This document shows positions 1 through 64,000 of a stretch of 64,000 bases of DNA, piece by piece. The notes under the pieces are model-generated. The model saw nothing but the letters and a program-made list of their open reading frames with translations, ran no database searches and had not been told where the DNA came from. A program made the translations under genes and the position numbers. The first letter of the stretch is position 1. Every line of letters begins with the position of its first letter. The stretch spans positions 186,001-250,000 of the forward strand of contig NZ_JAPMLM010000069.1 in assembly GCF_026410195.1 (NCBI RefSeq), given 5' to 3'. Source of the DNA: Xanthomarina sp. F2636L (GTDB lineage: Bacteria; Bacteroidota; Bacteroidia; Flavobacteriales; Flavobacteriaceae).

Positions 1-397
1 AAAGCACTTCCTCTACTTTAGCAATAGATAAGTTGCTGGTATAAAACTTTTTAATTTTAGCAATAGTCTCTTTTAAATCGTCGGAATCTATAGGTTTTAA
101 CAAATAATCAATGGCTTCGTTTTTTAGAGCCTTTAGGGCATATTCATTATATGCAGTGGTAATAATAACGGCATAATCTTTATGATTAATACCATCTAAA
201 AACTGAAACCCATCCATGGTAGGCATGTTTATATCCAAAAACAAACAATCTGGGGTGTACGTTTTTAAATAAGTAATAGCTTTCTCAGGACTTGTAAAAG
301 TCTCAACAATCTCAATTTCATTGCTAAAATTTTCTAATTCCCAAGTTAAGCTTTTAATAGCTTTTGGCTCGTCGTCAACAATTACTGCTTTTATCAT
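1..397 (-). CDS. LytTR-family response regulator, receiver domain (3' part outside window)
   Basis: The first 132 codons encode a complete CheY-like receiver domain. Acidic pocket D8/D9, phospho-acceptor D55 in LFLDINMPTMDG, switch residues near T80/T81, and K101 in LLKPID are all visible. The AYNEYALKAL stretch is typical of receivers joined to a LytTR DNA-binding domain, which would lie beyond position 1; that assignment is inference. The start at 397 is set by ATGATAAAAGC and by a perfect -10 element (TATATTTG, 410 to 403) just upstream, leaving almost no leader. The partner kinase is not in the window. Direct repeats at 512-546 match the LytTR site consensus, so this protein is the obvious candidate regulator of the small RNA at 590-671. 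Confidence 0.9.
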   Translation of the reverse strand, partial: MIKAVIVDDEPKAIKSLTWELENFSNEIEIVETFTSPEKAITYLKTYTPDCLFLDINMPTMDGFQFLDGINHKDYAVIITTAYNEYALKALKNEAIDYLLKPIDSDDLKETIAKIKKFYTSNLSIAKVEEVL

Positions 398-402
398 ATA
401 TT

Positions 403-410
403 CAAATATA
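403..410 (-). promoter_or_regulatory. -10 element of the LytTR regulator gene
   Basis: TATATTTG on the minus strand matches the Bacteroidota -10 consensus TAnnTTTG exactly. It ends 5 bases before the ATG at 397, so the mRNA would be leaderless or nearly so. Confidence 0.55.
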
Positions 411-511
411 ATAATATATTGTATGGTTTATTATCATAGATGTATGATTGGTGCTAATTTCTGTATAATAGGTTATAATTTTCACATATTTTGTACAATA
501 AGTACATAAAA

Positions 512-546
512 CTACCAACTATACAGTTTTTTCTACCAACTATACA
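512..546 (+). promoter_or_regulatory. LytTR-type direct repeats
   Basis: CTACCAACTATACA occurs twice (512-525 and 533-546) with a 21-bp period. On the minus strand each copy contains ATAGTTGGT, which matches 8 of 9 positions of the LytTR half-site consensus (W-M-M-GTT-N-R-K). Two 9-bp half-sites with a 12-bp spacer is the known LytTR arrangement. The pair lies about 30 to 64 bp upstream of the -10 at 576-583, a usual activator position, and next to a LytTR gene. Confidence 0.6.
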
Positions 547-575
547 ATATCTAGTTTATGAGCTATTTTTTTTCT

Positions 576-583
576 GATATTTG
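576..583 (+). promoter_or_regulatory. -10 element of small RNA E
   Basis: GATATTTG is one mismatch from TAnnTTTG. The element and the 15 bases after it are identical to those at the B promoter (38376 down to 38369 on the minus strand). No TTG -33 element is seen, as expected for an activator-dependent promoter. Confidence 0.5.
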
Positions 584-589
584 TCTTGC

Positions 590-671
590 TATTAATTAAG
601 GGATTAGCATTTCATTTTATAGATGGTTGCTATTAATCAATTTTAAAAAACCAGTGAAAGCTGGTTTTTTT
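590..671 (+). ncRNA. Candidate small RNA E
   Basis: Predicted from a promoter (-10 at 576-583) and an intrinsic terminator (645-670) about 80 bases apart, with no credible reading frame between. The 5' end reads TATTAATTAAGGGA. TTGCTATTAAT occurs twice (585-595 and again near 628-638), and the second copy can pair imperfectly with GGGATTAGCA. The 5' segment with its promoter is shared with units A and B near 38 kb. It may belong to a known flavobacterial RNA such as the Flavo-1 motif; I could not compare them. Confidence 0.5.
645..670 (+). terminator. Intrinsic terminator of small RNA E
   Basis: AAAACCAG, loop TGAAAG, CTGGTTTT followed by a T run. The stem is flanked by A and T tracts, so it could work in both directions. 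Confidence 0.75.
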
Positions 672-856
672 TTATGCCTTTATTTTTCGTAAAAAACTTT
701 CTTGGTTGCTGTAAACTGTAAAACAGTTATTAATATGGGTGAGGGAATTGAGATTTTAAACGACAGTTTGTTAAAATAAATGATAGCTGTTACTTATTCA
801 TAAGAGATGAAAGACTAAGACTCTTTAGTAATATAATAAACTTAAATAAGTGTTAT
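672..856. other. Intergenic, nothing recognised
   Basis: Between two terminators I see no credible gene, only short weak hairpins such as ACTGTAAAACAGT. Confidence 0.5.
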
Positions 857-893
857 AAAAAAAAAGCACCCCTTTCGAGACGCTTTTTTTTGT
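857..893 (-). terminator. Intrinsic terminator of the porin-PiT unit
   Basis: Read on the minus strand the stem GCGTCTC pairs with GGGGTGC using G-U pairs around a GAAA tetraloop, between A and T tracts. The wobble pairs make it directional and fit leftward termination after the PiT gene. Confidence 0.7.
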
Positions 894-914
894 TTTAGTG
901 TTTATTTAATTGTT

Positions 915-3221
915 TTAATCTGTTGTATTCTCTTCCGAAATTTTAGCAGGTTTTATCGTGCTATCGAACGCTCCATGGTATTCTTCCAGAAGATTCATTA
1001 TGGCTGCTAATAAATCTTTTGTTTCCAAAAGTAAGCTAAAATACAAGGTGGTGTTTTTAGGACTAGATTCTTCGTTTCTAGTACGTTCAACTTGTTTTTG
1101 AATTTTATCTGTAACCAAAGATACAATTTCTTTTTTTCTGTTTAGAATAAGACCAATTTCTTCAAAAGAACGAGACTCAAAAGCATTTCTTGTATTGTTA
1201 AACAGTCTTTCAAAACGTTCGTCTACTTCCTTTAACTCTTTTATCTGACTAAATTTAAGTTTCTTATGGTTGTTGTTTACGTGTTTGTGGCTCACTTTTG
1301 TAATATATTCCAAAGATTGGGTAATATCTTGAAGATATCCTAATACATTAATATAGAAGCTACTTGCGCCAACACTAGATTCATCTAAGTTTTTAATGAA
1401 ATAAAAGATATGATCTCTTAATTCATCTACTTCATCAGATAGTTTTACAATCTGTTTTTTATTCTTTTTAAGTAAAGTTAAATCCTGTTTTGCTAAGCCG
1501 TTAATAGCATTGGTATAGATTTTATTACCACGTCTAATAACATGAGCAATATTGTCTGCACTTTCATGGATGACTCCTTGAATGGAACTGCTCTCTGCAC
1601 GAGTTAAGCTGTCTTCCGTTTTTGAATTATCCGATTTCTTTTTATGTGAAATATAACTTCTAACCAATAATAAAGTTGCTATTAATAAGAAGATAGGCAC
1701 CATCACCTGAACGTTCCAATTTAAGAAGTAAGCAATGATTGCTGCTGAAATAAAGGCTATAAAAGCTGTAAAAAACCAGCCTCCAATAACATTTAGTACT
1801 CCGGCTACTCTATAAACAGCACTTTCGGCTCCCCAAGCTCTATCTGCTAAAGAGGTTCCCATAGCGACCATAAATGTGACATAAGTAGTAGATAAAGGTA
1901 ACTTCATTGAGGTTGCAATAGATATTAGTACAGCAGCAACCATTAAGTTTATGGCAGCTCGAACTAAATCGAATGCAGGTAATTCGTATGTTTTATCCTT
2001 TTTTAATGAAATAACAGGTTTTTCAAATTGTTTCTCAATTTTAGCTTGCCATGATTCTGGTAAAATATAAGATGACATTTGAGATCCTAAAATGGCAAAC
2101 CTTACAAAACCTCTTGATAAGAAATTTGGTTGAAATCGCTCCTTGGTTTCTTCCTGACTTGATAAGTCTAAAGACGTTTTAACCACGGCTTTTGCTTTGC
2201 TAGAAAACCATAAGGTTACAACCATAATTAATCCAGCTCCAATTAATAAGAAAGTAGGAGTAGGAACTTTATCTGCAAGAAAGCCCATACTGAAAGCTTC
2301 TGCTGCAACTCCAGAATCTACCCATGTAGAGTAAGATATCCACCCAGCAATTGGAACACCTATAAAATTTACTAAATCGTTTCCTGCAAAAGCTAGGGCT
2401 AAAGCAAATGTACCTACCAAAATAATTAATTTGTAAATATTAATTTTTGCCAAAGTAATAAGCAGAAAGGATAAAAGAGACCAGAAGAGTAAACTTATGG
2501 TTAGAATAAGAAATACCTCATGTTCTAAATAATTGTTTATGGTTTCACCATTTAAAAAACTGATGGATTGTTTGGTAAATGCCATCCCTTTTAGGCCTTT
2601 CATAAAGATAAAATACGTTATGGATGTTAGGGCTAATCCACCAAATAAAGCACCAACCCAATTGGCTTTCTTTTCAAAATTATAAGAAAGTAACAATCTG
2701 GCAACCCATTGTACCATGGCTCCTATGGTAAATGCGACGACTACAGAGAGGAGGATTCCAAAGATGATTTCCGTGGCTTTAGACGTGTTAATGTAGTTAA
2801 TAGCATCTGATAAGCCACCTCCATCATGAGCCACTTTAATTAAAGCCATAGCTACTGAGGCTCCTAAAAGTTCAAAAACTATAGAAACTGTTGTAGATGT
2901 AGGCATTCCAACAGTATTGAAAAAGTCTAAGAGCAGGATGTCTGTTATCATGACTGCCATGAAAATAATCATGATCTCATTAAACATAAACTCATGTGGA
3001 TTAAAAATCCCTTTTCTGGCCACTTCCATCATACCACTAGAGAAAACAGCACCAACAGCTACCCCAATACTAGCTACAATCATGATGGTTCTAAATGAAA
3101 TGGCTTTAGAACCAATTGCCGAATTTAAAAAGTTTACGGCATCATTACTTACTCCCACAACCAAATCTGCAATAGCTAAAACAGCTAGAGCAACAATCAT
3201 TAATAGGTATATATTTTCCAT
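915..3221 (-). CDS. PiT-family inorganic phosphate transporter with PhoU-like tail
   Basis: An inner-membrane phosphate symporter of the PiT family (768 aa). The two family signatures are present: GVSNDAVNFLNSAIGSKA near residue 23, and a second GNDLVN repeat near residue 280. About ten hydrophobic segments fall in residues 1-545. The last 190 residues or so are soluble, charged and predicted helical, like the PhoU/DUF47 proteins that often partner PiT; here the two are fused. It lies 72 bp downstream of a phosphate-type porin on the same strand, which supports a two-gene phosphate-uptake operon. A terminator follows directly. The fusion is common in Bacteroidota, so the gene is likely ordinary for the group. 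Confidence 0.93.
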   Translation of the reverse strand: MENIYLLMIVALAVLAIADLVVGVSNDAVNFLNSAIGSKAISFRTIMIVASIGVAVGAVFSSGMMEVARKGIFNPHEFMFNEIMIIFMAVMITDILLLDFFNTVGMPTSTTVSIVFELLGASVAMALIKVAHDGGGLSDAINYINTSKATEIIFGILLSVVVAFTIGAMVQWVARLLLSYNFEKKANWVGALFGGLALTSITYFIFMKGLKGMAFTKQSISFLNGETINNYLEHEVFLILTISLLFWSLLSFLLITLAKINIYKLIILVGTFALALAFAGNDLVNFIGVPIAGWISYSTWVDSGVAAEAFSMGFLADKVPTPTFLLIGAGLIMVVTLWFSSKAKAVVKTSLDLSSQEETKERFQPNFLSRGFVRFAILGSQMSSYILPESWQAKIEKQFEKPVISLKKDKTYELPAFDLVRAAINLMVAAVLISIATSMKLPLSTTYVTFMVAMGTSLADRAWGAESAVYRVAGVLNVIGGWFFTAFIAFISAAIIAYFLNWNVQVMVPIFLLIATLLLVRSYISHKKKSDNSKTEDSLTRAESSSIQGVIHESADNIAHVIRRGNKIYTNAINGLAKQDLTLLKKNKKQIVKLSDEVDELRDHIFYFIKNLDESSVGASSFYINVLGYLQDITQSLEYITKVSHKHVNNNHKKLKFSQIKELKEVDERFERLFNNTRNAFESRSFEEIGLILNRKKEIVSLVTDKIQKQVERTRNEESSPKNTTLYFSLLLETKDLLAAIMNLLEEYHGAFDSTIKPAKISEENTTD

Positions 3222-3293
3222 AAATTAATTTCTAATAAGAATGTGCAAATATCTATTGTGTTTTTAATAGATATGTTATCTAAATGTTATGAT

Positions 3294-4493
3294 TTAAAAA
3301 TGAATTTCAAACTGAAGCCTGTATGCCAATCGGCTATTAATATTTTCTGTATCTATATAAGTAACATCTGATTGGACTTTTAATTTATGTCCAACAATAT
3401 ATTTAGAAATACCTAAAGTATATTCGTCAACCTGAGTTGGTCCAACCGTACTATTGCTTAAATCTACCGTGGAGAATCTACTTCCTATTTCCCAATTATT
3501 TTTAAATAAGTAGCCACCCTGAAGATTTATAGCTTTTCCAACTTGTACAATTTGTCCTGTAGGAACACCTTCTTCATCTTTTGCAATTGGGTCTGAGGCA
3601 TTTCGGTCTGCATATTCTCCCATAAAAGAAAAGCCTTTATATTTGAACATAGCATCTATAAAGAATGTAGAAATATTTGTTTCATAAAAACCTGAATCTG
3701 TTTCCATAAATACACCTTGATTACTTCTGGTTTTAACGGCATCATGGTTAAAATCGTAAGTAGCACCAATGGCTATTTTGGGTGTTTCGGGTCTGTAAAT
3801 AGAGCCTCCAATATAGTCTCCTTTATTAGGAAACAAGCCTAAGGGTAGCAATTCTATACGTCCTGTGTACTGAAAACCCCCAGCATTTCCGGTGGTTATA
3901 TTTCTGCCTTCACCTTGAGAAATAGCTAATGCCTCTCTAATAACAAAGGTGTCTGTTAGGTTGAAATAATGCCTAAGTTGGATTCCTAAATCTCTATCTA
4001 TATTAAACTCTGCACTTAAAATGGATCTATCTACAAACTGAAGGTTTGCAGAAGAAATAATACCATCTCTATTTCCAGGAAGTTTTGCTTGTCCAAACCA
4101 CAATTCGAAATTTTTGTAAAAATTCCACATCATGAATGCGTCTAAAATAAATCTTGGTGTATTACTGGTGTAAATTGAGGTTCCAGCCATATCTCTATTG
4201 GTAAACCCCAATTGTAATTTATATGTTAATTTTGGAGTTAAAGCAAAACCATCAAATTTTAATCTAGCTCTTCTTACTAAAAAGGCTGTTTTACCATTCA
4301 TAAGTTCTCCATCATTGTTTTCCCAGCTAGCCAGAGCTAAAAATTGCATTCTAGCACCAACTTTCATAGACCAAGTGCTGTCTTGTCCAACAATATTTAA
4401 GATGCCTTTTCCAAATTTTGAAGAAGATGTTTCTTGTCCGGTTACAAATTGGAAGGAAACTAATAAAATAATTAAAGTTACTTTAAATTTCAT
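3294..4493 (-). CDS. OprO/OprP-type phosphate-selective porin
   Basis: A 399-aa outer-membrane barrel with a signal peptide ending near FVTGQ. It has the family pattern of repeated amphipathic strands with FVRRARLKFDG-like and FGQAKLPGNRDG segments, the latter typical of the porin O/P family, and ends in a barrel-type aromatic residue (EIHF). It should pass phosphate or other anions across the outer membrane to the PiT transporter encoded next. An 11-bp-period repeat array lies just upstream (4533-4560), with a TTCTTTG -10 and about 20 bases of leader, which suggests phosphate-starvation control. The substrate is inferred from family and context. Confidence 0.9.
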   Translation of the reverse strand: MKFKVTLIILLVSFQFVTGQETSSSKFGKGILNIVGQDSTWSMKVGARMQFLALASWENNDGELMNGKTAFLVRRARLKFDGFALTPKLTYKLQLGFTNRDMAGTSIYTSNTPRFILDAFMMWNFYKNFELWFGQAKLPGNRDGIISSANLQFVDRSILSAEFNIDRDLGIQLRHYFNLTDTFVIREALAISQGEGRNITTGNAGGFQYTGRIELLPLGLFPNKGDYIGGSIYRPETPKIAIGATYDFNHDAVKTRSNQGVFMETDSGFYETNISTFFIDAMFKYKGFSFMGEYADRNASDPIAKDEEGVPTGQIVQVGKAINLQGGYLFKNNWEIGSRFSTVDLSNSTVGPTQVDEYTLGISKYIVGHKLKVQSDVTYIDTENINSRLAYRLQFEIHF

Positions 4494-4517
4494 TTTAGGC
4501 TTTAGTTTTTGTCGCTA

Positions 4518-4560
4518 CAAAGAACTAACTTTAATATTAAATTAATGTTTCCTAAATATT
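4518..4560 (-). promoter_or_regulatory. Pho-box-like array and -10 of the porin gene
   Basis: On the plus strand AATATT, AATGTT and AATATT start at 4533, 4544 and 4555, exactly 11 bp apart. In the direction of transcription the last unit ends 8 bp before TTCTTTG (4524 to 4518), the same gap as at the TonB receptor promoter (9360-9435). An 11-bp period is the hallmark of PhoB-type sites; two of the three units are plain AT-rich palindromes, so chance is possible. Confidence 0.4.
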
Positions 4561-4776
4561 AAATTTAAGGTATGCTAAAAAGGCTGCCTTGGCCAAAAGC
4601 AGCCATATAATTCATGATAATATAGTCGACAAAAACTAATAGATTATATGAAATTACTTATTTAATTGTCTTAAGACAGTCCAAAGATCAGCATTATTAA
4701 TGACCTTATTGTAACTGGAACATTAAGTAATTATTAAAATAATAATAATTATAGTTGTTTTTACTTCATTTAAAAT
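4561..4776. other. Intergenic, nothing recognised
   Basis: AT-rich spacer between the two repeat arrays. No gene, RNA or clear hairpin was seen. Confidence 0.5.
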
Positions 4777-4850
4777 CAAATATTTAAGCTTCTAATGTAA
4801 ATTTAATGTTAATAAAACGTTTCCTTAATGTTTCCAAATAGTTATATTTG
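4777..4850. promoter_or_regulatory. Four-unit Pho-box-like array with a -10 on each side
   Basis: AATGTA, AATGTT, AACGTT and AATGTT start at 4794, 4805, 4816 and 4827, a perfect 11-bp period over four units. On the right, TATATTTG (4843-4850) is a perfect -10 for the gene at 4877, giving a leader of about 20 bases. On the left, AATATTTG on the minus strand (4784-4777) is a near-perfect -10 that would give a long leader to the porin. The unit orientation matches the porin and TonB-receptor arrays for leftward reading, so the direction served is open. Confidence 0.5.
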
Positions 4851-4876
4851 AAATAGAACATATAAACCCAATAATT

Positions 4877-5230
4877 ATGAAGAACATGATCATGCTTTTC
4901 ACCTTCTTAATTTCTGTGGGCTCTTTTGCACAAGGGAGAGAATTAAAATTCAACAAGAACACCAACTTAATTGAAGTGATTTATTATCACGACAATGGAC
5001 TAATAACCCAAACTGGGACTTATTCTCTAGATGGGAAACTTCAAGGTGAGTGGTTGAGTTTTAACACAGCAGGTGAAAAAGCAATTTCTGCAAATTATGA
5101 TAATGGGAAGAAAGTCGGCAAATGGTTTTATTGGAATGATAAAACTTTAAAAGAAGTAGATTATAATAACAATGCAATCGCAAGTGTTAGTGAATGGACT
5201 AAGAAGTCCGCGAGCATGCATCTCAATTAA
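4877..5230 (+). CDS. Secreted MORN-repeat-like protein (YwqK type)
   Basis: A 117-aa protein with signal peptide (cleavage after GSFAQ). The rest carries about three copies of a MORN-like motif (YYHDNGLITQTGTYSLDGK, GEWLSFNTAGEK, GKKVGKWFYWNDK). Databases often label such proteins as YwqK antitoxins, but nothing here points to a toxin. It is a single gene between phosphate-type genes, with a perfect -10 at 4843-4850 and a strong terminator behind it. The repeat array upstream suggests a role in phosphate-limited growth; its biochemical function is unknown. Confidence 0.75.
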   Translation: MKNMIMLFTFLISVGSFAQGRELKFNKNTNLIEVIYYHDNGLITQTGTYSLDGKLQGEWLSFNTAGEKAISANYDNGKKVGKWFYWNDKTLKEVDYNNNAIASVSEWTKKSASMHLN

Positions 5231-5244
5231 ATTGTATGATACTT

Positions 5245-5287
5245 AAAAAGTAAAAGCATCCCAAATTGGGGATGCTTTTTACTTTTT
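5245..5287. terminator. Bidirectional intrinsic terminator
   Basis: Long stem AAAAGTAAAAGCATCCC / GGGATGCTTTTTACTTTT around AAATT(G). It sits between the convergent ends of the MORN-like gene and the lipoprotein gene and can serve both. Confidence 0.85.
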
Positions 5288-5305
5288 AGACTAATTTATT
5301 ATTGT

Positions 5306-6472
5306 TTATTCAACAGTCCAGGATGCTCCCCAAGAAGCATAATCTGTTCCTGTTCCATTTTCTTCTCCAGAAATAAAATCTGCTTCCGTAAAAGTTTCGG
5401 CAGTATCATTTTTCATTTTTAAAGTCACATCTATAAATGTGATATCGGTAACAGATAGGTTACCATTAAGTACTCCTGCGCCAGTTGGATTATCTCCTGC
5501 ATCTCCATCAATATCGAAAGCTTCTTCAAAACCTTCAATTAAAACATTATTAAAGATGCCTTGGGTTCCAGCTCTTAATCTTATGGCTTCGTTTGCTGTT
5601 GAAGAACCCTGACCTATAATAGTTAAGTTAGTAACTGTTGGTTTAGAATAGTACCCTCCTGCATTGCTAAAATCGGTGTTATAACCATCTGCTTCAATAC
5701 CTTTATCATGAATGTCTCCATGTTTTACATAAGCATTAGTAATGGTTCCGGTGTAACCTTCTGTCCAGTCAATAGAATCGTCTTGAGCATTGATAACCGA
5801 AACGTAGCTTGCATTTACTGTTCCTCCAAAAAATTCAACACCATCATCTTTTCCTTCAAAAGCCTGGATATATTCAACGGTAGTTCCGTTTCCAACCCCA
5901 TAGAAGGAGAAACCGTTGTTTTCTGATTGTCCATCTGCCGAACCTCCAGAATATTCTACACGTACATAACGTAGACTTCCGGAATTGTCAGTAGGATTAG
6001 TTCCACCAAATGGTAAGCTGGCAATTTCTGAAGTTGAGGTAGCCGTTCCTGTAACAGAGTTAATTGGCGCTTTTCCTAAGAGAATTAAGCCTCCCCAATC
6101 TCCAGCAGAAGGCGAAGAAGCATCCGATGTAAATACAATTGGATTACTTGCTGTTCCGTTAGCAATTATTTTTGCACCTTGAGAAATAGCTACATAAACA
6201 TTAGCACCAGAAGCTAAAGCTTTAATAGTCATTCCAGCTGGAATTTCTAGTGTAGTTCCGCTAGCCATGATTAAAGAGCCATTTACTTTATATGTATTGT
6301 TGGCGTCTAGAATAAGATCTTCGTTATAAGTGCCCGAGAGAAAAATAGTTTCTGAATCAGGGGTTTCATTGCCTGAATTATTATCAGGTAAGTTAATGTC
6401 TGATGTGTCGTCTGTGGAGCAAGAGAAAAGCATGCTTACTATTGCTAATCCAAAAATTAAGTTGTTTTTCAT
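5306..6472 (-). CDS. Surface lipoprotein paired with a TonB receptor
   Basis: 388 aa with a lipoprotein signal (lipobox ending at C18 in LFSC). The body has repeated Gly/Asn-rich strand-turn units resembling a right-handed beta-helix (for example ISQGAKIIANGTASNPIVF and VRVEYSGG). It follows the TonB-dependent receptor on the same strand with a 39-bp gap, so the two are probably co-transcribed and work together at the outer membrane, as SusD-like partners do, although this protein is not a SusD homologue by eye. The Pho-box-like array ahead of the pair hints at a phosphorus-containing substrate. No enzyme motif was recognised. Confidence 0.8.
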   Translation of the reverse strand: MKNNLIFGLAIVSMLFSCSTDDTSDINLPDNNSGNETPDSETIFLSGTYNEDLILDANNTYKVNGSLIMASGTTLEIPAGMTIKALASGANVYVAISQGAKIIANGTASNPIVFTSDASSPSAGDWGGLILLGKAPINSVTGTATSTSEIASLPFGGTNPTDNSGSLRYVRVEYSGGSADGQSENNGFSFYGVGNGTTVEYIQAFEGKDDGVEFFGGTVNASYVSVINAQDDSIDWTEGYTGTITNAYVKHGDIHDKGIEADGYNTDFSNAGGYYSKPTVTNLTIIGQGSSTANEAIRLRAGTQGIFNNVLIEGFEEAFDIDGDAGDNPTGAGVLNGNLSVTDITFIDVTLKMKNDTAETFTEADFISGEENGTGTDYASWGASWTVE

Positions 6473-6511
6473 TTTTTTTCTAGTTTGATTTTGATTGTTT
6501 ATTAATTGTGT

Positions 6512-9325
6512 TTAAAATTTATATTTAAGTTGTAGTCCTAAGTCCATACCTTTTTTATAATCTGTAATTCCTTTACCATTGGCCGAGTTTACGGCAATAT
6601 CTCCTAAGGTTGTTTCTCTAAAATATTCTATGGTTGGATTTAACAGGTTTTTAATGCTAAGGTTTATTTCTAACTTATTATTAAAGTTATTTCTCCATAT
6701 AAAATCTAGAGCTGGAACACCTTTTTCTACAACATTTCCTAATTGTCCAGAGCCTAAGGCGTCTATTCTGTCAGAGAAGTAAGAGAATACTAAATTAGCT
6801 ATGGGTTTGTAGTTTCTAAAAGTTGGAGAGTAGTTGATATCAGCATTTAATATTAATGGAGAAGCACCTTGAAGTTGGTCTTCAGATTTATTAAAACTCA
6901 CATCGTAATAATTTCCATCTTTAGTACTATATAAATTCTGTTTAGTTTTCATATAGGTAGCGTTAAAACCTAGAGATAACTTTGGGTTTTTATTTTCATC
7001 GCTTATTAAGTTTTTTCTTAATTCTACTTCAATTCCGTATACATTTGCCTTATCTCCTGTTCTAAAATAACGCTGTGTACCTGTAGCATCTGCACCAACA
7101 ACTAGGTTTACAGGATCGTTAATTTCTTTGGTAAATACCCCTAGTGATATAATTTCGCTTTTAGTATAAAACCACTCGTATTTTAAATCGAGGTTAATAA
7201 TTTTTGAATATCCTTTGTCTAGTAAATCTGGGTTTCCACCAATTTTTGTAGAAATATCTTCGTAAACAAAAGGTGCCACTTCTTTGAATTCTGGGATAGA
7301 AACCGTCTGACTTGCAGAAAAGCGAAGGTTCTGCTCTTCGGTTAAGGCATATTTTACATTTAAACTTGGTAGGAAGAAGTTCTCATTAGAAGTGATTTTA
7401 TTTTTACCTTGATTTCCTAAGTTAATAACATCGAATGCAATATCTTGTTTAATAGATTCCATTCTTATGCCAGGAACAAATAGCCATTTTTCACCTGCTG
7501 TAATTTCAGCGTCTACATAACCGGCAAAAACATCTAATGTACCTATATAAGTGTTTTCTGGTAATCCAGGTCTATTGGTATTTGAAAGAGTTGGAATATT
7601 ATTGATGACTTTTATTTCATAAACACCGTTATCCTCAGGGTTGAGATTTAAGTTTTCTAAAGTAAAAATGCTATTAAAATTGTTTACATCAAATATCTGG
7701 TAGCCATTTTCTACAATGTCATAACCATAACGAATATTTTCAAAATTTCTCTGTTTACTTCTTCCGTTAAGTCCAAAGTTCAATTTTAGTTTTTCGTTGA
7801 TATTATAGGCCAGATTTATTCTTCCGTTCAATTCTTCATCTTGAATATCTTGAAAGTAACGTTGGTTGTCAAATACCACATTGCTATAAAAAATAGGATT
7901 TGTATCAATGTCGTTATCTAAGGCATATTGGTAGTTTTCAATGCTAATACGTTTTCTGTCTGGTTGTTTAGAGAATACAGAGTTATAACCAAAAGCCCAA
8001 TCTATATCAAATTTCCCTGAAGTATGAGTTCCTAATAATTGATTGACAAACATTTGAGTTTGGTCGAATTGTACATTCATTTGATAAAAACCTTCGTCAG
8101 AATTGGCTTGAGCATCTCTGTTTCTTCCTTTTCCATCTATTCCAAAATAGCCTACAACATCTGAAGAATTATTTATAAATAAGAAATTGTATTTAATAGC
8201 ATTGTTATCATCCAGACGATAATTCACATTCGCCATGGCAGTTATTGTGGTATCGTATTCATATTCTTCAGCATTATCTATAAAGGCCTTTTTTTCGGTA
8301 AGCGTATAATCTACGGCAGACCCTTTTCTGTATTCGTAATTATTTTTAAACGAAGCTGTAGCGAATACACTGATACGAGATCCATTTTTAAAGTCGAAAG
8401 ATTTTCCTGCCGAAGCGCCATAACCCACATTAATAGGGGAGCCTGCATTTACTGGATCCACTCCATGAGATAAAATAACTGCAAATGGATTTTGGTCGTA
8501 TCTTCCATAATATCCAAAATAACCTGTTCCTTCACTTCTAACAAAATTCTTGTCAATGGCATTGGTATTAAAGCCAGTAGAAGTAAAAACATCTAAAAAA
8601 CCATTTCCATTATAATCTTTTGAAGAAATATCTATATTCCCTGCAGAAAAGTCACCATAAAATTTTGAGGTATAAGCTTTGCTTATTGATACGTTTTGAA
8701 TAATATCTGAAGAGAAGATGTCCAGGTCGATGTTCTTTTTATTAACATCTGTAGAAGGGATTGAAAGCCCGTTCAGAGTTGTATTTAAATATCTGTCTCC
8801 TAAACCACGAACATAAACATTACTGGAACCCTCTTGTTTGGAAACGCCAGAGATTTTTGTAACAGCTCCTGCAGCATCACTAATTCCTTTTCTAGATAAT
8901 TCGTCCGCCCCAATATGTTGCTTTATTTCAACAGCTTTTTTTTGATCTAATAGTAAAACAGCTTCACTTTCTCTACTAGTTGTTGTTTGAATGATAATTT
9001 CATCTAAAGAAGCCGCGCTGGCTTTCATAGAAACATGCATTTCTGTTTCTTTATTTGCTATAATCTCAACTTCAATTTCTTGCGTTTCATAACCAATAAA
9101 ACTATAGATAACAGTGTGAGTTCCTGGTTCAAGATCATTCATTTTATATAAACCATCGAAATCTGATGTGGTTCCTTTTATGGTTCCTTTTAGTAATATG
9201 TTGGCAAAAACTAATGGTTCGTTGTTATAATCTAAGTCGATTAATTTTCCGGTTAAAGAACCCGTGTTTTGGGCATAAGTAGTTAATGAAATAAATAGTA
9301 AAAAAAAGAGAAAAATATGTTTCAT
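6512..9325 (-). CDS. TonB-dependent outer-membrane receptor
   Basis: 937 aa. I place the start at 9325 (MKHIFLFFLLF) because it gives a clean signal peptide ending at TTYAQ; an in-frame ATG at 9376 would add 17 residues that do not fit one. After the signal come a carboxypeptidase-regulatory-like beta-sandwich (GSLTGKLIDLDYNNEP, about residues 20-105), a TonB plug domain (about 115-230, with VYVRGLGDRYLNTTLNG) and a 22-strand-type barrel ending LGLQLKYKF. It imports an unidentified large or scarce nutrient using TonB-ExbB-ExbD energy. The pairing with the lipoprotein downstream and the upstream repeat array suggest induction under phosphate limitation. Confidence 0.92.
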   Translation of the reverse strand: MKHIFLFFLLFISLTTYAQNTGSLTGKLIDLDYNNEPLVFANILLKGTIKGTTSDFDGLYKMNDLEPGTHTVIYSFIGYETQEIEVEIIANKETEMHVSMKASAASLDEIIIQTTTSRESEAVLLLDQKKAVEIKQHIGADELSRKGISDAAGAVTKISGVSKQEGSSNVYVRGLGDRYLNTTLNGLSIPSTDVNKKNIDLDIFSSDIIQNVSISKAYTSKFYGDFSAGNIDISSKDYNGNGFLDVFTSTGFNTNAIDKNFVRSEGTGYFGYYGRYDQNPFAVILSHGVDPVNAGSPINVGYGASAGKSFDFKNGSRISVFATASFKNNYEYRKGSAVDYTLTEKKAFIDNAEEYEYDTTITAMANVNYRLDDNNAIKYNFLFINNSSDVVGYFGIDGKGRNRDAQANSDEGFYQMNVQFDQTQMFVNQLLGTHTSGKFDIDWAFGYNSVFSKQPDRKRISIENYQYALDNDIDTNPIFYSNVVFDNQRYFQDIQDEELNGRINLAYNINEKLKLNFGLNGRSKQRNFENIRYGYDIVENGYQIFDVNNFNSIFTLENLNLNPEDNGVYEIKVINNIPTLSNTNRPGLPENTYIGTLDVFAGYVDAEITAGEKWLFVPGIRMESIKQDIAFDVINLGNQGKNKITSNENFFLPSLNVKYALTEEQNLRFSASQTVSIPEFKEVAPFVYEDISTKIGGNPDLLDKGYSKIINLDLKYEWFYTKSEIISLGVFTKEINDPVNLVVGADATGTQRYFRTGDKANVYGIEVELRKNLISDENKNPKLSLGFNATYMKTKQNLYSTKDGNYYDVSFNKSEDQLQGASPLILNADINYSPTFRNYKPIANLVFSYFSDRIDALGSGQLGNVVEKGVPALDFIWRNNFNNKLEINLSIKNLLNPTIEYFRETTLGDIAVNSANGKGITDYKKGMDLGLQLKYKF

Positions 9326-9359
9326 TATTAATTTTAGTTCTTTAGTGTTTTTGTTGATG

Positions 9360-9435
9360 CAAAGAAACCCCAACAATGTAAAGTGGCTGTTAATCCTAGA
9401 TTATGCCTTTGTAATAAAACGGTTAGCTTAATGTT
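9360..9435 (-). promoter_or_regulatory. Pho-box-like array and -10 of the TonB receptor
   Basis: Reading leftward, AACATT, AACCGT, TACAAA, AATCTA, AACAGC and TACATT follow one another at an 11-bp period (9435 down to 9375). Four of six contain AAC or ACA at the expected place, and the last ends 8 bp before TTCTTTG (9366 to 9360). The spacing equals that at the porin promoter. Individual units are degenerate. Confidence 0.4.
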
Positions 9436-9560
9436 ATTGAGTTTACATAAGACGCTGATTTTAGAAATGATATCTTAACACCAAGTTCATTTGAATTGTT
9501 TATTTATGAAGATGTATTAAAACGTTAAAAAATGTATCTTGCAGCAGATAAATAGGAACT

Positions 9561-10904
9561 ATGAACTGGGAACAATTACTCTCCTTAAAACGTTATGGAG
9601 ATACAAATAAGCGCTTAAGAAAAGAACAAGACGAAACACGTTTGGGCTTTGAAGTAGATTACGATAGAATTATATTCTCATCAGAGTTTAGAAGTCTTCA
9701 AGATAAAACTCAAGTAATTCCTTTGTCTCAAACAGATTTTGTTCATACCAGATTAACCCATAGTTTGGAAGTAAGTGTTGTTGGAAGAACCTTAGGGAGG
9801 AGAGTTGGAGCAAAGCTAATTGAGAAATATCCCCATTTACAAACCATCCATGGCTATCAGGCAAACGATTTTGGCGCTATTGTAGCAGCAGCAGCATTGG
9901 CTCACGATATTGGAAATCCGCCTTTTGGACATTCTGGAGAAAAAGCTATTGGCCAATTCTTTATATCTGGAGCAGGAAAAGAGTATAAAAAGGAATTAAC
10001 CTTAAAAGAATATCAAGATTTATGCGATTTTGAAGGGAATGCCAACGGATTTAAAATTGCTACCCAAAGCAGAATAGGAAGAGAAGGAGGCCTGCGTTTA
10101 AGTTATGCTACGCTTGGCGCTTTTACAAAATATCCAAAAGAGTCATTGCCAAAAAAACCGACAAATCATATTGCTGATAAAAAATACGGGTTTTTTCAAA
10201 GTGAAAAAGAGCTGTTTGTTGATGTTGCAAAGGAGTTGGGCTTGATAAAAAGAGGTGCCGATGAAGATTTCAGTTTTTCTAGACATCCTTTAACCTATTT
10301 GGTAGAAGCTGCAGACGATATTTGCTATACTATTATAGATTTTGAAGATGGAATTAACTTAGGGCTTATCCAAGAGGAGTATGCCTTAGAATATCTTATT
10401 AATCTGGTAAAGAATACAATTAATTCAGAAAAGTATCATCAGCTTTCTAATACCCAGGACCGCATAAGCTATTTGCGGGCCTTAGCTATTAATACTTTAA
10501 TTAATGAAGCGGTTGATGTGTTTCTAACCAACGAAGAAGCTATTTTAAACGATAATTTTTCTACTGGCTTGTTAGATAAAAGTCAGTATGAAGCTCAAAT
10601 TAATGACATTATTAAAATAAGTGTAAAAAAGGTCTATCAGTCCGAAGAAGTAATCGATAAAGAAATTGTTGGTTTTGAAGTTATACAAACACTTTTAGGT
10701 GTCTATACAAAAGCGCTTGTAAATAAGACTCAAGAAAAAGCCTCTCATTACGATTTGTTGATTCTAAAGAGTATCCCAGATCTTTATTTTGAAGAAGAAA
10801 GCTCAACTTACACCAAGCTTTTAAGTGTATGTCATTATGTGTCTTTATTGTCCGATAGTCAGGCTATATTAAAATACAAGAAGATAAAAGCGATTGCTTT
10901 GTAG
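9561..10904 (+). CDS. dgt: dGTP triphosphohydrolase (dGTPase)
   Basis: A 447-aa HD-superfamily enzyme that hydrolyses dGTP to deoxyguanosine and triphosphate and so adjusts dNTP pools. Metal-binding motifs are visible: H in RLTHSLEVS near residue 69, HD in ALAHDIGNPPFGHSG near residue 115, and a later D in LVEAADDICYTIIDFEDG. The N-terminal SSEFRSLQDKTQV stretch is typical of dGTPase-like proteins. It is monocistronic or joined to the small gene at 10995. Relatives with other dNTP preferences exist, so the exact substrate is by family. Confidence 0.93.
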   Translation: MNWEQLLSLKRYGDTNKRLRKEQDETRLGFEVDYDRIIFSSEFRSLQDKTQVIPLSQTDFVHTRLTHSLEVSVVGRTLGRRVGAKLIEKYPHLQTIHGYQANDFGAIVAAAALAHDIGNPPFGHSGEKAIGQFFISGAGKEYKKELTLKEYQDLCDFEGNANGFKIATQSRIGREGGLRLSYATLGAFTKYPKESLPKKPTNHIADKKYGFFQSEKELFVDVAKELGLIKRGADEDFSFSRHPLTYLVEAADDICYTIIDFEDGINLGLIQEEYALEYLINLVKNTINSEKYHQLSNTQDRISYLRALAINTLINEAVDVFLTNEEAILNDNFSTGLLDKSQYEAQINDIIKISVKKVYQSEEVIDKEIVGFEVIQTLLGVYTKALVNKTQEKASHYDLLILKSIPDLYFEEESSTYTKLLSVCHYVSLLSDSQAILKYKKIKAIAL

Positions 10905-10936
10905 ATGATATTAAATAAACGTCTTGTCGATAAATA

Positions 10937-10967
10937 TTGCTTTTTATCGATTTTATCTATATATTTA
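10937..10967 (+). promoter_or_regulatory. Promoter of the small membrane-protein gene
   Basis: TTG at 10937-10939, a 20-bp spacer, then TATATTTA (10960-10967), one mismatch from TAnnTTTG. A start point near 10974 would give a 20-base leader to the ATG at 10995. Confidence 0.45.
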
Positions 10968-10994
10968 TCAAATCAAATACATAAATTAACTAAA

Positions 10995-11126
10995 ATGAGA
11001 AAAAATATTTTTGGAGCAATTGTCATCATATTTGTTGTTTTTGCTTGTTTTTTAGTCTTAAATGAAATGAATGGATCAACGACTTCTGAGGTTGATACTC
11101 AACAATTTTATGCAGAAATTGAATAA
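10995..11126 (+). CDS. Small single-span membrane protein
   Basis: 43 aa starting MRKNIFGAIVII. It has a basic N-terminus, one hydrophobic helix (about residues 5-23) and a short acidic tail. A longer reading frame back to 10905 exists but would run through the predicted promoter, so the ATG at 10995 is preferred. The own promoter supports it being a real gene. Function unknown; the helix could also act as an uncleaved signal anchor. Confidence 0.5.
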   Translation: MRKNIFGAIVIIFVVFACFLVLNEMNGSTTSEVDTQQFYAEIE

Positions 11127-11238
11127 TTACTGAGTCAATTTCTATTGCTATTTTAAATTTACAGTTAAAATGCCTTAATAGGTTTATTTTAAGAATATGA
11201 AATATAGACCTTTAACTGTTAAATTCTGCTCATGTTTT

Positions 11239-11268
11239 TTGTTATCTATGATAATTCACTTATTTTAG
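11239..11268 (+). promoter_or_regulatory. Promoter of the T9SS beta-propeller gene
   Basis: TTG (11239-11241), 19-bp spacer, TATTTTAG (11261-11268). It lies inside the longest possible reading frame and so supports the start at 11289. Confidence 0.45.
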
Positions 11269-11288
11269 CAACTCTAAAAAAAATAAAC

Positions 11289-14200
11289 ATGAAGAAAATT
11301 TCCCTATTAATTTTTAGCGTTTTACTTATTGGATTAGCTGTATTTGCTATCATGAAAAGTGATGATGCTACAAAAAATGAAGAGGCTTTAGTTTCAGTAG
11401 ATGAATTGAAGGAAAAGCACAAAGAACACTTAGATAATAATCCTTTTAAAGAAGTTTTATTATTATCTAAAAAAGAAAGAAAAGAACATAGGTTAACGCC
11501 TAACAAGTATAACGAAGAACAGTGGATTTTAACCATGAATCCAGAATTAGGAAGACCAACACCTTATAAGGTTGCAGAACTTCAAAAGGAGCTTTTAGAG
11601 CAAAGAGAAAACGATTTAATAAATGGAAGAGTACCTGGAGATGCCATGGACAACGGTTGGCTTGAAAGAGGTCCAAACAATGTAGGAGGTAGAACTAGGG
11701 CTGTCATGTTTGATCCTAATGATGCTTCAGATAATACTGTTTTTGCTGGTGGTGTAAGTGGTGGTTTATGGAAAAACACTAATATTTCTAGTGTAAATAG
11801 TGTATGGACAAGAGTTGATATTCCAGAGAATTTAGCAGTTTCAGTAATTACTTACGATCCTAATGATATAAATACCTTTTATGTAGGTACAGGAGAATCA
11901 TACGTAGGTCATACAGATGGTTCTGTTAATGGAGATGGGTTATGGAAGTCTACTGATGGTGGAGACACTTGGACCAATATTTTTGGAGGAAACACTGGAA
12001 CTAGTTATTTTGTTTCAGCTTCTACAATAACAGTAAATTCACCTGCTGGAGTTGCTGGAAACTATCAATCTTTTCCAACAACTGCTTTTGGACCAGAAAT
12101 TACATCAACTATCACTGGAGATTTTATCATGGCAAACGATCCTTCGGGAGTTCCTACTCAAGGATGTACTTCTTTTGGACCTAGCGCAACGGGAAAAATT
12201 GCAGTAATAAGAAGAGGAGAATGTGCTTTTGTTGATAAAGTAAAGAATGCTCAAAATGCTGGCGCAATTGGTGCTATTGTATTAAATAATGTGCCAGGAG
12301 AGCCTGTACCAATGGGTGGAACAGATGCAACTATTACTATCCCATCGGTTATGATTAGCATGACAGATGGAGATATCTTAGAGGCTGCAATGGCCTCAGG
12401 TACTGTAAATGGATCCTTAAATCCGGCTTCTGGAGATTTTACCGCTATGGTAGTGCCAGGAGTTCAGCAAATTAACGATGTTAAAGTAAGAAATAATGCT
12501 GGTAATTCTGAAATCTATGTAGCAGCTAGTGATGCTGTATATGGTTCTTCAAATGCAGCTACAACTATTGGAGGACTAACTTATGGTTTATATAAGTCGG
12601 TAGATGGAGGTGCAAACTGGAGTGAAGTTAGTTTACCTTTAACAGCAGATGGACATAAATATGCTCCAAACGATTTAGAAATAGGACCTAACGGTAAAAT
12701 TTGGATGTCCACTACCAATAGCAAACTATATGGAGATGGTGGAGGAACAATTTTTTCTTCTACGGATGGAAACACCTTTAATCTGGTTTATGAAGTTGCA
12801 GGAGGAATAAGAACTCAAATTGCAGTATCTTCAACTGTTCCGGATAAAGTTTATGTTTTAGCTGAAACAACCTCTGGTGTAACTATCAAGAAAACAACAA
12901 CAGCTTTTGTACCAACTTTTTTAGTACAAACAAAAGCTCTTCCAAACGATGCGGATACAGGGATTTCTGCAGCTGATTTTACTAGAGGTCAAGCTTTTTT
13001 CGATTTATTGTTAGAAGTAGATCCAATAAATGATGAAATCGTATACACTGGTGGAATAGACATGTTCAAATCAACAAATGGAGCAACAACGTGGAATCAG
13101 TTCTCTCACTGGTATGGTGGTTTCGGGTTTCAGGAAGTACATGCAGATCAACATATATTAGCATTTGGACATAATAATTCTAATAAAATAGCTATTGGAA
13201 ATGATGGAGGTGTTTATTATTCTTCAAATGGAGGGACAACGACACAATCTAGAAATACAGGTTATAATACATCCCAGTTTTATACGGTTGGTGTAGCTCC
13301 AACAACTGCACTTTCAGGAGATTACTTTGCTGGAGGTTTACAAGATAATGGGACGCAGTTATTACAAAATGCAAATCCAAATGGTGTGGACGATGCTGTA
13401 GAACCTTACGGAGGAGATGGAGGATATACATTCTTCGATCAAGATGGTACAGATAGATATTTTATTAGAAACTATGTGTATAATGCTGGTATAAACTTAA
13501 GATTTTTAAACGCAGATGGATCTCTTGGATCTAACGTTACAATTAGTTCAAATGATAACAATGGATCATTTATTAACCCACAAGCGTTAGATTCTAATTT
13601 AGATATCCTATATTCTAATTATCAGTCTGGTGCTGATCCAGGGATTAGAAGATATTCTGGTATTAAATCATCAGGAACTTTATCGGCAACAACCTTAGTA
13701 AATGCTGAATTAGTAACAATTGTTACAGCTTTAACCGTATCTCCTTATACAACAAGTTCTTCTAAACTGCTTGTAGGTGATCGTTTAGGAAATATAATAT
13801 TAATTGAGAATGCGAATACTGCAAGTCCAACCTGGACAGAATTAGCGAATAGATCAATTGTTGGAAGTGTTTCTGATGTTGAGTTTGGACAAACTGAAGA
13901 CGACATATTTGTAACAGTACATAATTATGGAGTTAATAATGTTTGGTACACTAGTGATGGAGGTGCAAATTGGGAAGCTAAAGATGGTAACCTACCAGAT
14001 TTACCTGTAAAAACTATTTTACAAAACCCATTAAATTTAGAACAAGTAATTATTGGAACCGAACTTGGTGTTTGGTTTACAGAAAACTTCTCTAATTCTA
14101 GTCCTACGTGGAATCAAGCTTATAATGGTATGAGTAATGTTAAGGTGTTAGATTTAGACCTTAGAAACGATAATATGGTTTTTGCTGCTACGCATGGTAG

Positions 14201-14501
14201 AGGTGTATTCTCTGGAATGTTTACAGCAGACTTTTTAAGTGTTGAAGAAAATGTTCTTGCTTCAGATTTAAGCTTATACCCAACAGTTTCTAATGGAGAA
14301 ATAACTATTTCAGCTAAATCTAATCTAGGAAAAATGGATTTATCTATTTTTAACTTAAATGGTCAAAAGGTATATAATACTTCTTTAGATATGAATTCTA
14401 ATGGGAAGAAGCAATTGTCTTTAAATTTAAGTTCAGGATTATATCTTGCCAACTTCTCTAAAGATGGTTATACTGAAACTAAAAAGTTTATTATAAAATA
14501 A
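11289..14501 (+). CDS. T9SS-secreted beta-propeller protein with PA domain
   Basis: 1070 aa from 11289; an in-frame ATG at 11232 is less likely because the promoter at 11239-11268 lies between. It has a hydrophobic signal (KKISLLIFSVLLIGLAVF) and repeated sialidase/VPS10-like propeller blades with GGLWKSTDGGDTW-type turns across residues 110-960. A protease-associated (PA) domain is inserted near residues 275-390 (IAVIRRGECAFVDKVKNAQ). The C-terminal 75 residues are a type A T9SS sorting domain (LSLYPTVSNGEI ... GLYLANFS ... KKFIIK). The protein should be exported by the type IX system to the cell surface or medium. No catalytic residues were recognised, and the PA insert may bind peptides or ligand. 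Confidence 0.85.
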   Translation: MKKISLLIFSVLLIGLAVFAIMKSDDATKNEEALVSVDELKEKHKEHLDNNPFKEVLLLSKKERKEHRLTPNKYNEEQWILTMNPELGRPTPYKVAELQKELLEQRENDLINGRVPGDAMDNGWLERGPNNVGGRTRAVMFDPNDASDNTVFAGGVSGGLWKNTNISSVNSVWTRVDIPENLAVSVITYDPNDINTFYVGTGESYVGHTDGSVNGDGLWKSTDGGDTWTNIFGGNTGTSYFVSASTITVNSPAGVAGNYQSFPTTAFGPEITSTITGDFIMANDPSGVPTQGCTSFGPSATGKIAVIRRGECAFVDKVKNAQNAGAIGAIVLNNVPGEPVPMGGTDATITIPSVMISMTDGDILEAAMASGTVNGSLNPASGDFTAMVVPGVQQINDVKVRNNAGNSEIYVAASDAVYGSSNAATTIGGLTYGLYKSVDGGANWSEVSLPLTADGHKYAPNDLEIGPNGKIWMSTTNSKLYGDGGGTIFSSTDGNTFNLVYEVAGGIRTQIAVSSTVPDKVYVLAETTSGVTIKKTTTAFVPTFLVQTKALPNDADTGISAADFTRGQAFFDLLLEVDPINDEIVYTGGIDMFKSTNGATTWNQFSHWYGGFGFQEVHADQHILAFGHNNSNKIAIGNDGGVYYSSNGGTTTQSRNTGYNTSQFYTVGVAPTTALSGDYFAGGLQDNGTQLLQNANPNGVDDAVEPYGGDGGYTFFDQDGTDRYFIRNYVYNAGINLRFLNADGSLGSNVTISSNDNNGSFINPQALDSNLDILYSNYQSGADPGIRRYSGIKSSGTLSATTLVNAELVTIVTALTVSPYTTSSSKLLVGDRLGNIILIENANTASPTWTELANRSIVGSVSDVEFGQTEDDIFVTVHNYGVNNVWYTSDGGANWEAKDGNLPDLPVKTILQNPLNLEQVIIGTELGVWFTENFSNSSPTWNQAYNGMSNVKVLDLDLRNDNMVFAATHGRGVFSGMFTADFLSVEENVLASDLSLYPTVSNGEITISAKSNLGKMDLSIFNLNGQKVYNTSLDMNSNGKKQLSLNLSSGLYLANFSKDGYTETKKFIIK

Positions 14502-14517
14502 TTTTTTAAGTTGTTAT

Positions 14518-14553
14518 AAAAAAAGGATGGCTCAATTTGACCATCCTTTTTTT
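14518..14553. terminator. Bidirectional intrinsic terminator
   Basis: AAAAAAAGGATGG / CCATCCTTTTTTT with an inner TCAA/TTGA pairing. It lies between the convergent ends of the T9SS gene and dxs. Confidence 0.85.
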
Positions 14554-14576
14554 ATTTCTAATGACTACATACATAT

Positions 14577-16343
14577 TTACAAATATTTAGAGATGTTTTT
14601 TGAAATTGTAAGAGAGTCAATACCACATATTTTTTGTAACTCTTCAGTTGTCCCATGTTCAATAAATTGATCTGGAACACCAAGCAATTTAAATGTATTT
14701 TTATAATTATATTTTGAAGCGAACTCTAATATAGCACTACCAAATCCGCCTGTTAAACATCCATCTTCAACAGTAATAATAGTATGATACGTATTACAAA
14801 TATCATGTAAGAGTTTTTCATCTAAAGGTTTAACAAAACGCATATCATAATGAGAAACCAAATGGTACTCGTTTAATAAATCTAATGCTTCAGTGCAGTT
14901 TTTAGAAATAGCACCTATACTTAAAATTGCTACTTTATCCCCTTTTTTTAATTGAATACCAGTTCCAATTTCTATTTCTGAAAAATCTTTTTGCCAATTT
15001 GTAGTTGTGCCTTTGCCTCTAGGATATCTTATGGCTATTGGTTGGCTTAACTTTCCTAATTGTGCTGTAAACATCATGTTACGTAGCTCTATCTCATTTC
15101 TAGGTGAAAAAATAATGAGATTTGGAATGCAGCGTAAATAGGCTAAATCGAATACACCATGATGTGTAGCGCCATCTTGTCCAACCAAACCAGCACGATC
15201 TAAACAAAAAATAACAGGTAGGCTTTGCAAAGCCACATCATGAATTACTTGATCGTAAGCGCGTTGTAAAAATGTGGAATAGATATTACAAAAAGGAATA
15301 AGACCTTGGGTAGCCATTCCAGCAGCAAGTGTTACGGCGTGTTGTTCAGCAATACCAACGTCGAAAGCACGTTCAGGAATTTCTTCCATCATAAACTTTA
15401 AAGAACTCCCAGTAGGCATGGCAGGTGTTATGCCTATAATTTGTTTGTTTTTCTTAGCTAACTCTACAAGGGTAAAACCAAAAACATCTTGATATTTTGG
15501 AGGTTCGTTTAAGCCTGTTTTTGGAACCAACTCCCCCGTATCTGCATCAAATTTACCTGGGGCATGATACGTAACTTGGTTATCTTCGGCTTGTTTTAAC
15601 CCTTTTCCTTTAGTGGTTATTATATGTAAAAATTTTGGTCCTTTTACTGTTTTAAGTCGTTCTAGTTCAGAGATTATCTTAAAAATATTATGACCATCTA
15701 TTGGACCAGAATAATCGAAATTTAAAGCTTCAAAAATGTTATCTTGTTTTTGAGTGCCTTTTTTTACGTTAGTCAAATATTGTTTAAGCGCACCAACAGA
15801 AGGGTCTATTCCAATGGCATTGTCGTTTAAAATGACTAATAGGTTGGCATCGGTAACTCCAGCATGATTTAAACCTTCGAAAGCCATACCACTGGCTATA
15901 GATGCATCTCCAATAATGGCAATATGTTGCTTTTTTAAATCACCTTTTAATTGAGATGCTATGGCCATTCCTAAAGCAGCAGAGATAGATGTAGAAGAAT
16001 GTCCAACTCCAAAGGAGTCAAATTCACTTTCATCTCTTTTTGGGAACCCACTTATTCCATGAAGCTGCCTGTTGGTATGAAAACAATCTTTTCTTCCAGT
16101 TAATATTTTATGTCCATAGGCTTGATGTCCTACGTCCCAAATTAGTAGATCCTCAGGTGTATTAAAAACATAATGTAAAGCAATAGTTAATTCTATTACT
16201 CCCAAACTTGCACCTAAATGGCCTTCTTTTGTAGCAATAACTTGTATAATAAACTGTCTTAGTTCTTTAGCTAAGATTGGAAGTTTATTAATTTGTAGTT
16301 TTCGTAATTCCTCAGGAGAATTAACAGTGTTCAAAATTTCCAT
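14577..16343 (-). CDS. dxs: 1-deoxy-D-xylulose-5-phosphate synthase
   Basis: First enzyme of the MEP isoprenoid pathway: a thiamine-diphosphate enzyme condensing pyruvate and glyceraldehyde 3-phosphate. At 588 aa it is somewhat short for the family (about 620). The N-terminal region has GHLGASLGVIELTIALHYVF and GDASIASGMAFEGLNHAG, where GDA opens the ThDP motif and NDN completes it. The transketolase pyrimidine and C-terminal domains carry DVGIAEQHAVTLAAGMA with the conserved catalytic Glu, and HDVALQSLPVIFCLDRAG. It is a single gene divergent from the M36 protease gene. Confidence 0.96.
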   Translation of the reverse strand: MEILNTVNSPEELRKLQINKLPILAKELRQFIIQVIATKEGHLGASLGVIELTIALHYVFNTPEDLLIWDVGHQAYGHKILTGRKDCFHTNRQLHGISGFPKRDESEFDSFGVGHSSTSISAALGMAIASQLKGDLKKQHIAIIGDASIASGMAFEGLNHAGVTDANLLVILNDNAIGIDPSVGALKQYLTNVKKGTQKQDNIFEALNFDYSGPIDGHNIFKIISELERLKTVKGPKFLHIITTKGKGLKQAEDNQVTYHAPGKFDADTGELVPKTGLNEPPKYQDVFGFTLVELAKKNKQIIGITPAMPTGSSLKFMMEEIPERAFDVGIAEQHAVTLAAGMATQGLIPFCNIYSTFLQRAYDQVIHDVALQSLPVIFCLDRAGLVGQDGATHHGVFDLAYLRCIPNLIIFSPRNEIELRNMMFTAQLGKLSQPIAIRYPRGKGTTTNWQKDFSEIEIGTGIQLKKGDKVAILSIGAISKNCTEALDLLNEYHLVSHYDMRFVKPLDEKLLHDICNTYHTIITVEDGCLTGGFGSAILEFASKYNYKNTFKLLGVPDQFIEHGTTEELQKICGIDSLTISKNISKYL

Positions 16344-16446
16344 TGATGTTGTTGTGAAATATTCAGTAAAATTATTAAAATAGAAGTTAATTTGATGACT
16401 TTGAGAAGTATTTTCATATTTATTATCATAATAAGCAGAAGCAAGT

Positions 16447-16454
16447 TATATTTG
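16447..16454 (+). promoter_or_regulatory. -10 element of the M36 protease gene
   Basis: TATATTTG, a perfect match to TAnnTTTG, 31 bp before the ATG at 16486. Confidence 0.55.
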
Positions 16455-16485
16455 TGAAATTCAAAAAACAAATAACTCTAAAAGA

Positions 16486-19143
16486 ATGAGAAATAATTAC
16501 TTCCAAAAACTATTATTAGTTGGCATGTTATTATTTGGATTTGTAGGTTTTGCACAACATAACTTAACTAATTCTGAATATAATAATGTTATTAAAAACT
16601 ATTTAAATCTTAATCAAGCTAAATATCATTTAACAGCAAATGATATTCAAGATTTGTATGTAAACAATGAGTACTTTTCTAAGAGTACAAAAATAAACCA
16701 TGTTTATATCAATCAACGTTTTCAAGGTATTGAAATTTACAATGCTATTTCGAGTGTTGCCATAAAAGACGATGCTGTTTTTTATTATGCCAATAGCTTA
16801 ATAAGTAACATTAGTGAGAAAATAAATACAATCACTCCACAAATTAATGCACAACGCGCTATTGAAAATGCTGTTTCACAATTAAATTTAGGAACTATTC
16901 AAGGCTTGGAATTACTATCTGAAAAAGATAAAGTGTACCTATACAATACTGGAGGTGTATCTCAGGTTAACATCCCGGTTAAATTGGTCTATACTTTAAC
17001 AGAGCAAGGGGAATTAAAACTTTCTTGGGATTTAAGTATTCATACTTTAAATGGCAAAAACTGGTGGAGTTTAAGAGTTGATGCTGTAACAGGAAATATT
17101 ATTGATACTAATGATTGGGTTGTGTCTTGTAGTTTTGGAGATGGAGACCATTCAAATCATGATTTTCATGCTAATGTAAAAGATGATTTTAGTTTGTTTA
17201 AAACCAATTCTTTTTTAGCCGATGGCTCGCAATATAATGTGTTTGCTTTTCCTGTTGAAGCACCAAGTTTTGGAGGAAGAACTTTGCTAAGTTCTCCAGC
17301 AGACGATAACGCCTCTCCTTACGGATGGCATGATATTAATGGAGCTGCAGGTGCAGAATATACCATTACAAGAGGTAACAATGTACATGCTTATGAAGAT
17401 ACGAGTGCTACTGACACGCCAGGTGATTCACCTGATGGAACAGCATCTTTAAATTTTGATTTTCCATTAAACATTAGTCAAGATCCTTCAGGATACCAAG
17501 ATGTTTCTTTAACGAACTTGTTTTATGTAAATAACATCATGCATGATATTTGGTATCAATATGGTTTTGATGAAGCCTCAGGAAATTTTCAAGAAAACAA
17601 TTACGGTAGTGGTGGTTTAGGAAGTGATTATGTTAATGCCCAAGGACAAGATGGTGGAGGTACAGATAACGCTAATTTTGGAACACCACCAGATGGACAA
17701 AATCCACAAATGCAAATGTACCTATGGTCTATTCCAGGAGGGATTCAAAATTTAGTAACTGTTAATAACAGTACGGTTGCTGGGGCTTATCCAGCTGTTA
17801 ATCCTGCAACTACACCTCCTAATAATATTACAGGAATAGGTAGTACACCAGTTACAGCAGATCTAGTATTAGTGGACGATGGTACAGCTTTGCCAAATGA
17901 AGGGTGTAATCCAATATCAAGTGTAGCTGGTAAAATTGCAGTTGTTATAAGAGGTACTTGCCCATTTGTAGATAAAATTCAAAATGCACAAGATGCTGGA
18001 GCTGTTGCTGTTATTGTTGTAAATCACAATAACCCAGATGGCGATCCTGCTTATGTGCCTTATGTAAATATGGCTGGAGAAGTAGATCCATTATTTATAA
18101 TTCCTTCTGTGTTTATGAATTATGAGAATGGTCAAATATTAATTTCAGCTATGCAAACACAAACATTAAATGTGACTTTACAAGGTCCGGATGCTTTTAT
18201 GTTGGATGGTAGTTTCGATAATGGAATTGTTGCTCATGAATATGGTCATGGTATATCAAATAGGTTAGCTGGGGGTCCAGCTGCTGCAGGATGTTTAAGT
18301 AATCCAGAACAAATGGGAGAAGGTTGGTCCGATTGGTTTGGTTTAATGCTAACAATGAAACCAGGTGATCAGCCGGAAGACGCAAGAGGTATTGGAACTT
18401 ATGCAATAGGACAACCTACAAATGGTCTTGGAATTAGATTAGCACCATACAGTACAGATTTTGCTATAAACGATTATACATATATTGATACCAACGATTC
18501 AGCAAATGTAGCAGCCCCACACGGAATTGGGTTTATATGGGGGACTATTCTATGGGATTTAACTTGGGCCTATGTAGATAAATATGGTTTTGATACCGAC
18601 TTATATAATGGAACAGGTGGAAACAATAAGGTAATGCAACTAGTTCTTGATGGGTTGAAATTACAAAACTGTAGTCCTGGATTTGTTGCAGGTAGAGATG
18701 GGCTTTTAGCTGCAGATTTAGCTTTAACTGGAGGAGAAGACCAATGTTTAATTTGGGAAGTGTTTGCTAATAGAGGTGTTGGTTTAAACGCATCTCAAGG
18801 GCTAGGGTTTACTAGAACAGATCAAGTGGAAGATTTTACAATGCCTCCATCTGATGATCCTTCTTTAGCAAACTGTACAAGTTTAAGTGTGAGTGAATTT
18901 AATTCAAACAACTATAAAGTGTATCCAAACCCTACAAATGGAAGTTTGTTTATTAAAACAGCTAAAAATTATGGTCAAGTAACACTTACTATAACAGATA
19001 TTAATGGAAGACAAGTGCTTTCTGAAAAAGCAGAGTTGTTTAATCAAGTGGAATTGAATATCAATAAATTACAAACAGGTATTTATATTTTAAATATTCA
19101 TGGAGAATCTTTTAGTGCTAATCATAAGATTATCAAAAACTAA
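16486..19143 (+). CDS. M36 (fungalysin) metalloprotease with PA domain, T9SS-secreted
   Basis: 885 aa, signal peptide ending GFAQ. Order of parts: an FTP propeptide domain (about residues 25-135, with INQRFQGIEIYNA), a PepSY-like segment (about 140-205), the M36 catalytic domain, a PA domain inserted at about 435-565 (GKIAVVIRGTCPFVDKIQNAQ), then the zinc site HEYGH near residue 584 and the downstream glutamate in EGWSDWFG. The C-terminal type A T9SS domain begins near residue 805 (YKVYPNPTNGSLFI) and ends HKIIKN. It should be an extracellular zinc endopeptidase activated by propeptide removal. The PA insert ahead of HExxH is common in bacterial M36 proteins. Confidence 0.93.
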   Translation: MRNNYFQKLLLVGMLLFGFVGFAQHNLTNSEYNNVIKNYLNLNQAKYHLTANDIQDLYVNNEYFSKSTKINHVYINQRFQGIEIYNAISSVAIKDDAVFYYANSLISNISEKINTITPQINAQRAIENAVSQLNLGTIQGLELLSEKDKVYLYNTGGVSQVNIPVKLVYTLTEQGELKLSWDLSIHTLNGKNWWSLRVDAVTGNIIDTNDWVVSCSFGDGDHSNHDFHANVKDDFSLFKTNSFLADGSQYNVFAFPVEAPSFGGRTLLSSPADDNASPYGWHDINGAAGAEYTITRGNNVHAYEDTSATDTPGDSPDGTASLNFDFPLNISQDPSGYQDVSLTNLFYVNNIMHDIWYQYGFDEASGNFQENNYGSGGLGSDYVNAQGQDGGGTDNANFGTPPDGQNPQMQMYLWSIPGGIQNLVTVNNSTVAGAYPAVNPATTPPNNITGIGSTPVTADLVLVDDGTALPNEGCNPISSVAGKIAVVIRGTCPFVDKIQNAQDAGAVAVIVVNHNNPDGDPAYVPYVNMAGEVDPLFIIPSVFMNYENGQILISAMQTQTLNVTLQGPDAFMLDGSFDNGIVAHEYGHGISNRLAGGPAAAGCLSNPEQMGEGWSDWFGLMLTMKPGDQPEDARGIGTYAIGQPTNGLGIRLAPYSTDFAINDYTYIDTNDSANVAAPHGIGFIWGTILWDLTWAYVDKYGFDTDLYNGTGGNNKVMQLVLDGLKLQNCSPGFVAGRDGLLAADLALTGGEDQCLIWEVFANRGVGLNASQGLGFTRTDQVEDFTMPPSDDPSLANCTSLSVSEFNSNNYKVYPNPTNGSLFIKTAKNYGQVTLTITDINGRQVLSEKAELFNQVELNINKLQTGIYILNIHGESFSANHKIIKN

Positions 19144-19167
19144 ATAGTTTTTTAACTGAAAAATTTT

Positions 19168-19200
19168 AAGACAGCTATAATTTTATAGCTGTCTTTTTTT
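19168..19200 (+). terminator. Intrinsic terminator of the M36 gene
   Basis: AAGACAGCTATAA / TTATAGCTGTCTT followed by a T run. It ends 12 bases before the tadA start. Confidence 0.85.
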
Positions 19201-19211
19201 ATTTTTATCCT

Positions 19212-19661
19212 ATGGAAAACATGTTTGACGACAACTATTTTATGAAAAAAGCTTTACAGGAAGCCGAAATTGCTTTTGATACAGGTGAAATTCCAGTTGG
19301 AGCTGTAATAGTAATTGATAATCGTATTATTGCAAGAGCACATAATTTAACCGAGCTTTTAAACGATGTAACAGCTCATGCCGAAATGCAAGCCATTACT
19401 GCTGCAGCTAACTTCTTAGGAGGAAAGTATCTTCAAAATTGCACACTCTATGTGACCTTAGAGCCTTGTCAGATGTGTGCAGGAGCTTTGTATTGGAGCC
19501 AAATAAGTAAAATTGTTTATGGTGCTAGAGACAAAGAAAGAGGCTGCATAGCTTTGGAAGCAAAATTACACCCTAAAACCATTATGATTGGTGGAGTTTT
19601 AGAAGAAGAAGCTTCGCAATTATTAAAACGCTTTTTTATACAAAAAAGAAATTTAAATTAA
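19212..19661 (+). CDS. tadA: tRNA adenosine(34) deaminase
   Basis: A 149-aa zinc deaminase that converts A34 of tRNA-Arg(ACG) to inosine. The zinc/catalytic motif HAE lies at about residues 57-59 in TAHAEMQAI, and PCQMCAGALYWSQI near residues 87-100 carries the two zinc cysteines. Length fits TadA, and the EIPVGAVIV opening is typical. It follows the M36 terminator closely and converges with a small membrane-protein gene, overlapping it by 4 bp. A guanine or cytosine deaminase role is less likely given this motif set. Confidence 0.93.
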   Translation: MENMFDDNYFMKKALQEAEIAFDTGEIPVGAVIVIDNRIIARAHNLTELLNDVTAHAEMQAITAAANFLGGKYLQNCTLYVTLEPCQMCAGALYWSQISKIVYGARDKERGCIALEAKLHPKTIMIGGVLEEEASQLLKRFFIQKRNLN

Positions 19662-19909
19662 GAGTTCTTCTTTTCCCTATACTCACGCATTTTATCTAAA
19701 TTCTCTTTGTTTATCATATAATCTTTAAGATTTCTATCTTTCCATCTGTAATATGAAAATAGAGGAAATACAAAAATAAAAAGCCCTACAACGCCTAAAC
19801 CTATTAGTTTTTCAGAGTTATCTGCTTCTAAAAAATAGCCAGCTAAAATGCTACCTACAGAAAGAATAAAAAGAATGAATATGGTAATTTTTAAAATAGA
19901 ATTTGTCAT
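19658..19909 (-). CDS. Small two-span membrane protein
   Basis: 83 aa with two hydrophobic helices (about residues 6-24 and 34-52) and a charged cytoplasmic tail (NLKDYMINKENLDKMREYREKK). Its start overlaps the stop of the ClC gene by one base, so it is translationally coupled to ClC. It may be an accessory subunit or just an operon partner; function unknown. Confidence 0.7.
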   Translation of the reverse strand: MTNSILKITIFILFILSVGSILAGYFLEADNSEKLIGLGVVGLFIFVFPLFSYYRWKDRNLKDYMINKENLDKMREYREKKNS

Positions 19910-21708
19910 TAAGTAAAGTTAATTAATTCGTTCCTATAGGCTGTTAATAATTTTGATTTTGACACAAAGCCATAATATTTCCCATTTTTAATGACAGGCA
20001 AATTCCAGGCATTTGTATCTTGAAATTTTTTCATGACTACTCTCATGCTATCTTTTTCATATTCAATTCGTCCTGGAGGTAATTGCATGAATGTTTCAAC
20101 CGAAGTCGTATTGTATAAAGATTGGTCGAACATGATATTCCTGATGTCATCTAAAAGAATAATTCCAACAAGAATCTGGTTTTCATTAATAACAGGAAAA
20201 AGATTCCTATTCGATTTTGAAACGCCTACATGAAGCATGTCTCCTAAAGACATTTCTGGATGTAATGTGATGAAATTTTTCTCAATCACACTATCTAAAT
20301 TCATGGTGGTTAAAACATTTTGATCTCTATCATGAGTTAATAAATCTCCTCTCTCAGCTAATTCCTTAGTATAGATGGTGTGTTCCATATAGTTTTTGGT
20401 AATTAAATAGGAAATAGCTACTGTTATCATAAGAGGTAAAAACAACTCATAACCTCCAGTAATTTCAGCAATTAAAAAAATGGCTGTTAATGGGGCGTGT
20501 ATCACACCGGCTATAAGTCCAGCCATTCCAACTAAAGTAAAGTTAGACTCTGATACTTGATGTCCAAAACCTATGTTGTTTACAATTTTAGCGACCACAT
20601 TTCCTAAAGCACTTCCCATAACCATAGTAGGAACAATAACCCCTCCAACACCTCCTGCAGCAAAAGTGGTTGTCATAGCAATAGCTTTAAAAATTGTAAA
20701 GCCTATTAAAAGGACAATTACAACCCATATATTATCTAAGTATTCATCGAATATGGTAGATCCTAAGGCGTGTAAATAATTCCCATCAAAAAGATCTTTT
20801 GTAAAACTTAAACCCTCCCCATAAAGAGGTGGAATAAAATAGAGCATGACGCCTATTCCAAAACCTCCTACCAAGAGTTTTGTAAACTTGGTTTTAAACC
20901 TATCAAAGAAGGCATAAATTGCAAAGTAAATTTTAGTGAAATATATGGAGGCAATTCCAGTGCCTAAACCTAAAATGATATAAAAAACAGTATCCCTAAT
21001 GGTAAACTTATCGGTAAGCTCGAAGTTGAAAAGGACTTCATCTCCCAAAAAAAAGTAAGAGGTTAATACCGAAGAAATAGATGCAATTAATAATGGTAAT
21101 AAGGAAGCAAAGGTTAAATCTAAACTAAAGACTTCCACAGCAAAAACAATGGCTGCAATAGGCGATTTAAACATGGAAGCAACAGCTCCAGCGGTAGCAC
21201 AAGCAATAAGCAAGGTTCTGGTTTTCTTGTCGATGTGCATTAACCTACTTAAATTAGAACTTATAGCAGAACCTGAGGTAATTGCCGGACCTAATAACCC
21301 AACAGAACCACCAAATCCAACAGTTAATGGCGCCATGATAATAGGATGGTAAATAAGCTTATAAGAAAGTAACCCTTTTTGTCTTAAAAGCGAATATAAA
21401 AGTGAAGGAACAGCACGTTTAATAAAAGGAGGCACCGATGGGATCATCTCTTTTTTAAACAGGTATTTTTTTAAGACATATACAAAAAACAATCCTACAA
21501 AAGGTAGAATGAAATACAACTGATTTTCAGAAAAAACAATTCCTTTTTCTAAGAATACCTGAATGGAGTAAGTAATGTTTTTAAGAATTAAAGCAGCCAA
21601 ACCGGTAGATAAACCTACAAAAATACTCAATAGTAAAACAAAGTTTTTCTGAGAGATATGTTTATACCTCCAAATTATAAATTGTTTTATTAAATTTTTT
21701 ACTTCCAT
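19909..21708 (-). CDS. ClC-family chloride channel with two CBS domains
   Basis: 599 aa: about 17 hydrophobic segments of the ClC fold (residues 1-430) and a cytoplasmic CBS pair (about 460-590) that could bind nucleotides. Recognisable motifs include AGAVASMFKSPIAAIVFAVE and AAGGVGGVIVPTMVMGSALG. The segment equivalent to GREGP reads GLLGP, so the gating glutamate is replaced by leucine, and no classic GSGIP segment is seen. By family knowledge, loss of that glutamate points to a passive anion channel rather than a proton-coupled antiporter. The gene overlaps the small membrane-protein gene downstream by one base. Confidence 0.88.
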   Translation of the reverse strand: MEVKNLIKQFIIWRYKHISQKNFVLLLSIFVGLSTGLAALILKNITYSIQVFLEKGIVFSENQLYFILPFVGLFFVYVLKKYLFKKEMIPSVPPFIKRAVPSLLYSLLRQKGLLSYKLIYHPIIMAPLTVGFGGSVGLLGPAITSGSAISSNLSRLMHIDKKTRTLLIACATAGAVASMFKSPIAAIVFAVEVFSLDLTFASLLPLLIASISSVLTSYFFLGDEVLFNFELTDKFTIRDTVFYIILGLGTGIASIYFTKIYFAIYAFFDRFKTKFTKLLVGGFGIGVMLYFIPPLYGEGLSFTKDLFDGNYLHALGSTIFDEYLDNIWVVIVLLIGFTIFKAIAMTTTFAAGGVGGVIVPTMVMGSALGNVVAKIVNNIGFGHQVSESNFTLVGMAGLIAGVIHAPLTAIFLIAEITGGYELFLPLMITVAISYLITKNYMEHTIYTKELAERGDLLTHDRDQNVLTTMNLDSVIEKNFITLHPEMSLGDMLHVGVSKSNRNLFPVINENQILVGIILLDDIRNIMFDQSLYNTTSVETFMQLPPGRIEYEKDSMRVVMKKFQDTNAWNLPVIKNGKYYGFVSKSKLLTAYRNELINFT

Positions 21709-21738
21709 TTAAAGGTTTTGGGTCGTTTTAAACTATAA

Positions 21739-21840
21739 TTAATCTTTCATTACAAAATAAGCATAGGTATATAATGCAAACAGAATTACTGTAAAAATTA
21801 ATACCAGATATAAGATAATTTGGATAATCTTCTTTCTCAT
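21739..21840 (-). CDS. Possible 33-aa membrane peptide
   Basis: ATG at 21840, 33 codons, stop at 21739. It has a basic start (MRKKIIQ), one hydrophobic helix (IILYLVLIFTVILFALYTYA) and the short tail YFVMKD, a composition typical of small membrane proteins. It lies between the aspS terminator and the ClC gene on the same strand, so it may be made by read-through or as the first gene of the ClC unit. No separate promoter was seen. Confidence 0.4.
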   Translation of the reverse strand: MRKKIIQIILYLVLIFTVILFALYTYAYFVMKD

Positions 21841-21854
21841 AATTTAAAACTACT

Positions 21855-21884
21855 AAAAAATCCTGCAATTGCAGGATTTTTTTA
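21855..21884 (-). terminator. Intrinsic terminator of aspS
   Basis: Near-perfect palindrome AAAATCCTGCAATTGCAGGATTTT with flanking A and T runs, directly after the aspS stop codon. Confidence 0.85.
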
Positions 21885-21885
21885 T

Positions 21886-23640
21886 TTATGATTTCAAGTT
21901 GAGTTTTAGACTTAATTCCTCAAGTTGCTTATTATCGAGAGGCGCTGGAGCATCAATCATAACATCACGACCAGAATTATTTTTCGGGAAGGCAATAAAG
22001 TCTCTAATAGTTTCCTGACCTCCAAGAATAGCAACTAATCTATCCAAGCCAAAAGCCAAACCACCATGTGGAGGTGCACCATATTCGAAGGCATTCATTA
22101 AGAATCCAAATTGTTCTTTAGCTTCCTCTTCAGTAAAGCCCAGGTAATCGAACATTAAAGCTTGTGTTTTTTTATCGTGAATTCTAATTGAACCTCCACC
22201 AATTTCATTTCCATTCAACACCAAATCGTAGGCATTAGCTTTTACGGCTCCCGGGTTTGTAGCCAATAATTCTAACTGTCCTGGTTTTGGCGAAGTAAAA
22301 GGGTGGTGCATAGCGTGGTAACGCTCTGTATCCTCATCCCATTCTAATAATGGAAAGTCCAGTACCCAAAGTGGTGCAAACTCGTTAGGTTTACGTAAGC
22401 CTAAACGTTCTGCTAATTCCATACGTAAGGCACTTAATTGCGCTCTTACTTTATTTTTATCTCCAGAAAGTACACAAACTAAATCGCCAGGTTTAGCGCC
22501 AGTTTTTTCAGCCCATTTAGCTAAATCTTCTTGATCGTAGAACTTATCTACAGAAGATTTATAGCTTCCATCGTCATTACAACGAGAATAAACCATACCT
22601 AAAGCACCAACTTGAGGACGTTTTACCCAGTCAATTAATTTGTCGATTTCTTTTCTTGTGTAGCTATTTCCTCCTGGAACAGCAATTCCAACAACTAATT
22701 CGGCAGAATTAAATACACCAAAATCTTTGTGTTGTGCCACATCGTTTAATTCGCCAAATTCCATCCCAAAACGGATGTCTGGTTTATCGTTTCCATATAA
22801 ACGCATAGCATCGTCGTAAAGCATTCTTGGGAATTCATTTATTTCAACCCCATTCACTTCTTTTAAAAGATGTCTGGTTAAACCTTCAAAAGCATTTAAG
22901 ATATCTTCTTGCTCCACAAAAGCCATTTCGCAGTCAATTTGTGTAAATTCCGGCTGCCTGTCTGCGCGTAAATCTTCGTCTCTAAAACATTTTACAATTT
23001 GAAAATATTTATCCATGCCACCAACCATCAATAGTTGTTTGAAGGTCTGTGGACTTTGAGGAAGAGCATAAAACTCACCTTCGTTCATTCTAGAAGGTAC
23101 TACAAAATCTCTTGCACCTTCTGGAGTGGATTTAATTAAATACGGTGTTTCAACTTCAATAAAACCATCATTAGATAAATAATTTCTAACTTCTTGAGTG
23201 ACTTTATGTCTAAAAATTAAGCTGTTTTTTACCGGATTTCTACGAATATCTAAATAGCGATATTTCATTCGAATATCTTCGCCACCATCCGTTTTATTTT
23301 CAATGGTAAAGGGGGGTAATATAGATTCGTTTAAAATATCCATTTTAGAAACCAATATCTCTACATCACCAGTAGGAATGTTTGGATTTTTAGAAGCACG
23401 TTCAATAACAGTTCCAGTCACTTGAATTACAAATTCACGACCAAGATTTTGAGCTTTTTCCATCATGGCTTTTGGTGTGCGTTCTTCATCAAAAACCAAT
23501 TGTGTAATACCGTATCGATCGCGTAAATCTACCCAAACAATAAACCCTTTATCACGAGATTTTTGTATCCAACCAGAAAGAGTGACCTCCGTATCGATGT
23601 GTGATGCTCTTAATTCACCACAAGTATGACTTCTATACAT
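21886..23640 (-). CDS. aspS: Aspartyl-tRNA synthetase
   Basis: A 584-aa class IIb synthetase charging tRNA-Asp. It has an N-terminal OB-fold anticodon-binding domain ([18 protein letters not shown]), then motif 2 ([19 protein letters not shown]), the bacterial GAD insertion (about residues 290-410) and motif 3 ([16 protein letters not shown]). Length and the insert are those of bacterial AspRS. It is a single gene with its own terminator, in good repair. Confidence 0.97.
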
Positions 23641-23724
23641 AAAAATTAAAATTTGAACTTGCCTGCTTTTAACTCAAGTTATTAAATAGGTTGCAAATTT
23701 AAGGAAGTTAACCGATTATTAAAT

Positions 23725-23756
23725 AAAAAAAGCCGCAACATTTGTTGAGGCCTTTT
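23725..23756 (-). terminator. Intrinsic terminator of the efflux operon
   Basis: Read leftward: AAAAGGCC, CAAC, loop AAAT, GTTG, GGC, then a T run. It lies about 50 bp after the RND permease stop, beyond a second hairpin (23763-23793). Confidence 0.75.
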
Positions 23757-23762
23757 CCGCTA

Positions 23763-23793
23763 TTAATTATTGCTTAGGGAAAGCAATAATTTA
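23763..23793. repeat. Inverted repeat with GGGA in the loop
   Basis: ATTATTGCTT, AGGGA, AAGCAATAAT. On the plus strand it follows GCTATTAATTA and so resembles the start of the small-RNA family at 590 and 38 kb, but no promoter or terminator frames it. It may simply be a 3' UTR hairpin of the efflux mRNA. Confidence 0.4.
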
Positions 23794-23806
23794 AATGATA
23801 ATAATT

Positions 23807-26800
23807 TTAGTTTTGTTCTTCTAGGGTTTCAACTCTAGCTTCTTTTCTTATTTTGCTTCGTAACCACATTTTAAATTTAGTTATTAAATAGAAAAGCACA
23901 GGTACAATTATTAACGTTAAAAATGTAGCTACTAATAATCCGTAAATTACTGTCCACGCCAATGGTCCCCAAAACACAACGTTATCCCCACCCATATAAA
24001 TATCGGCATCAAACTCTTTAAAAAACGAAAAGAAATTAATATTTAATCCAATAGCTAAGGGAATTAAACCAAGAATGGTTGTAATAGCCGTTAGTAATAC
24101 GGGACGTAAACGTGCTTTTCCTGCTCTTACAATAGTTTCGAATAAATCTTTTCCTTCTAAATACTCATCATCGTCTAAATCTAATTCCTGTTTTTTCCGG
24201 TCAATTAATAATTGGGCATAATCGAGGAGAACCACCCCGTTATTTACTACAATTCCTGCCAGCGAAATAATTCCAACCATAGTCATCATAATAACAAAAG
24301 AACTTCCTGTAATTACAATACCACCAAAAACTCCAATAAAGCTCAAAAAGATGGCCAACATAATAATTGCTGGTTTTGAAATGGAATTAAACTGAAATAT
24401 TAAGATAAAGAATATCAATCCTAAACCAGTTAATAAGGCGCCATTTAAAAAGTCTTGTTGTTTTTGTTGTTCTTCAATTTGTCCGGTATAATCTACTTTT
24501 ATATTTTTAGAAATACCTTTATAGCTTTTCATTTCTTTTTGAATTTGCGCTATAATGGCACCTGCATCAATAAATCCAGGAGATAATGCCGAATAAACAG
24601 TCACAATACGTCTTGTGTTTTTGTGTTTAATAGCACTAAATCCAGACGTGTTTTCGTGCTTAGTAACGGCTGATACTGGAACACTTTTTATTTGTCCTGT
24701 ATTATCTCTAAAAGTGATGTTCTGATTAAAAAGTGCACTGGTATTATAACGATTTTCTTCATTAAAACGCACATATATATCAAAATCGTCTCCATCTTCT
24801 TTATAAATTCCAGCTTTAGATCCGAAAATAGAATTCCTTAATTGTTGTCCCACTTGTGCAGCACTAATCCCCAATTCTCCAGCTTTCTCCCTGTCAACAA
24901 CCACTCTCATGGATGGTTTGTCTTTGTTGACATCAATTTTAAGTTCATCAATGCCAGGAATATTCTTGTTATTAATGAATTCACGCATGTTTTCAGCAGT
25001 TCGAATTAACTCGTCGTAATCGTCTCCTTCAATTTCAATATTAATGGGAGATCCGGCTGGGGGGCCATTTTCGTCTTTTTCCACGGAAATAAGAACTCCA
25101 GGGAAAATACCAACGAGGGATTGTTGAACTTTTTGACGTAAAAGTTCACTGTCTTCTCCACGACGAAATTTATATTCACGCATGGAAGCCGTTATTTTTG
25201 CTTTGTGTGGCATCTCGGCCGAAGAACCACTATCTGCTCTAGGGTTTCCAGCGCCTTCACCTACCTGTGAAACAGCACTCTCTACCATAAAGTTGTAATC
25301 CCCATCTTTATACTGATTATCGTCTATTACGTTATAAACAATTTTCTCAATTTCTTTGGTGATGGCATTGGTTTTCTCAATGGCAGTACCTTGTGGGTAT
25401 TCTATATAAACAATTATCTGATTGGGTTTATTGTCTGGGAAAAACTCTACTTGAGTTCGTTGTGTGGATAGTGAAATTCCAAAGGCAACAAAAGCTAGAA
25501 TCAACAAACCAAAAGTTCCAATGGTTAATCCATAAGGTCTCCATCCCGATAAGGCCCAACGTAATTGCTTTTCATACCAACGCTCTAGTTTTACAAGTGT
25601 TTTTGTTTGAAAGCTATTGGCCCATTTACGTAAAAAGAGTCTATAAACCCAAAGCATAATAGCTGTAAAAACCATTAAAGATCCTAGAGCACGGTACTCT
25701 CCCCCAAAAATAAATATTAAAATACCGATGACCGCTATAATGATTGTGGTTCTAATAATTTTATTTAATGGCATGTCTTTGTCTTCAGTTTCCATAAACT
25801 GGGATACTAATACCGAGTTAAAGAAAACGGCGACAAACAAAGAGGAACCTAGAACTATGGATAAGGTAATAGGTAAAACCATCATGAATTCTCCCATAAT
25901 TCCTGGCCATAGACCTAATGGAATAAAAGCGGCAACCGTAGTGGCTGTTGAAATTATAATAGGAAAAGCAATTTCACCAATTCCTAATTTGGCTGCTTCA
26001 ATTCTGCTCATGCCTTCTTCGTCCATAAGTCGATAGACGTTTTCTACAACTACAATTCCGTTGTCTACCAGCATACCTAGACCCATGATTAAACCAAAAA
26101 GTACCATGGTATTTAAACTTTGACCTAAGGCGTTTAAAATCATTAGCGACATGAACATCGACATAGGGATGGCAAACCCAACAAAGATGGCGTTTTTAAA
26201 TCCTAAAAAGAACATTAAAACGGTTACAACAAGAATAACTCCAAAAATAATATTGTTTACTAAATCGTCTACCTGTGCAATGGTTACAGAAGATTGGTCG
26301 TTAGCAATTGTGACTTTTAAATCTTGAGGAAACACATTATCAATGGCTTCTTGTACAATAATTTGTGTCTGCTCTGCAGCAGCAACCATGTTTTTTCCAG
26401 CACGTTTCTTTACATCTAACATGACTACTGGTTCACCAAATTCGCGAGCAAAAGTGGTTTTGTCTTCTTCATGAAAAGTAACTGTTGCCACATCTTTTAG
26501 ATAAATGGCATGGCCTTTTTCAGCTTTTACTACAAAGTTTTTAAGTTGTTCTGGTGTTTCTATTTCACCTAAAATTCTAATGGTTCTACGTTGTCCACTT
26601 GCTATTAAGTTTCCGGCAGACATGGTAACGTTTCCGTTGTTTATGGCGTTTATAATATCGCTAAAAGTTACTTCAGCAGCCATCATTTTAAAGATATCTA
26701 CGGCAACTTCTACTTCCTTGTCTTGAGCACCTCGAATATCTACTTTTTTAATTTCTAATAAATCTTCAATTTCATCTTGAAGATATTCGCCATATTCTTT

Positions 26801-27310
26801 AAGTTTTTCAACGGGATAATCTCCAGAAATATTAATGTTTAGAATGGGCATTTCTTCCGAAAGGCTCAACTCGAACACATCTGGTTTTACTTTAGCACCA
26901 TTAGACATAGGCCAATCTTCCCCAGCTGTTTTGGTGTCTATTTCATCTTTTACTTTCTGTTTGGCTTGCTCAACTGTAAGATGCTCGTCGAATTCCACAA
27001 TAATCATAGAAAAATCTTCTTGAGAGGTTGAGGTTATTTCTACAACGTTACTTACTGTTTTTAGTTCGTCTTCTAAAGGGTCTGTAATAAGTTTTTCAAC
27101 ATCTTCTGCAGTGTTTCCTGGATAGATGGAACTTACATATATTTTGGTTTCGTTTACCTCTGGAAAACTTTCACGAGGCATGTCGAAAAATGCAGCTACT
27201 CCTAAGTAAAACATTACCAGAATAAGCACATACATGGTGGTTTTATTATTAATAGCCCATGATGCTAAGCCAAATTCTTTATCGACTTGTTTTTTCTTTT
27301 TCTTAGTCAT
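23807..27310 (-). CDS. RND efflux permease (HAE/AcrB type)
   Basis: 1167 aa, an inner-membrane proton-driven pump of the tripartite type. The N-terminal helix is followed by RESFPEVNETKIYVSSIYPG, two large periplasmic loops (about residues 60-340 and 625-930) and two six-helix bundles. The GLIMGLGMLVDNGIVVVENVYR segment carries the helix-4 aspartate of the proton relay. Cytoplasmic helices include PIIISTATTVAAFIPL. It is slightly longer than AcrB, mostly from an extended loop and tail. It is last in an operon with adaptor, TolC and TetR genes, 6 bp after the adaptor. Substrates unknown. Confidence 0.93.
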   Translation of the reverse strand: MTKKKKKQVDKEFGLASWAINNKTTMYVLILVMFYLGVAAFFDMPRESFPEVNETKIYVSSIYPGNTAEDVEKLITDPLEDELKTVSNVVEITSTSQEDFSMIIVEFDEHLTVEQAKQKVKDEIDTKTAGEDWPMSNGAKVKPDVFELSLSEEMPILNINISGDYPVEKLKEYGEYLQDEIEDLLEIKKVDIRGAQDKEVEVAVDIFKMMAAEVTFSDIINAINNGNVTMSAGNLIASGQRRTIRILGEIETPEQLKNFVVKAEKGHAIYLKDVATVTFHEEDKTTFAREFGEPVVMLDVKKRAGKNMVAAAEQTQIIVQEAIDNVFPQDLKVTIANDQSSVTIAQVDDLVNNIIFGVILVVTVLMFFLGFKNAIFVGFAIPMSMFMSLMILNALGQSLNTMVLFGLIMGLGMLVDNGIVVVENVYRLMDEEGMSRIEAAKLGIGEIAFPIIISTATTVAAFIPLGLWPGIMGEFMMVLPITLSIVLGSSLFVAVFFNSVLVSQFMETEDKDMPLNKIIRTTIIIAVIGILIFIFGGEYRALGSLMVFTAIMLWVYRLFLRKWANSFQTKTLVKLERWYEKQLRWALSGWRPYGLTIGTFGLLILAFVAFGISLSTQRTQVEFFPDNKPNQIIVYIEYPQGTAIEKTNAITKEIEKIVYNVIDDNQYKDGDYNFMVESAVSQVGEGAGNPRADSGSSAEMPHKAKITASMREYKFRRGEDSELLRQKVQQSLVGIFPGVLISVEKDENGPPAGSPINIEIEGDDYDELIRTAENMREFINNKNIPGIDELKIDVNKDKPSMRVVVDREKAGELGISAAQVGQQLRNSIFGSKAGIYKEDGDDFDIYVRFNEENRYNTSALFNQNITFRDNTGQIKSVPVSAVTKHENTSGFSAIKHKNTRRIVTVYSALSPGFIDAGAIIAQIQKEMKSYKGISKNIKVDYTGQIEEQQKQQDFLNGALLTGLGLIFFILIFQFNSISKPAIIMLAIFLSFIGVFGGIVITGSSFVIMMTMVGIISLAGIVVNNGVVLLDYAQLLIDRKKQELDLDDDEYLEGKDLFETIVRAGKARLRPVLLTAITTILGLIPLAIGLNINFFSFFKEFDADIYMGGDNVVFWGPLAWTVIYGLLVATFLTLIIVPVLFYLITKFKMWLRSKIRKEARVETLEEQN

Positions 27311-27316
27311 TATTGG

Positions 27317-28534
27317 CTAGTTTTTGGCGTTAGAGTTTTCGTTTTTTTCGCTATTGTTGCCATTAGGTAATTCAATAACTTTCACGGTTTGTCCGTCTTT
27401 AACACTTCTAGCGCCTTCTTGTACAATTTCTGCACCATCCTCTATGCCTTCAAGCACTTCTATAATGTCTCCTTGAGTTTTTCCAGTTTTAATTATAACA
27501 CGTTTTACTTCTCCTTCATCTTGTGCGTTTTTATTAGTTATTATATATATGTATTGCTCACCTTGTGCATTTTCTGAAATAATACTGAGAGGAATCAATA
27601 TGGCCTTTTCGTTGGTATAATCGTTAATTTTAAGTCTGGCTGTTAAGTTGGGTTTTATGGATTTGTCCTTATTAGGAACGCTTACTTCTACCTTGAAGGT
27701 TCTGTTGGCCGGATTGATAACATCTCCTACTTGTCGAATTTTGGTTTCTAAGGTTTTTCCTAGAATTGGAAATTCTACTACTACGTGTTTTCCAATAGTA
27801 ATATCTGAAATATATTTTTCAGGAACATCCGTTTCAATATACATGTTTTCTAAATTGACTATTCTTAGAATTTGCGATTGACCTGCAACTACAACACTTC
27901 CCTGTTCTGTAATGACATTATCTATGGTTCCAGAAAATGGGGCAGTAATATTGGTTTTAGCCATTTGCTGTTTTAATTGATTTACGGCTTCAGATTGAGA
28001 TTCGAATGCCGATTTGGCTTGTAAATATTGGATTTCACTTCCAATGTTTTGATCCCATAAACGTTTTTGACGCTCAAACGTTGTTTTAGCCAAATTTGTC
28101 TGTATTTCCAATTGTGCTAATTGTTGACTTAAACCTCCATCATCAATTTTTGCCAAAAGTTGACCTTTATTAACTTTTTGACCCTCTTTTACATAGACAT
28201 GGGTTAAAATCCCATTATATTCTGGTGTAATAGTAAGTAAGCTTTTGGTTGTAACATTTCCTTGAATTTCAAGTTGATGCATAAACACTTCCTGCTTGGC
28301 ACTAAATGTTGTTATTAATGGAATCTTTTTAATAGTATCTAATTGCGCAATTTTCTCATTAAGCAAAGCTATTTGCTCATTAAGTTTTTGCTGCTCTGTA
28401 TCAATTTCGCTACGTTTTTCTTTTAATTCTGTTAAATTATTAGATGCTATCACAGCATCAAAAGACTTGACTTTTTTATCTCCACAAGATGAGATAATGA
28501 GTGCTAATATGATGAGGAGTTTTATGTTTTTCAT
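27317..28534 (-). CDS. RND periplasmic adaptor (membrane-fusion protein)
   Basis: A 405-aa lipoprotein (IISSC lipobox, near residue 17) linking the pump to TolC. It has an N-terminal coiled coil (LTELKEKRSEIDTEQQKLNE), a split lipoyl-like domain (GILTHVYVKEGQKVNKGQLLAKID and ITAPFSGTIDNVITEQGSVV), a beta-barrel and a membrane-proximal domain. An extra N-terminal coiled coil is common in Bacteroidota adaptors. The tail is Asn/Glu/Lys-rich. It lies between the TolC and RND genes (22- and 6-bp gaps). Confidence 0.93.
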   Translation of the reverse strand: MKNIKLLIILALIISSCGDKKVKSFDAVIASNNLTELKEKRSEIDTEQQKLNEQIALLNEKIAQLDTIKKIPLITTFSAKQEVFMHQLEIQGNVTTKSLLTITPEYNGILTHVYVKEGQKVNKGQLLAKIDDGGLSQQLAQLEIQTNLAKTTFERQKRLWDQNIGSEIQYLQAKSAFESQSEAVNQLKQQMAKTNITAPFSGTIDNVITEQGSVVVAGQSQILRIVNLENMYIETDVPEKYISDITIGKHVVVEFPILGKTLETKIRQVGDVINPANRTFKVEVSVPNKDKSIKPNLTARLKINDYTNEKAILIPLSIISENAQGEQYIYIITNKNAQDEGEVKRVIIKTGKTQGDIIEVLEGIEDGAEIVQEGARSVKDGQTVKVIELPNGNNSEKNENSNAKN

Positions 28535-28556
28535 GAGTGATTAGTGATTAATTGGC

Positions 28557-29900
28557 TTAATAGTTTACAGTGTTTAATATGGTTTCTAATTCTGCTTTAT
28601 TGGCTATAACATCGAACATGGCTTGTAAATATTCTTGTTGCGCAGTATATAGTTGTGTTTGTGCTTGTCTTAAATCGAAACTCGAAGCAATACCTTCAAA
28701 AAATTTGGTTTGATTTTTTTGTTCAATACGTTCAGAGAGATTTAAATTTTGGCGTTTGTTTTCGTATTCTTCTAAAGCAAAACGATAATTACTTTTTGCA
28801 TTTGCTATTTGAAACTTTAATTGTTGTTCGGTTTCTGTTAAATCTTCTTTAGCAATTTCTAAATCTATTTGTGCGCGTTGGGTTGCTGCACTTCTCATGC
28901 CTGAACTGAAGATAGGAATAGACATACTAACACCTAAAAGAGAAGAACCATACCATTCTTGATTGTTGTTTGCAAAGTTAAATTTCTCACCATAACCACT
29001 ATATCCTGCATTTACAAAAGCATTTAGACTTGGTAAAAAGTTGCTTTTCTCCAATTTTAAAAGTAATTCTTTTGATACTTCTTGATTCTTAGCAATTTGA
29101 TAATCGATGCTGTTTTCAATATTTTCATCTGCTTCAAGAAGTTCTAATGAAATGTTTTGAAGCGTTAACGTTTCAAGATTATCTGTTAAAACAAGAGATT
29201 CATTTAAATCGATTCCTAAAGTTATATTAAACATTTTATAAGATAAATCTTTTAAACGCTCCACATTGTTTAGGTAGCTTTCTAAGCCGGTTAAAGTAAT
29301 TTGTAACTGTTCTACGCTTTCCTCTTCGGCTAATCCGTTTTCGAAAATTTTGGTTGTCTCGTTGAGGTTTTTTTCAAGAACTTCAATATTCTTATTTACA
29401 ATTTGTAAATTTTCTTCTGCCAATAGTACATTTCCATAAGCGTTTATGACTGCTTGTCTAACTTCTAAATCTGTTTTTGTTTTTGCATTTTCAGAAATTT
29501 CTAAATACACCTTGGCCGATTGCAACCCAACAATATACGAGCCATCAAATAATAACTGATTAAGAGTCGCTATGGCATTCACACTTTGTTTGGGGCTAAA
29601 GGTTACTGGAACAAAGGTGCCTGGTGTGCCTCCAGCAATTTCTGCCGGAAGCAAAGAAACTTGCTGTTTTAGCCAATTTTGATAATCTACAGCCCCATTA
29701 ATTTGAGGTAATCCAGAAGCTGTAGTTTCCCATTTTTGCTTTTCGGCTGCTTCAATATCTCTAACAGCATTTTTGGCTGCTCGATTGTTTTCTAGTGCAA
29801 AATCTATAGCTTCTTGTAGAGAGAAATTGTTTGGAGTTTCTTGCGAAAACAGCCAAGAGGTGAAGCATAAAGTTAATAATAATGAAAGAGGATGTTTCAT
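28557..29900 (-). CDS. TolC-family outer-membrane efflux protein
   Basis: 447 aa with a signal peptide ending SWLFSQ and two OEP repeats of long helices and strands (for example LQEAIDFALENNRAAKNA and DLRQAQTQLYTAQQEYLQA). It forms the outer-membrane exit duct for the RND pump encoded downstream. Gap to the TetR gene upstream is 28 bp and to the adaptor 22 bp. Confidence 0.93.
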   Translation of the reverse strand: MKHPLSLLLTLCFTSWLFSQETPNNFSLQEAIDFALENNRAAKNAVRDIEAAEKQKWETTASGLPQINGAVDYQNWLKQQVSLLPAEIAGGTPGTFVPVTFSPKQSVNAIATLNQLLFDGSYIVGLQSAKVYLEISENAKTKTDLEVRQAVINAYGNVLLAEENLQIVNKNIEVLEKNLNETTKIFENGLAEEESVEQLQITLTGLESYLNNVERLKDLSYKMFNITLGIDLNESLVLTDNLETLTLQNISLELLEADENIENSIDYQIAKNQEVSKELLLKLEKSNFLPSLNAFVNAGYSGYGEKFNFANNNQEWYGSSLLGVSMSIPIFSSGMRSAATQRAQIDLEIAKEDLTETEQQLKFQIANAKSNYRFALEEYENKRQNLNLSERIEQKNQTKFFEGIASSFDLRQAQTQLYTAQQEYLQAMFDVIANKAELETILNTVNY

Positions 29901-29928
29901 GTTTGTTAGTTGTCTGTGTTTAGCGTTT

Positions 29929-30528
29929 TTATTTCGTGTTTATGAGTTTGTTTAATTTATCAATACCCTTTTGAGTACTAATACCTCGAATATGATACTC
30001 TAAAAAATTATCCATAAGTGTTTTCATGGAAAAATCATTTAAAGGGAATAATTCAGGATCTTTTAAACACATCATAGTATTAAAATATAACCTTGAAATA
30101 AATTCGATATTTATGGTGTCTCGATAATAGCCTTCTTTGACACCACGAGTTAAATTATTTGTAACGCAGTCTTGCATGATGCAAAATTGATTGGTTTTTA
30201 ATTTGTCGAAAATCTTAGGGTAATACTTTTGAAGTTGATGTTGAGGTGATGATTTTTCGTCCTTTAAATGCTCCATGGTGAATTTTTTAATTTCAAAAAT
30301 TTCATCAATTGGACTTTTATTTAAGGCACAAATACAATCTATACCATGAGATATAAGTTCAAACATATAGAGTGTGGTTGCTTCAACCAACTTGGTTTTA
30401 TTGTCAAAATGCTGGTAAATAGTTTTTTTAGATATGCCTATGCTGCTGGCAATATCGTCCATAGTGACGCTCTTAAACCCATAGTTTAAAAACATATCTG
30501 AAGCGCTAATAAGGATTTTGTCTCTCAT
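29929..30528 (-). CDS. TetR/AcrR-family repressor of the efflux operon
   Basis: 199 aa from MRDKILISASDMFLNYGF. A longer frame to 30681 would run through the promoter and operator and is rejected. The N-terminal helix-turn-helix (VTMDDIASSIGISKKTIYQHFDNK) is textbook TetR. The C-terminal ligand-binding domain (about residues 55-199) is unlike named families by eye. As first gene of the TetR-TolC-adaptor-RND unit, behind a palindrome that overlaps its own promoter, it most likely autorepresses the operon and releases on binding a pump substrate. Confidence 0.9.
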   Translation of the reverse strand: MRDKILISASDMFLNYGFKSVTMDDIASSIGISKKTIYQHFDNKTKLVEATTLYMFELISHGIDCICALNKSPIDEIFEIKKFTMEHLKDEKSSPQHQLQKYYPKIFDKLKTNQFCIMQDCVTNNLTRGVKEGYYRDTINIEFISRLYFNTMMCLKDPELFPLNDFSMKTLMDNFLEYHIRGISTQKGIDKLNKLINTK

Positions 30529-30537
30529 AATAGAGTG

Positions 30538-30578
30538 CAAATGTACAATAGGAAACTTTAAAAACCTAAAAAGTTTCC
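30538..30578 (-). promoter_or_regulatory. Efflux operon promoter with TetR-type operator
   Basis: On the minus strand TACATTTG (30545 to 30538) is a perfect -10. Six bases upstream lies GGAAACTTT - 10 bp - AAAGTTTCC (30551-30578), a perfect 9-bp inverted repeat covering the -33 region. It is a strong candidate operator for the TetR protein encoded downstream and may also touch the divergent prenyl synthetase promoter (GATATTTG, 30588-30595). Confidence 0.6.
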
Positions 30579-30650
30579 ATGGTTTTGGATATTTGTTAAT
30601 ATTGATGAAACTTGTTGTATAAATACCTCTAATTACACTATTTTTGTTCG

Positions 30651-31625
30651 ATGCAACAAGTATCATTTTATCAAGAAGCATTTGTTTCTTATTTAAATCG
30701 TTTTACAGGAAAGAGAGAACCTGAATCTTTATATAATCCCATTAACTATATTTTAAAACTAGGAGGTAAACGATTGCGTCCTGTTTTAACTTTAATGACA
30801 TCTGAAATTTTTGATTGTGATTATAAAGAAGCTCTAGATGCAGCCTTGAGTATTGAAATATTTCATAATTTTTCCTTAGTTCATGATGATATTATGGACG
30901 ATGCTCCTTTGCGAAGAGGGAAGGAAACAGTCCATGAAAAGTGGGATTTAAATACAGGTATTCTTTCTGGAGACGCTATGTTAATAATGGCATATCAATT
31001 ATTTGAAAACTATAATCCTGAAACATTTCAAGCATTAGCAAAATTATTTAGTAAAACAGCTTTAGAAGTTTGCGAAGGTCAGCAATTTGATATCGATTTT
31101 GAAACTAGAGACGATGTTACAGTTCTAGAATATCTAAAAATGATTGAATACAAAACAGCGGTTTTGGTTGGTGCCGCCATGAAAATGGGAGCTATTGTAG
31201 CAAAAGCTGGTGAAAAAGATCAAAATATAATATACGAATTTGGTAAAAACTTAGGGATTGCATTTCAACTGCAAGACGATTATTTAGACGTGTTTGGAGA
31301 TCCGGAAACTTTTGGAAAGCAGGTTGGAGGAGATATTATCGAAAACAAAAAAACCTATCTGTATTTAAAAGCTGTAGAGTTTTCTGCTTCAAACAAAAAA
31401 ACAGAATTACAACACCTTTATAGTTTAAATACCACCGACCATTCTGAAAAAATTAAGACTGCCAAACATATTTTTGTTTCCAGTGGAGCTGCTGAAGCCA
31501 CACAAAAAAAGATTGAAAGTTATACTGAAAAGGCATTTTTAGAATTAGAGAAATTAGATATTTCAAAAGAAAATAAATTAAAGCTCATGGCTTTTGGAAA
31601 GCAATTGATGAGTAGGAATGTATAG
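30651..31625 (+). CDS. Polyprenyl diphosphate synthase
   Basis: A 324-aa trans-prenyltransferase elongating allylic diphosphates with IPP, probably for menaquinone side chains. The first aspartate-rich motif is DDIMD in LVHDDIMDDAPLRRGKET; the second is DDYLD in GIAFQLQDDYLDVFGDP. GGKRLRPVLTL is the IPP-binding stretch. Chain length cannot be read reliably from the sequence. It is divergent from the efflux repressor; a small conserved-looking gene follows 31 bp downstream. Confidence 0.93.
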   Translation: MQQVSFYQEAFVSYLNRFTGKREPESLYNPINYILKLGGKRLRPVLTLMTSEIFDCDYKEALDAALSIEIFHNFSLVHDDIMDDAPLRRGKETVHEKWDLNTGILSGDAMLIMAYQLFENYNPETFQALAKLFSKTALEVCEGQQFDIDFETRDDVTVLEYLKMIEYKTAVLVGAAMKMGAIVAKAGEKDQNIIYEFGKNLGIAFQLQDDYLDVFGDPETFGKQVGGDIIENKKTYLYLKAVEFSASNKKTELQHLYSLNTTDHSEKIKTAKHIFVSSGAAEATQKKIESYTEKAFLELEKLDISKENKLKLMAFGKQLMSRNV

Positions 31626-31656
31626 AACATGTCTAAATTTTACTTCAATTAAATAA

Positions 31657-32007
31657 ATGCAACAATTAAAAACCATCCAAGATATTCTGGACACATCCAT
31701 CCAATTGAATTTATTTAAAAAATTGGTGCAGCAGTTAAATAAAGATTTTTTATATGCCAATATTGATTTGAGTTTTGATGAAGATGTTCTACCTACAAGT
31801 TTAAAGCTCATGCTCCATGAAACCATCTATAAATTAATCCAAGAAAAATTTATGGATTATTTAAATCTCCTATATATTATTGATGTGCCAGAATACAAAG
31901 TTAAGCAATTAGATGGCAGCGATGTATTATTACTTTCTGAGCAAGTAACTTATTTATTACTTCAAAGAGAGTGGCAAAAAGTTTGGTTTAAACAACAATA
32001 CTCCTAA
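31657..32007 (+). CDS. Hypothetical protein, 116 aa
   Basis: A soluble, mostly helical protein (MQQLKTIQDILDTSIQLNLF ... LLLQREWQKVWFKQQYS) with no signal peptide or membrane segment. It sits 31 bp after the prenyl synthase on the same strand and is probably co-transcribed. It converges with the next gene, overlapping by 4 bp. No family recognised; codon use looks native. Confidence 0.7.
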   Translation: MQQLKTIQDILDTSIQLNLFKKLVQQLNKDFLYANIDLSFDEDVLPTSLKLMLHETIYKLIQEKFMDYLNLLYIIDVPEYKVKQLDGSDVLLLSEQVTYLLLQREWQKVWFKQQYS

Positions 32008-32549
32008 AAGTAAACACGTACAAAAGGCATCCATGGATCTGCATAGGTGCTTTTGTATTTGTCGTATAACACATCAAACCTAATTCCAATGGTTACATTT
32101 CTTGCACGATACCCAGCTCCAAGGAATAATGATGGATACCAATAATTTTCGTTAGCAAATCCTGTTCTATTGTCCCAATTAATATTTACATTGTTTTCTT
32201 CAAACTCTGCAGAAATTTGAATTTCATCAATAGGATTAAAAAGCCCAATAATACTTCCACCTAAAACAGTAGATTTATAATAATATTTTTGAGAGTTATA
32301 GGTACCACTAAGTCCAACACCTAAGGCAAATTGTCTGTTAAATTGATAAATTGCACTTGGCGCCAAAGTACCACTAAAAAATTCGTTCCCAAAACTTAAA
32401 CCAATCCCACCACCAAAACGCACATGATTCCAAAAATCACTTTTTTGGGAATTATTACTTTCTTGTGCAAAAAGTGGGGTAGTAAACAAACAAATTAAAA
32501 GCAGAATAAAAACATGAGATTTTTGTTTAAACAGAGATTGTTTTTTCAT
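32004..32549 (-). CDS. Outer-membrane beta-barrel protein
   Basis: 181 aa from MKKQSLFKQKSHVF; an in-frame ATG at 32597 would spoil the signal peptide, which ends FAQ. The mature part has alternating strands (FGGGIGLSFGNEFFSGTLAP, YWYPSLFLGAGYRARNVTIG) and ends with aromatic FVRVYF, as in small eight-strand barrels. Relatives beside sucA are sometimes mislabelled as alpha-ketoglutarate decarboxylase because of position. It is divergent from sucA; function unknown. Confidence 0.8.
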   Translation of the reverse strand: MKKQSLFKQKSHVFILLLICLFTTPLFAQESNNSQKSDFWNHVRFGGGIGLSFGNEFFSGTLAPSAIYQFNRQFALGVGLSGTYNSQKYYYKSTVLGGSIIGLFNPIDEIQISAEFEENNVNINWDNRTGFANENYWYPSLFLGAGYRARNVTIGIRFDVLYDKYKSTYADPWMPFVRVYF

Positions 32550-32618
32550 AACGTAGATTTTGGTTAAAATTGTAGTGTATAAAAATAATAAAAGCATATC
32601 TAATTTTACTAAATGTTG

Positions 32619-32626
32619 TACTTTTG
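32619..32626 (+). promoter_or_regulatory. -10 element of sucA
   Basis: TACTTTTG matches TAnnTTTG, 37 bp before the sucA ATG. Confidence 0.5.
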
Positions 32627-32663
32627 TATAAATTTAGTTTAAACGTTTTAGTTTTCATTTTAT

Positions 32664-35423
32664 ATGGACAAATATTCTTTCTTAAATGCAGCACATACAG
32701 CATATTTTGCTGAATTATACGATCAATATTTAAAAAACCCAGATTCTGTAGAGCCAAGTTGGAGAGCTTTTTTCCAAGGTTTCGATTTTGGTAGCGAAAC
32801 CGTTGGCATGGTGGATGCGCCTTCAGAAGCAATTTCTTGCGAACATGTTTCAGAAAGCCTTACAAAAGAGTTTCAGGTTATAAAATTAATAGATGGGTAT
32901 CGAACTAGAGGGCATTTGTTTACTAAAACGAATCCAGTTAGAGATCGTAGAAAATATACTCCAACCCTAGAGATTGAAAATTTTGGTTTATCAAAATCAG
33001 ACTTAAATACGGTTTTTAGCGCAGGAGATGCTATTGGAATTGGCCCTAAGACACTCCAGGAAATAATTAATCATTTAGAAAAAATCTACTGTAGTTCTAT
33101 TGGTGTTGAGTATATGTATATTAGAAAACCTGAGGAAATACAGTGGATTCAGGAAAAACTAAATATCAGCGACAATCAGCCAAACTTTACTAATGATGAG
33201 AAGAAATACTTTCTTAAGAAATTAAATCAAGCTGTATCTTTTGAAACGTTCTTACATACTAAATATGTGGGTCAGAAACGTTTTTCGTTAGAAGGTGGAG
33301 AATCTTTAATACCAGGTTTAGATGCATTAATAGAAACTGCTGCCAAATACGATGTTAAAGAATTTGTTATGGGAATGGCTCATCGTGGTCGTTTAAGTAC
33401 CTTAACTAATATCTTTGGGAAATCGGCTAAAGATATCTTTAGTGAGTTTGATGGAAAAGATTACGAACAAGAGGTTTTTGACGGAGACGTTAAATATCAC
33501 TTAGGTTGGACTAGCGACCGAGTTACAAATTCTGGTAAAAAAATTAATTTAAATATTGCGCCTAATCCATCTCACTTAGAAACCGTTGGTGCTTTGGTAG
33601 AAGGAATAACAAGAGCAAAACAAGATGATAAATACGCTGATAATCCATCTCAGGTACTGCCAATAATAGTACATGGAGATGCAGCGATCGCAGGACAAGG
33701 TTTGGTTTATGAGATTATTCAGATGGCAGATTTGGACGGATACAAAACCAATGGAACCATTCATGTAGTAGTAAATAACCAAATAGGTTTTACAACCAAT
33801 TATCTAGATGCAAGATCTAGTACCTATTGTACAGACATTGCTAAAGTAACACTTTCACCCGTTTTGCATGTTAATGCAGACGATGTCGAAGCTGTAGTGC
33901 ACGCCATGCTATTTGCACTTCATTTTAGAATGAAATTTAAACGAGATGTGTTTATAGACTTATTAGGTTATAGAAAATATGGACATAATGAAGGTGATGA
34001 ACCTCGTTTTACCCAACCAAAACTCTATAGGGCTATTTCAAAACACGACAACCCTAGAGATATCTATGCGAATAAATTATTAGATGAAGGTGTAATTACT
34101 AAAGGATATGTTGAAAAGTTAGAAAAAGATTATAAAGATAAACTAGAAGAAAATTTAGAAGATTCTAGAAAAGAAGAAAAAACAGAAATTACACCATTCA
34201 TGCAAAACGAATGGGTAGATTATATTACGGTTGATGAAGATAAGATGATAAAGTCTGTGGACACCACTTATCCTAAAGAAAATTTAGCAAATATAACCAA
34301 AGTACTATCTTCATTACCAAAAGACAAAAAGTTTATTCGTAAAATTTCTCGTTTAGTAGAATCTAGACAAGATATGTTTAACGAGGATAAGTTAGATTGG
34401 GCTATGGCAGAACACTTAGCTTATGGGTCTATTTTAGAAGAAGGATTCGATGTTAGAATTTCTGGACAAGATGTTGAGAGAGGAACATTTTCTCACAGGC
34501 ATGCTGTTGTAAAAGTAGAAGATAGCGAAGAAGAAATTGTTTTACATAATTCAATTAGTGAGGATCAAGGAAAATTCTATATTTATAACTCCTTACTTTC
34601 AGAGTATGGCGTTGTAGGTTTCGATTATGGTTATGCTATGGCAAGCCCTAGAACTTTAACTATTTGGGAAGCACAATTTGGAGACTTTAGTAATGGTGCC
34701 CAAATTATGATAGATCAATATATATCGGCTGCTGAAGATAAGTGGAAACTTCAAAACGGTTTGGTTATGTTATTGCCACATGGTTACGAAGGTCAAGGAG
34801 CAGAGCACTCTTCAGGTAGAATGGAACGTTACTTACAACTTTGTGCGAAAGACAATATGTTTGTTGCCGACTGTACAACTCCGGCAAATATGTTCCATTT
34901 ATTAAGAAGACAAGTTAAAGCTAAGTTTAGAAAACCTTTAATTGTGTTTACACCTAAAAGTTTGTTGCGTCATCCTTTGGTTGTTTCTACCGTAGATGAA
35001 TTTGTAAATGGCGAATTTAAAATGCTAATTGACGATGAAAAAGCAGAGGTGGCTAAAATTAAAACTTTAGTACTTCTTACTGGAAAATTCTATTACGATT
35101 TACTAGAAGAGCAAGAGAAACTAGAGAGAGATGATGTAGCTTTAGTAAGAATTGAGCAACTATTCCCATTGCCTATAGAAGATATAAAAGCCATTTTAAA
35201 GAAATATAAGAATGCTACAGATATTGTTTGGGCTCAAGAAGAACCTAGAAACATGGGAGCTTATAGTCATATGTTAATGCATCTAGATGAAGCTAAAACG
35301 TTTAGAGTCGTTTCACGTAGACCATATGGTGCACCAGCAGCAGGAAGTTCGGTACGTTCTAAAAAGCGTCATAAAGAAGTGATAGATTTTGTATTCGATA
35401 AAACCAAAAACAATCAACGTTAA
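32664..35423 (+). CDS. sucA: 2-oxoglutarate dehydrogenase E1 component
   Basis: A 919-aa thiamine-diphosphate decarboxylase of the TCA-cycle OGDH complex; length is usual (about 930). It opens with the E1o N-terminal tail that contacts E2 (FLNAAHTAYFAELYDQYLKN and the SWRAFFQGFDF pattern). Other landmarks are EFVMGMAHRGRLSTL, GDAAIAGQGLVYEIIQMADL for the ThDP site, VVNNQIGFTT, and the C-terminal EEPRNMGAY. It is followed without a gap by an M23-type peptidase gene, then by sucB; E3 is not in the window. Confidence 0.97.
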   Translation: MDKYSFLNAAHTAYFAELYDQYLKNPDSVEPSWRAFFQGFDFGSETVGMVDAPSEAISCEHVSESLTKEFQVIKLIDGYRTRGHLFTKTNPVRDRRKYTPTLEIENFGLSKSDLNTVFSAGDAIGIGPKTLQEIINHLEKIYCSSIGVEYMYIRKPEEIQWIQEKLNISDNQPNFTNDEKKYFLKKLNQAVSFETFLHTKYVGQKRFSLEGGESLIPGLDALIETAAKYDVKEFVMGMAHRGRLSTLTNIFGKSAKDIFSEFDGKDYEQEVFDGDVKYHLGWTSDRVTNSGKKINLNIAPNPSHLETVGALVEGITRAKQDDKYADNPSQVLPIIVHGDAAIAGQGLVYEIIQMADLDGYKTNGTIHVVVNNQIGFTTNYLDARSSTYCTDIAKVTLSPVLHVNADDVEAVVHAMLFALHFRMKFKRDVFIDLLGYRKYGHNEGDEPRFTQPKLYRAISKHDNPRDIYANKLLDEGVITKGYVEKLEKDYKDKLEENLEDSRKEEKTEITPFMQNEWVDYITVDEDKMIKSVDTTYPKENLANITKVLSSLPKDKKFIRKISRLVESRQDMFNEDKLDWAMAEHLAYGSILEEGFDVRISGQDVERGTFSHRHAVVKVEDSEEEIVLHNSISEDQGKFYIYNSLLSEYGVVGFDYGYAMASPRTLTIWEAQFGDFSNGAQIMIDQYISAAEDKWKLQNGLVMLLPHGYEGQGAEHSSGRMERYLQLCAKDNMFVADCTTPANMFHLLRRQVKAKFRKPLIVFTPKSLLRHPLVVSTVDEFVNGEFKMLIDDEKAEVAKIKTLVLLTGKFYYDLLEEQEKLERDDVALVRIEQLFPLPIEDIKAILKKYKNATDIVWAQEEPRNMGAYSHMLMHLDEAKTFRVVSRRPYGAPAAGSSVRSKKRHKEVIDFVFDKTKNNQR

Positions 35424-36386
35424 ATGAAGAAAGGATTGTTCGTATTATTATTGCTTGTCTCTATAGTGTCCTTTTCACAAGAAAAGGAAAACTATAAAAA
35501 GGTGGTGTCAGAATTTGAATCGTTTTATAATGATGAAAATTATGATGCTATATATAATATGTATAATTACGATATGAAAAAAGCTTTGCCTTTAGTAAAG
35601 ACCAAAGCCTTTTTTACAGATTTGAATAAAAATTTAGGACATATTTCTAAAGTTGAATTCAACAAACTGAAAGATTTAGCACATATTTATAAAATAACTT
35701 TTGCTTCGGAAGTAAGAGATTTATCGGTTTATTTAGACAATAATAACAGAATAGGTGGTTTGATGGTAACCTATCATAAACCTGATAACTTAAAGCTTCT
35801 AGAAAGAAATAGCACCAAACTGAAACTGCCTTTTAATGACGAATGGGATGTGTTTTGGGGAGGAACGGAAGAAGCTGAAAATTATCATGTGGCTTATGAA
35901 AATCAGAAATTTGCCTATGATATTTTAATAATGAAAGATGGCGTGTCCTTTCATGGAGATGCTAAGGTAAACGAAAATTATTTTGCTTTTGGAAAAGAAA
36001 TTATTGCTCCATGCGATGCTAAAGTAGTAAAAGTTATAACTGGAGTTGAAGACAATATCCCAGGAGAATTAAATCCGGAACAACTTACAGGAAATACAAT
36101 CGTGTTGGAAACGAGTAATAAAGAGTATATTTTGTTTGCACATTTAAAATATCAATCTATAGTTGTAAGAGAGGGCCAGTTTATAAGACAAGGAGGTTTG
36201 TTAGGTCAATGTGGAAATTCAGGAAATTCAACCGAACCACATCTACATGTTAGTTTGCAGAACACAGTGGATATGAATATTGCCACAGGAGGAAAAATGT
36301 ACTTTGACAAGATTTTAGTCAATGACGAATTAAAACGAGATTATCTTCCTGTAAAAGGAGATGTTATAAAAAATATAGGTAGATAA
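35424..36386 (+). CDS. Secreted M23-type metallopeptidase
   Basis: 320 aa; its ATG directly follows the sucA stop, so it is translated from the sucA mRNA. The signal peptide ends SIVSFSQ. An N-terminal DUF3887-like domain (about residues 22-110, YKKVVSEFESFYNDENYDAI) precedes an LytM/M23 domain (about 160-305) with NYHVAYENQKFAYDI, where H and D are likely zinc ligands, and EPHLHVSL with the HxH motif. It should cleave peptidoglycan cross-bridges or a peptide in the periplasm. Its place between sucA and sucB is unexplained. Confidence 0.87.
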   Translation: MKKGLFVLLLLVSIVSFSQEKENYKKVVSEFESFYNDENYDAIYNMYNYDMKKALPLVKTKAFFTDLNKNLGHISKVEFNKLKDLAHIYKITFASEVRDLSVYLDNNNRIGGLMVTYHKPDNLKLLERNSTKLKLPFNDEWDVFWGGTEEAENYHVAYENQKFAYDILIMKDGVSFHGDAKVNENYFAFGKEIIAPCDAKVVKVITGVEDNIPGELNPEQLTGNTIVLETSNKEYILFAHLKYQSIVVREGQFIRQGGLLGQCGNSGNSTEPHLHVSLQNTVDMNIATGGKMYFDKILVNDELKRDYLPVKGDVIKNIGR

Positions 36387-36516
36387 TGCCTGTATTGGTA
36401 TAAAAATAAATTAGATTAAAGACCTGTCCTAAGCTTTAAATCATCTATTAAAAAGGACAAAAAAGAAATAGAACAAAAACAACGTAAGCAAATAGGTTAC
36501 AAATAAAATTATAATT

Positions 36517-37731
36517 ATGATTTTAGAAATGAAAGTTCCTTCACCAGGAGAGTCAATTACAGAAGTAGAAATAGCAACTTGGTTAGTTCAAGATGGAGAT
36601 TATGTAGAAAAAGACCAAGCCATTGCTGAGGTAGATAGCGACAAGGCTACATTAGAATTACCCGCTGAAGCAAGTGGAATCATTACACTTAAAGCAGAAG
36701 AAGGTGATGCTGTTGCTGTAGGAGCTGTTGTTTGTTTAATAGATACAAGTGCATCTAAACCAGAGGGGGATTCTGCCCCAGAAAAAGAGGAAGCTCCTAA
36801 AAAGGAAGAGGCTCCTAAAAAAGAAGAAAAACCAGCTGCAGAAACTAAAACTTATGCAACTGGAACTGCAAGTCCTGCTGCTAAAAAGATTTTAGCTGAA
36901 AAAGGTATCGAAGCTTCAAGTATTTCTGGAACTGGAAAAGACGGTCGTGTTACTAAAGAAGATGCTGTGCAAGCCGTACCTTCTATGGGAACGCCTACAG
37001 GAGGGAACAGAGGGTCTTCCAGAAGTAGAATGTCTATGTTACGTCGTAAAGTGGCAGAACGTTTAGTTGAAGCTAAAAATACAACTGCTATGTTAACTAC
37101 GTTTAACGAAGTTGATATGTCGCCAATCTTTGCTTTGCGTAACGAGTATAAAGAAACTTTTAAAAACAAGCACGGCGTAGGTTTAGGATTTATGTCTTTC
37201 TTTACTTTAGCTGTTGTTAGAGCTTTAAAAATGTATCCTGCAGTAAACTCAATGATAGATGGAAACGAAATGATTTCTTACGATTTTGTAGATATTTCAA
37301 TTGCGGTTTCTGGACCAAAAGGATTAATGGTACCAGTAATGAGAAATACTGAAAACTTAAGCTTTAGAGGAGTTGAGTCTGAAGTTAAACGTTTAGCTAT
37401 TCGCGCAAGAGACGGTCAAATTACTGTAGATGAAATGACCGGTGGAACCTTTACTATTTCTAATGGGGGAGTTTTTGGAAGTATGTTATCTACTCCAATT
37501 ATTAACCCGCCACAAAGTGGTATTTTAGGAATGCATAATATTGTGGAGCGCCCTGTTGCTGTAAATGGAAAAGTTGAAATTAGACCAATTATGTATGTAG
37601 CCTTATCTTACGACCATAGAATAATAGATGGAAAAGAATCTGTAGGATTTTTAGTAGCTGTAAAAGAAGCTTTAGAAAATCCAACAGAATTATTAATGAA
37701 TAATGAAGTGAAAAAAGCTTTAGAATTATAA
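36517..37731 (+). CDS. sucB: Dihydrolipoyl succinyltransferase (OGDH E2)
   Basis: 404 aa. It has one N-terminal lipoyl domain (lipoylated Lys in [13 protein letters not shown], about residue 43), a charged Ala/Pro/Lys/Glu linker with two KKEEAP repeats, a peripheral subunit-binding domain ([18 protein letters not shown]), and the catalytic domain ending in [16 protein letters not shown] with the active-site His and Asp. It transfers succinyl groups to CoA in the TCA cycle. A 130-bp gap separates it from the M23 gene. Confidence 0.96.
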
Positions 37732-37757
37732 GTAAAGTTAAAATAGTATTAAATAAG

Positions 37758-37793
37758 AAAGCGCAATCTAATAATTAGGTTGCGCTTTTTTCT
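37758..37793 (+). terminator. Intrinsic terminator of sucB
   Basis: AAAGCGCAATCTAAT / ATTAGGTTGCGCTTT followed by a T run. Confidence 0.85.
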
Positions 37794-37806
37794 TGAAAAT
37801 AACTAA

Positions 37807-37941
37807 CTAAAAAAAATTCACAAGAATATTGATTGAAATAACAGTTACAACAACAATAACTAATCCAATTATAAAAAATTTATTGACAGAATCCGACTCG
37901 TTTTCCATGATTTTAAAAATTTTAGATTTAGGGTGTTCCAT
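37807..37941 (-). CDS. Possible 44-aa membrane peptide
   Basis: ATG at 37941, 44 codons, TAG at 37807-37809. A charged N-terminal half (MEHPKSKIFKIMENESD) is followed by one hydrophobic C-terminal helix (FFIIGLVIVVVVTVISINI), like tail-anchored small proteins. An internal Met at residue 12 could be the true start. It begins only about 12 bases after the hairpin of RNA unit A, so A could be its leader and attenuator rather than a free-standing RNA. Confidence 0.45.
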   Translation of the reverse strand: MEHPKSKIFKIMENESDSVNKFFIIGLVIVVVTVISINILVNFF

Positions 37942-37952
37942 AACTTTTAAAA

Positions 37953-38023
37953 GAAAATAAAACTCTGTGTCTTTTACCACACAGAGCTTTATAATATATC
38001 CCTTAAAGGTAATTGATTAATAG
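37953..38023 (-). ncRNA. Candidate small RNA or leader A
   Basis: Starts near TATTAATCAATT behind the -10 GATATTTA (38036 to 38029). It contains TTAAGGGA and ends in a strong hairpin (AAAGCTCTGTGT / ACACAGAGTTTT) followed by TATTTT. Promoter, 18-bp palindrome, 5' end and hairpin position are the same as in unit B 340 bp away. It may be an independent RNA or the leader of the 44-aa gene. Confidence 0.45.
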
Positions 38024-38028
38024 CACTG

Positions 38029-38076
38029 TAAATATCTTAATAAACTGAATGCCAAACAATACGTAGTACTACGTAT
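38029..38076 (-). promoter_or_regulatory. Palindrome-controlled promoter of unit A
   Basis: ATACGTAGTACTACGTAT (38059-38076) is a perfect 18-bp palindrome. It is followed leftward by TGTTTGG, a total gap of 22 bp, then GATATTTA. NarL-type regulators bind such inverted heptamers, and a NarL-type gene ends just beyond copy two. Confidence 0.6.
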
Positions 38077-38295
38077 TTTTTAGGAAATAGTTTTTAGAAG
38101 AGTTTTTCGCTATTCTTAAAGAAGCCTGATTACTATAAAAAAACCGCCATATCTGCAGTGCTTTCCTGGATGTTTTTTATAAATTTTTAGCCTATAAAAA
38201 CGACCTATAAGAATATTATAAAAAATTGAAAACTGAGGCAAATTATAAGGTAAAGTCTTTATCTATTTAAATCATGAAGATGTAAATGTTATAAA
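38077..38295. other. Spacer between units A and B, nothing recognised
   Basis: AT-rich DNA without a credible frame, hairpin or repeat. Confidence 0.5.
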
Positions 38296-38363
38296 TGAAG
38301 AAAGCTCTAAACAAAATGAATCATTTAGAGCTTTCATAATTCTCCCTAAGAACTAATTAATAG
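38296..38363 (-). ncRNA. Candidate small RNA B
   Basis: Starts near TATTAATTAG, contains TTAGGGAGAA, and ends in the hairpin GAAAGCTCTAAA / TTTAGAGCTTTC. The -10 and first bases are identical over 23 nt to those of RNA E at 576-598. A 21-codon frame beginning with the ATG of GGGAGAATTATG is also present, so a very short peptide (MKALNDSF...) is an alternative. The T run after the hairpin is weak (TTCATTTAT). Confidence 0.45.
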
Positions 38364-38368
38364 CAAGA

Positions 38369-38416
38369 CAAATATCGGTATTATAAACACACCAAACAAT
38401 ACGTAGTACTACGTAT
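38369..38416 (-). promoter_or_regulatory. Palindrome-controlled promoter of unit B
   Basis: The same palindrome (38399-38416), TTG overlapping its edge (38399-38397), a 20-bp spacer and GATATTTG (38376 to 38369). The palindrome begins 3 bp after the stop codon of the NarL-type regulator gene. Flanks of the two copies align at equal length for about 65 bp, which shows a local duplication. Confidence 0.6.
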
Positions 38417-38419
38417 ATT

Positions 38420-39046
38420 TCACCCTAAATGGGTCTTATTTTCTTTTGCCCAAAACAGTAAGCTGTATTTTGTAGGCGTAATATTTAATTTTTTATGAAT
38501 ATTACTTTTATGTTTTTCAACTGTACGAAACGATATAAACATCAGTTCTCCAATCTCTTTAGCTGTTTTGTTTTCTGCAATATGTTTTAAAACGTCAATT
38601 TCTGTTGGAGTTAAAGTGTTAAACTCTTCTGGTGCTTCTTCCGCTTCCAAATAAGAAAGTAACTCTTGACTAAAATATGGAATGTCTTTAGATACGGCAT
38701 CTATACAATGTTCAATTTCTACAAGAGCAAACTCCTTTAGTACATAACCATAAATGCTTAAAGATTTGGCCTGTTTGTATATGGCTTCATCTTTTTCGAA
38801 TGTAATAAGGATTATTTTAGTCTCGTAATTTAATTCCTGGCATTTTTTAGCAATTTCTAAACCTGTTAAAAAAGGCATTTGTATATCCAAGATGGCTATT
38901 TCAGGTTTATGGGTTTCAATAAGTTCAAAAGCTTCTTTACCATTTACAGCACTTGCTAATACGTTATATTTTTTTTCTAATAGAAAATCGTTTAAACCTT
39001 TTAGGATTAGTGGGTGGTCATCAGCAATAATAATGGAAGTTTGCAT
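38420..39046 (-). CDS. NarL/FixJ-type response regulator
   Basis: 208 aa. The receiver domain (residues 1-120) has the acidic pair in IIADDHPL, the phospho-acceptor Asp in IAILDIQMPFLTG (near 54) and the conserved Lys in YVLKEF. The LuxR-type helix-turn-helix (about 143-200) reads LTPTEIDVLKHIAENKTAKE and ISFRTVEKHKSNIHKKL. No histidine kinase is adjacent; the upstream genes encode a retropepsin-like protein and a TPR-CHAT protein. It may be co-transcribed with them or use its own -10 (TACCTTTA, 39083 to 39076). Two palindromic promoters immediately downstream are its likely targets. Confidence 0.92.
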   Translation of the reverse strand: MQTSIIIADDHPLILKGLNDFLLEKKYNVLASAVNGKEAFELIETHKPEIAILDIQMPFLTGLEIAKKCQELNYETKIILITFEKDEAIYKQAKSLSIYGYVLKEFALVEIEHCIDAVSKDIPYFSQELLSYLEAEEAPEEFNTLTPTEIDVLKHIAENKTAKEIGELMFISFRTVEKHKSNIHKKLNITPTKYSLLFWAKENKTHLG

Positions 39047-39110
39047 AGTTACTGTTGGTTAGTAGGTTTCGTCCATAAAGGTAAGATTATTTTAATTTAT
39101 AAGTTATTAC

Positions 39111-39566
39111 TTACAGTTTTAAGTATAAATATTTTTTTTCATAATCTATAATGCCTTTTCCTTTTTTTAAGATATCTGCACCAATTATGCCATCTACAGG
39201 TTGAGAATTATGGCTAACTAAAGCTGTATTTACATGGCTTAAATTAAATAAAATTAAGGCTACTTTGTCTTTTTTCCATTTGCCAATTTTTAATTTATTT
39301 TTTTTAGAAATTTGGGTAAGCATATCTATGGCTCCAGCTCCTGCAGCTTTAATCTCAGAGTCTTTTGCTTTCAGTTTAAAAGTTTCTATAGCATCAAAAC
39401 CTACACAAGAACTGGAAGCTCCCGTGTCTAAAATAAATAAACCCTTAACACCATTTATGGTCGCTTTAATTTCAAAATGATTGGTTTTGGTTAGCTTTAA
39501 TTTAATTTTTGTGTAGCCTTTTTCTAAAAGAAAATCTTTCAGGTTTAGATTAGTAATCTCAGTCAT
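39111..39566 (-). CDS. Retropepsin-like aspartic protease
   Basis: 151 aa starting MTEITNLNLKDF; the ATG overlaps the end of the TPR-CHAT gene by 8 bp (CATGACTGA), which implies translational coupling. An upstream ATG at 39599 lies deeper inside that gene. The catalytic motif is DTGAS at residues 47-51 in LFILDTGASSSCVG, and the second family landmark IIGADIL follows near residue 130, as in single-domain retropepsins that act as dimers. No signal peptide or membrane segment is seen, so it should be cytoplasmic, unlike its coupled partner. Substrate unknown; it may process a component of this locus. Confidence 0.85.
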   Translation of the reverse strand: MTEITNLNLKDFLLEKGYTKIKLKLTKTNHFEIKATINGVKGLFILDTGASSSCVGFDAIETFKLKAKDSEIKAAGAGAIDMLTQISKKNKLKIGKWKKDKVALILFNLSHVNTALVSHNSQPVDGIIGADILKKGKGIIDYEKKYLYLKL

Positions 39567-42132
39567 GGTGTTTTTGTTTTCTAAAGAATAAAAATACAAT
39601 AATTAAAACAACTAAAACTCCAAGGATATAATACATTATTTGGTTTGAATCCTTTTTAGGAACTAGATCTCCATAGTAAACAAACGCGCTCCAATAATAT
39701 GGAGACTTCTTTATATTGCTTATAGATTTATCATTTAAATAATCTAGTTTAGATTGTCTGTTAGCCACGAAAGCTGAATTTATACTTTGATAATTTTTAT
39801 AAAACAAAGTCATTAGCTTAGCTGTAGAGGCATCGTTTATTTGCCATAAGGAATACAAAATATTTTTTGCACCAGCATATTGAAATCCTCTTGCAATACT
39901 CATTGCTCCTTCACCTTTTTGAAGTTTGCCAATCCCTGTTTCACATGCGCTTAAAACTACAAGTTCTGGGTTAATGTTTAAACTGTATAATTCATTTAAT
40001 AGCATGGGTTCATCATAAAAAGCCATACTTGCCGGATTGGTGAAATCGCCACCAGTAGCATGTGTAGAAAGATGTAAAACACCATATTTTACAGCTAAAT
40101 CCATAAAGTTTTGCTTGGTGGCTTCAGCATGCATTAAGATGGTTCCATTGGTTTCTTCTTTGATGGCTAGAGCTTCATCAACCGAATAGCCTAGCATTTG
40201 ATTGCTGTTCTCAAATACAGGAAAAACACCTAAAAGATTTGTGTTTTTTGAAGGGATTTTAGGTTGTAAATAAAATTCGAGACTTGAATTATAACCCACA
40301 GCGTGTTGTGATACCAAAAACGACATTTCCGAAAAATTGCTGCTTTCCGTTTTTTTAGTTAGTAAAGCTTCAAAAGGTATAAAGTTTAATAAACCATCTG
40401 GAATAATAATAAGGTTTTTAGAATTTGAGATGTCTTCCAAATGTAGCAGTTGGTATAAATTATAGGCTTGATTTGAAAAATTCTTAATATTATTATTGAT
40501 TGCTGAAGGGCTATCAAACAAATGAATAAAGTTGGTTAAACTATTTTTTACGGCATCCGTTAAATCTATTTTTAAGAAAGATGTATTTTTTTCTGAAATG
40601 ATAAACTGATAAATAGCCTGCTTTCCATAAAAATAGATTATCAGATTAGTTTTGTCCACCTGAAGCTGTTTTTGAATTCCGGTAACATCTATATTATTTT
40701 CCGTTTGAGGATACTTGAGTTCAATATCTGAATGAAGATTTTTTAAGTCAATACTAAGGTTTAAAAGTTGTTTGTTCAGGCTATCGTTTGTTGATGTTTG
40801 ATAACCTAATTGTGTTTTTATTAGTAAATCTGTTAACTGCTCTTGTTGCTGAAGTAGCTTTTGTTCTTTAATTAATAAACCGTCGTTTGGATGTAGTTCT
40901 AATAATGATTTTTTCTGAAAAACTCCTTTTAAAACGGATGCTTTATATGTCTCTGTATACGCTAAAGCTCGAGTAAAAATTTTTGTATCTGAGTTTTTTT
41001 GATAGGTTTGAAAAAGCAATTCTATACAATGTTCAGATCTATTTCTATTGCTTACTTGATTCGCAATTTTCGACTCTTGGGAGGTTAGATTCTCAGTTAA
41101 TAAATTGGATACATAAAAACTTAAATCGTAATAAATAAGTGCTGTTTCTGGATGGATTTGTAGCCTAGCTAATAAATCAAAGATATCTATAAACGTGTTT
41201 TCTGCATACAACGTCGATTTTTCCGGAATGGTCTTTTCCTCTAAGTTAGGAAGAAACATATGTAAAGCTGATTGTAAACTTTGATTGGCTTTATCAAAAT
41301 TGTTGAGTAAGTATTCTAATTGTCCTTTTTTCAGATAATTTTTAGCAATTTCTCTCTTTGTAAGAGAATCTTTTTCCTGAATTAATGTAGACATATTAAA
41401 ATGCTCTAAAGCCGACGTATAATCGCCGTTTTTTAGAGCCAATTCATATTGCAATAGGTGTTTGTTGTACTGCCCATCTGAAACTGAAAAAATAATATCA
41501 TTTTCTAAATTGTAATTCTTGGATGTATTTAAGGCTATTAAACTAGAAGCTTTAAGCGTGTTTAATTTGTCTTTTTGCTTAGAGTCAATTTTTAGAACTT
41601 CAAGGCTCTGATTTATTAAATCCACAACCAATTGGTGCATCCCACGAGTTTGATACAGCACAGAAAGATTGATTATACCTGCTACATATTGTACCTTATC
41701 TTTCTTCTTTTCAGCTATAGATAAATATTGTTTTATAGTGTTTTCAGCATCAGTATAATTGTTGGTTTTAGTGTATAAATTCCCAAGAGGTTTTAAGCAA
41801 TATTCTATAATGTCATAATCTGAAATGTTGACAAGTTGGTTCTCATTATAATATGTCCAAGCCGTTTCATAGGATGTTATTGCTGGATTAAACCTATTTA
41901 AGTCTTTTAAATAATAGGCTTTGTTACACAACAGGAAAATAAAAGCTAATTGTTCGTCTTTGGTGGAAATTTTATTTTTAAAATTGATTTCCTGTTCACT
42001 TAATTCTTCAAGAGATTCTAAGCTTTTATTTGCTATAAATTTTTCGGTAGCTAAATAAATAGTATCCTCTAAATTCTGCGAAAAGGCAAAATTTCCAATA
42101 CAAAAAAGCAAAAGAAATAGATTTCTTTTCAT
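39559..42132 (-). CDS. Secreted, membrane-anchored TPR-CHAT protease
   Basis: 857 aa. The signal peptide ends NFAFSQ. TPR-like helical repeats fill about residues 25-420 (for example AFYLKDLNRF, KNYTDAENTIKQYLSIAEK, GDYTSALEHFNMSTL). The C-terminal CHAT caspase-like domain (about 560-825) keeps both catalytic residues: His in LHLSTHATGG (near 690) and Cys in VVLSACETG (near 728). A hydrophobic helix at about 832-852 (YYILGVLVVLIIVFLFF) plus a basic tail would anchor it in the inner membrane, with TPR and CHAT parts in the periplasm. CHAT enzymes are cysteine proteases often switched on by partner binding through TPRs. It belongs to a five-gene leftward unit behind an ECF-type promoter. Confidence 0.88.
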   Translation of the reverse strand: MKRNLFLLLFCIGNFAFSQNLEDTIYLATEKFIANKSLESLEELSEQEINFKNKISTKDEQLAFIFLLCNKAYYLKDLNRFNPAITSYETAWTYYNENQLVNISDYDIIEYCLKPLGNLYTKTNNYTDAENTIKQYLSIAEKKKDKVQYVAGIINLSVLYQTRGMHQLVVDLINQSLEVLKIDSKQKDKLNTLKASSLIALNTSKNYNLENDIIFSVSDGQYNKHLLQYELALKNGDYTSALEHFNMSTLIQEKDSLTKREIAKNYLKKGQLEYLLNNFDKANQSLQSALHMFLPNLEEKTIPEKSTLYAENTFIDIFDLLARLQIHPETALIYYDLSFYVSNLLTENLTSQESKIANQVSNRNRSEHCIELLFQTYQKNSDTKIFTRALAYTETYKASVLKGVFQKKSLLELHPNDGLLIKEQKLLQQQEQLTDLLIKTQLGYQTSTNDSLNKQLLNLSIDLKNLHSDIELKYPQTENNIDVTGIQKQLQVDKTNLIIYFYGKQAIYQFIISEKNTSFLKIDLTDAVKNSLTNFIHLFDSPSAINNNIKNFSNQAYNLYQLLHLEDISNSKNLIIIPDGLLNFIPFEALLTKKTESSNFSEMSFLVSQHAVGYNSSLEFYLQPKIPSKNTNLLGVFPVFENSNQMLGYSVDEALAIKEETNGTILMHAEATKQNFMDLAVKYGVLHLSTHATGGDFTNPASMAFYDEPMLLNELYSLNINPELVVLSACETGIGKLQKGEGAMSIARGFQYAGAKNILYSLWQINDASTAKLMTLFYKNYQSINSAFVANRQSKLDYLNDKSISNIKKSPYYWSAFVYYGDLVPKKDSNQIMYYILGVLVVLIIVFLFFRKQKHHD

Positions 42133-42163
42133 AAGAAGCTGCTACAAAATAGATGTTTAGAGT

Positions 42164-44119
42164 TTAAAATTTCCAAATGGCATAGAGTTGCAGATAATTA
42201 AAATTGTCTTTAAAATTTAGCACATAACGGGCGCCCACACTTGGACCAATTCGGGCAAAACCTGCTGTAACTTCAAACAATAAGCCAGTTCTAAAATTGC
42301 TAAAAGCATCTTTGCTTTCACTGCTGATTTCTGAGCTATTCATTAAAAAATCGTCTGAATTACCTTCAAATTGTTCAATTAAAATATCTTGTGTTTGTTT
42401 TTCGCTTAGGGTTATCATGCCTTGCAAGCCAGCACCCAATCCTATATAATTGTTAACGTTGTAGCGCATAAGCACAGGAATTTCCCAATCTACATTTTTA
42501 TAACTTGAATTAGTGGTAGTGCGTTGTAAAAACTCAATTCCTGCAGCTCCTCTTACAAATTCATCTTTAATAAGTGTATTGTCATTGTAGGTATGAAAAC
42601 TGTTTAATAATTCTATTTGCCAATACCAACGATAGGATTTGTAAGGTGAAATAGTGGCGCCTAAAAAATAACTTTCAGAATTGTTTAAGTCTGAAAACAT
42701 GTTATAACCCACTTTGGCACCAATGGAAATACCTGGAACAAATCTTGTCGTGGCATAATTGGTAATAATGGGCTCGTTCTTATCAAAAATAATGGCTGTC
42801 TGACTCTTAGTTTTTTGTTTGTGAAAATCCTTAGCAAACTTAATATTGTACTTTACAAAGCCCTTAGTAGAATCGTAGACTTTTACATTTTTTTGTTCAC
42901 TGCCAGGTAAATAAATGTTTTTAAAAGTAAAAATGGCTTGAGTATCTGTAAAGGTGGTATCCAAGCAGCTATATTGAACTTCTTCTTTTGGACAGATTTC
43001 ACATTTAGGATACATATCTGTAACCTCAATAGTCGATTTGTCCAACATCTCTGGAATATCCGTTTCTAAACGAATGGTTCGTGCTGGACCTTCGCCATTA
43101 TTTTGAAATTTAATTTTATATTTCAAGGTTTTAAAACGTACTAGTCTATAATTCATAAATGTTGCATTACTAGCCATTTTATTAGGGTCATGGGAGGTTA
43201 CAATTTCCATTTCCATGTCTTTCACTTTGTGGTTGTCAAAATTTGCATCTGGTACATAAACTCCTCTAACAGAAATTATGGCGCTCGTATCTTTTAGCAT
43301 TTCTGGTGGTGTTTTTAAGGTGAAAAATAAATTTCTTTCCTCGTTAGGTTCCATATTATTAAACTCAAATTGCTCATAATTCCTATAATAGGCTTTTGAA
43401 GTTTCTAGGGTTAAAGGCAAATTGGTTTTTATAGTAGAATCTTGGGGTTTGACTTTTAAATCTAAATATTCTTTTTCTGCCGAAGCCAATAAGGTATAAT
43501 CAGAATTGTCAATTTTATTAGTGTAAACAAAATCCGTTTTAGGTATATGTATTTCGTTGTGATAGGCTCTTATATCTTCAACATTAAAGTTGTTTGCCTT
43601 GTATTTCTGTTCATTATAAAACAGATATAATTTCCCGTTTGTCGTATAATTTAAATAGTTTTTATAGCTTACAATTAATACCATATCTTCCTCTGGCATG
43701 GGTTCTCTATTGCGCTGAAGAGTGAAATCTTCAGTCATGGAAGCTTCGTCTTTTAATGAAGCATCTGTTTTACTTACCCTAATTTTTTTTGGTCTGGAAT
43801 TAGGAGGTTTGCCAGTGTCGTAATGATTGGTTGCCCAAAGTTTTACTTCGTAATTCCCAGGAGTTTTATAGTTGTGTTTTGGGTTTTCTTCTTTGCTAAA
43901 GCTACCATCATCAAATTCCCAATAATAAGAGTAAAAGGCTTTTGGTGCTCCGGCAATTTGTTCTAAGGCTGGGGTTTCAGGAAAAAACTGGATTACTGAT
44001 CCTTCCTCTTGATGTTTAATAGTTGCAATACGAGAAATTGAATCTTGAGAAGGTGTGTTTTGTGCAAAAAGCCATTGAAAGCAACAGCATAAAAGTATAA
44101 AAGTAAACTTGGTTCTCAT
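42164..44119 (-). CDS. PKD-domain protein with outer-membrane barrel
   Basis: 651 aa from MRTKFTFILLCC; an in-frame ATG at 44155 adds 12 residues ahead of the signal peptide (ends WLFAQ) and is less likely. A PKD domain covers about residues 40-120 (YYWEFDDGSFSKEENPKHNY, then PGNYEVKLWATN). The middle (about 300-440) resembles the DUF11/DUF7619-type surface domain with DPNKMASN and LKYKIKFQNNGEGPARTI. The last 170 residues alternate like an outer-membrane barrel (VPGISIGAKVGYNMFSD ... YLQLYAIWKF). It could be the surface sensor or anchor of the locus. Spacing to the CHAT gene is 31 bp. Confidence 0.75.
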   Translation of the reverse strand: MRTKFTFILLCCCFQWLFAQNTPSQDSISRIATIKHQEEGSVIQFFPETPALEQIAGAPKAFYSYYWEFDDGSFSKEENPKHNYKTPGNYEVKLWATNHYDTGKPPNSRPKKIRVSKTDASLKDEASMTEDFTLQRNREPMPEEDMVLIVSYKNYLNYTTNGKLYLFYNEQKYKANNFNVEDIRAYHNEIHIPKTDFVYTNKIDNSDYTLLASAEKEYLDLKVKPQDSTIKTNLPLTLETSKAYYRNYEQFEFNNMEPNEERNLFFTLKTPPEMLKDTSAIISVRGVYVPDANFDNHKVKDMEMEIVTSHDPNKMASNATFMNYRLVRFKTLKYKIKFQNNGEGPARTIRLETDIPEMLDKSTIEVTDMYPKCEICPKEEVQYSCLDTTFTDTQAIFTFKNIYLPGSEQKNVKVYDSTKGFVKYNIKFAKDFHKQKTKSQTAIIFDKNEPIITNYATTRFVPGISIGAKVGYNMFSDLNNSESYFLGATISPYKSYRWYWQIELLNSFHTYNDNTLIKDEFVRGAAGIEFLQRTTTNSSYKNVDWEIPVLMRYNVNNYIGLGAGLQGMITLSEKQTQDILIEQFEGNSDDFLMNSSEISSESKDAFSNFRTGLLFEVTAGFARIGPSVGARYVLNFKDNFNYLQLYAIWKF

Positions 44120-44154
44120 GATTTTTTGAATAATTAGGTCCTTGCTAAAATACA

Positions 44155-44185
44155 AAAAGCGATGGTTATTACAACCACCGCTTTT
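44155..44185 (-). terminator. Intra-operon terminator or attenuator
   Basis: Read leftward: AAAAGCG, TGGTT, loop, AACCA, CGCTTTTT. It lies between the lipoprotein gene and the PKD-barrel gene and could make the lipoprotein more abundant than the proteins downstream. Confidence 0.6.
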
Positions 44186-44197
44186 CTCAAGGTTAAA

Positions 44198-45241
44198 TTA
44201 AGGCAGATTATTAATTTGTAATATAAGTTCGTTCTCTGTAGCTATAGAAGTCTCAGATAAACTAAAAACTGTAGATCCGTCTGCAGCTATAGTCACTGGT
44301 TTTACGGCATATCTCCAGTTTCCATCCTCTTCTGTTACAAAAATTAAGTGACATTCTAAACCAATTGGGATTTGTCCGTAGTGTTCACTAAATTTCCCTG
44401 AAATCGGATCATAAGCATCCAGTTGTGCAAGTCCAGAATCTTCACCATCATATGATAAATATACGCCACTATTGGTGTTGTTAAAACCTATTGGAACTGT
44501 TACATTAATAGTTGTTTTTGGCCTTGGGTCGTTGTAAAATCTGTCAATATTAGTCCAGCCAAATTGATTAAACATCACGTAATAGTTTGTAGGGTCTGTA
44601 AAAACAGTATTTTCTCCATCTGTACCAGGCTCGGCTTCAGCTTCTTCCCATGCCAGATTTCCATCCTCATCTATGTTGCCATACCAAAGAATCATGGCAT
44701 TATCAGCTCCTCCTGTTAATGCAGTAGGTACTTCTAATTGCATAACACAATTTGTTTCTAATGTAACGCCGTCTTGTGTGGCTTCTAAAAAGAATTCTCC
44801 ACCGGTTAGCAATAAGGCTTTATCTCCGTTTGGCATAATTCCCATAGTAGGTTTGTTTGTAGTAATCATATTTCCTTTTTCAAACACCTCTACGTATTCT
44901 AGGTCTACCATTCCAGTTACAGCATTGCCATTTTTAGTTAAACAGTTTCCATCAATAGAAATACTAACACCATGAGTGGAGGTTAAAGTAATAAAACCGT
45001 CGTCAGCATTAAATTGAAAGTTTTGGGTAATATTTTCTAAAGCTTGGTGTCTAATATTAGAAAACTCCTGAGCTGTTGGTCTATCTGGACCTGATGTAGG
45101 AATATAATTTACATCCTCGTTCGGACTACAGCTGGTAAATATCAAACTAGCCATAAGTGCAGTTCCGAAAAAAGTTTTTAAGGTTTTATTCACCATATTC
45201 AAAGTGTTTGAATTAAGATGAAATTGATTTGTTGTTTTCAT
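44198..45241 (-). CDS. Lipoprotein of the ECF/CHAT locus
   Basis: 347 aa with a lipobox (LIFTSC, Cys near residue 38). An internal ATG at 45196 would give a more usual signal length and is a real alternative. The body is beta-rich with no known motif, in two parts: about 75-200 (DGFITLTSTHGVSISIDG, GMVDLEYVEVFEKGNM) and about 225-347. It is first gene of the leftward unit and lies about 20 bases after the predicted start point of promoter P1. It may be a ligand-binding or signal protein of the locus; function unknown. Confidence 0.72.
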   Translation of the reverse strand: MKTTNQFHLNSNTLNMVNKTLKTFFGTALMASLIFTSCSPNEDVNYIPTSGPDRPTAQEFSNIRHQALENITQNFQFNADDGFITLTSTHGVSISIDGNCLTKNGNAVTGMVDLEYVEVFEKGNMITTNKPTMGIMPNGDKALLLTGGEFFLEATQDGVTLETNCVMQLEVPTALTGGADNAMILWYGNIDEDGNLAWEEAEAEPGTDGENTVFTDPTNYYVMFNQFGWTNIDRFYNDPRPKTTINVTVPIGFNNTNSGVYLSYDGEDSGLAQLDAYDPISGKFSEHYGQIPIGLECHLIFVTEEDGNWRYAVKPVTIAADGSTVFSLSETSIATENELILQINNLP

Positions 45242-45269
45242 AATTAAATAGGTTTTAAATTGTTATTCA

Positions 45270-45303
45270 CCTTTATATAAAACCAAGCTTGTTTTTGTTA
45301 CCC
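45270..45303 (-). promoter_or_regulatory. ECF-type promoter P1
   Basis: Minus strand: GGGTAACA (45303-45296), 17 bp, ATATAAAGG (45278-45270). Same -35 and spacing as P2 and P3. It drives the lipoprotein-PKD-CHAT-retropepsin(-regulator) unit. Confidence 0.6.
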
Positions 45304-45494
45304 TGTTTTTTCATTTAATTTAGAAATTTTAGTTAAAAGAACTTTTTTAAATCTGTTTAATGCTGAAAGCCCTTTTAAATAAAGGATTCTTGTAAATGGT
45401 GTTTTTTTAAACAAAACGTCAGATAATATAAAACATATATTAATTGCTACGTTTTATTATGAAGGATTCTAAATTTTTGAGATGTTATAATGAT
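45304..45494. other. Duplicated spacer upstream of P1
   Basis: No gene seen. The segment aligns in patches with 46301-46468 (for example AAATAAAGGATTCTTG against AAATAAAGATTTTTG), so it is part of a duplicated 3'RNA-plus-promoter module. Confidence 0.5.
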
Positions 45495-45571
45495 AAAAAA
45501 GACCTTTCAAATTAATGAAAGGTCTCCTTTTGCTGAACTACTTCTAATTCAGCTTCTGATTAATAGCAATC
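45495..45571 (-). ncRNA. Candidate 3'-end RNA C
   Basis: Leftward: TTGCTATTAATCAGAA, hairpin GCTGAA / TTCAGC, AAAAGGAG, then a terminator hairpin GACCTTTCA / TGAAAGGTC with a T run. It matches unit D nearly base for base in layout and shares TTGCTATTAAT and the purine box with A, B and E. It lies 75 bp after the lipoprotein stop; no good promoter is seen, so processing from an mRNA is likely. Confidence 0.4.
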
Positions 45572-45645
45572 TTTATTTCTATAGTTGAGAGTATTTTCTC
45601 ATAACTTTATTTTATACACTTTTTTAGCAATCGTTTCTGTTCTTT

Positions 45646-46236
45646 TTAATTCACCTTAAAACCTAAAGGAATATATGGTTGTCCTAAATTTGGTACGGGT
45701 CCTCCAGAACCGTAAAAGTTAGAACTTAAAAACTCAACATTGCCTTGTGTTATTGGATATGGTACATCTGTGAAATCAGATTTTCTTAACACTCTCCCAA
45801 CTGTTTCGTTAAGTGACGTGTTATTTGATATGGTTCTCATAACTTTAATAATATCTCCTGCACTTACAGCAACTGGAGTAATTATTTGGTAGTCTAACTG
45901 TGTTTGTGAAAAAGAATGAGTACCAGAATAAGATGCACTTGAAGTTTCGTTTATTATTTCAATAACATAATCTCCTGTCCAGGAACTTGGATTTTGATAC
46001 CCAACACTGCAAATTTCGCCATCTGCATTTATTTTTATTCGATATTGATGTGTTTTTAAATCCATATACTCTGGTAAGTCGTCATATCCATTTGCTGTGG
46101 AAAAAGCATTTGTTATGGCTGTATTTACATAAGAATCGTCACACACATTGTTTGTCATATCATCGTCATTATCGCAGGATGAAAGGACAAAAAGACTTAT
46201 TACAGATAATATTGCGAATGTTTTAAATTTTTTCAT
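45646..46236 (-). CDS. Small lipoprotein, ECF-regulon candidate
   Basis: 196 aa from MKKFKTFAILS; a second ATG two codons upstream (46242) is equally possible. Lipobox FVLSSC (Cys near residue 20) followed by DNDDD, the acidic stretch often linked with surface export of Bacteroidota lipoproteins. The rest is beta-rich (YQNPSSWTGDYVIEIINE) with no known domain. Behind promoter P2. Confidence 0.72.
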   Translation of the reverse strand: MKKFKTFAILSVISLFVLSSCDNDDDMTNNVCDDSYVNTAITNAFSTANGYDDLPEYMDLKTHQYRIKINADGEICSVGYQNPSSWTGDYVIEIINETSSASYSGTHSFSQTQLDYQIITPVAVSAGDIIKVMRTISNNTSLNETVGRVLRKSDFTDVPYPITQGNVEFLSSNFYGSGGPVPNLGQPYIPLGFKVN

Positions 46237-46267
46237 AATCATTGTTCTTTAAATTGGTTTCTAACAA

Positions 46268-46300
46268 CCTTATATCAATATGCTTTTAAAATTGTTACCC
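46268..46300 (-). promoter_or_regulatory. ECF-type promoter P2
   Basis: Minus strand: GGGTAACA (46300-46293), 17 bp, ATATAAGG (46275-46268). The core and flanks are nearly identical to P3 over about 35 bp. Confidence 0.65.
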
Positions 46301-46468
46301 GTTTTTTAAATTTTATTTTTAATATTTTAAATGAAGGGTTTCTGAAAAATTATTTTAAGTTGAAAACCTTAATAAATAAAGATTTTTGCCGAATAATATG
46401 TTTTAGAAAGACTGATATTTTTTTGCCACGATGACGTATCTCAAATTTTTGGGATACTTGATTTAAGC
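46301..46468. other. Duplicated spacer upstream of P2
   Basis: No gene seen. It holds a short inverted repeat (GTATCTCA / TTGGGATAC, 46438-46459) and patches of similarity to 45304-45494. Confidence 0.5.
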
Positions 46469-46547
46469 AAAAAAAAGACCTTTCAAATGAATGAAAGGTC
46501 CCTTTTCACTGAATCATTATTAATAATTCAGTTCCCGATTAATAGCA
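46469..46547 (-). ncRNA. Candidate 3'-UTR RNA D
   Basis: Leftward: TTGCTATTAATCGGGAA, hairpin CTGAAT / ATTCAG, AAAAGGGA, then terminator hairpin GACCTTTCA / TGAAAGGTC with eight T. It begins right at the stop codon of the gene at 46552, so it is the 3' UTR of that mRNA and possibly a processed RNA. Confidence 0.45.
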
Positions 46548-46551
46548 ATCT

Positions 46552-47028
46552 TTATTTCTTTAGTTTGGCTTTTTTTCTTGGGCTTTTTTCAACCGTACCA
46601 CTTATAATAACTTTTGAGGTAATAATTTCGCCTTTTGCTACAAGTTTTATCATTTTGTTGGCATCATCTTCAGAAGATGAAAATCCTTTAGCATAACCAA
46701 AACTGCTTTCTACTTCCCAAAAATATAACCTATTGTTATTGTCTTCAGCTTCATAGTTTAACATATAAAAGCTTTCAATTTTTTTCTCTAACACAACTTC
46801 TCCAGAACTCACAAGAGAAATCATTCTATTGGCATGAATTAAATCTGGCGAGGTACCTGAATAACTATTCTTGTTAGTTGTTACTGTCCAATCAAATATT
46901 TGGACTAGATGTTCTTTTGCAATTGTTACAACTTCATTAGAAGTGTTTACTATTACTTTTTTGTCTGTAGCATTAACTTGCATTATTGATAAGGCTACTA
47001 CTGCGATAATTATTAGTGAATGTCTCAT
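46552..47028 (-). CDS. Secreted protein with a duplicated motif
   Basis: 158 aa; signal peptide MRHSLIIIAVVALSIMQVNA. Two internal repeats are visible: HANRMISLVSSGEVVLEKK (about residues 66-84) and DANKMIKLVAKGEIITSK (about 122-139), each preceded by a strand-rich segment. The tail is very basic (KSPRKKAKLKK). No known family recognised. It is divergent from the ECF sigma gene, directly behind promoter P3, and so likely the nearest ECF target. Confidence 0.72.
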   Translation of the reverse strand: MRHSLIIIAVVALSIMQVNATDKKVIVNTSNEVVTIAKEHLVQIFDWTVTTNKNSYSGTSPDLIHANRMISLVSSGEVVLEKKIESFYMLNYEAEDNNNRLYFWEVESSFGYAKGFSSSEDDANKMIKLVAKGEIITSKVIISGTVEKSPRKKAKLKK

Positions 47029-47089
47029 AACTAAAAATTTTAATGGATTAATATTCTTTTTAGTGTTTCGCGTTTTTTTGCGCTTACAA

Positions 47090-47122
47090 CCTTATATCAA
47101 TATCCTTTTAAAATTGTTACCC
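47090..47122 (-). promoter_or_regulatory. ECF-type promoter P3
   Basis: Minus strand: GGGTAACA (47122-47115), 17 bp, ATATAAGG (47097-47090). It lies between the divergent target gene and the sigma factor gene. Confidence 0.65.
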
Positions 47123-47166
47123 TTATTATGCGAAGTTTTTTTAAATTCGTTAAAAATAAAGGGTTT

Positions 47167-47748
47167 ATGAGCCAAAAGAAAATTCACGAAGATCAGAAGT
47201 ACATAGTTGGTTTGGTTGAAAACAATGCGTTTATAATTCAGGCTATTTACGATAAGTTTGCGCCAAAGGTTATTAATTACATCAAGCAAAATAGTGGAGA
47301 TGTTTCCAGTGCCCAAGATATTATTCAAGAAACCATTATCACGATATATAATCAAGCCATAGAGAAAGATTTAAAACTTACTTGTCCGTTCGATGCCTAT
47401 TTTTTCTTACTCTGTAAACGCAAATGGCTCAATCAGTTAAAAAAAACTGGTAATAAAGAGGTAACAATTAATGAGGAAGTGTTATCTAAAGATGACGACG
47501 CTCAAGAACTCGCTTTTGAAACCTCTTTATTTGAACAACAACACAGTTTATATAAGGACATGTTTGAAAAACTCGGACAGGCTTGTAAAGATCTCTTAAA
47601 AGCGACTTTTAAGATTAAATCCATGGAAGAAGTTGCTAAAAGTTTAGGTGTAACTTATGCCTATGCAAGAAAAAAGAAATCTTTATGTATTGGACAGTTA
47701 ACCAAATGGATTCAAGAGTCACCAACTTTTAAAAACCTAAAATCTTAA
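47167..47748 (+). CDS. ECF-type RNA polymerase sigma factor
   Basis: 193 aa from MSQKKIHEDQKYIV, preceded by AAAGGG; an in-frame ATG at 47128 would add 13 residues and would almost abut P3. Region 2 (about residues 15-85) has AQDIIQETIITIYNQ and the core-binding helix. Region 4 (about 130-185) has CKDLLKATFKIKSMEEVAK and VTYAYARKKKSLCIGQL, the -35-recognition helix-turn-helix. It is followed after 2 bp by its probable anti-sigma gene. Likely targets are P1-P3 on the opposite strand; no GGGTAACA site was seen ahead of the sigma gene itself. Confidence 0.92.
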   Translation: MSQKKIHEDQKYIVGLVENNAFIIQAIYDKFAPKVINYIKQNSGDVSSAQDIIQETIITIYNQAIEKDLKLTCPFDAYFFLLCKRKWLNQLKKTGNKEVTINEEVLSKDDDAQELAFETSLFEQQHSLYKDMFEKLGQACKDLLKATFKIKSMEEVAKSLGVTYAYARKKKSLCIGQLTKWIQESPTFKNLKS

Positions 47749-47750
47749 CC

Positions 47751-48488
47751 ATGCAAGAACAAGATTACATACTATTTGAAGATTATCTGTCTGGAGCTTT
47801 AGATGCAGTAGAAATAGTAGCTTTTGAAAATAGATTGCAAAACGATTTAGAATTTAATAAAGCTTATAAAACTTATGTTCATGCTTCTAAATTTTTAGAA
47901 ACACATTTAGAAAATGAAGAAAAACAGAAGGCCTTTAAAGCAAATCTAGAATCTGTTTCATCCAAGTATTTTGCTAAAGAAGAATCTTCTAAAATAAGGT
48001 TTAAAGGAATCAATCCGTGGTATTATTCTTTAGCTGCTGCAGCTATTTTAGTCATCGGATTTTTCTTTGCACAACAATTTTCAAATCCGGTTTATGGAGA
48101 TTATGCCAATTACGGCACGATTAGTTTAACTGTTAGAGGACAACAAAGTGAGGTTTTGAGCAAAGCAGAAACAGCCTTTAATAGTCGCAATTACAAAGAG
48201 GCTGAAACGTATTTTTCACAAGCACTTAAAACAGATACCAATAATATGGAATTACAATTATATAGAGCAGTATCTTTAGTAGAATTAAATAATTACAACG
48301 AAGCAGATGCGCTTTTCGATGATATCATCCAAACGCCTTCTGTTTATAAAAATAAAGCCATTTGGTATTTAGCTTTGAGTAAATTAAAACAAGGAGACGA
48401 TGCAGCTAGTATAAATGTATTGAAAACCCTGCCTAAAGATTCTGAAGACTTCAAAGAAGCACAGAAACTTATTAATAAGTTGAAATAA
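47751..48488 (+). CDS. One-TM anti-sigma-like protein with periplasmic TPR
   Basis: 245 aa. The cytoplasmic N-terminus (about residues 1-85: YILFEDYLSGALDAVEIVAF and ENRLQNDLEFNKAY) has the form of the sigma-binding domains found beside Bacteroidota ECF factors. A single membrane helix follows at about 92-108 (YYSLAAAAILVIGFFFA). The periplasmic part (about 130-245) has TPR repeats (AETAFNSRNYKEAETYFSQA, LVELNNYNEADALFDD). It should hold the sigma factor at the membrane until a periplasmic signal or protease acts. The periplasmic TPR is a plausible docking partner for the TPR-CHAT protease. Function is inferred from layout and context. Confidence 0.8.
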   Translation: MQEQDYILFEDYLSGALDAVEIVAFENRLQNDLEFNKAYKTYVHASKFLETHLENEEKQKAFKANLESVSSKYFAKEESSKIRFKGINPWYYSLAAAAILVIGFFFAQQFSNPVYGDYANYGTISLTVRGQQSEVLSKAETAFNSRNYKEAETYFSQALKTDTNNMELQLYRAVSLVELNNYNEADALFDDIIQTPSVYKNKAIWYLALSKLKQGDDAASINVLKTLPKDSEDFKEAQKLINKLK

Positions 48489-48500
48489 AGTCTTGGACAA

Positions 48501-48529
48501 ACCTTTTAGGTTTCTAAAACCTGAAAGGT
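48501..48529. repeat. Short palindromic repeat
   Basis: ACCTTTTAGGTTT / AAACCTGAAAGGT around a 3-base loop, between the anti-sigma gene and tatD. It resembles the stem of the terminators in RNA units C and D (GACCTTTCA / TGAAAGGTC). It may end the sigma/anti-sigma transcript, but no T run follows. Confidence 0.55.
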
Positions 48530-48555
48530 CTCAAGGTTATTTGTAAAAGAACCTA

Positions 48556-48563
48556 TACTTTTG
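48556..48563 (+). promoter_or_regulatory. -10 element of tatD
   Basis: TACTTTTG (TAnnTTTG), only 4 bases before the ATG at 48568, implying a leaderless or near-leaderless mRNA. Confidence 0.45.
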
Positions 48564-48567
48564 CAAA

Positions 48568-49335
48568 ATGACAATTACCGATACACATACCCATTTATAT
48601 AGCGATGCTTTTGACGAGGATAGAAAAGACATGATTCAAAGAGCAATAGATGTAGGAGTCTCTCGCTTTTTTATTCCAGCAATCGACTCGTCTTATACAG
48701 ATGCGATGCTTCTGTTGGAAGCCGATTTTCCTAAAAATGTTTTTTTAATGACTGGGTTGCATCCAACCTCAGTTAAAGAAAATTATTTAAAAGAACTTGC
48801 TCATGTGGAAGAATTGCTAGCTGAACGCTCATTTTATGCCATTGGAGAAATTGGAATAGACTTGTATTGGGACACCTCTACCTTAGAAATTCAAAAGAAA
48901 GCCTTTAAACATCAAATACAATTGGCTAAAAAATATAAACTCCCTATCGTAATTCATTGTCGCGAAGCTTTCGATGAAATTTTTGATGTTTTAGAAGAAG
49001 AAAAAAGTGAAGATCTATTCGGAATCTTTCATTGTTTTACTGGTACATTGGAACAGGCAAAACGCGCTATTTCCTTTAATATGAAATTAGGTATTGGAGG
49101 CGTGGTGACGTTTAAAAATGGTAAAATAGATCAGTTTATCAATCAAATCGATTTAAAACATATTGTTTTGGAAACCGATTCGCCCTATTTAGCACCAAAA
49201 CCATTTAGAGGCAAACGCAATGAAAGTAGTTATATAATAAAGGTCTTAGAAAAACTATCGGAACTTTATAAGTTACCTCAGGAAAATATTGCCGAAATTA
49301 CTACTCAAAATTCAAAAGACGTTTTTAATATATAA
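48568..49335 (+). CDS. tatD: TatD-family metal-dependent DNase
   Basis: A 255-aa TIM-barrel hydrolase. Metal ligands are visible: DTHTHLYSDAF at the N-terminus, AIGEIGIDLYWD with the Glu, VIHCREAFDE, FHCFTG, and the C-terminal ETDSPYLAPKPFRGKRNE. The family acts as 3'-5' exonuclease or deoxyribonuclease in DNA repair. It is followed 2 bp later by the asparaginase gene, so the two are co-transcribed. Confidence 0.94.
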   Translation: MTITDTHTHLYSDAFDEDRKDMIQRAIDVGVSRFFIPAIDSSYTDAMLLLEADFPKNVFLMTGLHPTSVKENYLKELAHVEELLAERSFYAIGEIGIDLYWDTSTLEIQKKAFKHQIQLAKKYKLPIVIHCREAFDEIFDVLEEEKSEDLFGIFHCFTGTLEQAKRAISFNMKLGIGGVVTFKNGKIDQFINQIDLKHIVLETDSPYLAPKPFRGKRNESSYIIKVLEKLSELYKLPQENIAEITTQNSKDVFNI

Positions 49336-49337
49336 GC

Positions 49338-50369
49338 ATGACAGAAACCAAACCAAACATTCTTTTAATATATACTGGTGGTACCATTGGAATGATTAAA
49401 AACCCAAATACAGGAGGTTTACAAGCTTTCGATTTTAATAATTTATTAAAAAGAATTCCAGAATTAAAGCTGTTAAGTTGTCATATTTCAACGGTTTCTT
49501 TTGATGAGCCTATAGATTCGTCTAATATGAATCCGAAATACTGGTTACAAATGGCCGAAATTATAGAAGAACATTACGATACAATCGATGGTTTTGTCTT
49601 ACTTCATGGAAGCGATACTATGAGTTATACCGCTTCTGCTTTAAGTTTTATGCTGGAAAATTTAGCAAAACCAGTTATTCTTACAGGCTCCCAATTGCCC
49701 ATTGGAGATTTACGTACAGATGCTAAGGAGAATTTAATAACCTCCATTCAAATGGCTTCCTTACGTAAAAATAATAAGCCAGTTATTAGAGAAGTAGGTT
49801 TGTATTTTGAATATAAATTATATAGAGGTAATAGGACAACAAAATTAAATGCCGAACATTTTGAAGCTTTCGAATCTTTAAATTACCCACATTTAGCAGA
49901 ATCTGGAGTACATATAAAGGTAAATAATGATGCCTTGTTTGTTCCAAACACTAAAAAAAAGTTGGTAGTTCATAAAACATTGGACACGAATATTGCGCTT
50001 ATTAAGTTGTTTCCTGGTATTTCTAAATCTGTTTTAGAGTGTATTATAAACAATCCTAGCTTAAAAGGAATTATTCTAGAAACCTATGGAGCAGGAAATG
50101 CAAGTACTGAATCTTGGTTTATTTCTCTAATAAATAATGCCTTAAAAAGAGGGATTCAAATAGTAAATGTGACTCAATGTTCTGGTGGAAGTGTTAATAT
50201 GGGACAATATGAAACCAGTTCTGAGCTAAAAAAAATAGGCGTTATTTCAGGAAAAGACATCACAACAGAAGCTGCTATTGTAAAACTGATGTATCTATTA
50301 GGAGAAAAAATATCGGCTAACACCTTCAAAACCATCTTTGAAACCACTTTAAGGGGAGAATTATCGTAA
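49338..50369 (+). CDS. ansA: Type I L-asparaginase
   Basis: 343 aa, cytoplasmic (no signal peptide), hydrolysing asparagine to aspartate and ammonia. Both catalytic threonine motifs are present: YTGGTIGMI near the N-terminus and GFVLLHGSDTMSYTASALSF with the T/D pair (about residue 95). It also has ILTGSQLPIGDLRTDAKENL. Length and lack of export signal fit AnsA rather than AnsB. Confidence 0.94.
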   Translation: MTETKPNILLIYTGGTIGMIKNPNTGGLQAFDFNNLLKRIPELKLLSCHISTVSFDEPIDSSNMNPKYWLQMAEIIEEHYDTIDGFVLLHGSDTMSYTASALSFMLENLAKPVILTGSQLPIGDLRTDAKENLITSIQMASLRKNNKPVIREVGLYFEYKLYRGNRTTKLNAEHFEAFESLNYPHLAESGVHIKVNNDALFVPNTKKKLVVHKTLDTNIALIKLFPGISKSVLECIINNPSLKGIILETYGAGNASTESWFISLINNALKRGIQIVNVTQCSGGSVNMGQYETSSELKKIGVISGKDITTEAAIVKLMYLLGEKISANTFKTIFETTLRGELS

Positions 50370-50443
50370 AATTAACTGTCAAAATTTTTAGCTTTCAAAA
50401 GTTTTTTTGTTATTTGCCTATCGTATTATTAAATAATATAATT

Positions 50444-50531
50444 AGAGAGGTGGCCGAGTGGTCGAAGGCGCACGCCTGGAAAGTGTGTATACCTCAAAAG
50501 GGTATCGAGGGTTCGAATCCCTTCCTCTCTG
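50444..50531 (+). tRNA. tRNA-Ser (GGA)
   Basis: 88 nt. The acceptor stem pairs AGAGAGG (50444-50450) with CCTCTCT (50524-50530), with G as discriminator. The D arm begins GGCCGAGTGG, the anticodon loop reads CTGGAAA with anticodon GGA, a long class II variable arm follows, and the T arm is GGGTTCGAATCCC. CCA is not encoded. Confidence 0.97.
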
Positions 50532-50565
50532 CTGTTATTTTTATTTTTTAATCGTATTTTTTTTA

Positions 50566-50573
50566 TATCTTTA
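50566..50573 (+). promoter_or_regulatory. -10 element of the exb operon
   Basis: TATCTTTA, one mismatch from TAnnTTTG, 34 bp before the exbB ATG. Confidence 0.4.
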
Positions 50574-50606
50574 ACACTTTAACTAATAAAATTAAGAACA
50601 AGAACA

Positions 50607-51392
50607 ATGAAAAGATTATTTTCTATTCTAGCCATTACCGGAATGATGGCTTTCGGAACTGTTAATGCAAATACAACTGCAAACATAACAGCATCAATAG
50701 CAGCAACAGTTGCTAGTGTATCACAAGATGAAGCTGCAACTGACGACGTAGCAACTGAAGATCTTGGATTTCACCAAGAACTAAAAACACGTTTTATAGA
50801 AGGTGGACCAGGTTTTATGGGAATCGTTCTATTATGTTTAATTCTTGGTTTAGCAATCGCTATCGAAAGAATTATCTTTTTAAACCTTTCTACAACAAAT
50901 ACTAAAAAATTAACTCAAGACGTAGAAGACGCATTACAATCTGGTGGTGTTGAAGCTGCAAAAGAAGTTTGTAGAAACACAAAAGGACCTGTTGCCTCTA
51001 TTTTCTATCAAGGTTTAGATAGAACAGATGAAGGTGTCGAAGCTGCTGAAAAAGCTGTTATTGCTTATGGTGGTGTTCAAATGGGACAATTAGAGAAAAA
51101 CGTATCTTGGATTTCTTTATTTATTGCTTTGGCTCCTATGTTAGGATTCATGGGTACAGTAATCGGGATGATTCAAGCCTTCGATAAAATTGAAGCTGCT
51201 GGTGATATGCAACCTTCTTTAGTAGCAGGTGGTATTAAAGTAGCACTTTTAACAACGGTATTTGGTTTAATAGTTGCTATTATACTTCAAGTTTTCTACA
51301 ATTACATTATTGCTAAAATTGACAGTATCGTTAACGATATGGAAGATGCGTCAATTACTTTAATGGATTTATTGATTAGACACAAGAAGTAA
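50607..51392 (+). CDS. exbB: ExbB/MotA/TolQ-type proton channel
   Basis: 261 aa. A signal-like N-terminus (MKRLFSILAITGMMAFGTVNA) precedes the usual three-helix core: one helix near 70-90 (GFMGIVLLCLILGLAIAIE), then a pair near 165-235 (ISLFIALAPMLGFMGTVIGMIQAF and KVALLTTVFGLIVAIILQVF). It energises TonB-dependent import together with the ExbD proteins encoded next. The TonB gene is not in the window. Confidence 0.93.
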   Translation: MKRLFSILAITGMMAFGTVNANTTANITASIAATVASVSQDEAATDDVATEDLGFHQELKTRFIEGGPGFMGIVLLCLILGLAIAIERIIFLNLSTTNTKKLTQDVEDALQSGGVEAAKEVCRNTKGPVASIFYQGLDRTDEGVEAAEKAVIAYGGVQMGQLEKNVSWISLFIALAPMLGFMGTVIGMIQAFDKIEAAGDMQPSLVAGGIKVALLTTVFGLIVAIILQVFYNYIIAKIDSIVNDMEDASITLMDLLIRHKK

Positions 51393-51417
51393 TAATAACC
51401 TTAAAACACATGATACA

Positions 51418-51837
51418 ATGAGTTTACATAAAATATTAAAAATTATTGTTGGACTACTTTCTGTAGTAGGATTCATACTCGTTTTAATGATTATGTCCGG
51501 AAATGATGGTATGATAGACAATATGTTATATGTTACTTATGTAGTTCTTGCTCTTATACTAGTTTTAGTTTTAGTATACGTGATTAAAGGATTATTTGCA
51601 GGTGACATTAAAAAGACCTTACTCTCTGTTGGAGCATTCTTAGTTATTCTTGTAATTTCTTATGCTATGTCTTCAGGAACAGATTTAGACTTAACACCTT
51701 TTACAAGTAAAGGAGCTGACGTTACAGAAGCAACATCTAAATATGTAGGAGCAGGATTGTACGCATTCTATGCCCTTACAATTATAGCTATTGGTTCTAT
51801 GGCTTTCTCTGGAATAAAAAATCTATTTAATAAATAA
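51418..51837 (+). CDS. Membrane protein of the exb operon
   Basis: 139 aa with four hydrophobic helices (near 5-27, 36-60, 66-83, 111-133). It lies between exbB and exbD with 25- and 2-bp gaps. This position is typical of Bacteroidota exb operons. It probably assembles with or regulates the ExbBD complex; no motif recognised. Confidence 0.8.
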   Translation: MSLHKILKIIVGLLSVVGFILVLMIMSGNDGMIDNMLYVTYVVLALILVLVLVYVIKGLFAGDIKKTLLSVGAFLVILVISYAMSSGTDLDLTPFTSKGADVTEATSKYVGAGLYAFYALTIIAIGSMAFSGIKNLFNK

Positions 51838-51839
51838 TT

Positions 51840-52478
51840 ATGGCAAAAAGATCAGCACCAGAAGTTAATGCCGGCTCTATGGCTGACATTGCTTTCTTAC
51901 TCCTTATATTTTTCTTGGTTACTACAACCATCGAGACAGATTCTGGTTTGAACAGAAAGTTGCCTCCAATTGATGATACGGAACAAGAAGACGTAATTAT
52001 TAAAGAGAAAAACATTTTTCAACTGAATGTGAATAAGAACAACCAATTGTTCTTAAAAACAGGTGGAGAAGAAAAGATTATCAAGATTAAAGACTTACGT
52101 AAAGCTGCTGTTGCCTTTTTAGACAATGGTGGAGGAACAGGTCTAGACGCATGTAAGCGTTGTCAAGGAAGTAAAAATCCTAGATCTTCAGATAATTTTG
52201 ATAAAGCCATTATTTCGTTACAAAATGATAGAGCCACTAAATACGACACATATATAGCGGTTCAAAACGAGATTATTGCAGCTTATAACGAGTTAAGAAA
52301 TAGAGAGTTTGAAAGAAGTTTTCCTAATTTAGGAATGAGCTTTGTTGAAGCAGATAAACGTTATGCAGACCCTAGAACTTCTTCAGCAGAAAAAGCAAAT
52401 TTAAAAGAAAAATTAGAAGAGATTAAAATTTTAATTCCGCAAAAATTCTCTGAAGCAGAACCTAAAAAGTCTAATTAG
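51840..52478 (+). CDS. exbD: ExbD-like protein 1
   Basis: 212 aa, with short cytoplasmic start PEVNAGSMADIAFLLLIFF, one membrane helix with the conserved Asp (ADIAFLLLIFFLV), and a periplasmic domain that is longer than usual (about 175 residues) with a charged helical insertion containing CKRCQG. It pairs with the second ExbD, 13 bp downstream. Confidence 0.92.
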   Translation: MAKRSAPEVNAGSMADIAFLLLIFFLVTTTIETDSGLNRKLPPIDDTEQEDVIIKEKNIFQLNVNKNNQLFLKTGGEEKIIKIKDLRKAAVAFLDNGGGTGLDACKRCQGSKNPRSSDNFDKAIISLQNDRATKYDTYIAVQNEIIAAYNELRNREFERSFPNLGMSFVEADKRYADPRTSSAEKANLKEKLEEIKILIPQKFSEAEPKKSN

Positions 52479-52491
52479 ATAAACAAAAAAT

Positions 52492-52977
52492 ATGTCTAAA
52501 TTTAAAAAGAAAAAGGGAGGCGAAATGCCAGCAGTAAATACAGCGTCTTTACCAGATATTGTATTTATGTTATTATTCTTTTTCATGGTGGCAACTGTTA
52601 TGAGACAGAACACACTAATGATTGATAATAACTTACCATTTGCAGATCAGGTTGAGAAACTAGATAAGAAAGATTTAGTAATGTATATTTATGCAGGGAA
52701 ACCTAGTAGTAACTATAAATCAACCTATGGTACAGAAGCAAGAATTCAATTAAACGATAAATTTGCTGAAGTATCCGAAATACCTGCTTTTATTGCTGCA
52801 GAACGCGCTTCTAAAAGAGAAGAATTAATTCCGTTTTTAACCACTGCTTTAAAAGTAGATAGTGATGCTAATATGGGATTAGTTACAGATATCAAACAAG
52901 AATTACGAAAAGTAAATGCACTTAAAATTAATTATACAACCAAGAAAGGTAATGCCTTACAAGCGTTGAAGCAATAA
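52492..52977 (+). CDS. exbD: ExbD-like protein 2
   Basis: 161 aa. Basic start (MSKFKKKKGGEMPAVN), then a helix with the essential Asp (LPDIVFMLLFFFMVATVM) and a periplasmic domain ending in a Lys/Gln-rich tail. Two unlike ExbD proteins in tandem are usual in this group and may form a heteromeric complex with ExbB. Confidence 0.92.
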   Translation: MSKFKKKKGGEMPAVNTASLPDIVFMLLFFFMVATVMRQNTLMIDNNLPFADQVEKLDKKDLVMYIYAGKPSSNYKSTYGTEARIQLNDKFAEVSEIPAFIAAERASKREELIPFLTTALKVDSDANMGLVTDIKQELRKVNALKINYTTKKGNALQALKQ

Positions 52978-53069
52978 TTAAACTCTTAATTTTATATTAT
53001 TTAAAGGCGTTTTGAGCAATCATTACGCCTTTTGTTTTATATTTAATCTTGTAATTTTTATACTTTAAA

Positions 53070-53774
53070 ATGAAGCTGATATTAGCCTTTTTAATGGCCT
53101 TTTGTTGTACCGCTACAGTTTATTCCCAAGAGGTTGTTGTAGATAGCACACAAGTGGTGGATACTAAATATAAAGAAGATCAATTTTACTTGGCTATAAC
53201 CTACAACCTACTTGCCAATAAACCAGATAACGTAAAACAAACGGGATTCTCTAGTGGCTTTCATTTTGGGTATATAAGAGATTTCCCCTTAAACGAAAGA
53301 CGAAATTTCGGTATTGGCTTAGGCTTGGGGGCTTCTATAAACTCCTATAATCACAATATTTTTGTATTTGAAAACGAAGCAGGAAATATAGAATATACCA
53401 ACTTAAGCGATGCAGACATTAGCTATTCAAAAAACAAATTCTCAACCTATCTTCTAGAATTGCCATTTGAAATTAGATGGCGAACATCGACTGCCACAGA
53501 ATATAGATTCTGGCGTGTATATCCAGGTTTTAAAGTGGGCTATTTACTAGCGAGTGCAACCAAGTATAAAGGAGAGCTTGGAACCATTAAAAATAGCAAT
53601 ATTAAAGACTTTAACAAGTTCCAATACGGTCTTACCTTAAGTACAGGTTATAACACTTGGAATTTTCATATTTACTATTCTTTAAACTCTATTTTAAGTA
53701 AAGATGCCACATTAGGTCCTGATACTATAGATATGTCTGCCGTTAAATTTGGACTTATCTTCTACATTTTATAA
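53070..53774 (+). CDS. porT: PorT-family outer-membrane barrel protein
   Basis: 234 aa; signal peptide ends VYSQ. The barrel-type sequence (FYLAITYNLLANKPDNVKQT, GFHFGYIRDFPLNERRNFGI, LELPFEIRWRTS) ends in the aromatic/hydrophobic LIFYIL. It resembles the PorT proteins needed for T9SS function, and the two T9SS cargo proteins in this window need such a system. It sits 92 bp after exbD and overlaps the next, convergent gene by 6 bp. Confidence 0.82.
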   Translation: MKLILAFLMAFCCTATVYSQEVVVDSTQVVDTKYKEDQFYLAITYNLLANKPDNVKQTGFSSGFHFGYIRDFPLNERRNFGIGLGLGASINSYNHNIFVFENEAGNIEYTNLSDADISYSKNKFSTYLLELPFEIRWRTSTATEYRFWRVYPGFKVGYLLASATKYKGELGTIKNSNIKDFNKFQYGLTLSTGYNTWNFHIYYSLNSILSKDATLGPDTIDMSAVKFGLIFYIL

Positions 53775-54374
53775 CCAGTAGTTTACCAAAATAAGTTGAG
53801 GTATTAACCCTATAAAAAATCCAATAAGTAATTCGATACTGGTATGTGCCTTTAAGTGAAGTCTAGACGTAGCAATAGCTCCAATTAGAATAAACATAAG
53901 CGCCAAAGTACCGTTGATATTGATGCTAAAATGGATACTTAAAGCAATATAAAACATGGTAACACCAGCAATTCCAATCATGTGAATGCTTGCCTTAAAT
54001 TTTAAAATGGCTAGAATAAAACAAGCCAAAGTAGAAATTAAGATCCCTATAAAAAAGTAGTATAATTCAATAATTTCCGTTGGAGGCAACACGCGAGATA
54101 TGACTAAAACAATAATACAACCATTTAAAAACAAAGGGAGTAATCGTTCCTGTGTGCTATTTAAATAAATGGTTTGTACACGTCCAATACTTTTTAATAA
54201 ATAATAAAGTAGAATAGGAAGTAAAATAGTTAAGATAAATAGGGAGATAACCTTCGCTCGTATAATTTCTATAGGAATAAACCTAGGCGATTTAGAAAAG
54301 TAAAAAACCACCCCCAACATGGGCATGAGAATGGGATGAAATATAAACGAAATACTTTTTAAAATTTGATTCAA
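53769..54374 (-). CDS. PAP2-like integral membrane protein
   Basis: 201 aa with about six membrane helices. The C-terminal segment SRLHLKAHTSIELLIGFFIG resembles the second and third parts of the PAP2 phosphatase signature (SR..H and a later H), but the first KxxxxxxRP part is not clear. It may be a phosphatase-fold membrane protein without confirmed activity. Convergent with porT. Confidence 0.72.
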   Translation of the reverse strand: MNQILKSISFIFHPILMPMLGVVFYFSKSPRFIPIEIIRAKVISLFILTILLPILLYYLLKSIGRVQTIYLNSTQERLLPLFLNGCIIVLVISRVLPPTEIIELYYFFIGILISTLACFILAILKFKASIHMIGIAGVTMFYIALSIHFSININGTLALMFILIGAIATSRLHLKAHTSIELLIGFFIGLIPQLILVNYWL

Positions 54375-54417
54375 ATTTTTGTTTAAAATTAAGAAATTAA
54401 TTGATTTCCATACATAA

Positions 54418-54434
54418 TTACGGAAAAACCGTAA
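54418..54434. promoter_or_regulatory. Inverted repeat upstream of the broken lipoprotein gene
   Basis: TTACGG AAAAA CCGTAA, a perfect 6-bp inverted repeat with a 5-bp spacer; a possible regulator site. Confidence 0.4.
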
Positions 54435-54468
54435 TAGAAAGTGTGTATTTCATCGAAAAGCCCAAAAT

Positions 54469-54515
54469 ATACCTATTACTGCGTATATATTTTTTGAATT
54501 ATTTTTATAGGTTTA
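54469..54515 (+). promoter_or_regulatory. Degenerate copy of the 18-bp palindrome with a -10
   Basis: ATACCTATTACTGCGTAT (54469-54486) matches the palindrome at 38059 and 38399 in 15 of 18 positions. It lies 21 bp ahead of TAGGTTTA (54508-54515), a one-mismatch -10; the gap at units A and B is 22 bp. The broken lipoprotein gene may have been a target of the same regulator. Confidence 0.4.
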
Positions 54516-54547
54516 TTGAATATTAATCAATAATGATTTTATTGTTT

Positions 54548-56483
54548 ATGAAAAAACAAATATTAACAGCCAAACAGCCAAACAGCCAAACAGCCAAACT
54601 TCAAATTATTTAAAATAATTTGTTTTCTTCTTCTAAATGTTTTGTTTTTTACGTGTCAGAAAGACGATTTTGAAAGAGTAGAACAAAACAATTCCAAAGA
54701 ATATCCAGACATCCATTCTCAAATTCTTAGTTTGGATGAAGTACAGCAAAACTCTAAGCTACAAAAGTCTTTAAACAAAATATCAAAGAATTTTGATATT
54801 AATAAAATAAAGACTAAAAACAAAACTTCTAACCCTAATTCAAACTCTGGTTCAAACTCTAGAATAGATGCTAACGATGGGTCTTTCTCAATACTAACAG
54901 AAGAAATTCTGTATGTCACTTCCAATGGAGGTGAAGCTTAGTCATTTAAAATTGAGACTCCTCTTTTGGCAGAAGCTACCTTTGAAAATTTTGTAATTAT
55001 TGACAATGTGGAAGATATTGAGTTTTATATATATTCTTATATCACTTTAGACATTAATGGAGTAATGAAACATTTTCTTATTTCTGTTTTACCTATAGAG
55101 GATGATTTGATTGATGTTATAGATTTTCAAGATTTTATGAATGCAAAAATGCATTTAATAAATGGTTGTTTGTATAATATACCAGATGATGGTGGTGCTA
55201 TCCAAACTATTTGGTGCTTAGGTAGTAATGGAGGGGGCACAGGGACTACTAGTGGTGGAGCATCTACATCTGGAGGAGATGGATGGGTTTATACTGATAT
55301 TGATGGAGATGGTGACTGTATTAGACAAAAAATATTTCTTAATACATCTGGTCAATACATTCTTGTAACAGAATATAATGTTCCATGTCCTCCAGGTATG
55401 GGTGATACTCCAGATGATGGAACAAATGGCTCAACCGACCCTTCAGACGAGAATGATGGTAATTGGGACGATTGGGATTTAGATGATGGTCATTTTCCAT
55501 ACAATGGCAATTTAGGTGGAACAGGCGCAGGAGGCAGTGGCACACCTTCTAATGGTGAGCCAGCTGTTGGAGCCTTGCCTTCAATAGACCAAAATGAAAT
55601 TACAAAAACACCGAAAGAAGAAGTGTTAGAATGTTTAAATGAGGTTGTCCTAACACCTGAACAACTAGAATGGCTTAACAACGCAGATAATGAATCGACT
55701 ATTAATAAAATGGCAAGCATGATTGAAAATATTGGTTGTGAAACCATGATAAACATAATTCTCGATTATATAAATGAATCTCCACCAATTTCAGAAGATT
55801 TTAGAGACCATACAGAAGAAATATTAAACTGTATTGAATTGCAAAATCTACTTGATAACCCGTTTTTTACTGGTGCTATTTCTGCTTTAACAAGCGATGT
55901 GGATGATAGTGATCAAGAAAATGAAAAAGGATATGATATGTATAATAATAATGGAAGTGTTAGTATTACACCTGTACCGTTTGATAAAACAGGACCAACT
56001 TATACAGGTTATACATTAAACAGTAATTCTTTTGGAGGTATCCATATGCATCAAAAAAATGGATTATTTCCAATGTTTTCACCAGAGGATATTGTTAACT
56101 TGTATAATTTTTATCAAATTTATAACCGTTATAATTACCACCAACATCAAGTGGTACATGTATTAGTAACACCTCAAGAAGTTTATGCTTTAAAAATTAA
56201 TGATCTAAGTCAATTAGGAGTTTTTGTAACACAGCTTGATGATGAAACCACTAGTGATGAAATTGCACTAAAAATTCAAGATTATATGTATAAAGGATAT
56301 AATCAACACACTGGAGAAATTCAAAATGCTACAAAGCATCAAAAAAAGTTTTTGGAATTCTCAACACAAGATTATCCATCAGGAGTTTCACTTTATCAAT
56401 TAAATTTTGATAGTACGTGGTCATGGACTAAAAAAACGTATGATGGTCCTCACAATCCACTAATAGACGAAAACTGCAACTAA
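54548..56483 (+). pseudogene. Broken lipoprotein gene (8-bp repeat frameshift and in-frame TAG)
   Basis: The ATG at 54548 (MKKQILTAKQPN) runs into an 8-bp tandem repeat and stops at LQII. One frame over, starting at 54600, the sequence reads as a lipoprotein signal (FKLFKIICFLLLNVLFFTC) and continues for 113 codons to TAG at 54939. After that stop the same frame stays open to 56483 (SFKIETPLLAEATFENFVII onward). One extra 8-bp unit, or two fewer, would join ATG and signal in frame. The full product would be a lipoprotein of about 640 aa with a Ser-rich linker, a Gly/Asp-rich region (about 54-55.5 kb) and a C-terminal domain with GIHMHQKNGLFPMFSPEDI. Function unknown. Fragments could also start from TTG at 54642 or 54966. 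Confidence 0.8.
54566..54599 (+). repeat. Octanucleotide tandem repeat
   Basis: ACAGCCAA in 4.25 perfect tandem copies, inside the 5' end of the lipoprotein reading frame. Because 8 is not a multiple of 3, copy-number change switches the frame, as in phase-variable contingency loci. Confidence 0.9.
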
Positions 56484-56497
56484 AAAACAAAAAACTT

Positions 56498-57082
56498 ATG
56501 AAACATATATTTATATTATTTTCAATTATTTCATGTTTATCATGTAAGGCTCAATCCCCATTATTTATGGCAGACCCAGAGTTGCCTGCTGGCACCTATT
56601 ATAAAGACATGAACAACGACATGGATAAGTTTGTAGGTACTTGGAAATGGGATAATGGAAATTCTTCTTGGACAATTACGTTAGAGAAAGTAGAGTATTT
56701 CCTTATTGGAGGTTACTATCGAGATATACTTATAGGAGAGTATCAATACATTGAAAATGGAGATTTAATAATAAATACTTTACCTTTATTAAACGACTCG
56801 AGTGTCCAAGGTTTTGAACATTATATAGCAGGAAGTCTTATTCTACATAAATTTCACCCCTTACCCTGTGAGGATTGTACAACAGATGAGCGTAGAGTAC
56901 AACTGTTTTTTAATGATCCACAGAAGAGTTATCAAAGTGGGCGATTGTGGTTGCGACATAGAATAATAAGTGGCGTAGAACAGTTGGACGCTAGACTATA
57001 TGGAGAAATAAAAAGTGTGGATACTGGAGCTTTTGGTGATGGAACTGTACCCAATGGAGAATACACGTTAATAAAGCAATAG
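56498..57082 (+). CDS. DUF6705-like lipoprotein, copy 1
   Basis: 194 aa; lipobox CLSC (Cys near 16) then KAQ. The mature part carries the family pattern TYYKDMNNDMDKFVGTWKW and a beta-rich body, then LWLRHR ... GEYTLIKQ. It is 14 bp after the broken lipoprotein gene. It is the most divergent of the three tandem copies; function unknown. Confidence 0.8.
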   Translation: MKHIFILFSIISCLSCKAQSPLFMADPELPAGTYYKDMNNDMDKFVGTWKWDNGNSSWTITLEKVEYFLIGGYYRDILIGEYQYIENGDLIINTLPLLNDSSVQGFEHYIAGSLILHKFHPLPCEDCTTDERRVQLFFNDPQKSYQSGRLWLRHRIISGVEQLDARLYGEIKSVDTGAFGDGTVPNGEYTLIKQ

Positions 57083-57117
57083 TTTGAGTGCTAATTTGTA
57101 ATATTTTTAAAATTATT

Positions 57118-57173
57118 TTGAAACAATTATTTATAACATACATTATTTTTTTAGTTGTTTTAAGCTGCAAAGC
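57118..57173 (+). repeat. 56-bp direct repeat, first copy
   Basis: The first 56 bases of copy 2 are identical to 57769-57824 of copy 3, including the TTG start and signal peptide. Confidence 0.9.
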
Positions 57174-57762
57174 TCAATCAATAACACCCTTATATCCTGT
57201 TACAAGTAATCAAACAAACGAAACCATTACAAATAGATATTATAAAGATGTAGATAACGATTATAATCCATATGTTGGTATTTGGAAATGGGAAAGTGGG
57301 AGTAATTCTTTAACAATCATTTTTAATAAATTTGAACATTACCTTTCAGGGAGTGGTGATTACTTTGATTTTCTTTTAGGCGAATACAAGTACATAGAGA
57401 ATAGTGTTGAATTGGTCAATACATGTCCATTAATTGAGCCAATAGGAATTCCTAATATAATCAATCAAGAAGACCCCTTAAATAATAATATAACATCAAT
57501 TGTAATAACGACAATAGATAGAGGGTTTCCACCATGTCCAGAATGTGATCCAAATACACGTTTTATAATTTTAAGTATCTCAGATCCAACAAAACCAGGA
57601 TTATGGGGTGAAATTAAAATGGCACGATTTGTAGAAGGTGGTGTAGAAAAAATTAGAGCGAAAATTAATATGAAGTTTAATGAAAATGCAAGTATTGATT
57701 ATTCTGGACCAGATACTATAACTATTCCAGAAGGTATTTATACATTTATAAAACAGAATTAA
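57118..57762 (+). CDS. DUF6705-like lipoprotein, copy 2
   Basis: 214 aa if it starts at TTG 57118 (LKQLFITYIIF), which aligns exactly with copy 3; an in-frame ATG at 57088 would add 10 residues. Lipobox VVLSC then KAQ. It shares with copy 3 the YYKDVDNDYNPYVGIWKWES core, the PPCPECD.NTRFI segment and an almost identical C-terminal third. Probably co-expressed with its neighbours. Confidence 0.8.
   Translation: MKQLFITYIIFLVVLSCKAQSITPLYPVTSNQTNETITNRYYKDVDNDYNPYVGIWKWESGSNSLTIIFNKFEHYLSGSGDYFDFLLGEYKYIENSVELVNTCPLIEPIGIPNIINQEDPLNNNITSIVITTIDRGFPPCPECDPNTRFIILSISDPTKPGLWGEIKMARFVEGGVEKIRAKINMKFNENASIDYSGPDTITIPEGIYTFIKQN
57617..57731 (+). repeat. 115-bp near-identical repeat, first copy
   Basis: Nearly identical to 58261-58375; only one or two bases differ, while the middle of the two genes has diverged. 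This suggests recent gene conversion at both ends. Confidence 0.85.
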
Positions 57763-57768
57763 TATTTT

Positions 57769-58407
57769 TTGAAACAATTATTTATAACATACATTATTTT
57801 TTTAGTTGTTTTAAGCTGCAAAGCACAAAACATTGTACCAATTTTTAACGATACTGGCATCGATCTTCCAGAGAATGATGCCTATTTAAAAGACATTGAT
57901 AACGATTACAATCCTTATGTTGGGATTTGGAAATGGGAGAGTGGGAATAATTCTTTAACTATTATTTTCAATAAAATCATACAGAATGATAATGGAAACG
58001 GTGATTTTGCAGATTTATTGGTAGGCGAATATCAATATATAGAAAACGGTGTAGAATTGGTTAATACATTCCCATTAATGGAACCAATAGGTATTCCAAT
58101 AATAATTAACCCTGATAATGGATTGGATAACAGCATAGTTTCATCATATATAACGATTGTCAATCGAGGATTACCACCATGTCCTGAATGCGCGTCAAAT
58201 ACACGTTTTATTGTTTTATCACTTTTAGATCCAACAAAACTAGGATTATGGGGTGAAATTAAAATGGCTCGATTTGTAGAAGGTGGTGTAGAAAAAATTA
58301 GAGCGAAAATTAATATGAAGTTTAATGAAAATGCAAGTATTGATTATTCTGGACCAGATACTATAACTATTCCAGACGGGATTTATACATTTATAAAACA
58401 GAATTAA
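57769..58407 (+). CDS. DUF6705-like lipoprotein, copy 3
   Basis: 212 aa from TTG at 57769 (KQLFITYIIFLVVLSC), 6 bp after copy 2. Lipobox Cys near residue 17. Same domain layout as copy 2, with a diverged central part (NKIIQNDNGNGDFADLLVGE). A TTG start shared by both copies supports it as the true initiation codon. Confidence 0.8.
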   Translation: MKQLFITYIIFLVVLSCKAQNIVPIFNDTGIDLPENDAYLKDIDNDYNPYVGIWKWESGNNSLTIIFNKIIQNDNGNGDFADLLVGEYQYIENGVELVNTFPLMEPIGIPIIINPDNGLDNSIVSSYITIVNRGLPPCPECASNTRFIVLSLLDPTKLGLWGEIKMARFVEGGVEKIRAKINMKFNENASIDYSGPDTITIPDGIYTFIKQN

Positions 58408-58418
58408 GAAAAATATTT

Positions 58419-58464
58419 TGCCACAAATACTAAATTAATATTCGTGTATTCGTGGCATTTTTTT
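58419..58464. terminator. Bidirectional intrinsic terminator
   Basis: TGCCACAAATAC / GTATTCGTGGCA followed by a T run, between the convergent lipoprotein array and rpoN. Confidence 0.8.
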
Positions 58465-58475
58465 AATCTAAACTA

Positions 58476-59933
58476 TTATATCTTTTTACGTAATCTAGCC
58501 ACAGGAATATCTAGTTGTTCTCTGTATTTAGCAACCGTTCTTCTAGCAATAGGGTATCCTTTTTCTTTTAATATTTTAGCTAAAGCATCATCTGTCATTG
58601 GTTTTCTTTTGTTCTCTTCTTCAATAACCGTTTCTAAGATTTTTTTTATTTCTCTAGTTGAAACTTCTTCGCCTTGGTCGTTAGTCATAGATTCTGAGAA
58701 GAATTCTTTTATCAACTTGGTGCCATAAGGCGTATCCACATATTTGCTATTAGCAACTCTGGAAACAGTAGAAACGTCCATCTCTATCTCGTCTGCAATA
58801 TCTTTTAAAATCATTGGTCGCAGTTTGCGCTCATCTCCGGTTAGAAAGTATTCTTTTTGGTAATGCATAATAGAACTCATGGTTACAAATAAGGTCTGCT
58901 GACGCTGTTTAATAGCATCAATAAACCATTTGGCAGCATCCAACTTTTGTTTGATAAACATCACAGCATCTTTTTGCGATTTCGATTTGTCCTTAGATTC
59001 TTTATAACCTTTAAGCATGTTGTTGTACTCTCTGGAGACATGTAATTCAGGCGCATTTCTTCCGTTTAGAGTCAATTCCAATTCGCCATCTACAATCTTA
59101 ATAGCAAAATCTGGAACCACATGTTCTACCATACGGTTATTTCCAGAATAGGAACCTCCTGGTTTCGGATTGAGGCGTTCTATTTCATCGATGGCATCCT
59201 TTAGTTGCTGCTCGGTAATATCGAATTTTTGAAGTAGTTTTTTATAATGTTTTTTGGTGAATTTCTCGAAAGCATTATCAATAATATCAATGGCCAATTC
59301 AACATCCGGATTTTTCTGTTTCCTATGTAATTGAATACTTAAACATTCTTGCAGATTGCGCGCACCAACACCAGCAGGATCTAATTGATGAACTATTTTA
59401 AGCACCTTTTTAATCTCTTCCTCTGTAGTATAAATGTTTTGGGTAAAAGCCAAATCGTCCATAATATCTGTTAACTCTCTACGGATATATCCACTTTCGT
59501 CAATGCTTCCTACTAAAAATTCAGCAATATCAAACTCGTCATCCGTTAATCTAAACGTATTCAGTTGATTGATTAAATGTTGCGTAAATGAAGTGCCAGC
59601 AGCATAAGGCAAGGTTTTTTCTTCATCGTCGCTACTGTAATTATTGGCTTGGGTTCTATAATCAGGAATATCATCGTCGCTTAAATAATCATCCACATTA
59701 ATATCGTCTGCATTTATAGATTCATTATCATCCTCGTATTCGTTGGTATTGTCAAAATCGTCATCAAAGTCATCCAATTGCTCTTTTCCACTTTCTAAGG
59801 CTGGATTTTCTTCCAACTCTTGTTTTAAGCGTTGTTCAAATGCTTGCGTAGGCAATTGTATCAGCTTCATCAATTGGATTTGTTGAGGCGATAACTTTTG
59901 TGATAATTTAAACTGTAAATATTGTTTAAGCAT
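58476..59933 (-). CDS. rpoN: RNA polymerase sigma-54 factor
   Basis: 485 aa. The N-terminal Q/L-rich activator-interacting region (LQFKLSQKLSPQQIQLMKLI) is followed by an acidic stretch (about residues 45-100), the core-binding domain (about 115-300), and the DNA-binding part with the helix-turn-helix (DIADEIEMDVSTVSRVAN) and RpoN box (RRTVAKYREQL near the C-terminus). It directs transcription at -24/-12 promoters with enhancer-binding activators. A terminator lies just upstream of its start. Confidence 0.96.
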   Translation of the reverse strand: MLKQYLQFKLSQKLSPQQIQLMKLIQLPTQAFEQRLKQELEENPALESGKEQLDDFDDDFDNTNEYEDDNESINADDINVDDYLSDDDIPDYRTQANNYSSDDEEKTLPYAAGTSFTQHLINQLNTFRLTDDEFDIAEFLVGSIDESGYIRRELTDIMDDLAFTQNIYTTEEEIKKVLKIVHQLDPAGVGARNLQECLSIQLHRKQKNPDVELAIDIIDNAFEKFTKKHYKKLLQKFDITEQQLKDAIDEIERLNPKPGGSYSGNNRMVEHVVPDFAIKIVDGELELTLNGRNAPELHVSREYNNMLKGYKESKDKSKSQKDAVMFIKQKLDAAKWFIDAIKQRQQTLFVTMSSIMHYQKEYFLTGDERKLRPMILKDIADEIEMDVSTVSRVANSKYVDTPYGTKLIKEFFSESMTNDQGEEVSTREIKKILETVIEEENKRKPMTDDALAKILKEKGYPIARRTVAKYREQLDIPVARLRKKI

Positions 59934-59960
59934 TATTATGATTTGGTTCTTTATAAAAAT

Positions 59961-60000
59961 AAAAAAAACAATCTATAATAAACATGTATATAGATTGTTT
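59961..60000 (-). terminator. Intrinsic terminator or attenuator ahead of rpoN
   Basis: Leftward: AAACAATCTATA / TATAGATTGTTT plus eight T. It fits the end of the asnS transcript but is only 27 bp before the rpoN ATG, so it could also attenuate rpoN. Confidence 0.65.
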
Positions 60001-60180
60001 TATGAAACATTTATAATGTTTATTTATAAATATAGAAGATACTGATTTTATAGATGTTTTATACAATAAATAAAAACAATTTATTTACACATGAAAATAT
60101 GGTGTTTACAACCTATAAGGTTTCAAAAGCTTTAAAGCTCCATAAATCTATAAAATATGAATCAATATCAGAATAAGATT

Positions 60181-60218
60181 TCTGCCAAAGTTTATCTTGA
60201 GCGAAGTCAAAAGGCAGG
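60181..60218. repeat. Inverted repeat containing a CTTCGCTCAAGA core
   Basis: CTGCC ... GGCAG arms flank a segment that reads GACTTCGCTCAAGATAAAC on the minus strand. Similar short elements are scattered in Bacteroidota genomes. It lies directly after the asnS stop codon. Confidence 0.4.
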
Positions 60219-60221
60219 AAT

Positions 60222-61655
60222 TTAAAATTCAGCATTTTGTGGCGTTCTAGGAAACGGAATCACATCGCGAATGTTACCCATGCCTGTGGCGAACATCACC
60301 AAGCGCTCAAAACCTAAACCAAAACCAGAATGTACAGCAGTTCCGTATTTTCTTAAATCTAAATACCACCACAATTCTTCTTCGTCAATATCTAAAGCTT
60401 TCATTTTTTCTTTAAGAACGTCTAAACGCTCTTCACGTTGCGAACCTCCAACCATTTCGCCAATCCCAGGGAATAAAATATCCATAGCGCGAACGGTTTT
60501 ACCATCTTCATTTAATCGCATATAAAACGCTTTGATGTTGGCAGGGTAATCAAACAAAATAACAGGACAGTTAAAGTGTTTCTCCACTAGATAACGTTCG
60601 TGTTCACTTTGTAAATCGGCGCCCCATTGGTCAATAATATATTTGAATTTTTTCTTCTTATTAGGCTTGCAATCTCTTAAAATCTCAATAGCTTCGGTAT
60701 AGCTTACTCGTTTAAAATTGTTATCCACAACAAACTTAATTTTTTCAATTAAGCTCATGTCGCTACGTTCGGCTTGAGGTTTTGACTTTTCTTCATCTAA
60801 TAATCTACTCTCTAAAAACTCTAAGTCTTCACGATTATGCTCTAGAATATAGCTTAAAACCGACTTCATAAAGTCTTCAGCTAAGTCCATATTTCCAGCT
60901 AAATCCATAAAAGCGACTTCTGGTTCAATCATCCAGAATTCGGCTAAGTGTCTTGAAGTATTTGAATTTTCAGCTCTAAAAGTAGGACCAAAGGTGTACA
61001 CTTTGCCTAAAGACATGGCATAGGCTTCAGCTTCTAATTGCCCGGAAACGGTTAGATTGGTTTCTTTTCCGAAGAAATCTTCCTTATAATTAACCTCTCC
61101 ATTCTCGTTTAAAGGAGGATTTTTGGCATCTAAATTAGTCACACGAAACATTTCTCCTGCGCCTTCAGCATCACTCCCTGTAATAATTGGGGTGTGCATA
61201 TAGTAAAATCCATTCTCGTTAAAATACTTATGTATAGCAAAAGAAAGAGAAGAACGCAAACGCATAACAGCACTAAACGTATTCGTTCTAGTTCTTAAAT
61301 GGGCATTTTCTCTTAAGAATTCGAAAGAGTGTTTTTTAGGTTGAATTGGAAACGATTCAGCATCAGAATCTCCTAAAATCTCAATAGATTTTACTTGAAT
61401 CTCTACGCTTTGACCCTTTCCTTGGCTTTCTGTTAAAGAGCCTTTTATATGCACAGCAGCTCCCGTAGTAATACGCTTTAAAGTAGCTTCGTCTGTGTTC
61501 TCAAAATCTACAACACATTGAATATTGTTTATGGTGGAACCATCGTTTAAGGCAATAAAACGCTTGGCTCTAAAAGTTCTAACCCAACCTTTTACTTCAA
61601 TATCTTGTAATTTGTTATTCTTTGAAAGTAAGTTTGCAATTGTGCTCGATATCAT
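60222..61655 (-). CDS. asnS: Asparaginyl-tRNA synthetase
   Basis: A 477-aa class IIb synthetase. It has an N-terminal OB fold (IEVKGWVRTFRAKRFIALND), catalytic core with motif 2 (FRAENSNTSRHLAEFWMIEPE) and motif 3 (GFGLGFERLVMFATGMGNIR). The HLAEFWM and NIRDVIPFPRTP segments separate it from AspRS. It follows the RND/MMPL-type gene by 45 bp on the same strand. Confidence 0.96.
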   Translation of the reverse strand: MISSTIANLLSKNNKLQDIEVKGWVRTFRAKRFIALNDGSTINNIQCVVDFENTDEATLKRITTGAAVHIKGSLTESQGKGQSVEIQVKSIEILGDSDAESFPIQPKKHSFEFLRENAHLRTRTNTFSAVMRLRSSLSFAIHKYFNENGFYYMHTPIITGSDAEGAGEMFRVTNLDAKNPPLNENGEVNYKEDFFGKETNLTVSGQLEAEAYAMSLGKVYTFGPTFRAENSNTSRHLAEFWMIEPEVAFMDLAGNMDLAEDFMKSVLSYILEHNREDLEFLESRLLDEEKSKPQAERSDMSLIEKIKFVVDNNFKRVSYTEAIEILRDCKPNKKKKFKYIIDQWGADLQSEHERYLVEKHFNCPVILFDYPANIKAFYMRLNEDGKTVRAMDILFPGIGEMVGGSQREERLDVLKEKMKALDIDEEELWWYLDLRKYGTAVHSGFGLGFERLVMFATGMGNIRDVIPFPRTPQNAEF

Positions 61656-61700
61656 GGTGTAATTATTTTGTGTACAAAGGTAATTCTTTGTTTTATTTTC

Positions 61701-64000
61701 TTAATGATTGTTTATAATGTCGTTATCGTTTTCTTCATCTTCTTCCGGAATAATATTGATGGAAGGTTCTTTTAAAACTTCTTTATTGGCAATTCTTCTT
61801 TCTAGAGATAATAGTAACGAAGGAAGTAATAATAAATTAGATAGCATAGCAAATAGTAAAGTAGCAGAAACTAAAGCTCCTAAAGCAACAGTGCCACCAA
61901 AACTGGAAAAAGTAAAGACTAAAAATCCAAAGAATAACACAATGGATGTATAGAACATACTTACACCAGTTTCACGAAGTGCGCCATAAACCGATTTTTT
62001 TATTTTCCAATGATTGGCCTGAAGTTCTTGCCTGTATTTGGCTAAAAAGTGAATGGTATCGTCTACCGAAATCCCGAAAGCAATACTAAACACCAAAATG
62101 GTTGAAGGTTTTATAGGCACTCCCAAATAGCCCATCAAACCGGCTGTAATAACCAATGGTAATAAGTTAGGTACCAACGACACGATAATCATTCTAAACG
62201 AACGGAACATATAAGCCATAAGCAAGGCAATTAATAAAATGGCCAAAGAAAGGGAAAGTGCTAAGTTTTTAACCAGATATTTGGTTCCTTTTTGAAAAAC
62301 TAAAGCTTTTCCCGTAATGGTAACCTTGTATTTATCTTCTGGAAAAACCTTATCTATTTTAGACTGAAGGTCGTCTTCAATACGTTCCATTCTATCCGTT
62401 CCAATATCCTTCATAAAGGTGGTAATACGCGCATATTGTCCTGTACTATCTACAAAGTTGGATAATAAATCGGTATTGGACGTCGAGTTTTTAGCATAAC
62501 TAAAAATAAAACTACTCTCTTGCGAGGTCGGCAATTGGTAATATTTAGGATTGCCATTGTAATAAGCTTGTTTGGAATATTTAACAAGACTGACCACAGA
62601 AATAGGTTTAGAGAGTTCTGGAGTTTCTAAAATAACTTCCTCCAGTTGGTCCATACGCTTTAAGGTAGCTAATTTCATCACGCCTTTTTTGCGCTTAGTA
62701 TCTACCACAATTTCAACAGGCATAATGCCGTTAAACTCTTCTTCAAAAAAACGAATGTCTTGGAAAAATTCAGCTTCTTCAGACATGTCCTCTATCAAGC
62801 TTCCGGATATTTTTATTTGATAGATGCCGATAATACTAATTACCAGCAGCAGGATAGCCGAAATATAAATAGTAATACGTCTTTGTTTTACCATGCGTTC
62901 TATCCAATTGGTAAAACCACCAATCCAGCGCTTGTTTAAATGCTCTAAATGCCTGTCTTTAGGATAAGGTAAAAAGGTGTAAATAATAGGAATTATTAAA
63001 ATACACAGGATAAAAATAGAGATAATACTTAATGAAGCTACAATTCCAAACTCTTTTAAAAGCGTGCTTTGGGTGAGCATAAAAGTGGCAAACCCTGAAG
63101 CTGTAGTTAAGTTAGTTAATAAGGTGGCATTTCCAACTTTAGTAATAACCCGTTGTAAAGATCTTACTTTGTTCCCATGAAGTTTTACCTCATTTTGATA
63201 TTTATTTATTAAAAAGATACAGTTAGGAATTCCAATAACAATTATTAAAGGAGGTATTAAAGCTGTAAGAACTGTGATCTCATAGTTTAAAAACCCTATA
63301 ATGCCAAAGGTCCACATAACGCCTATAGAAACCACTAATAAAGAGATAAGGGTTGCTCTAACCGATCTAAAAAAGAAAAAGAAAATTAAAGATGTTACAG
63401 TCAGAGCCAAACCAATAAATGTTCCGATTTCGTCAACAATGTTCTGTGCGTTAAGCGTACGTACATAAGGCATTCCAGAAACACGGACATCTAAGCCAGT
63501 TGCTACTTCAAAAGCATCCACTTTAGGCATTAAATGATCGAAAACAAAATCTTTCCGTGCAGCTGTGTTTACAATCTCTTTTTTAAGATAGATAGCCGAA
63601 CGAATGGTTTTAGTGTTTTTGTTAAACAGGAAGTTATCGTAAAAGGGATATTTTTCAAATAAATCTTGCTGTAGTGTATCTAGTTGCGTTAAGCTATGGA
63701 TTGAATCGGTAATAAAAGGTTCTAGCTTAAAACGCTCGCTTTCTGTATCTTTTATTAATTTCTGAAGATCCTTAATAGATACAACAGCTTCAATTTCATC
63801 TAAATTTTTAAAAGACTCAGAGAACTTATTCCAGGCATTGATGTTTTCAACCGTAAACAGCGATGAATCTTTTACTCCAAGAACAATCAGATTTCCTTCT
63901 TCCCCAAAAATCTTTAAAAAATCATAATAAACTAAGTTGACCTCATGGTCGTCAGGAAGTAAGTTGGCCTCGGTATAAGTAAAGCGCATGTTTTTCCATT
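61701..64000 (-). CDS. RND/MMPL-type transporter (5' end outside window)
   Basis: 766 codons are in the window and the frame is open at 64000; the ATG at 63989 is internal, since codons upstream (WKN) continue the typical N-terminal pattern before RFTYTEANLLPDDHEVN. It has two five-helix bundles with SSD-like features (about residues 190-335 and 590-730), including ALIPPLIIVIGIPNCIFLIN and FSIAFGISVDDTIHFLAKYR, whose Asp pair fits the proton relay. Two periplasmic loops separate them. It probably exports a lipid or hydrophobic compound; no adaptor gene is adjacent. The tail is acidic. Confidence 0.88.
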   Translation of the reverse strand, partial: WKNMRFTYTEANLLPDDHEVNLVYYDFLKIFGEEGNLIVLGVKDSSLFTVENINAWNKFSESFKNLDEIEAVVSIKDLQKLIKDTESERFKLEPFITDSIHSLTQLDTLQQDLFEKYPFYDNFLFNKNTKTIRSAIYLKKEIVNTAARKDFVFDHLMPKVDAFEVATGLDVRVSGMPYVRTLNAQNIVDEIGTFIGLALTVTSLIFFFFFRSVRATLISLLVVSIGVMWTFGIIGFLNYEITVLTALIPPLIIVIGIPNCIFLINKYQNEVKLHGNKVRSLQRVITKVGNATLLTNLTTASGFATFMLTQSTLLKEFGIVASLSIISIFILCILIIPIIYTFLPYPKDRHLEHLNKRWIGGFTNWIERMVKQRRITIYISAILLLVISIIGIYQIKISGSLIEDMSEEAEFFQDIRFFEEEFNGIMPVEIVVDTKRKKGVMKLATLKRMDQLEEVILETPELSKPISVVSLVKYSKQAYYNGNPKYYQLPTSQESSFIFSYAKNSTSNTDLLSNFVDSTGQYARITTFMKDIGTDRMERIEDDLQSKIDKVFPEDKYKVTITGKALVFQKGTKYLVKNLALSLSLAILLIALLMAYMFRSFRMIIVSLVPNLLPLVITAGLMGYLGVPIKPSTILVFSIAFGISVDDTIHFLAKYRQELQANHWKIKKSVYGALRETGVSMFYTSIVLFFGFLVFTFSSFGGTVALGALVSATLLFAMLSNLLLLPSLLLSLERRIANKEVLKEPSINIIPEEDEENDNDIINNH

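Follow-up and report, generated by a model that had tools for sequence, protein, structure and literature searches.

A conserved trio of ECF sigma factor, anti-sigma-like membrane protein and TPR-CHAT protease in Bacteroidota, with a predicted cleavage site in the anti-sigma linker

Could a separase-like protease encoded close to an ECF sigma factor control that factor by cutting its membrane partner? The question is raised by a locus of Xanthomarina sp. F2636L within the 64,000-nucleotide stretch that we analyzed computationally (the window). An initial annotation had read there a TPR-CHAT protein, a retropepsin, a PKD protein, lipoproteins, a repeat protein, an ECF sigma factor and a one-TM TPR protein, and our analysis confirmed this make-up. 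The features are as follows, with fractions giving presence among 45 type-A or type-A-like loci.

39111..39566, minus strand: retropepsin-like gene (Asp_protease_2, 7.8e-11), a flanking core gene outside the circuit
39559..42132, minus: TPR-CHAT protease, signal peptide at the N-terminus and TM helix at the C-terminus
39832..39834, minus: CHAT Asp767 (Cys+37, in LWQIND), the L5 acid of a predicted S1 pocket
39943..39945, minus: CHAT catalytic Cys730 (Cys in 152/153 aligned CHATs, the remaining one having a gap)
40060..40062, minus: CHAT catalytic His691 (His in 152/153, the remaining one again a gap)
40174..40176, minus: CHAT Glu653, the alpha1 acid of the predicted S1 pocket
42164..44122, minus: PKD + DUF7619 + DUF7849 protein, upstream of CHAT (45/45)
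44198..45241, minus: 347-aa lipoprotein-like protein, by eye (41/45)
45272..45302, minus: 31-nt candidate ECF-type promoter (pattern search), upstream of the 347-aa-PKD-CHAT run
45646..46242, minus: 198-aa lipoprotein-like protein, by eye (3/45)
46269..46299, minus: same promoter (pattern search), upstream of the 198-aa gene
46552..47028, minus: 158-aa protein that looks secreted and holds two imperfect repeats, by eye (16/45)
47091..47121, minus: same promoter, GGTAACA-N17-ATATAAG (pattern search), upstream of the 158-aa gene
47167..47748, plus: ECF sigma factor (43/45)
47751..48488, plus: one-TM TPR anti-sigma-like protein (ASF; Pfam TPR matches, AF2 model)
48135..48140, plus: ASF Arg129-Gly130 codons, the predicted CHAT cleavage site (linker entropy; coupling to CHAT E653 and D767)
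48568..49335, plus: TatD nuclease, a core gene at the other cassette edge (profile match; gene order in a congener)

The proteins of the trio

The product of the CHAT gene strongly matches the Pfam CHAT model PF12770 (1.4e-45; 156.5 bits, cut-off 24) and carries TPRs. The intact His and Cys motifs, signal peptide and C-terminal anchor ascribed to it were all recovered, as His691, Cys730, a hydrophobic N-terminus and the helix 831-856 of an AF2 model with mean pLDDT 88.9. The best PDB match of this model in Foldseek is 8eey_B (E 3.1e-15, TM-scores 0.41-0.47). This chain belongs to the Cas7-11/Csx29/Csx30 complex and, judging by its length, is Csx29. The protein combines a His-Cys dyad with a Csx29/separase-like fold (PDB matches 8eey_B and 7nj1_A), and a phmmer comparison of its CHAT domain and of a type-B CHAT with solved structures gave no match. 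The order of signal peptide and TM helix indicates that the protease is apparently anchored in the membrane and faces outward, into the periplasm. The PKD protein upstream of it matches PKD_4, DUF7619 and DUF7849 in Pfam.

The sigma factor is matched above cut-off by the sigma70-ECF model TIGR02937 (46.6 versus 42.9 bits). Its ORF opens at 47128; we took the ATG at 47167 as the start, as in relatives of 193 aa. In the AF2 model of the ASF (mean pLDDT 84.1), helices spanning 3-79 are followed by a TM helix (90-111), a linker (112-132) that lacks regular structure from 118 to 132, and a TPR domain (133-244). The order of these elements would place the N-terminal helices in the cytoplasm and the C-terminal part in the periplasm. 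The NCBIfam anti-sigma model NF052375 matches weakly (E 0.0045, with 17 bits where the cut-off is 100), and none of the protein's Pfam matches is to an anti-sigma model; hence, its anti-sigma identity rests on architecture and gene position. Both follow the layout of membrane anti-sigma factors, with an N-terminal helical domain, one TM helix and a gene directly 3' of that for the ECF. The two genes share a strand in 119 of 120 cases, and in 111 of the 119 the gap between them does not exceed 20 bp.

Conservation of the trio and the cassette boundary

We found that the conserved unit is the ECF sigma factor, the ASF and a TPR-CHAT protein that carries both a signal peptide and a membrane helix at its C-terminus. 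An ASF lies within 9 kb of 51 of the 55 TM-tailed CHATs of the window genome and its relatives, of 118/160 among all 212 CHATs scored and of 4/6 in a class sample; for tail-less CHATs the figures are 0/10 in relatives, 5/52 overall and 2/34 in the class sample. The 42 of 160 TM-tailed CHATs without an ASF at this distance become 26 of 140 once CHATs within 1.5 kb of the end of a sequence stretch are excluded. These counts exclude CHATs shorter than 500 aa and those that a purpose-built profile scored weaker than 1e-40, leaving out, among others, the 1789-aa CHAT of G020 (L105), L177, L187 and the broken CHAT of L043. Seen from the ASF, 16 of the 17 full-length versions in 30 genomes are at CHAT loci, the lone exception (in G010) lying in a decayed locus with an 81-aa ECF ORF and no CHAT; it is also the sole full-length ASF in the 21 genomes with no known TM-tailed CHAT.

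The linkage of the three families, proposed as a check of the initial reading, reaches far beyond close relatives: the trio spans several Bacteroidota families in at least three arrangements. Relative to the CHAT gene (n=115), the ASF gene is on the opposite strand upstream in 63 cases and downstream in 34, and on the same strand upstream in 17 and downstream in one. The window genome itself carries three further ECF/ASF/CHAT loci (L044, L045 and L096). Of its 21 sigma70-ECF matches above cut-off in 3.37 Mb, just four account for an ECF no more than 5 kb away from each of its five TM-tailed CHATs; the pairing therefore exceeds chance. Its sixth CHAT (L103, tail-less) has no ECF or ASF within the 17.5 kb looked at. 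Pfam searches on nine neighbours of other trios pointed to no common effector. None of the literature matches listed describes a CHAT/ECF/anti-sigma trio in Bacteroidota, though the 2021 ECF classification or DdvA papers may already list such a group.

The retropepsin gene does overlap the CHAT gene by 8 bp (39559-39566), as had been noted, and is found in 36/45 type-A or type-A-like loci. Both observations would suit a role in completing degradation of the anti-sigma factor in the cytoplasm. Against such a role, it is present in 88 of 149 relatives versus 13 with a full-length CHAT orthologue (own genome included), directly adjoins TatD in a cassette-free congener, is missing beside the intact cassettes L040 and L042, and is kept in the decayed loci L043 and L385. 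We accordingly place it outside the cassette boundary as a core gene of the family and rule it out as a circuit member; the cytoplasmic role once suggested for it was not borne out, and we regard its membership in the pathway as very improbable.

The description of the locus as CRISPR-free holds for the region covered: no CRISPR-like array or repeat was found in positions 36-52 kb of the window, and PADLOC detected no CRISPR protein among the eight locus proteins, matching CHAT once, weakly, through its TPRs and the retropepsin twice through PDC-M08B.

A linker arginine that covaries with the protease

Arg129 has the lowest entropy of the linker residues (weighted frequency 0.80; tenth of 152 ASF columns). 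Among 62,928 CHAT-ASF column pairs scored by NMI-APC, its couplings to Glu653 and Asp767 rank first and second, the latter dropping to 19th place with MI-APC and to 8th with raw NMI. Glu653 lies in the helix after beta1 (648-660) and Asp767 in the loop between a strand (757-761, beta5) and a helix (768-784) of the AF2 model. Judged from residue spacing rather than alignment, Asp767 presumably precedes the acid assigned in separase by some four residues, and it can therefore be placed in the pocket by region only. In clan CD, P1 specificity is set by the regions around alpha1 and L5 (PMC4357240; PMC4626109); the model places both acids in these regions, which makes them candidates for reading a P1 Arg in the S1 pocket.

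Glu653, Asp767 and Arg129 occur together in 95 of 116 CHAT-ASF pairs, and a linker Arg is always accompanied by Glu653 (96/96). A change at the Asp767 position where the ASF lacks the Arg was forecast before the CHAT alignment was inspected; 16 pairs have a residue other than Asp there, and 15 of these are without Arg, nine of them from one type-C group. Exceptions occur in both directions: L343 has Glu at 767 and L363 has Ser at +37 (with Glu at +36), each with Arg, while L106, L180, L195, L198 and L205 retain Asp767 without a linker Arg. The Ser aligned at this position in L195 and L198 is preceded by a Leu, which may be the actual site, and L092, counted as Arg by alignment, could by eye read Lys.

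It is conceivable, if rather doubtful, that the Arg is kept for another reason, such as folding beside the TPR or cutting by a different protease, and that the covariation reflects shared ancestry. The tree has only six changes at the S1 site and seven at the P1 site, too few for significance, and the exceptions also favour this explanation. Independent S1/P1 switches are few, with three pairs on supported branches (on average 2.7 in the same direction, none in the other and 0.3 without difference; median p 0.25). Seven further CHATs with a switched S1 site were found: three Gly/Gln ones show no ASF in the stretches looked at, three were unscorable because of contig ends or a linker outside the sequence piece, and the sole scorable case had Arg, against prediction. 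Nonetheless, the joint occurrence of the three residues and the unbroken Arg-Glu653 pairing speak against ancestry as the explanation, as does the lack of Arg in 15 of the 16 pairs without Asp767, despite the weight of the type-C group among them.

An effect of CHAT on the ASF through binding alone, TPR to TPR, would be in keeping with the TPR domains in both partners and with the top MI-APC pair, CHAT K407 with ASF L136, which falls outside the catalytic domain. We judge this improbable, as it leaves aside the near-invariant catalytic His and Cys and the conservation of an Arg within an otherwise variable, unstructured linker. Cutting by CHAT is what the covariation fits, and to that extent the earlier proposal stands; the cut would probably fall between Arg129 and Gly130, within the linker and not in the TPR part that had been named. 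The pattern suggests that CHAT cuts the ASF at this single conserved spot, thereby switching on genes for surface proteins.

A candidate envelope circuit and its relation to known systems

The 31-nt candidate promoter has three exact matches in the 3.37 Mb of the window genome, every one inside the locus. Of 13 genomes that carry the cassette, 12 contain matches, against none of seven that lack it. Of the 31 matches in these 20 genomes, 20 are at cassette genes, one is within an ECF ORF, two are on contig C32 of G005 and eight are elsewhere; the last are at background level, as a reversed-pattern control also gave eight (0 to 2 per genome). Confinement to the locus and this control in 20 genomes rule out chance as the source of the three copies. 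The GGTAACA promoter was not found at CHAT or ECF genes of other trio types. Because the promoter is found in this genome only in the locus of the sigma factor, and three times there, the sigma factor probably drives its own cassette. The CHAT gene would then probably belong to its regulon, and the circuit would feed back on itself.

The gaps between genes in the 347-aa-PKD-CHAT run are short, which suggests a single operon. Together with the locus-confined promoter upstream, this could also place CHAT among the outputs of the sigma factor, with CHAT cutting surface or secreted proteins and another protease freeing the ECF. We hold this to be unlikely, since it leaves unexplained the coupling to Arg129, the near-absence of full-length ASFs where no TM-tailed CHAT is known, and the retention of the trio where the CHAT and ASF genes are arranged directly side by side.

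We rather favour, as reasonably probable on these sequence patterns, a cell-envelope circuit that works by regulated proteolysis. The cytoplasmic domain of the ASF would keep the ECF sigma factor at the membrane, while the TPR-CHAT protein would be exported and anchored in the inner membrane through its C-terminal helix. An envelope cue might be sensed by the CHAT TPR domain, or in contact with that of the ASF, upon which CHAT would cut the linker after Arg129, just outside the membrane. Later proteolysis would free the sigma factor to transcribe its cassette from GGTAACA-N17-ATATAAR promoters, yielding surface lipoproteins, the PKD protein and, in positive feedback, CHAT. Of the periplasmic circuit originally proposed by analogy, our results support the co-occurrence and agree with the probable periplasmic placement, and the covariation fits cutting of the anti-sigma factor by CHAT; the retropepsin role and the TPR cut site have been dropped.

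More tentatively, and with about even confidence at best, separase-like proteases may act across Bacteroidota as sensor and site-1 protease for ECF anti-sigma factors. Several copies per genome would be insulated by matched P1/S1 residues (Glu/Asp pockets for Arg, altered pockets for Met, Lys or Leu), and CRISPR Csx29 would be one recruited branch of an older switch. If true, a large family of unassigned bacterial caspase relatives would gain a natural substrate defined to the residue, a separase-like protease would be at work in the periplasm as site-1 protease, and the CRISPR Csx29/Csx30/sigma circuit would have a possible origin. Cheap, concrete tests are on hand in one anti-sigma Arg, two protease acids, one Cys and one 31-nt promoter.

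Several known systems share parts of this design. DegS belongs to the trypsin-like serine proteases and carries a PDZ domain; its fold is unrelated to that of CHAT. In the DegS/RseA pathway this envelope-stress-sensing protease cuts an anti-sigma factor (PMC10028731). CalpL likewise cuts an anti-sigma factor (CalpT) bound to an ECF sigma factor (CalpS), but, unlike the locus CHAT, it is a CRISPR-linked Lon-type protease with a SAVED domain that responds to cA4 (PMC11417357). Operons of Myxococcus, Anaeromyxobacter, Haliangium, Sorangium, Ralstonia and Fibrobacter pair a caspase homologue with a sigma-70 gene; these are Peptidase C14 metacaspases, not CHATs, and the account in the passages concerned names no anti-sigma factor or cleavage site (PMC3501461). 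For ECF54, Caspase HetF (CHAT) proteins are reported in the genetic context of the sigma factor, which is described as working without an anti-sigma factor (PMC8999054).

Closer is DdvA/DdvS, whose structure 8rot_A matches the locus CHAT (Foldseek E 2.3e-10). DdvA is a single large protein with an anti-sigma domain, a TM segment, TPRs and a caspase fold, whereas in our locus the anti-sigma-like and caspase-fold parts are two genes on opposite strands. In Myxococcus xanthus it is the transmembrane anti-sigma factor for the ECF sigma factor DdvS (PMC12288465; PMC4374960). In the type III-E Craspase, the TPR-CHAT protease Csx29, switched on by target RNA via Cas7-11, cuts the inhibitor Csx30 between residues 427 and 429, and Csx30 restrains the ECF-like CASP-sigma (PMC10028731). 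The locus shares with it a TPR-CHAT protein and an ECF-type sigma factor, and a chain of the Csx29/Csx30 complex is the best fold match. It differs in the signal peptide and C-terminal TM helix of its CHAT, in its one-TM TPR anti-sigma-like partner and in having neither a CRISPR array in the region searched nor Cas7-11/gRAMP among its eight proteins. We read the locus as a variant of the Csx29/DdvA kind.

Gene layout and structural models

The simplest account of this locus is one in which the TPR-CHAT protease (CHAT), with its signal peptide and C-terminal transmembrane (TM) tail, would cleave the neighboring one-TM TPR anti-sigma-like protein (ASF) as a site-1 protease, within a feedback circuit that would govern surface-protein genes. 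The genes concerned form two opposing groups:

Minus strand of the window, opposing the ECF and ASF genes: the 158-aa, 198-aa, 347-aa, PKD-DUF7619-DUF7849, CHAT and retropepsin genes
Plus strand of the window, opposing these cassette genes: the ECF sigma factor gene and the TPR anti-sigma-like gene (ASF)

The AF2 model of CHAT (mean pLDDT 88.9, pTM 0.87) finds its top PDB match in 8eey_B, a chain of the Cas7-11/Csx29/Csx30 complex, followed by other Craspase TPR-CHATs, the anti-sigma factor DdvA and human separase; SAVED-CHAT ranks below these. The ASF model (mean pLDDT 84.1, pTM 0.57) comprises helices across residues 3-79, a TM segment at 90-111, a short turn at 115-117, a stretch lacking regular structure at 118-132 and TPR helices from 133 onward; generic TPR domains top its list of structure matches. 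PADLOC found no link to defense, its matches being a weak TPR match in CHAT and two PDC-M08B matches (6.5e-08 and 3.3e-07) in the retropepsin (window 39111-39566).

Linkage of CHAT, ECF sigma factor and ASF across Bacteroidota

Loci were collected in stages: a first set of 61 around CHAT matches (the window, L031-L050 and L081-L120), scanned with purpose-built profiles; a second set of 80 named Bacteroidota loci, the best 80 of 579; a class sample of 40 loci with one CHAT per genome, for which 40 genomes were chosen in score order among the 86 positive ones, with G255, G341 and G355 skipped inadvertently; and 19 loci added thereafter. Across the 212 CHATs scored, an ASF lies within 9 kb of 118 of the 160 TM-tailed versions compared to 5 of the 52 tail-less ones, totals biased towards the window CHAT family, likeness to which guided the choice of the 80 named loci. 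Among relatives only, the corresponding fractions are 51/55 versus 0/10, and in the class sample 4/6 versus 2/34, with 32 of its 40 CHATs lacking both tail and ASF. The orientation of the three genes varies among the 115 trios, and the linkage is therefore not that of one inherited operon. The co-occurrence of CHAT, ECF sigma factor and anti-sigma factor that the initial annotation noted in the window does extend beyond close relatives.

In the reverse direction, a search of 30 genomes with the ASF profile, which was made from CHAT-linked ASFs and so favors them, returned 17 full-length matches, 16 of them at CHAT loci; the subsequent matches drop to 1.6e-11 and cover pieces only, mostly of longer proteins. 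The 21 comparison genomes of this search include one (G020) with a single distant CHAT outside the tail scoring.

The scan also revealed local variations. The window genome carries three more ECF/ASF/CHAT loci beyond the window, on contigs C65 and C66 (L044, L045 and L096), and at L045 two CHAT genes adjoin a single ECF/ASF pair. At L089 (G004:C3), four tandem CHAT genes lack the membrane tail, with no ECF or anti-sigma gene within the 19.9 kb fetched. By eye, runs of small lipoprotein-like genes flank other trios at L090 and L181, some of those at L090 featuring collagen-like GP repeats.

Content and boundaries of the cassette

We compared 12 loci with a full-length CHAT orthologue and one with a broken copy (L043). 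The 347-aa lipoprotein-like gene, the PKD gene and CHAT are each present in all 12 full-length loci, ECF and ASF in 11 (the contig of the twelfth begins within the cassette) and the retropepsin in 10. Across 45 loci of the window-like type (type A) or resembling it, hand-picked from those fetched, the genes recur as PKD (45), CHAT (45), ECF (43), ASF (42), 347-aa (41), retropepsin (36), TatD (33), response regulator (18), 158-aa (16) and 198-aa (3).

The retropepsin, to which the initial annotation gave a possible cytoplasmic role in the circuit, is more probably a flank gene: it was found in 88 of 149 relatives, and in a congener (G002) with neither a CHAT match nor a full-length ASF it directly adjoins TatD. 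On our reading, the insertion site is bordered by the retropepsin and, farther out, the response regulator, and the cassette ends at the 8-bp CHAT/retropepsin overlap. At the broken locus (L043, in G057), CHAT is reduced to two C-terminal pieces split by a stop, the retropepsin is intact, and no ECF, ASF, PKD or lipoprotein match remains; the adjoining response regulator there (contig C96) is likewise split into two ORF pieces. In G010, ECF is an 81-aa ORF, ASF and retropepsin are still present, and neither CHAT nor PKD occurs in the 7 kb read. In both genomes, whose assemblies are 88% (G057) and 80% (G010) complete, CHAT loss is accompanied by loss of an intact sigma gene.

A 31-nt candidate promoter, GGTAAC-N-TATAA, lies upstream of cassette genes at 12 of 13 type-A loci, the exception being L040. 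The exact pattern GGTAACA-N17-ATATAAR has three matches in the window genome, all at the window locus, and is present in 12/13 cassette genomes versus 0/7 cassette-less ones; a reversed-pattern control gave 0 to 2 matches per genome (8 in total over 20 genomes). Across the 45 type-A or type-A-like loci, a candidate site lies close upstream of an ORF in 29, and in Flavobacterium and more distant loci the exact form is often absent.

Predicted cleavage site and its proposed matching to the protease pocket

The initial annotation suggested that CHAT may cut the TPR part of the anti-sigma factor or another protein of the locus. Cleavage of ASF itself fits the covariation described below, and the candidate site falls at Arg129 in the linker rather than in the TPR part. 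In the ASF alignment, this column shows a weighted Arg frequency of 0.80 and an entropy of 1.12, compared to 1.28 to 3.56 in the other columns of 112-138; it is followed mostly by Gly and often by Ser, and stands a median of 24.5 residues (range 17 to 32) past the TM end. One ASF group carries Thr-Met-Ser at this site, from which the S1 acid of its CHATs was predicted to differ; these CHATs have Glu at the predicted S1 acid (Cys+37, Asp767 in the window CHAT), and the other anti-sigma-linked CHATs aligned have Asp, bar L112.

We then screened 414 CHAT columns against 152 ASF columns (62,928 pairs). By NMI with APC, E653-R129 and D767-R129 ranked first and second; D767-R129 ranked 8th by raw NMI and 19th by MI-APC, whose top pair was K407-L136. 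The E653 signal, tallied over 116 pairs after removal of two gap rows from 118, is carried by the type C trios, where the residue is Leu or Ile, by L180 with Leu, and by L112, L176, L178 and L342, all four of which have Asp at this position. In the CHAT model, strand 633-637 is followed by the helix that holds E653, and D767 falls on the loop joining strand 757-761 to helix 768-784. In the clan CD literature, P1 specificity is attributed to alpha1/L1, L4 and L5 (PMC4357240), and the P1 Arg of C. elegans separase is modelled as held by Glu917 and Asp1082 (PMC4626109).

Among the 118 TM-tailed pairs, Asp at Cys+37 accompanies Arg in 95, Ser in 2, a gap in 2 and Lys, Asn or Met in 1 each; Glu accompanies Met in 10, Lys in 3 and Leu or Arg in 1 each; and Pro accompanies Leu in 1. 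An earlier Fisher test over 103 pairs, which ignores ancestry, gave 5.6e-13. On a tree of 112 pairs, from which four more whose ASF also has a closer CHAT were dropped, the S1 site changes 6 times and the P1 site 7 times. Three independent pairs are supported there, of which an average of 2.7 run the same way and none the opposite (median p 0.25). A follow-up prediction for seven CHATs with odd S1 residues was scorable in one (L363) and contradicted there, Arg being kept though Ser occupies +37, with Glu at +36. Three TM-tailed CHATs of G149 (L354, L366 and L373), in which Gln and Gly replace the two predicted S1 acids, show no anti-sigma gene within the DNA fetched around them; L331 (G408) and L337 (G149), also TM-tailed, carry Ala at the S1 position, again with no ASF in the fetched stretch.

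A parallel case is Craspase (PMC9729208), where K670 replaces the separase acid D2151 and Leu407 is the residue after which Csx30 is cleaved. Among the papers listed by our searches, we saw none on a membrane-anchored CHAT that is encoded apart from a one-TM TPR anti-sigma factor and paired with it across Bacteroidota, and none that predicts the cut site or matches P1 to S1. The literature already places CHAT with ECF sigma factors in ECF54 and Csx29, and a metacaspase with a sigma factor in a number of other genera; the fold of the anti-sigma factor DdvA resembles that of the window CHAT.
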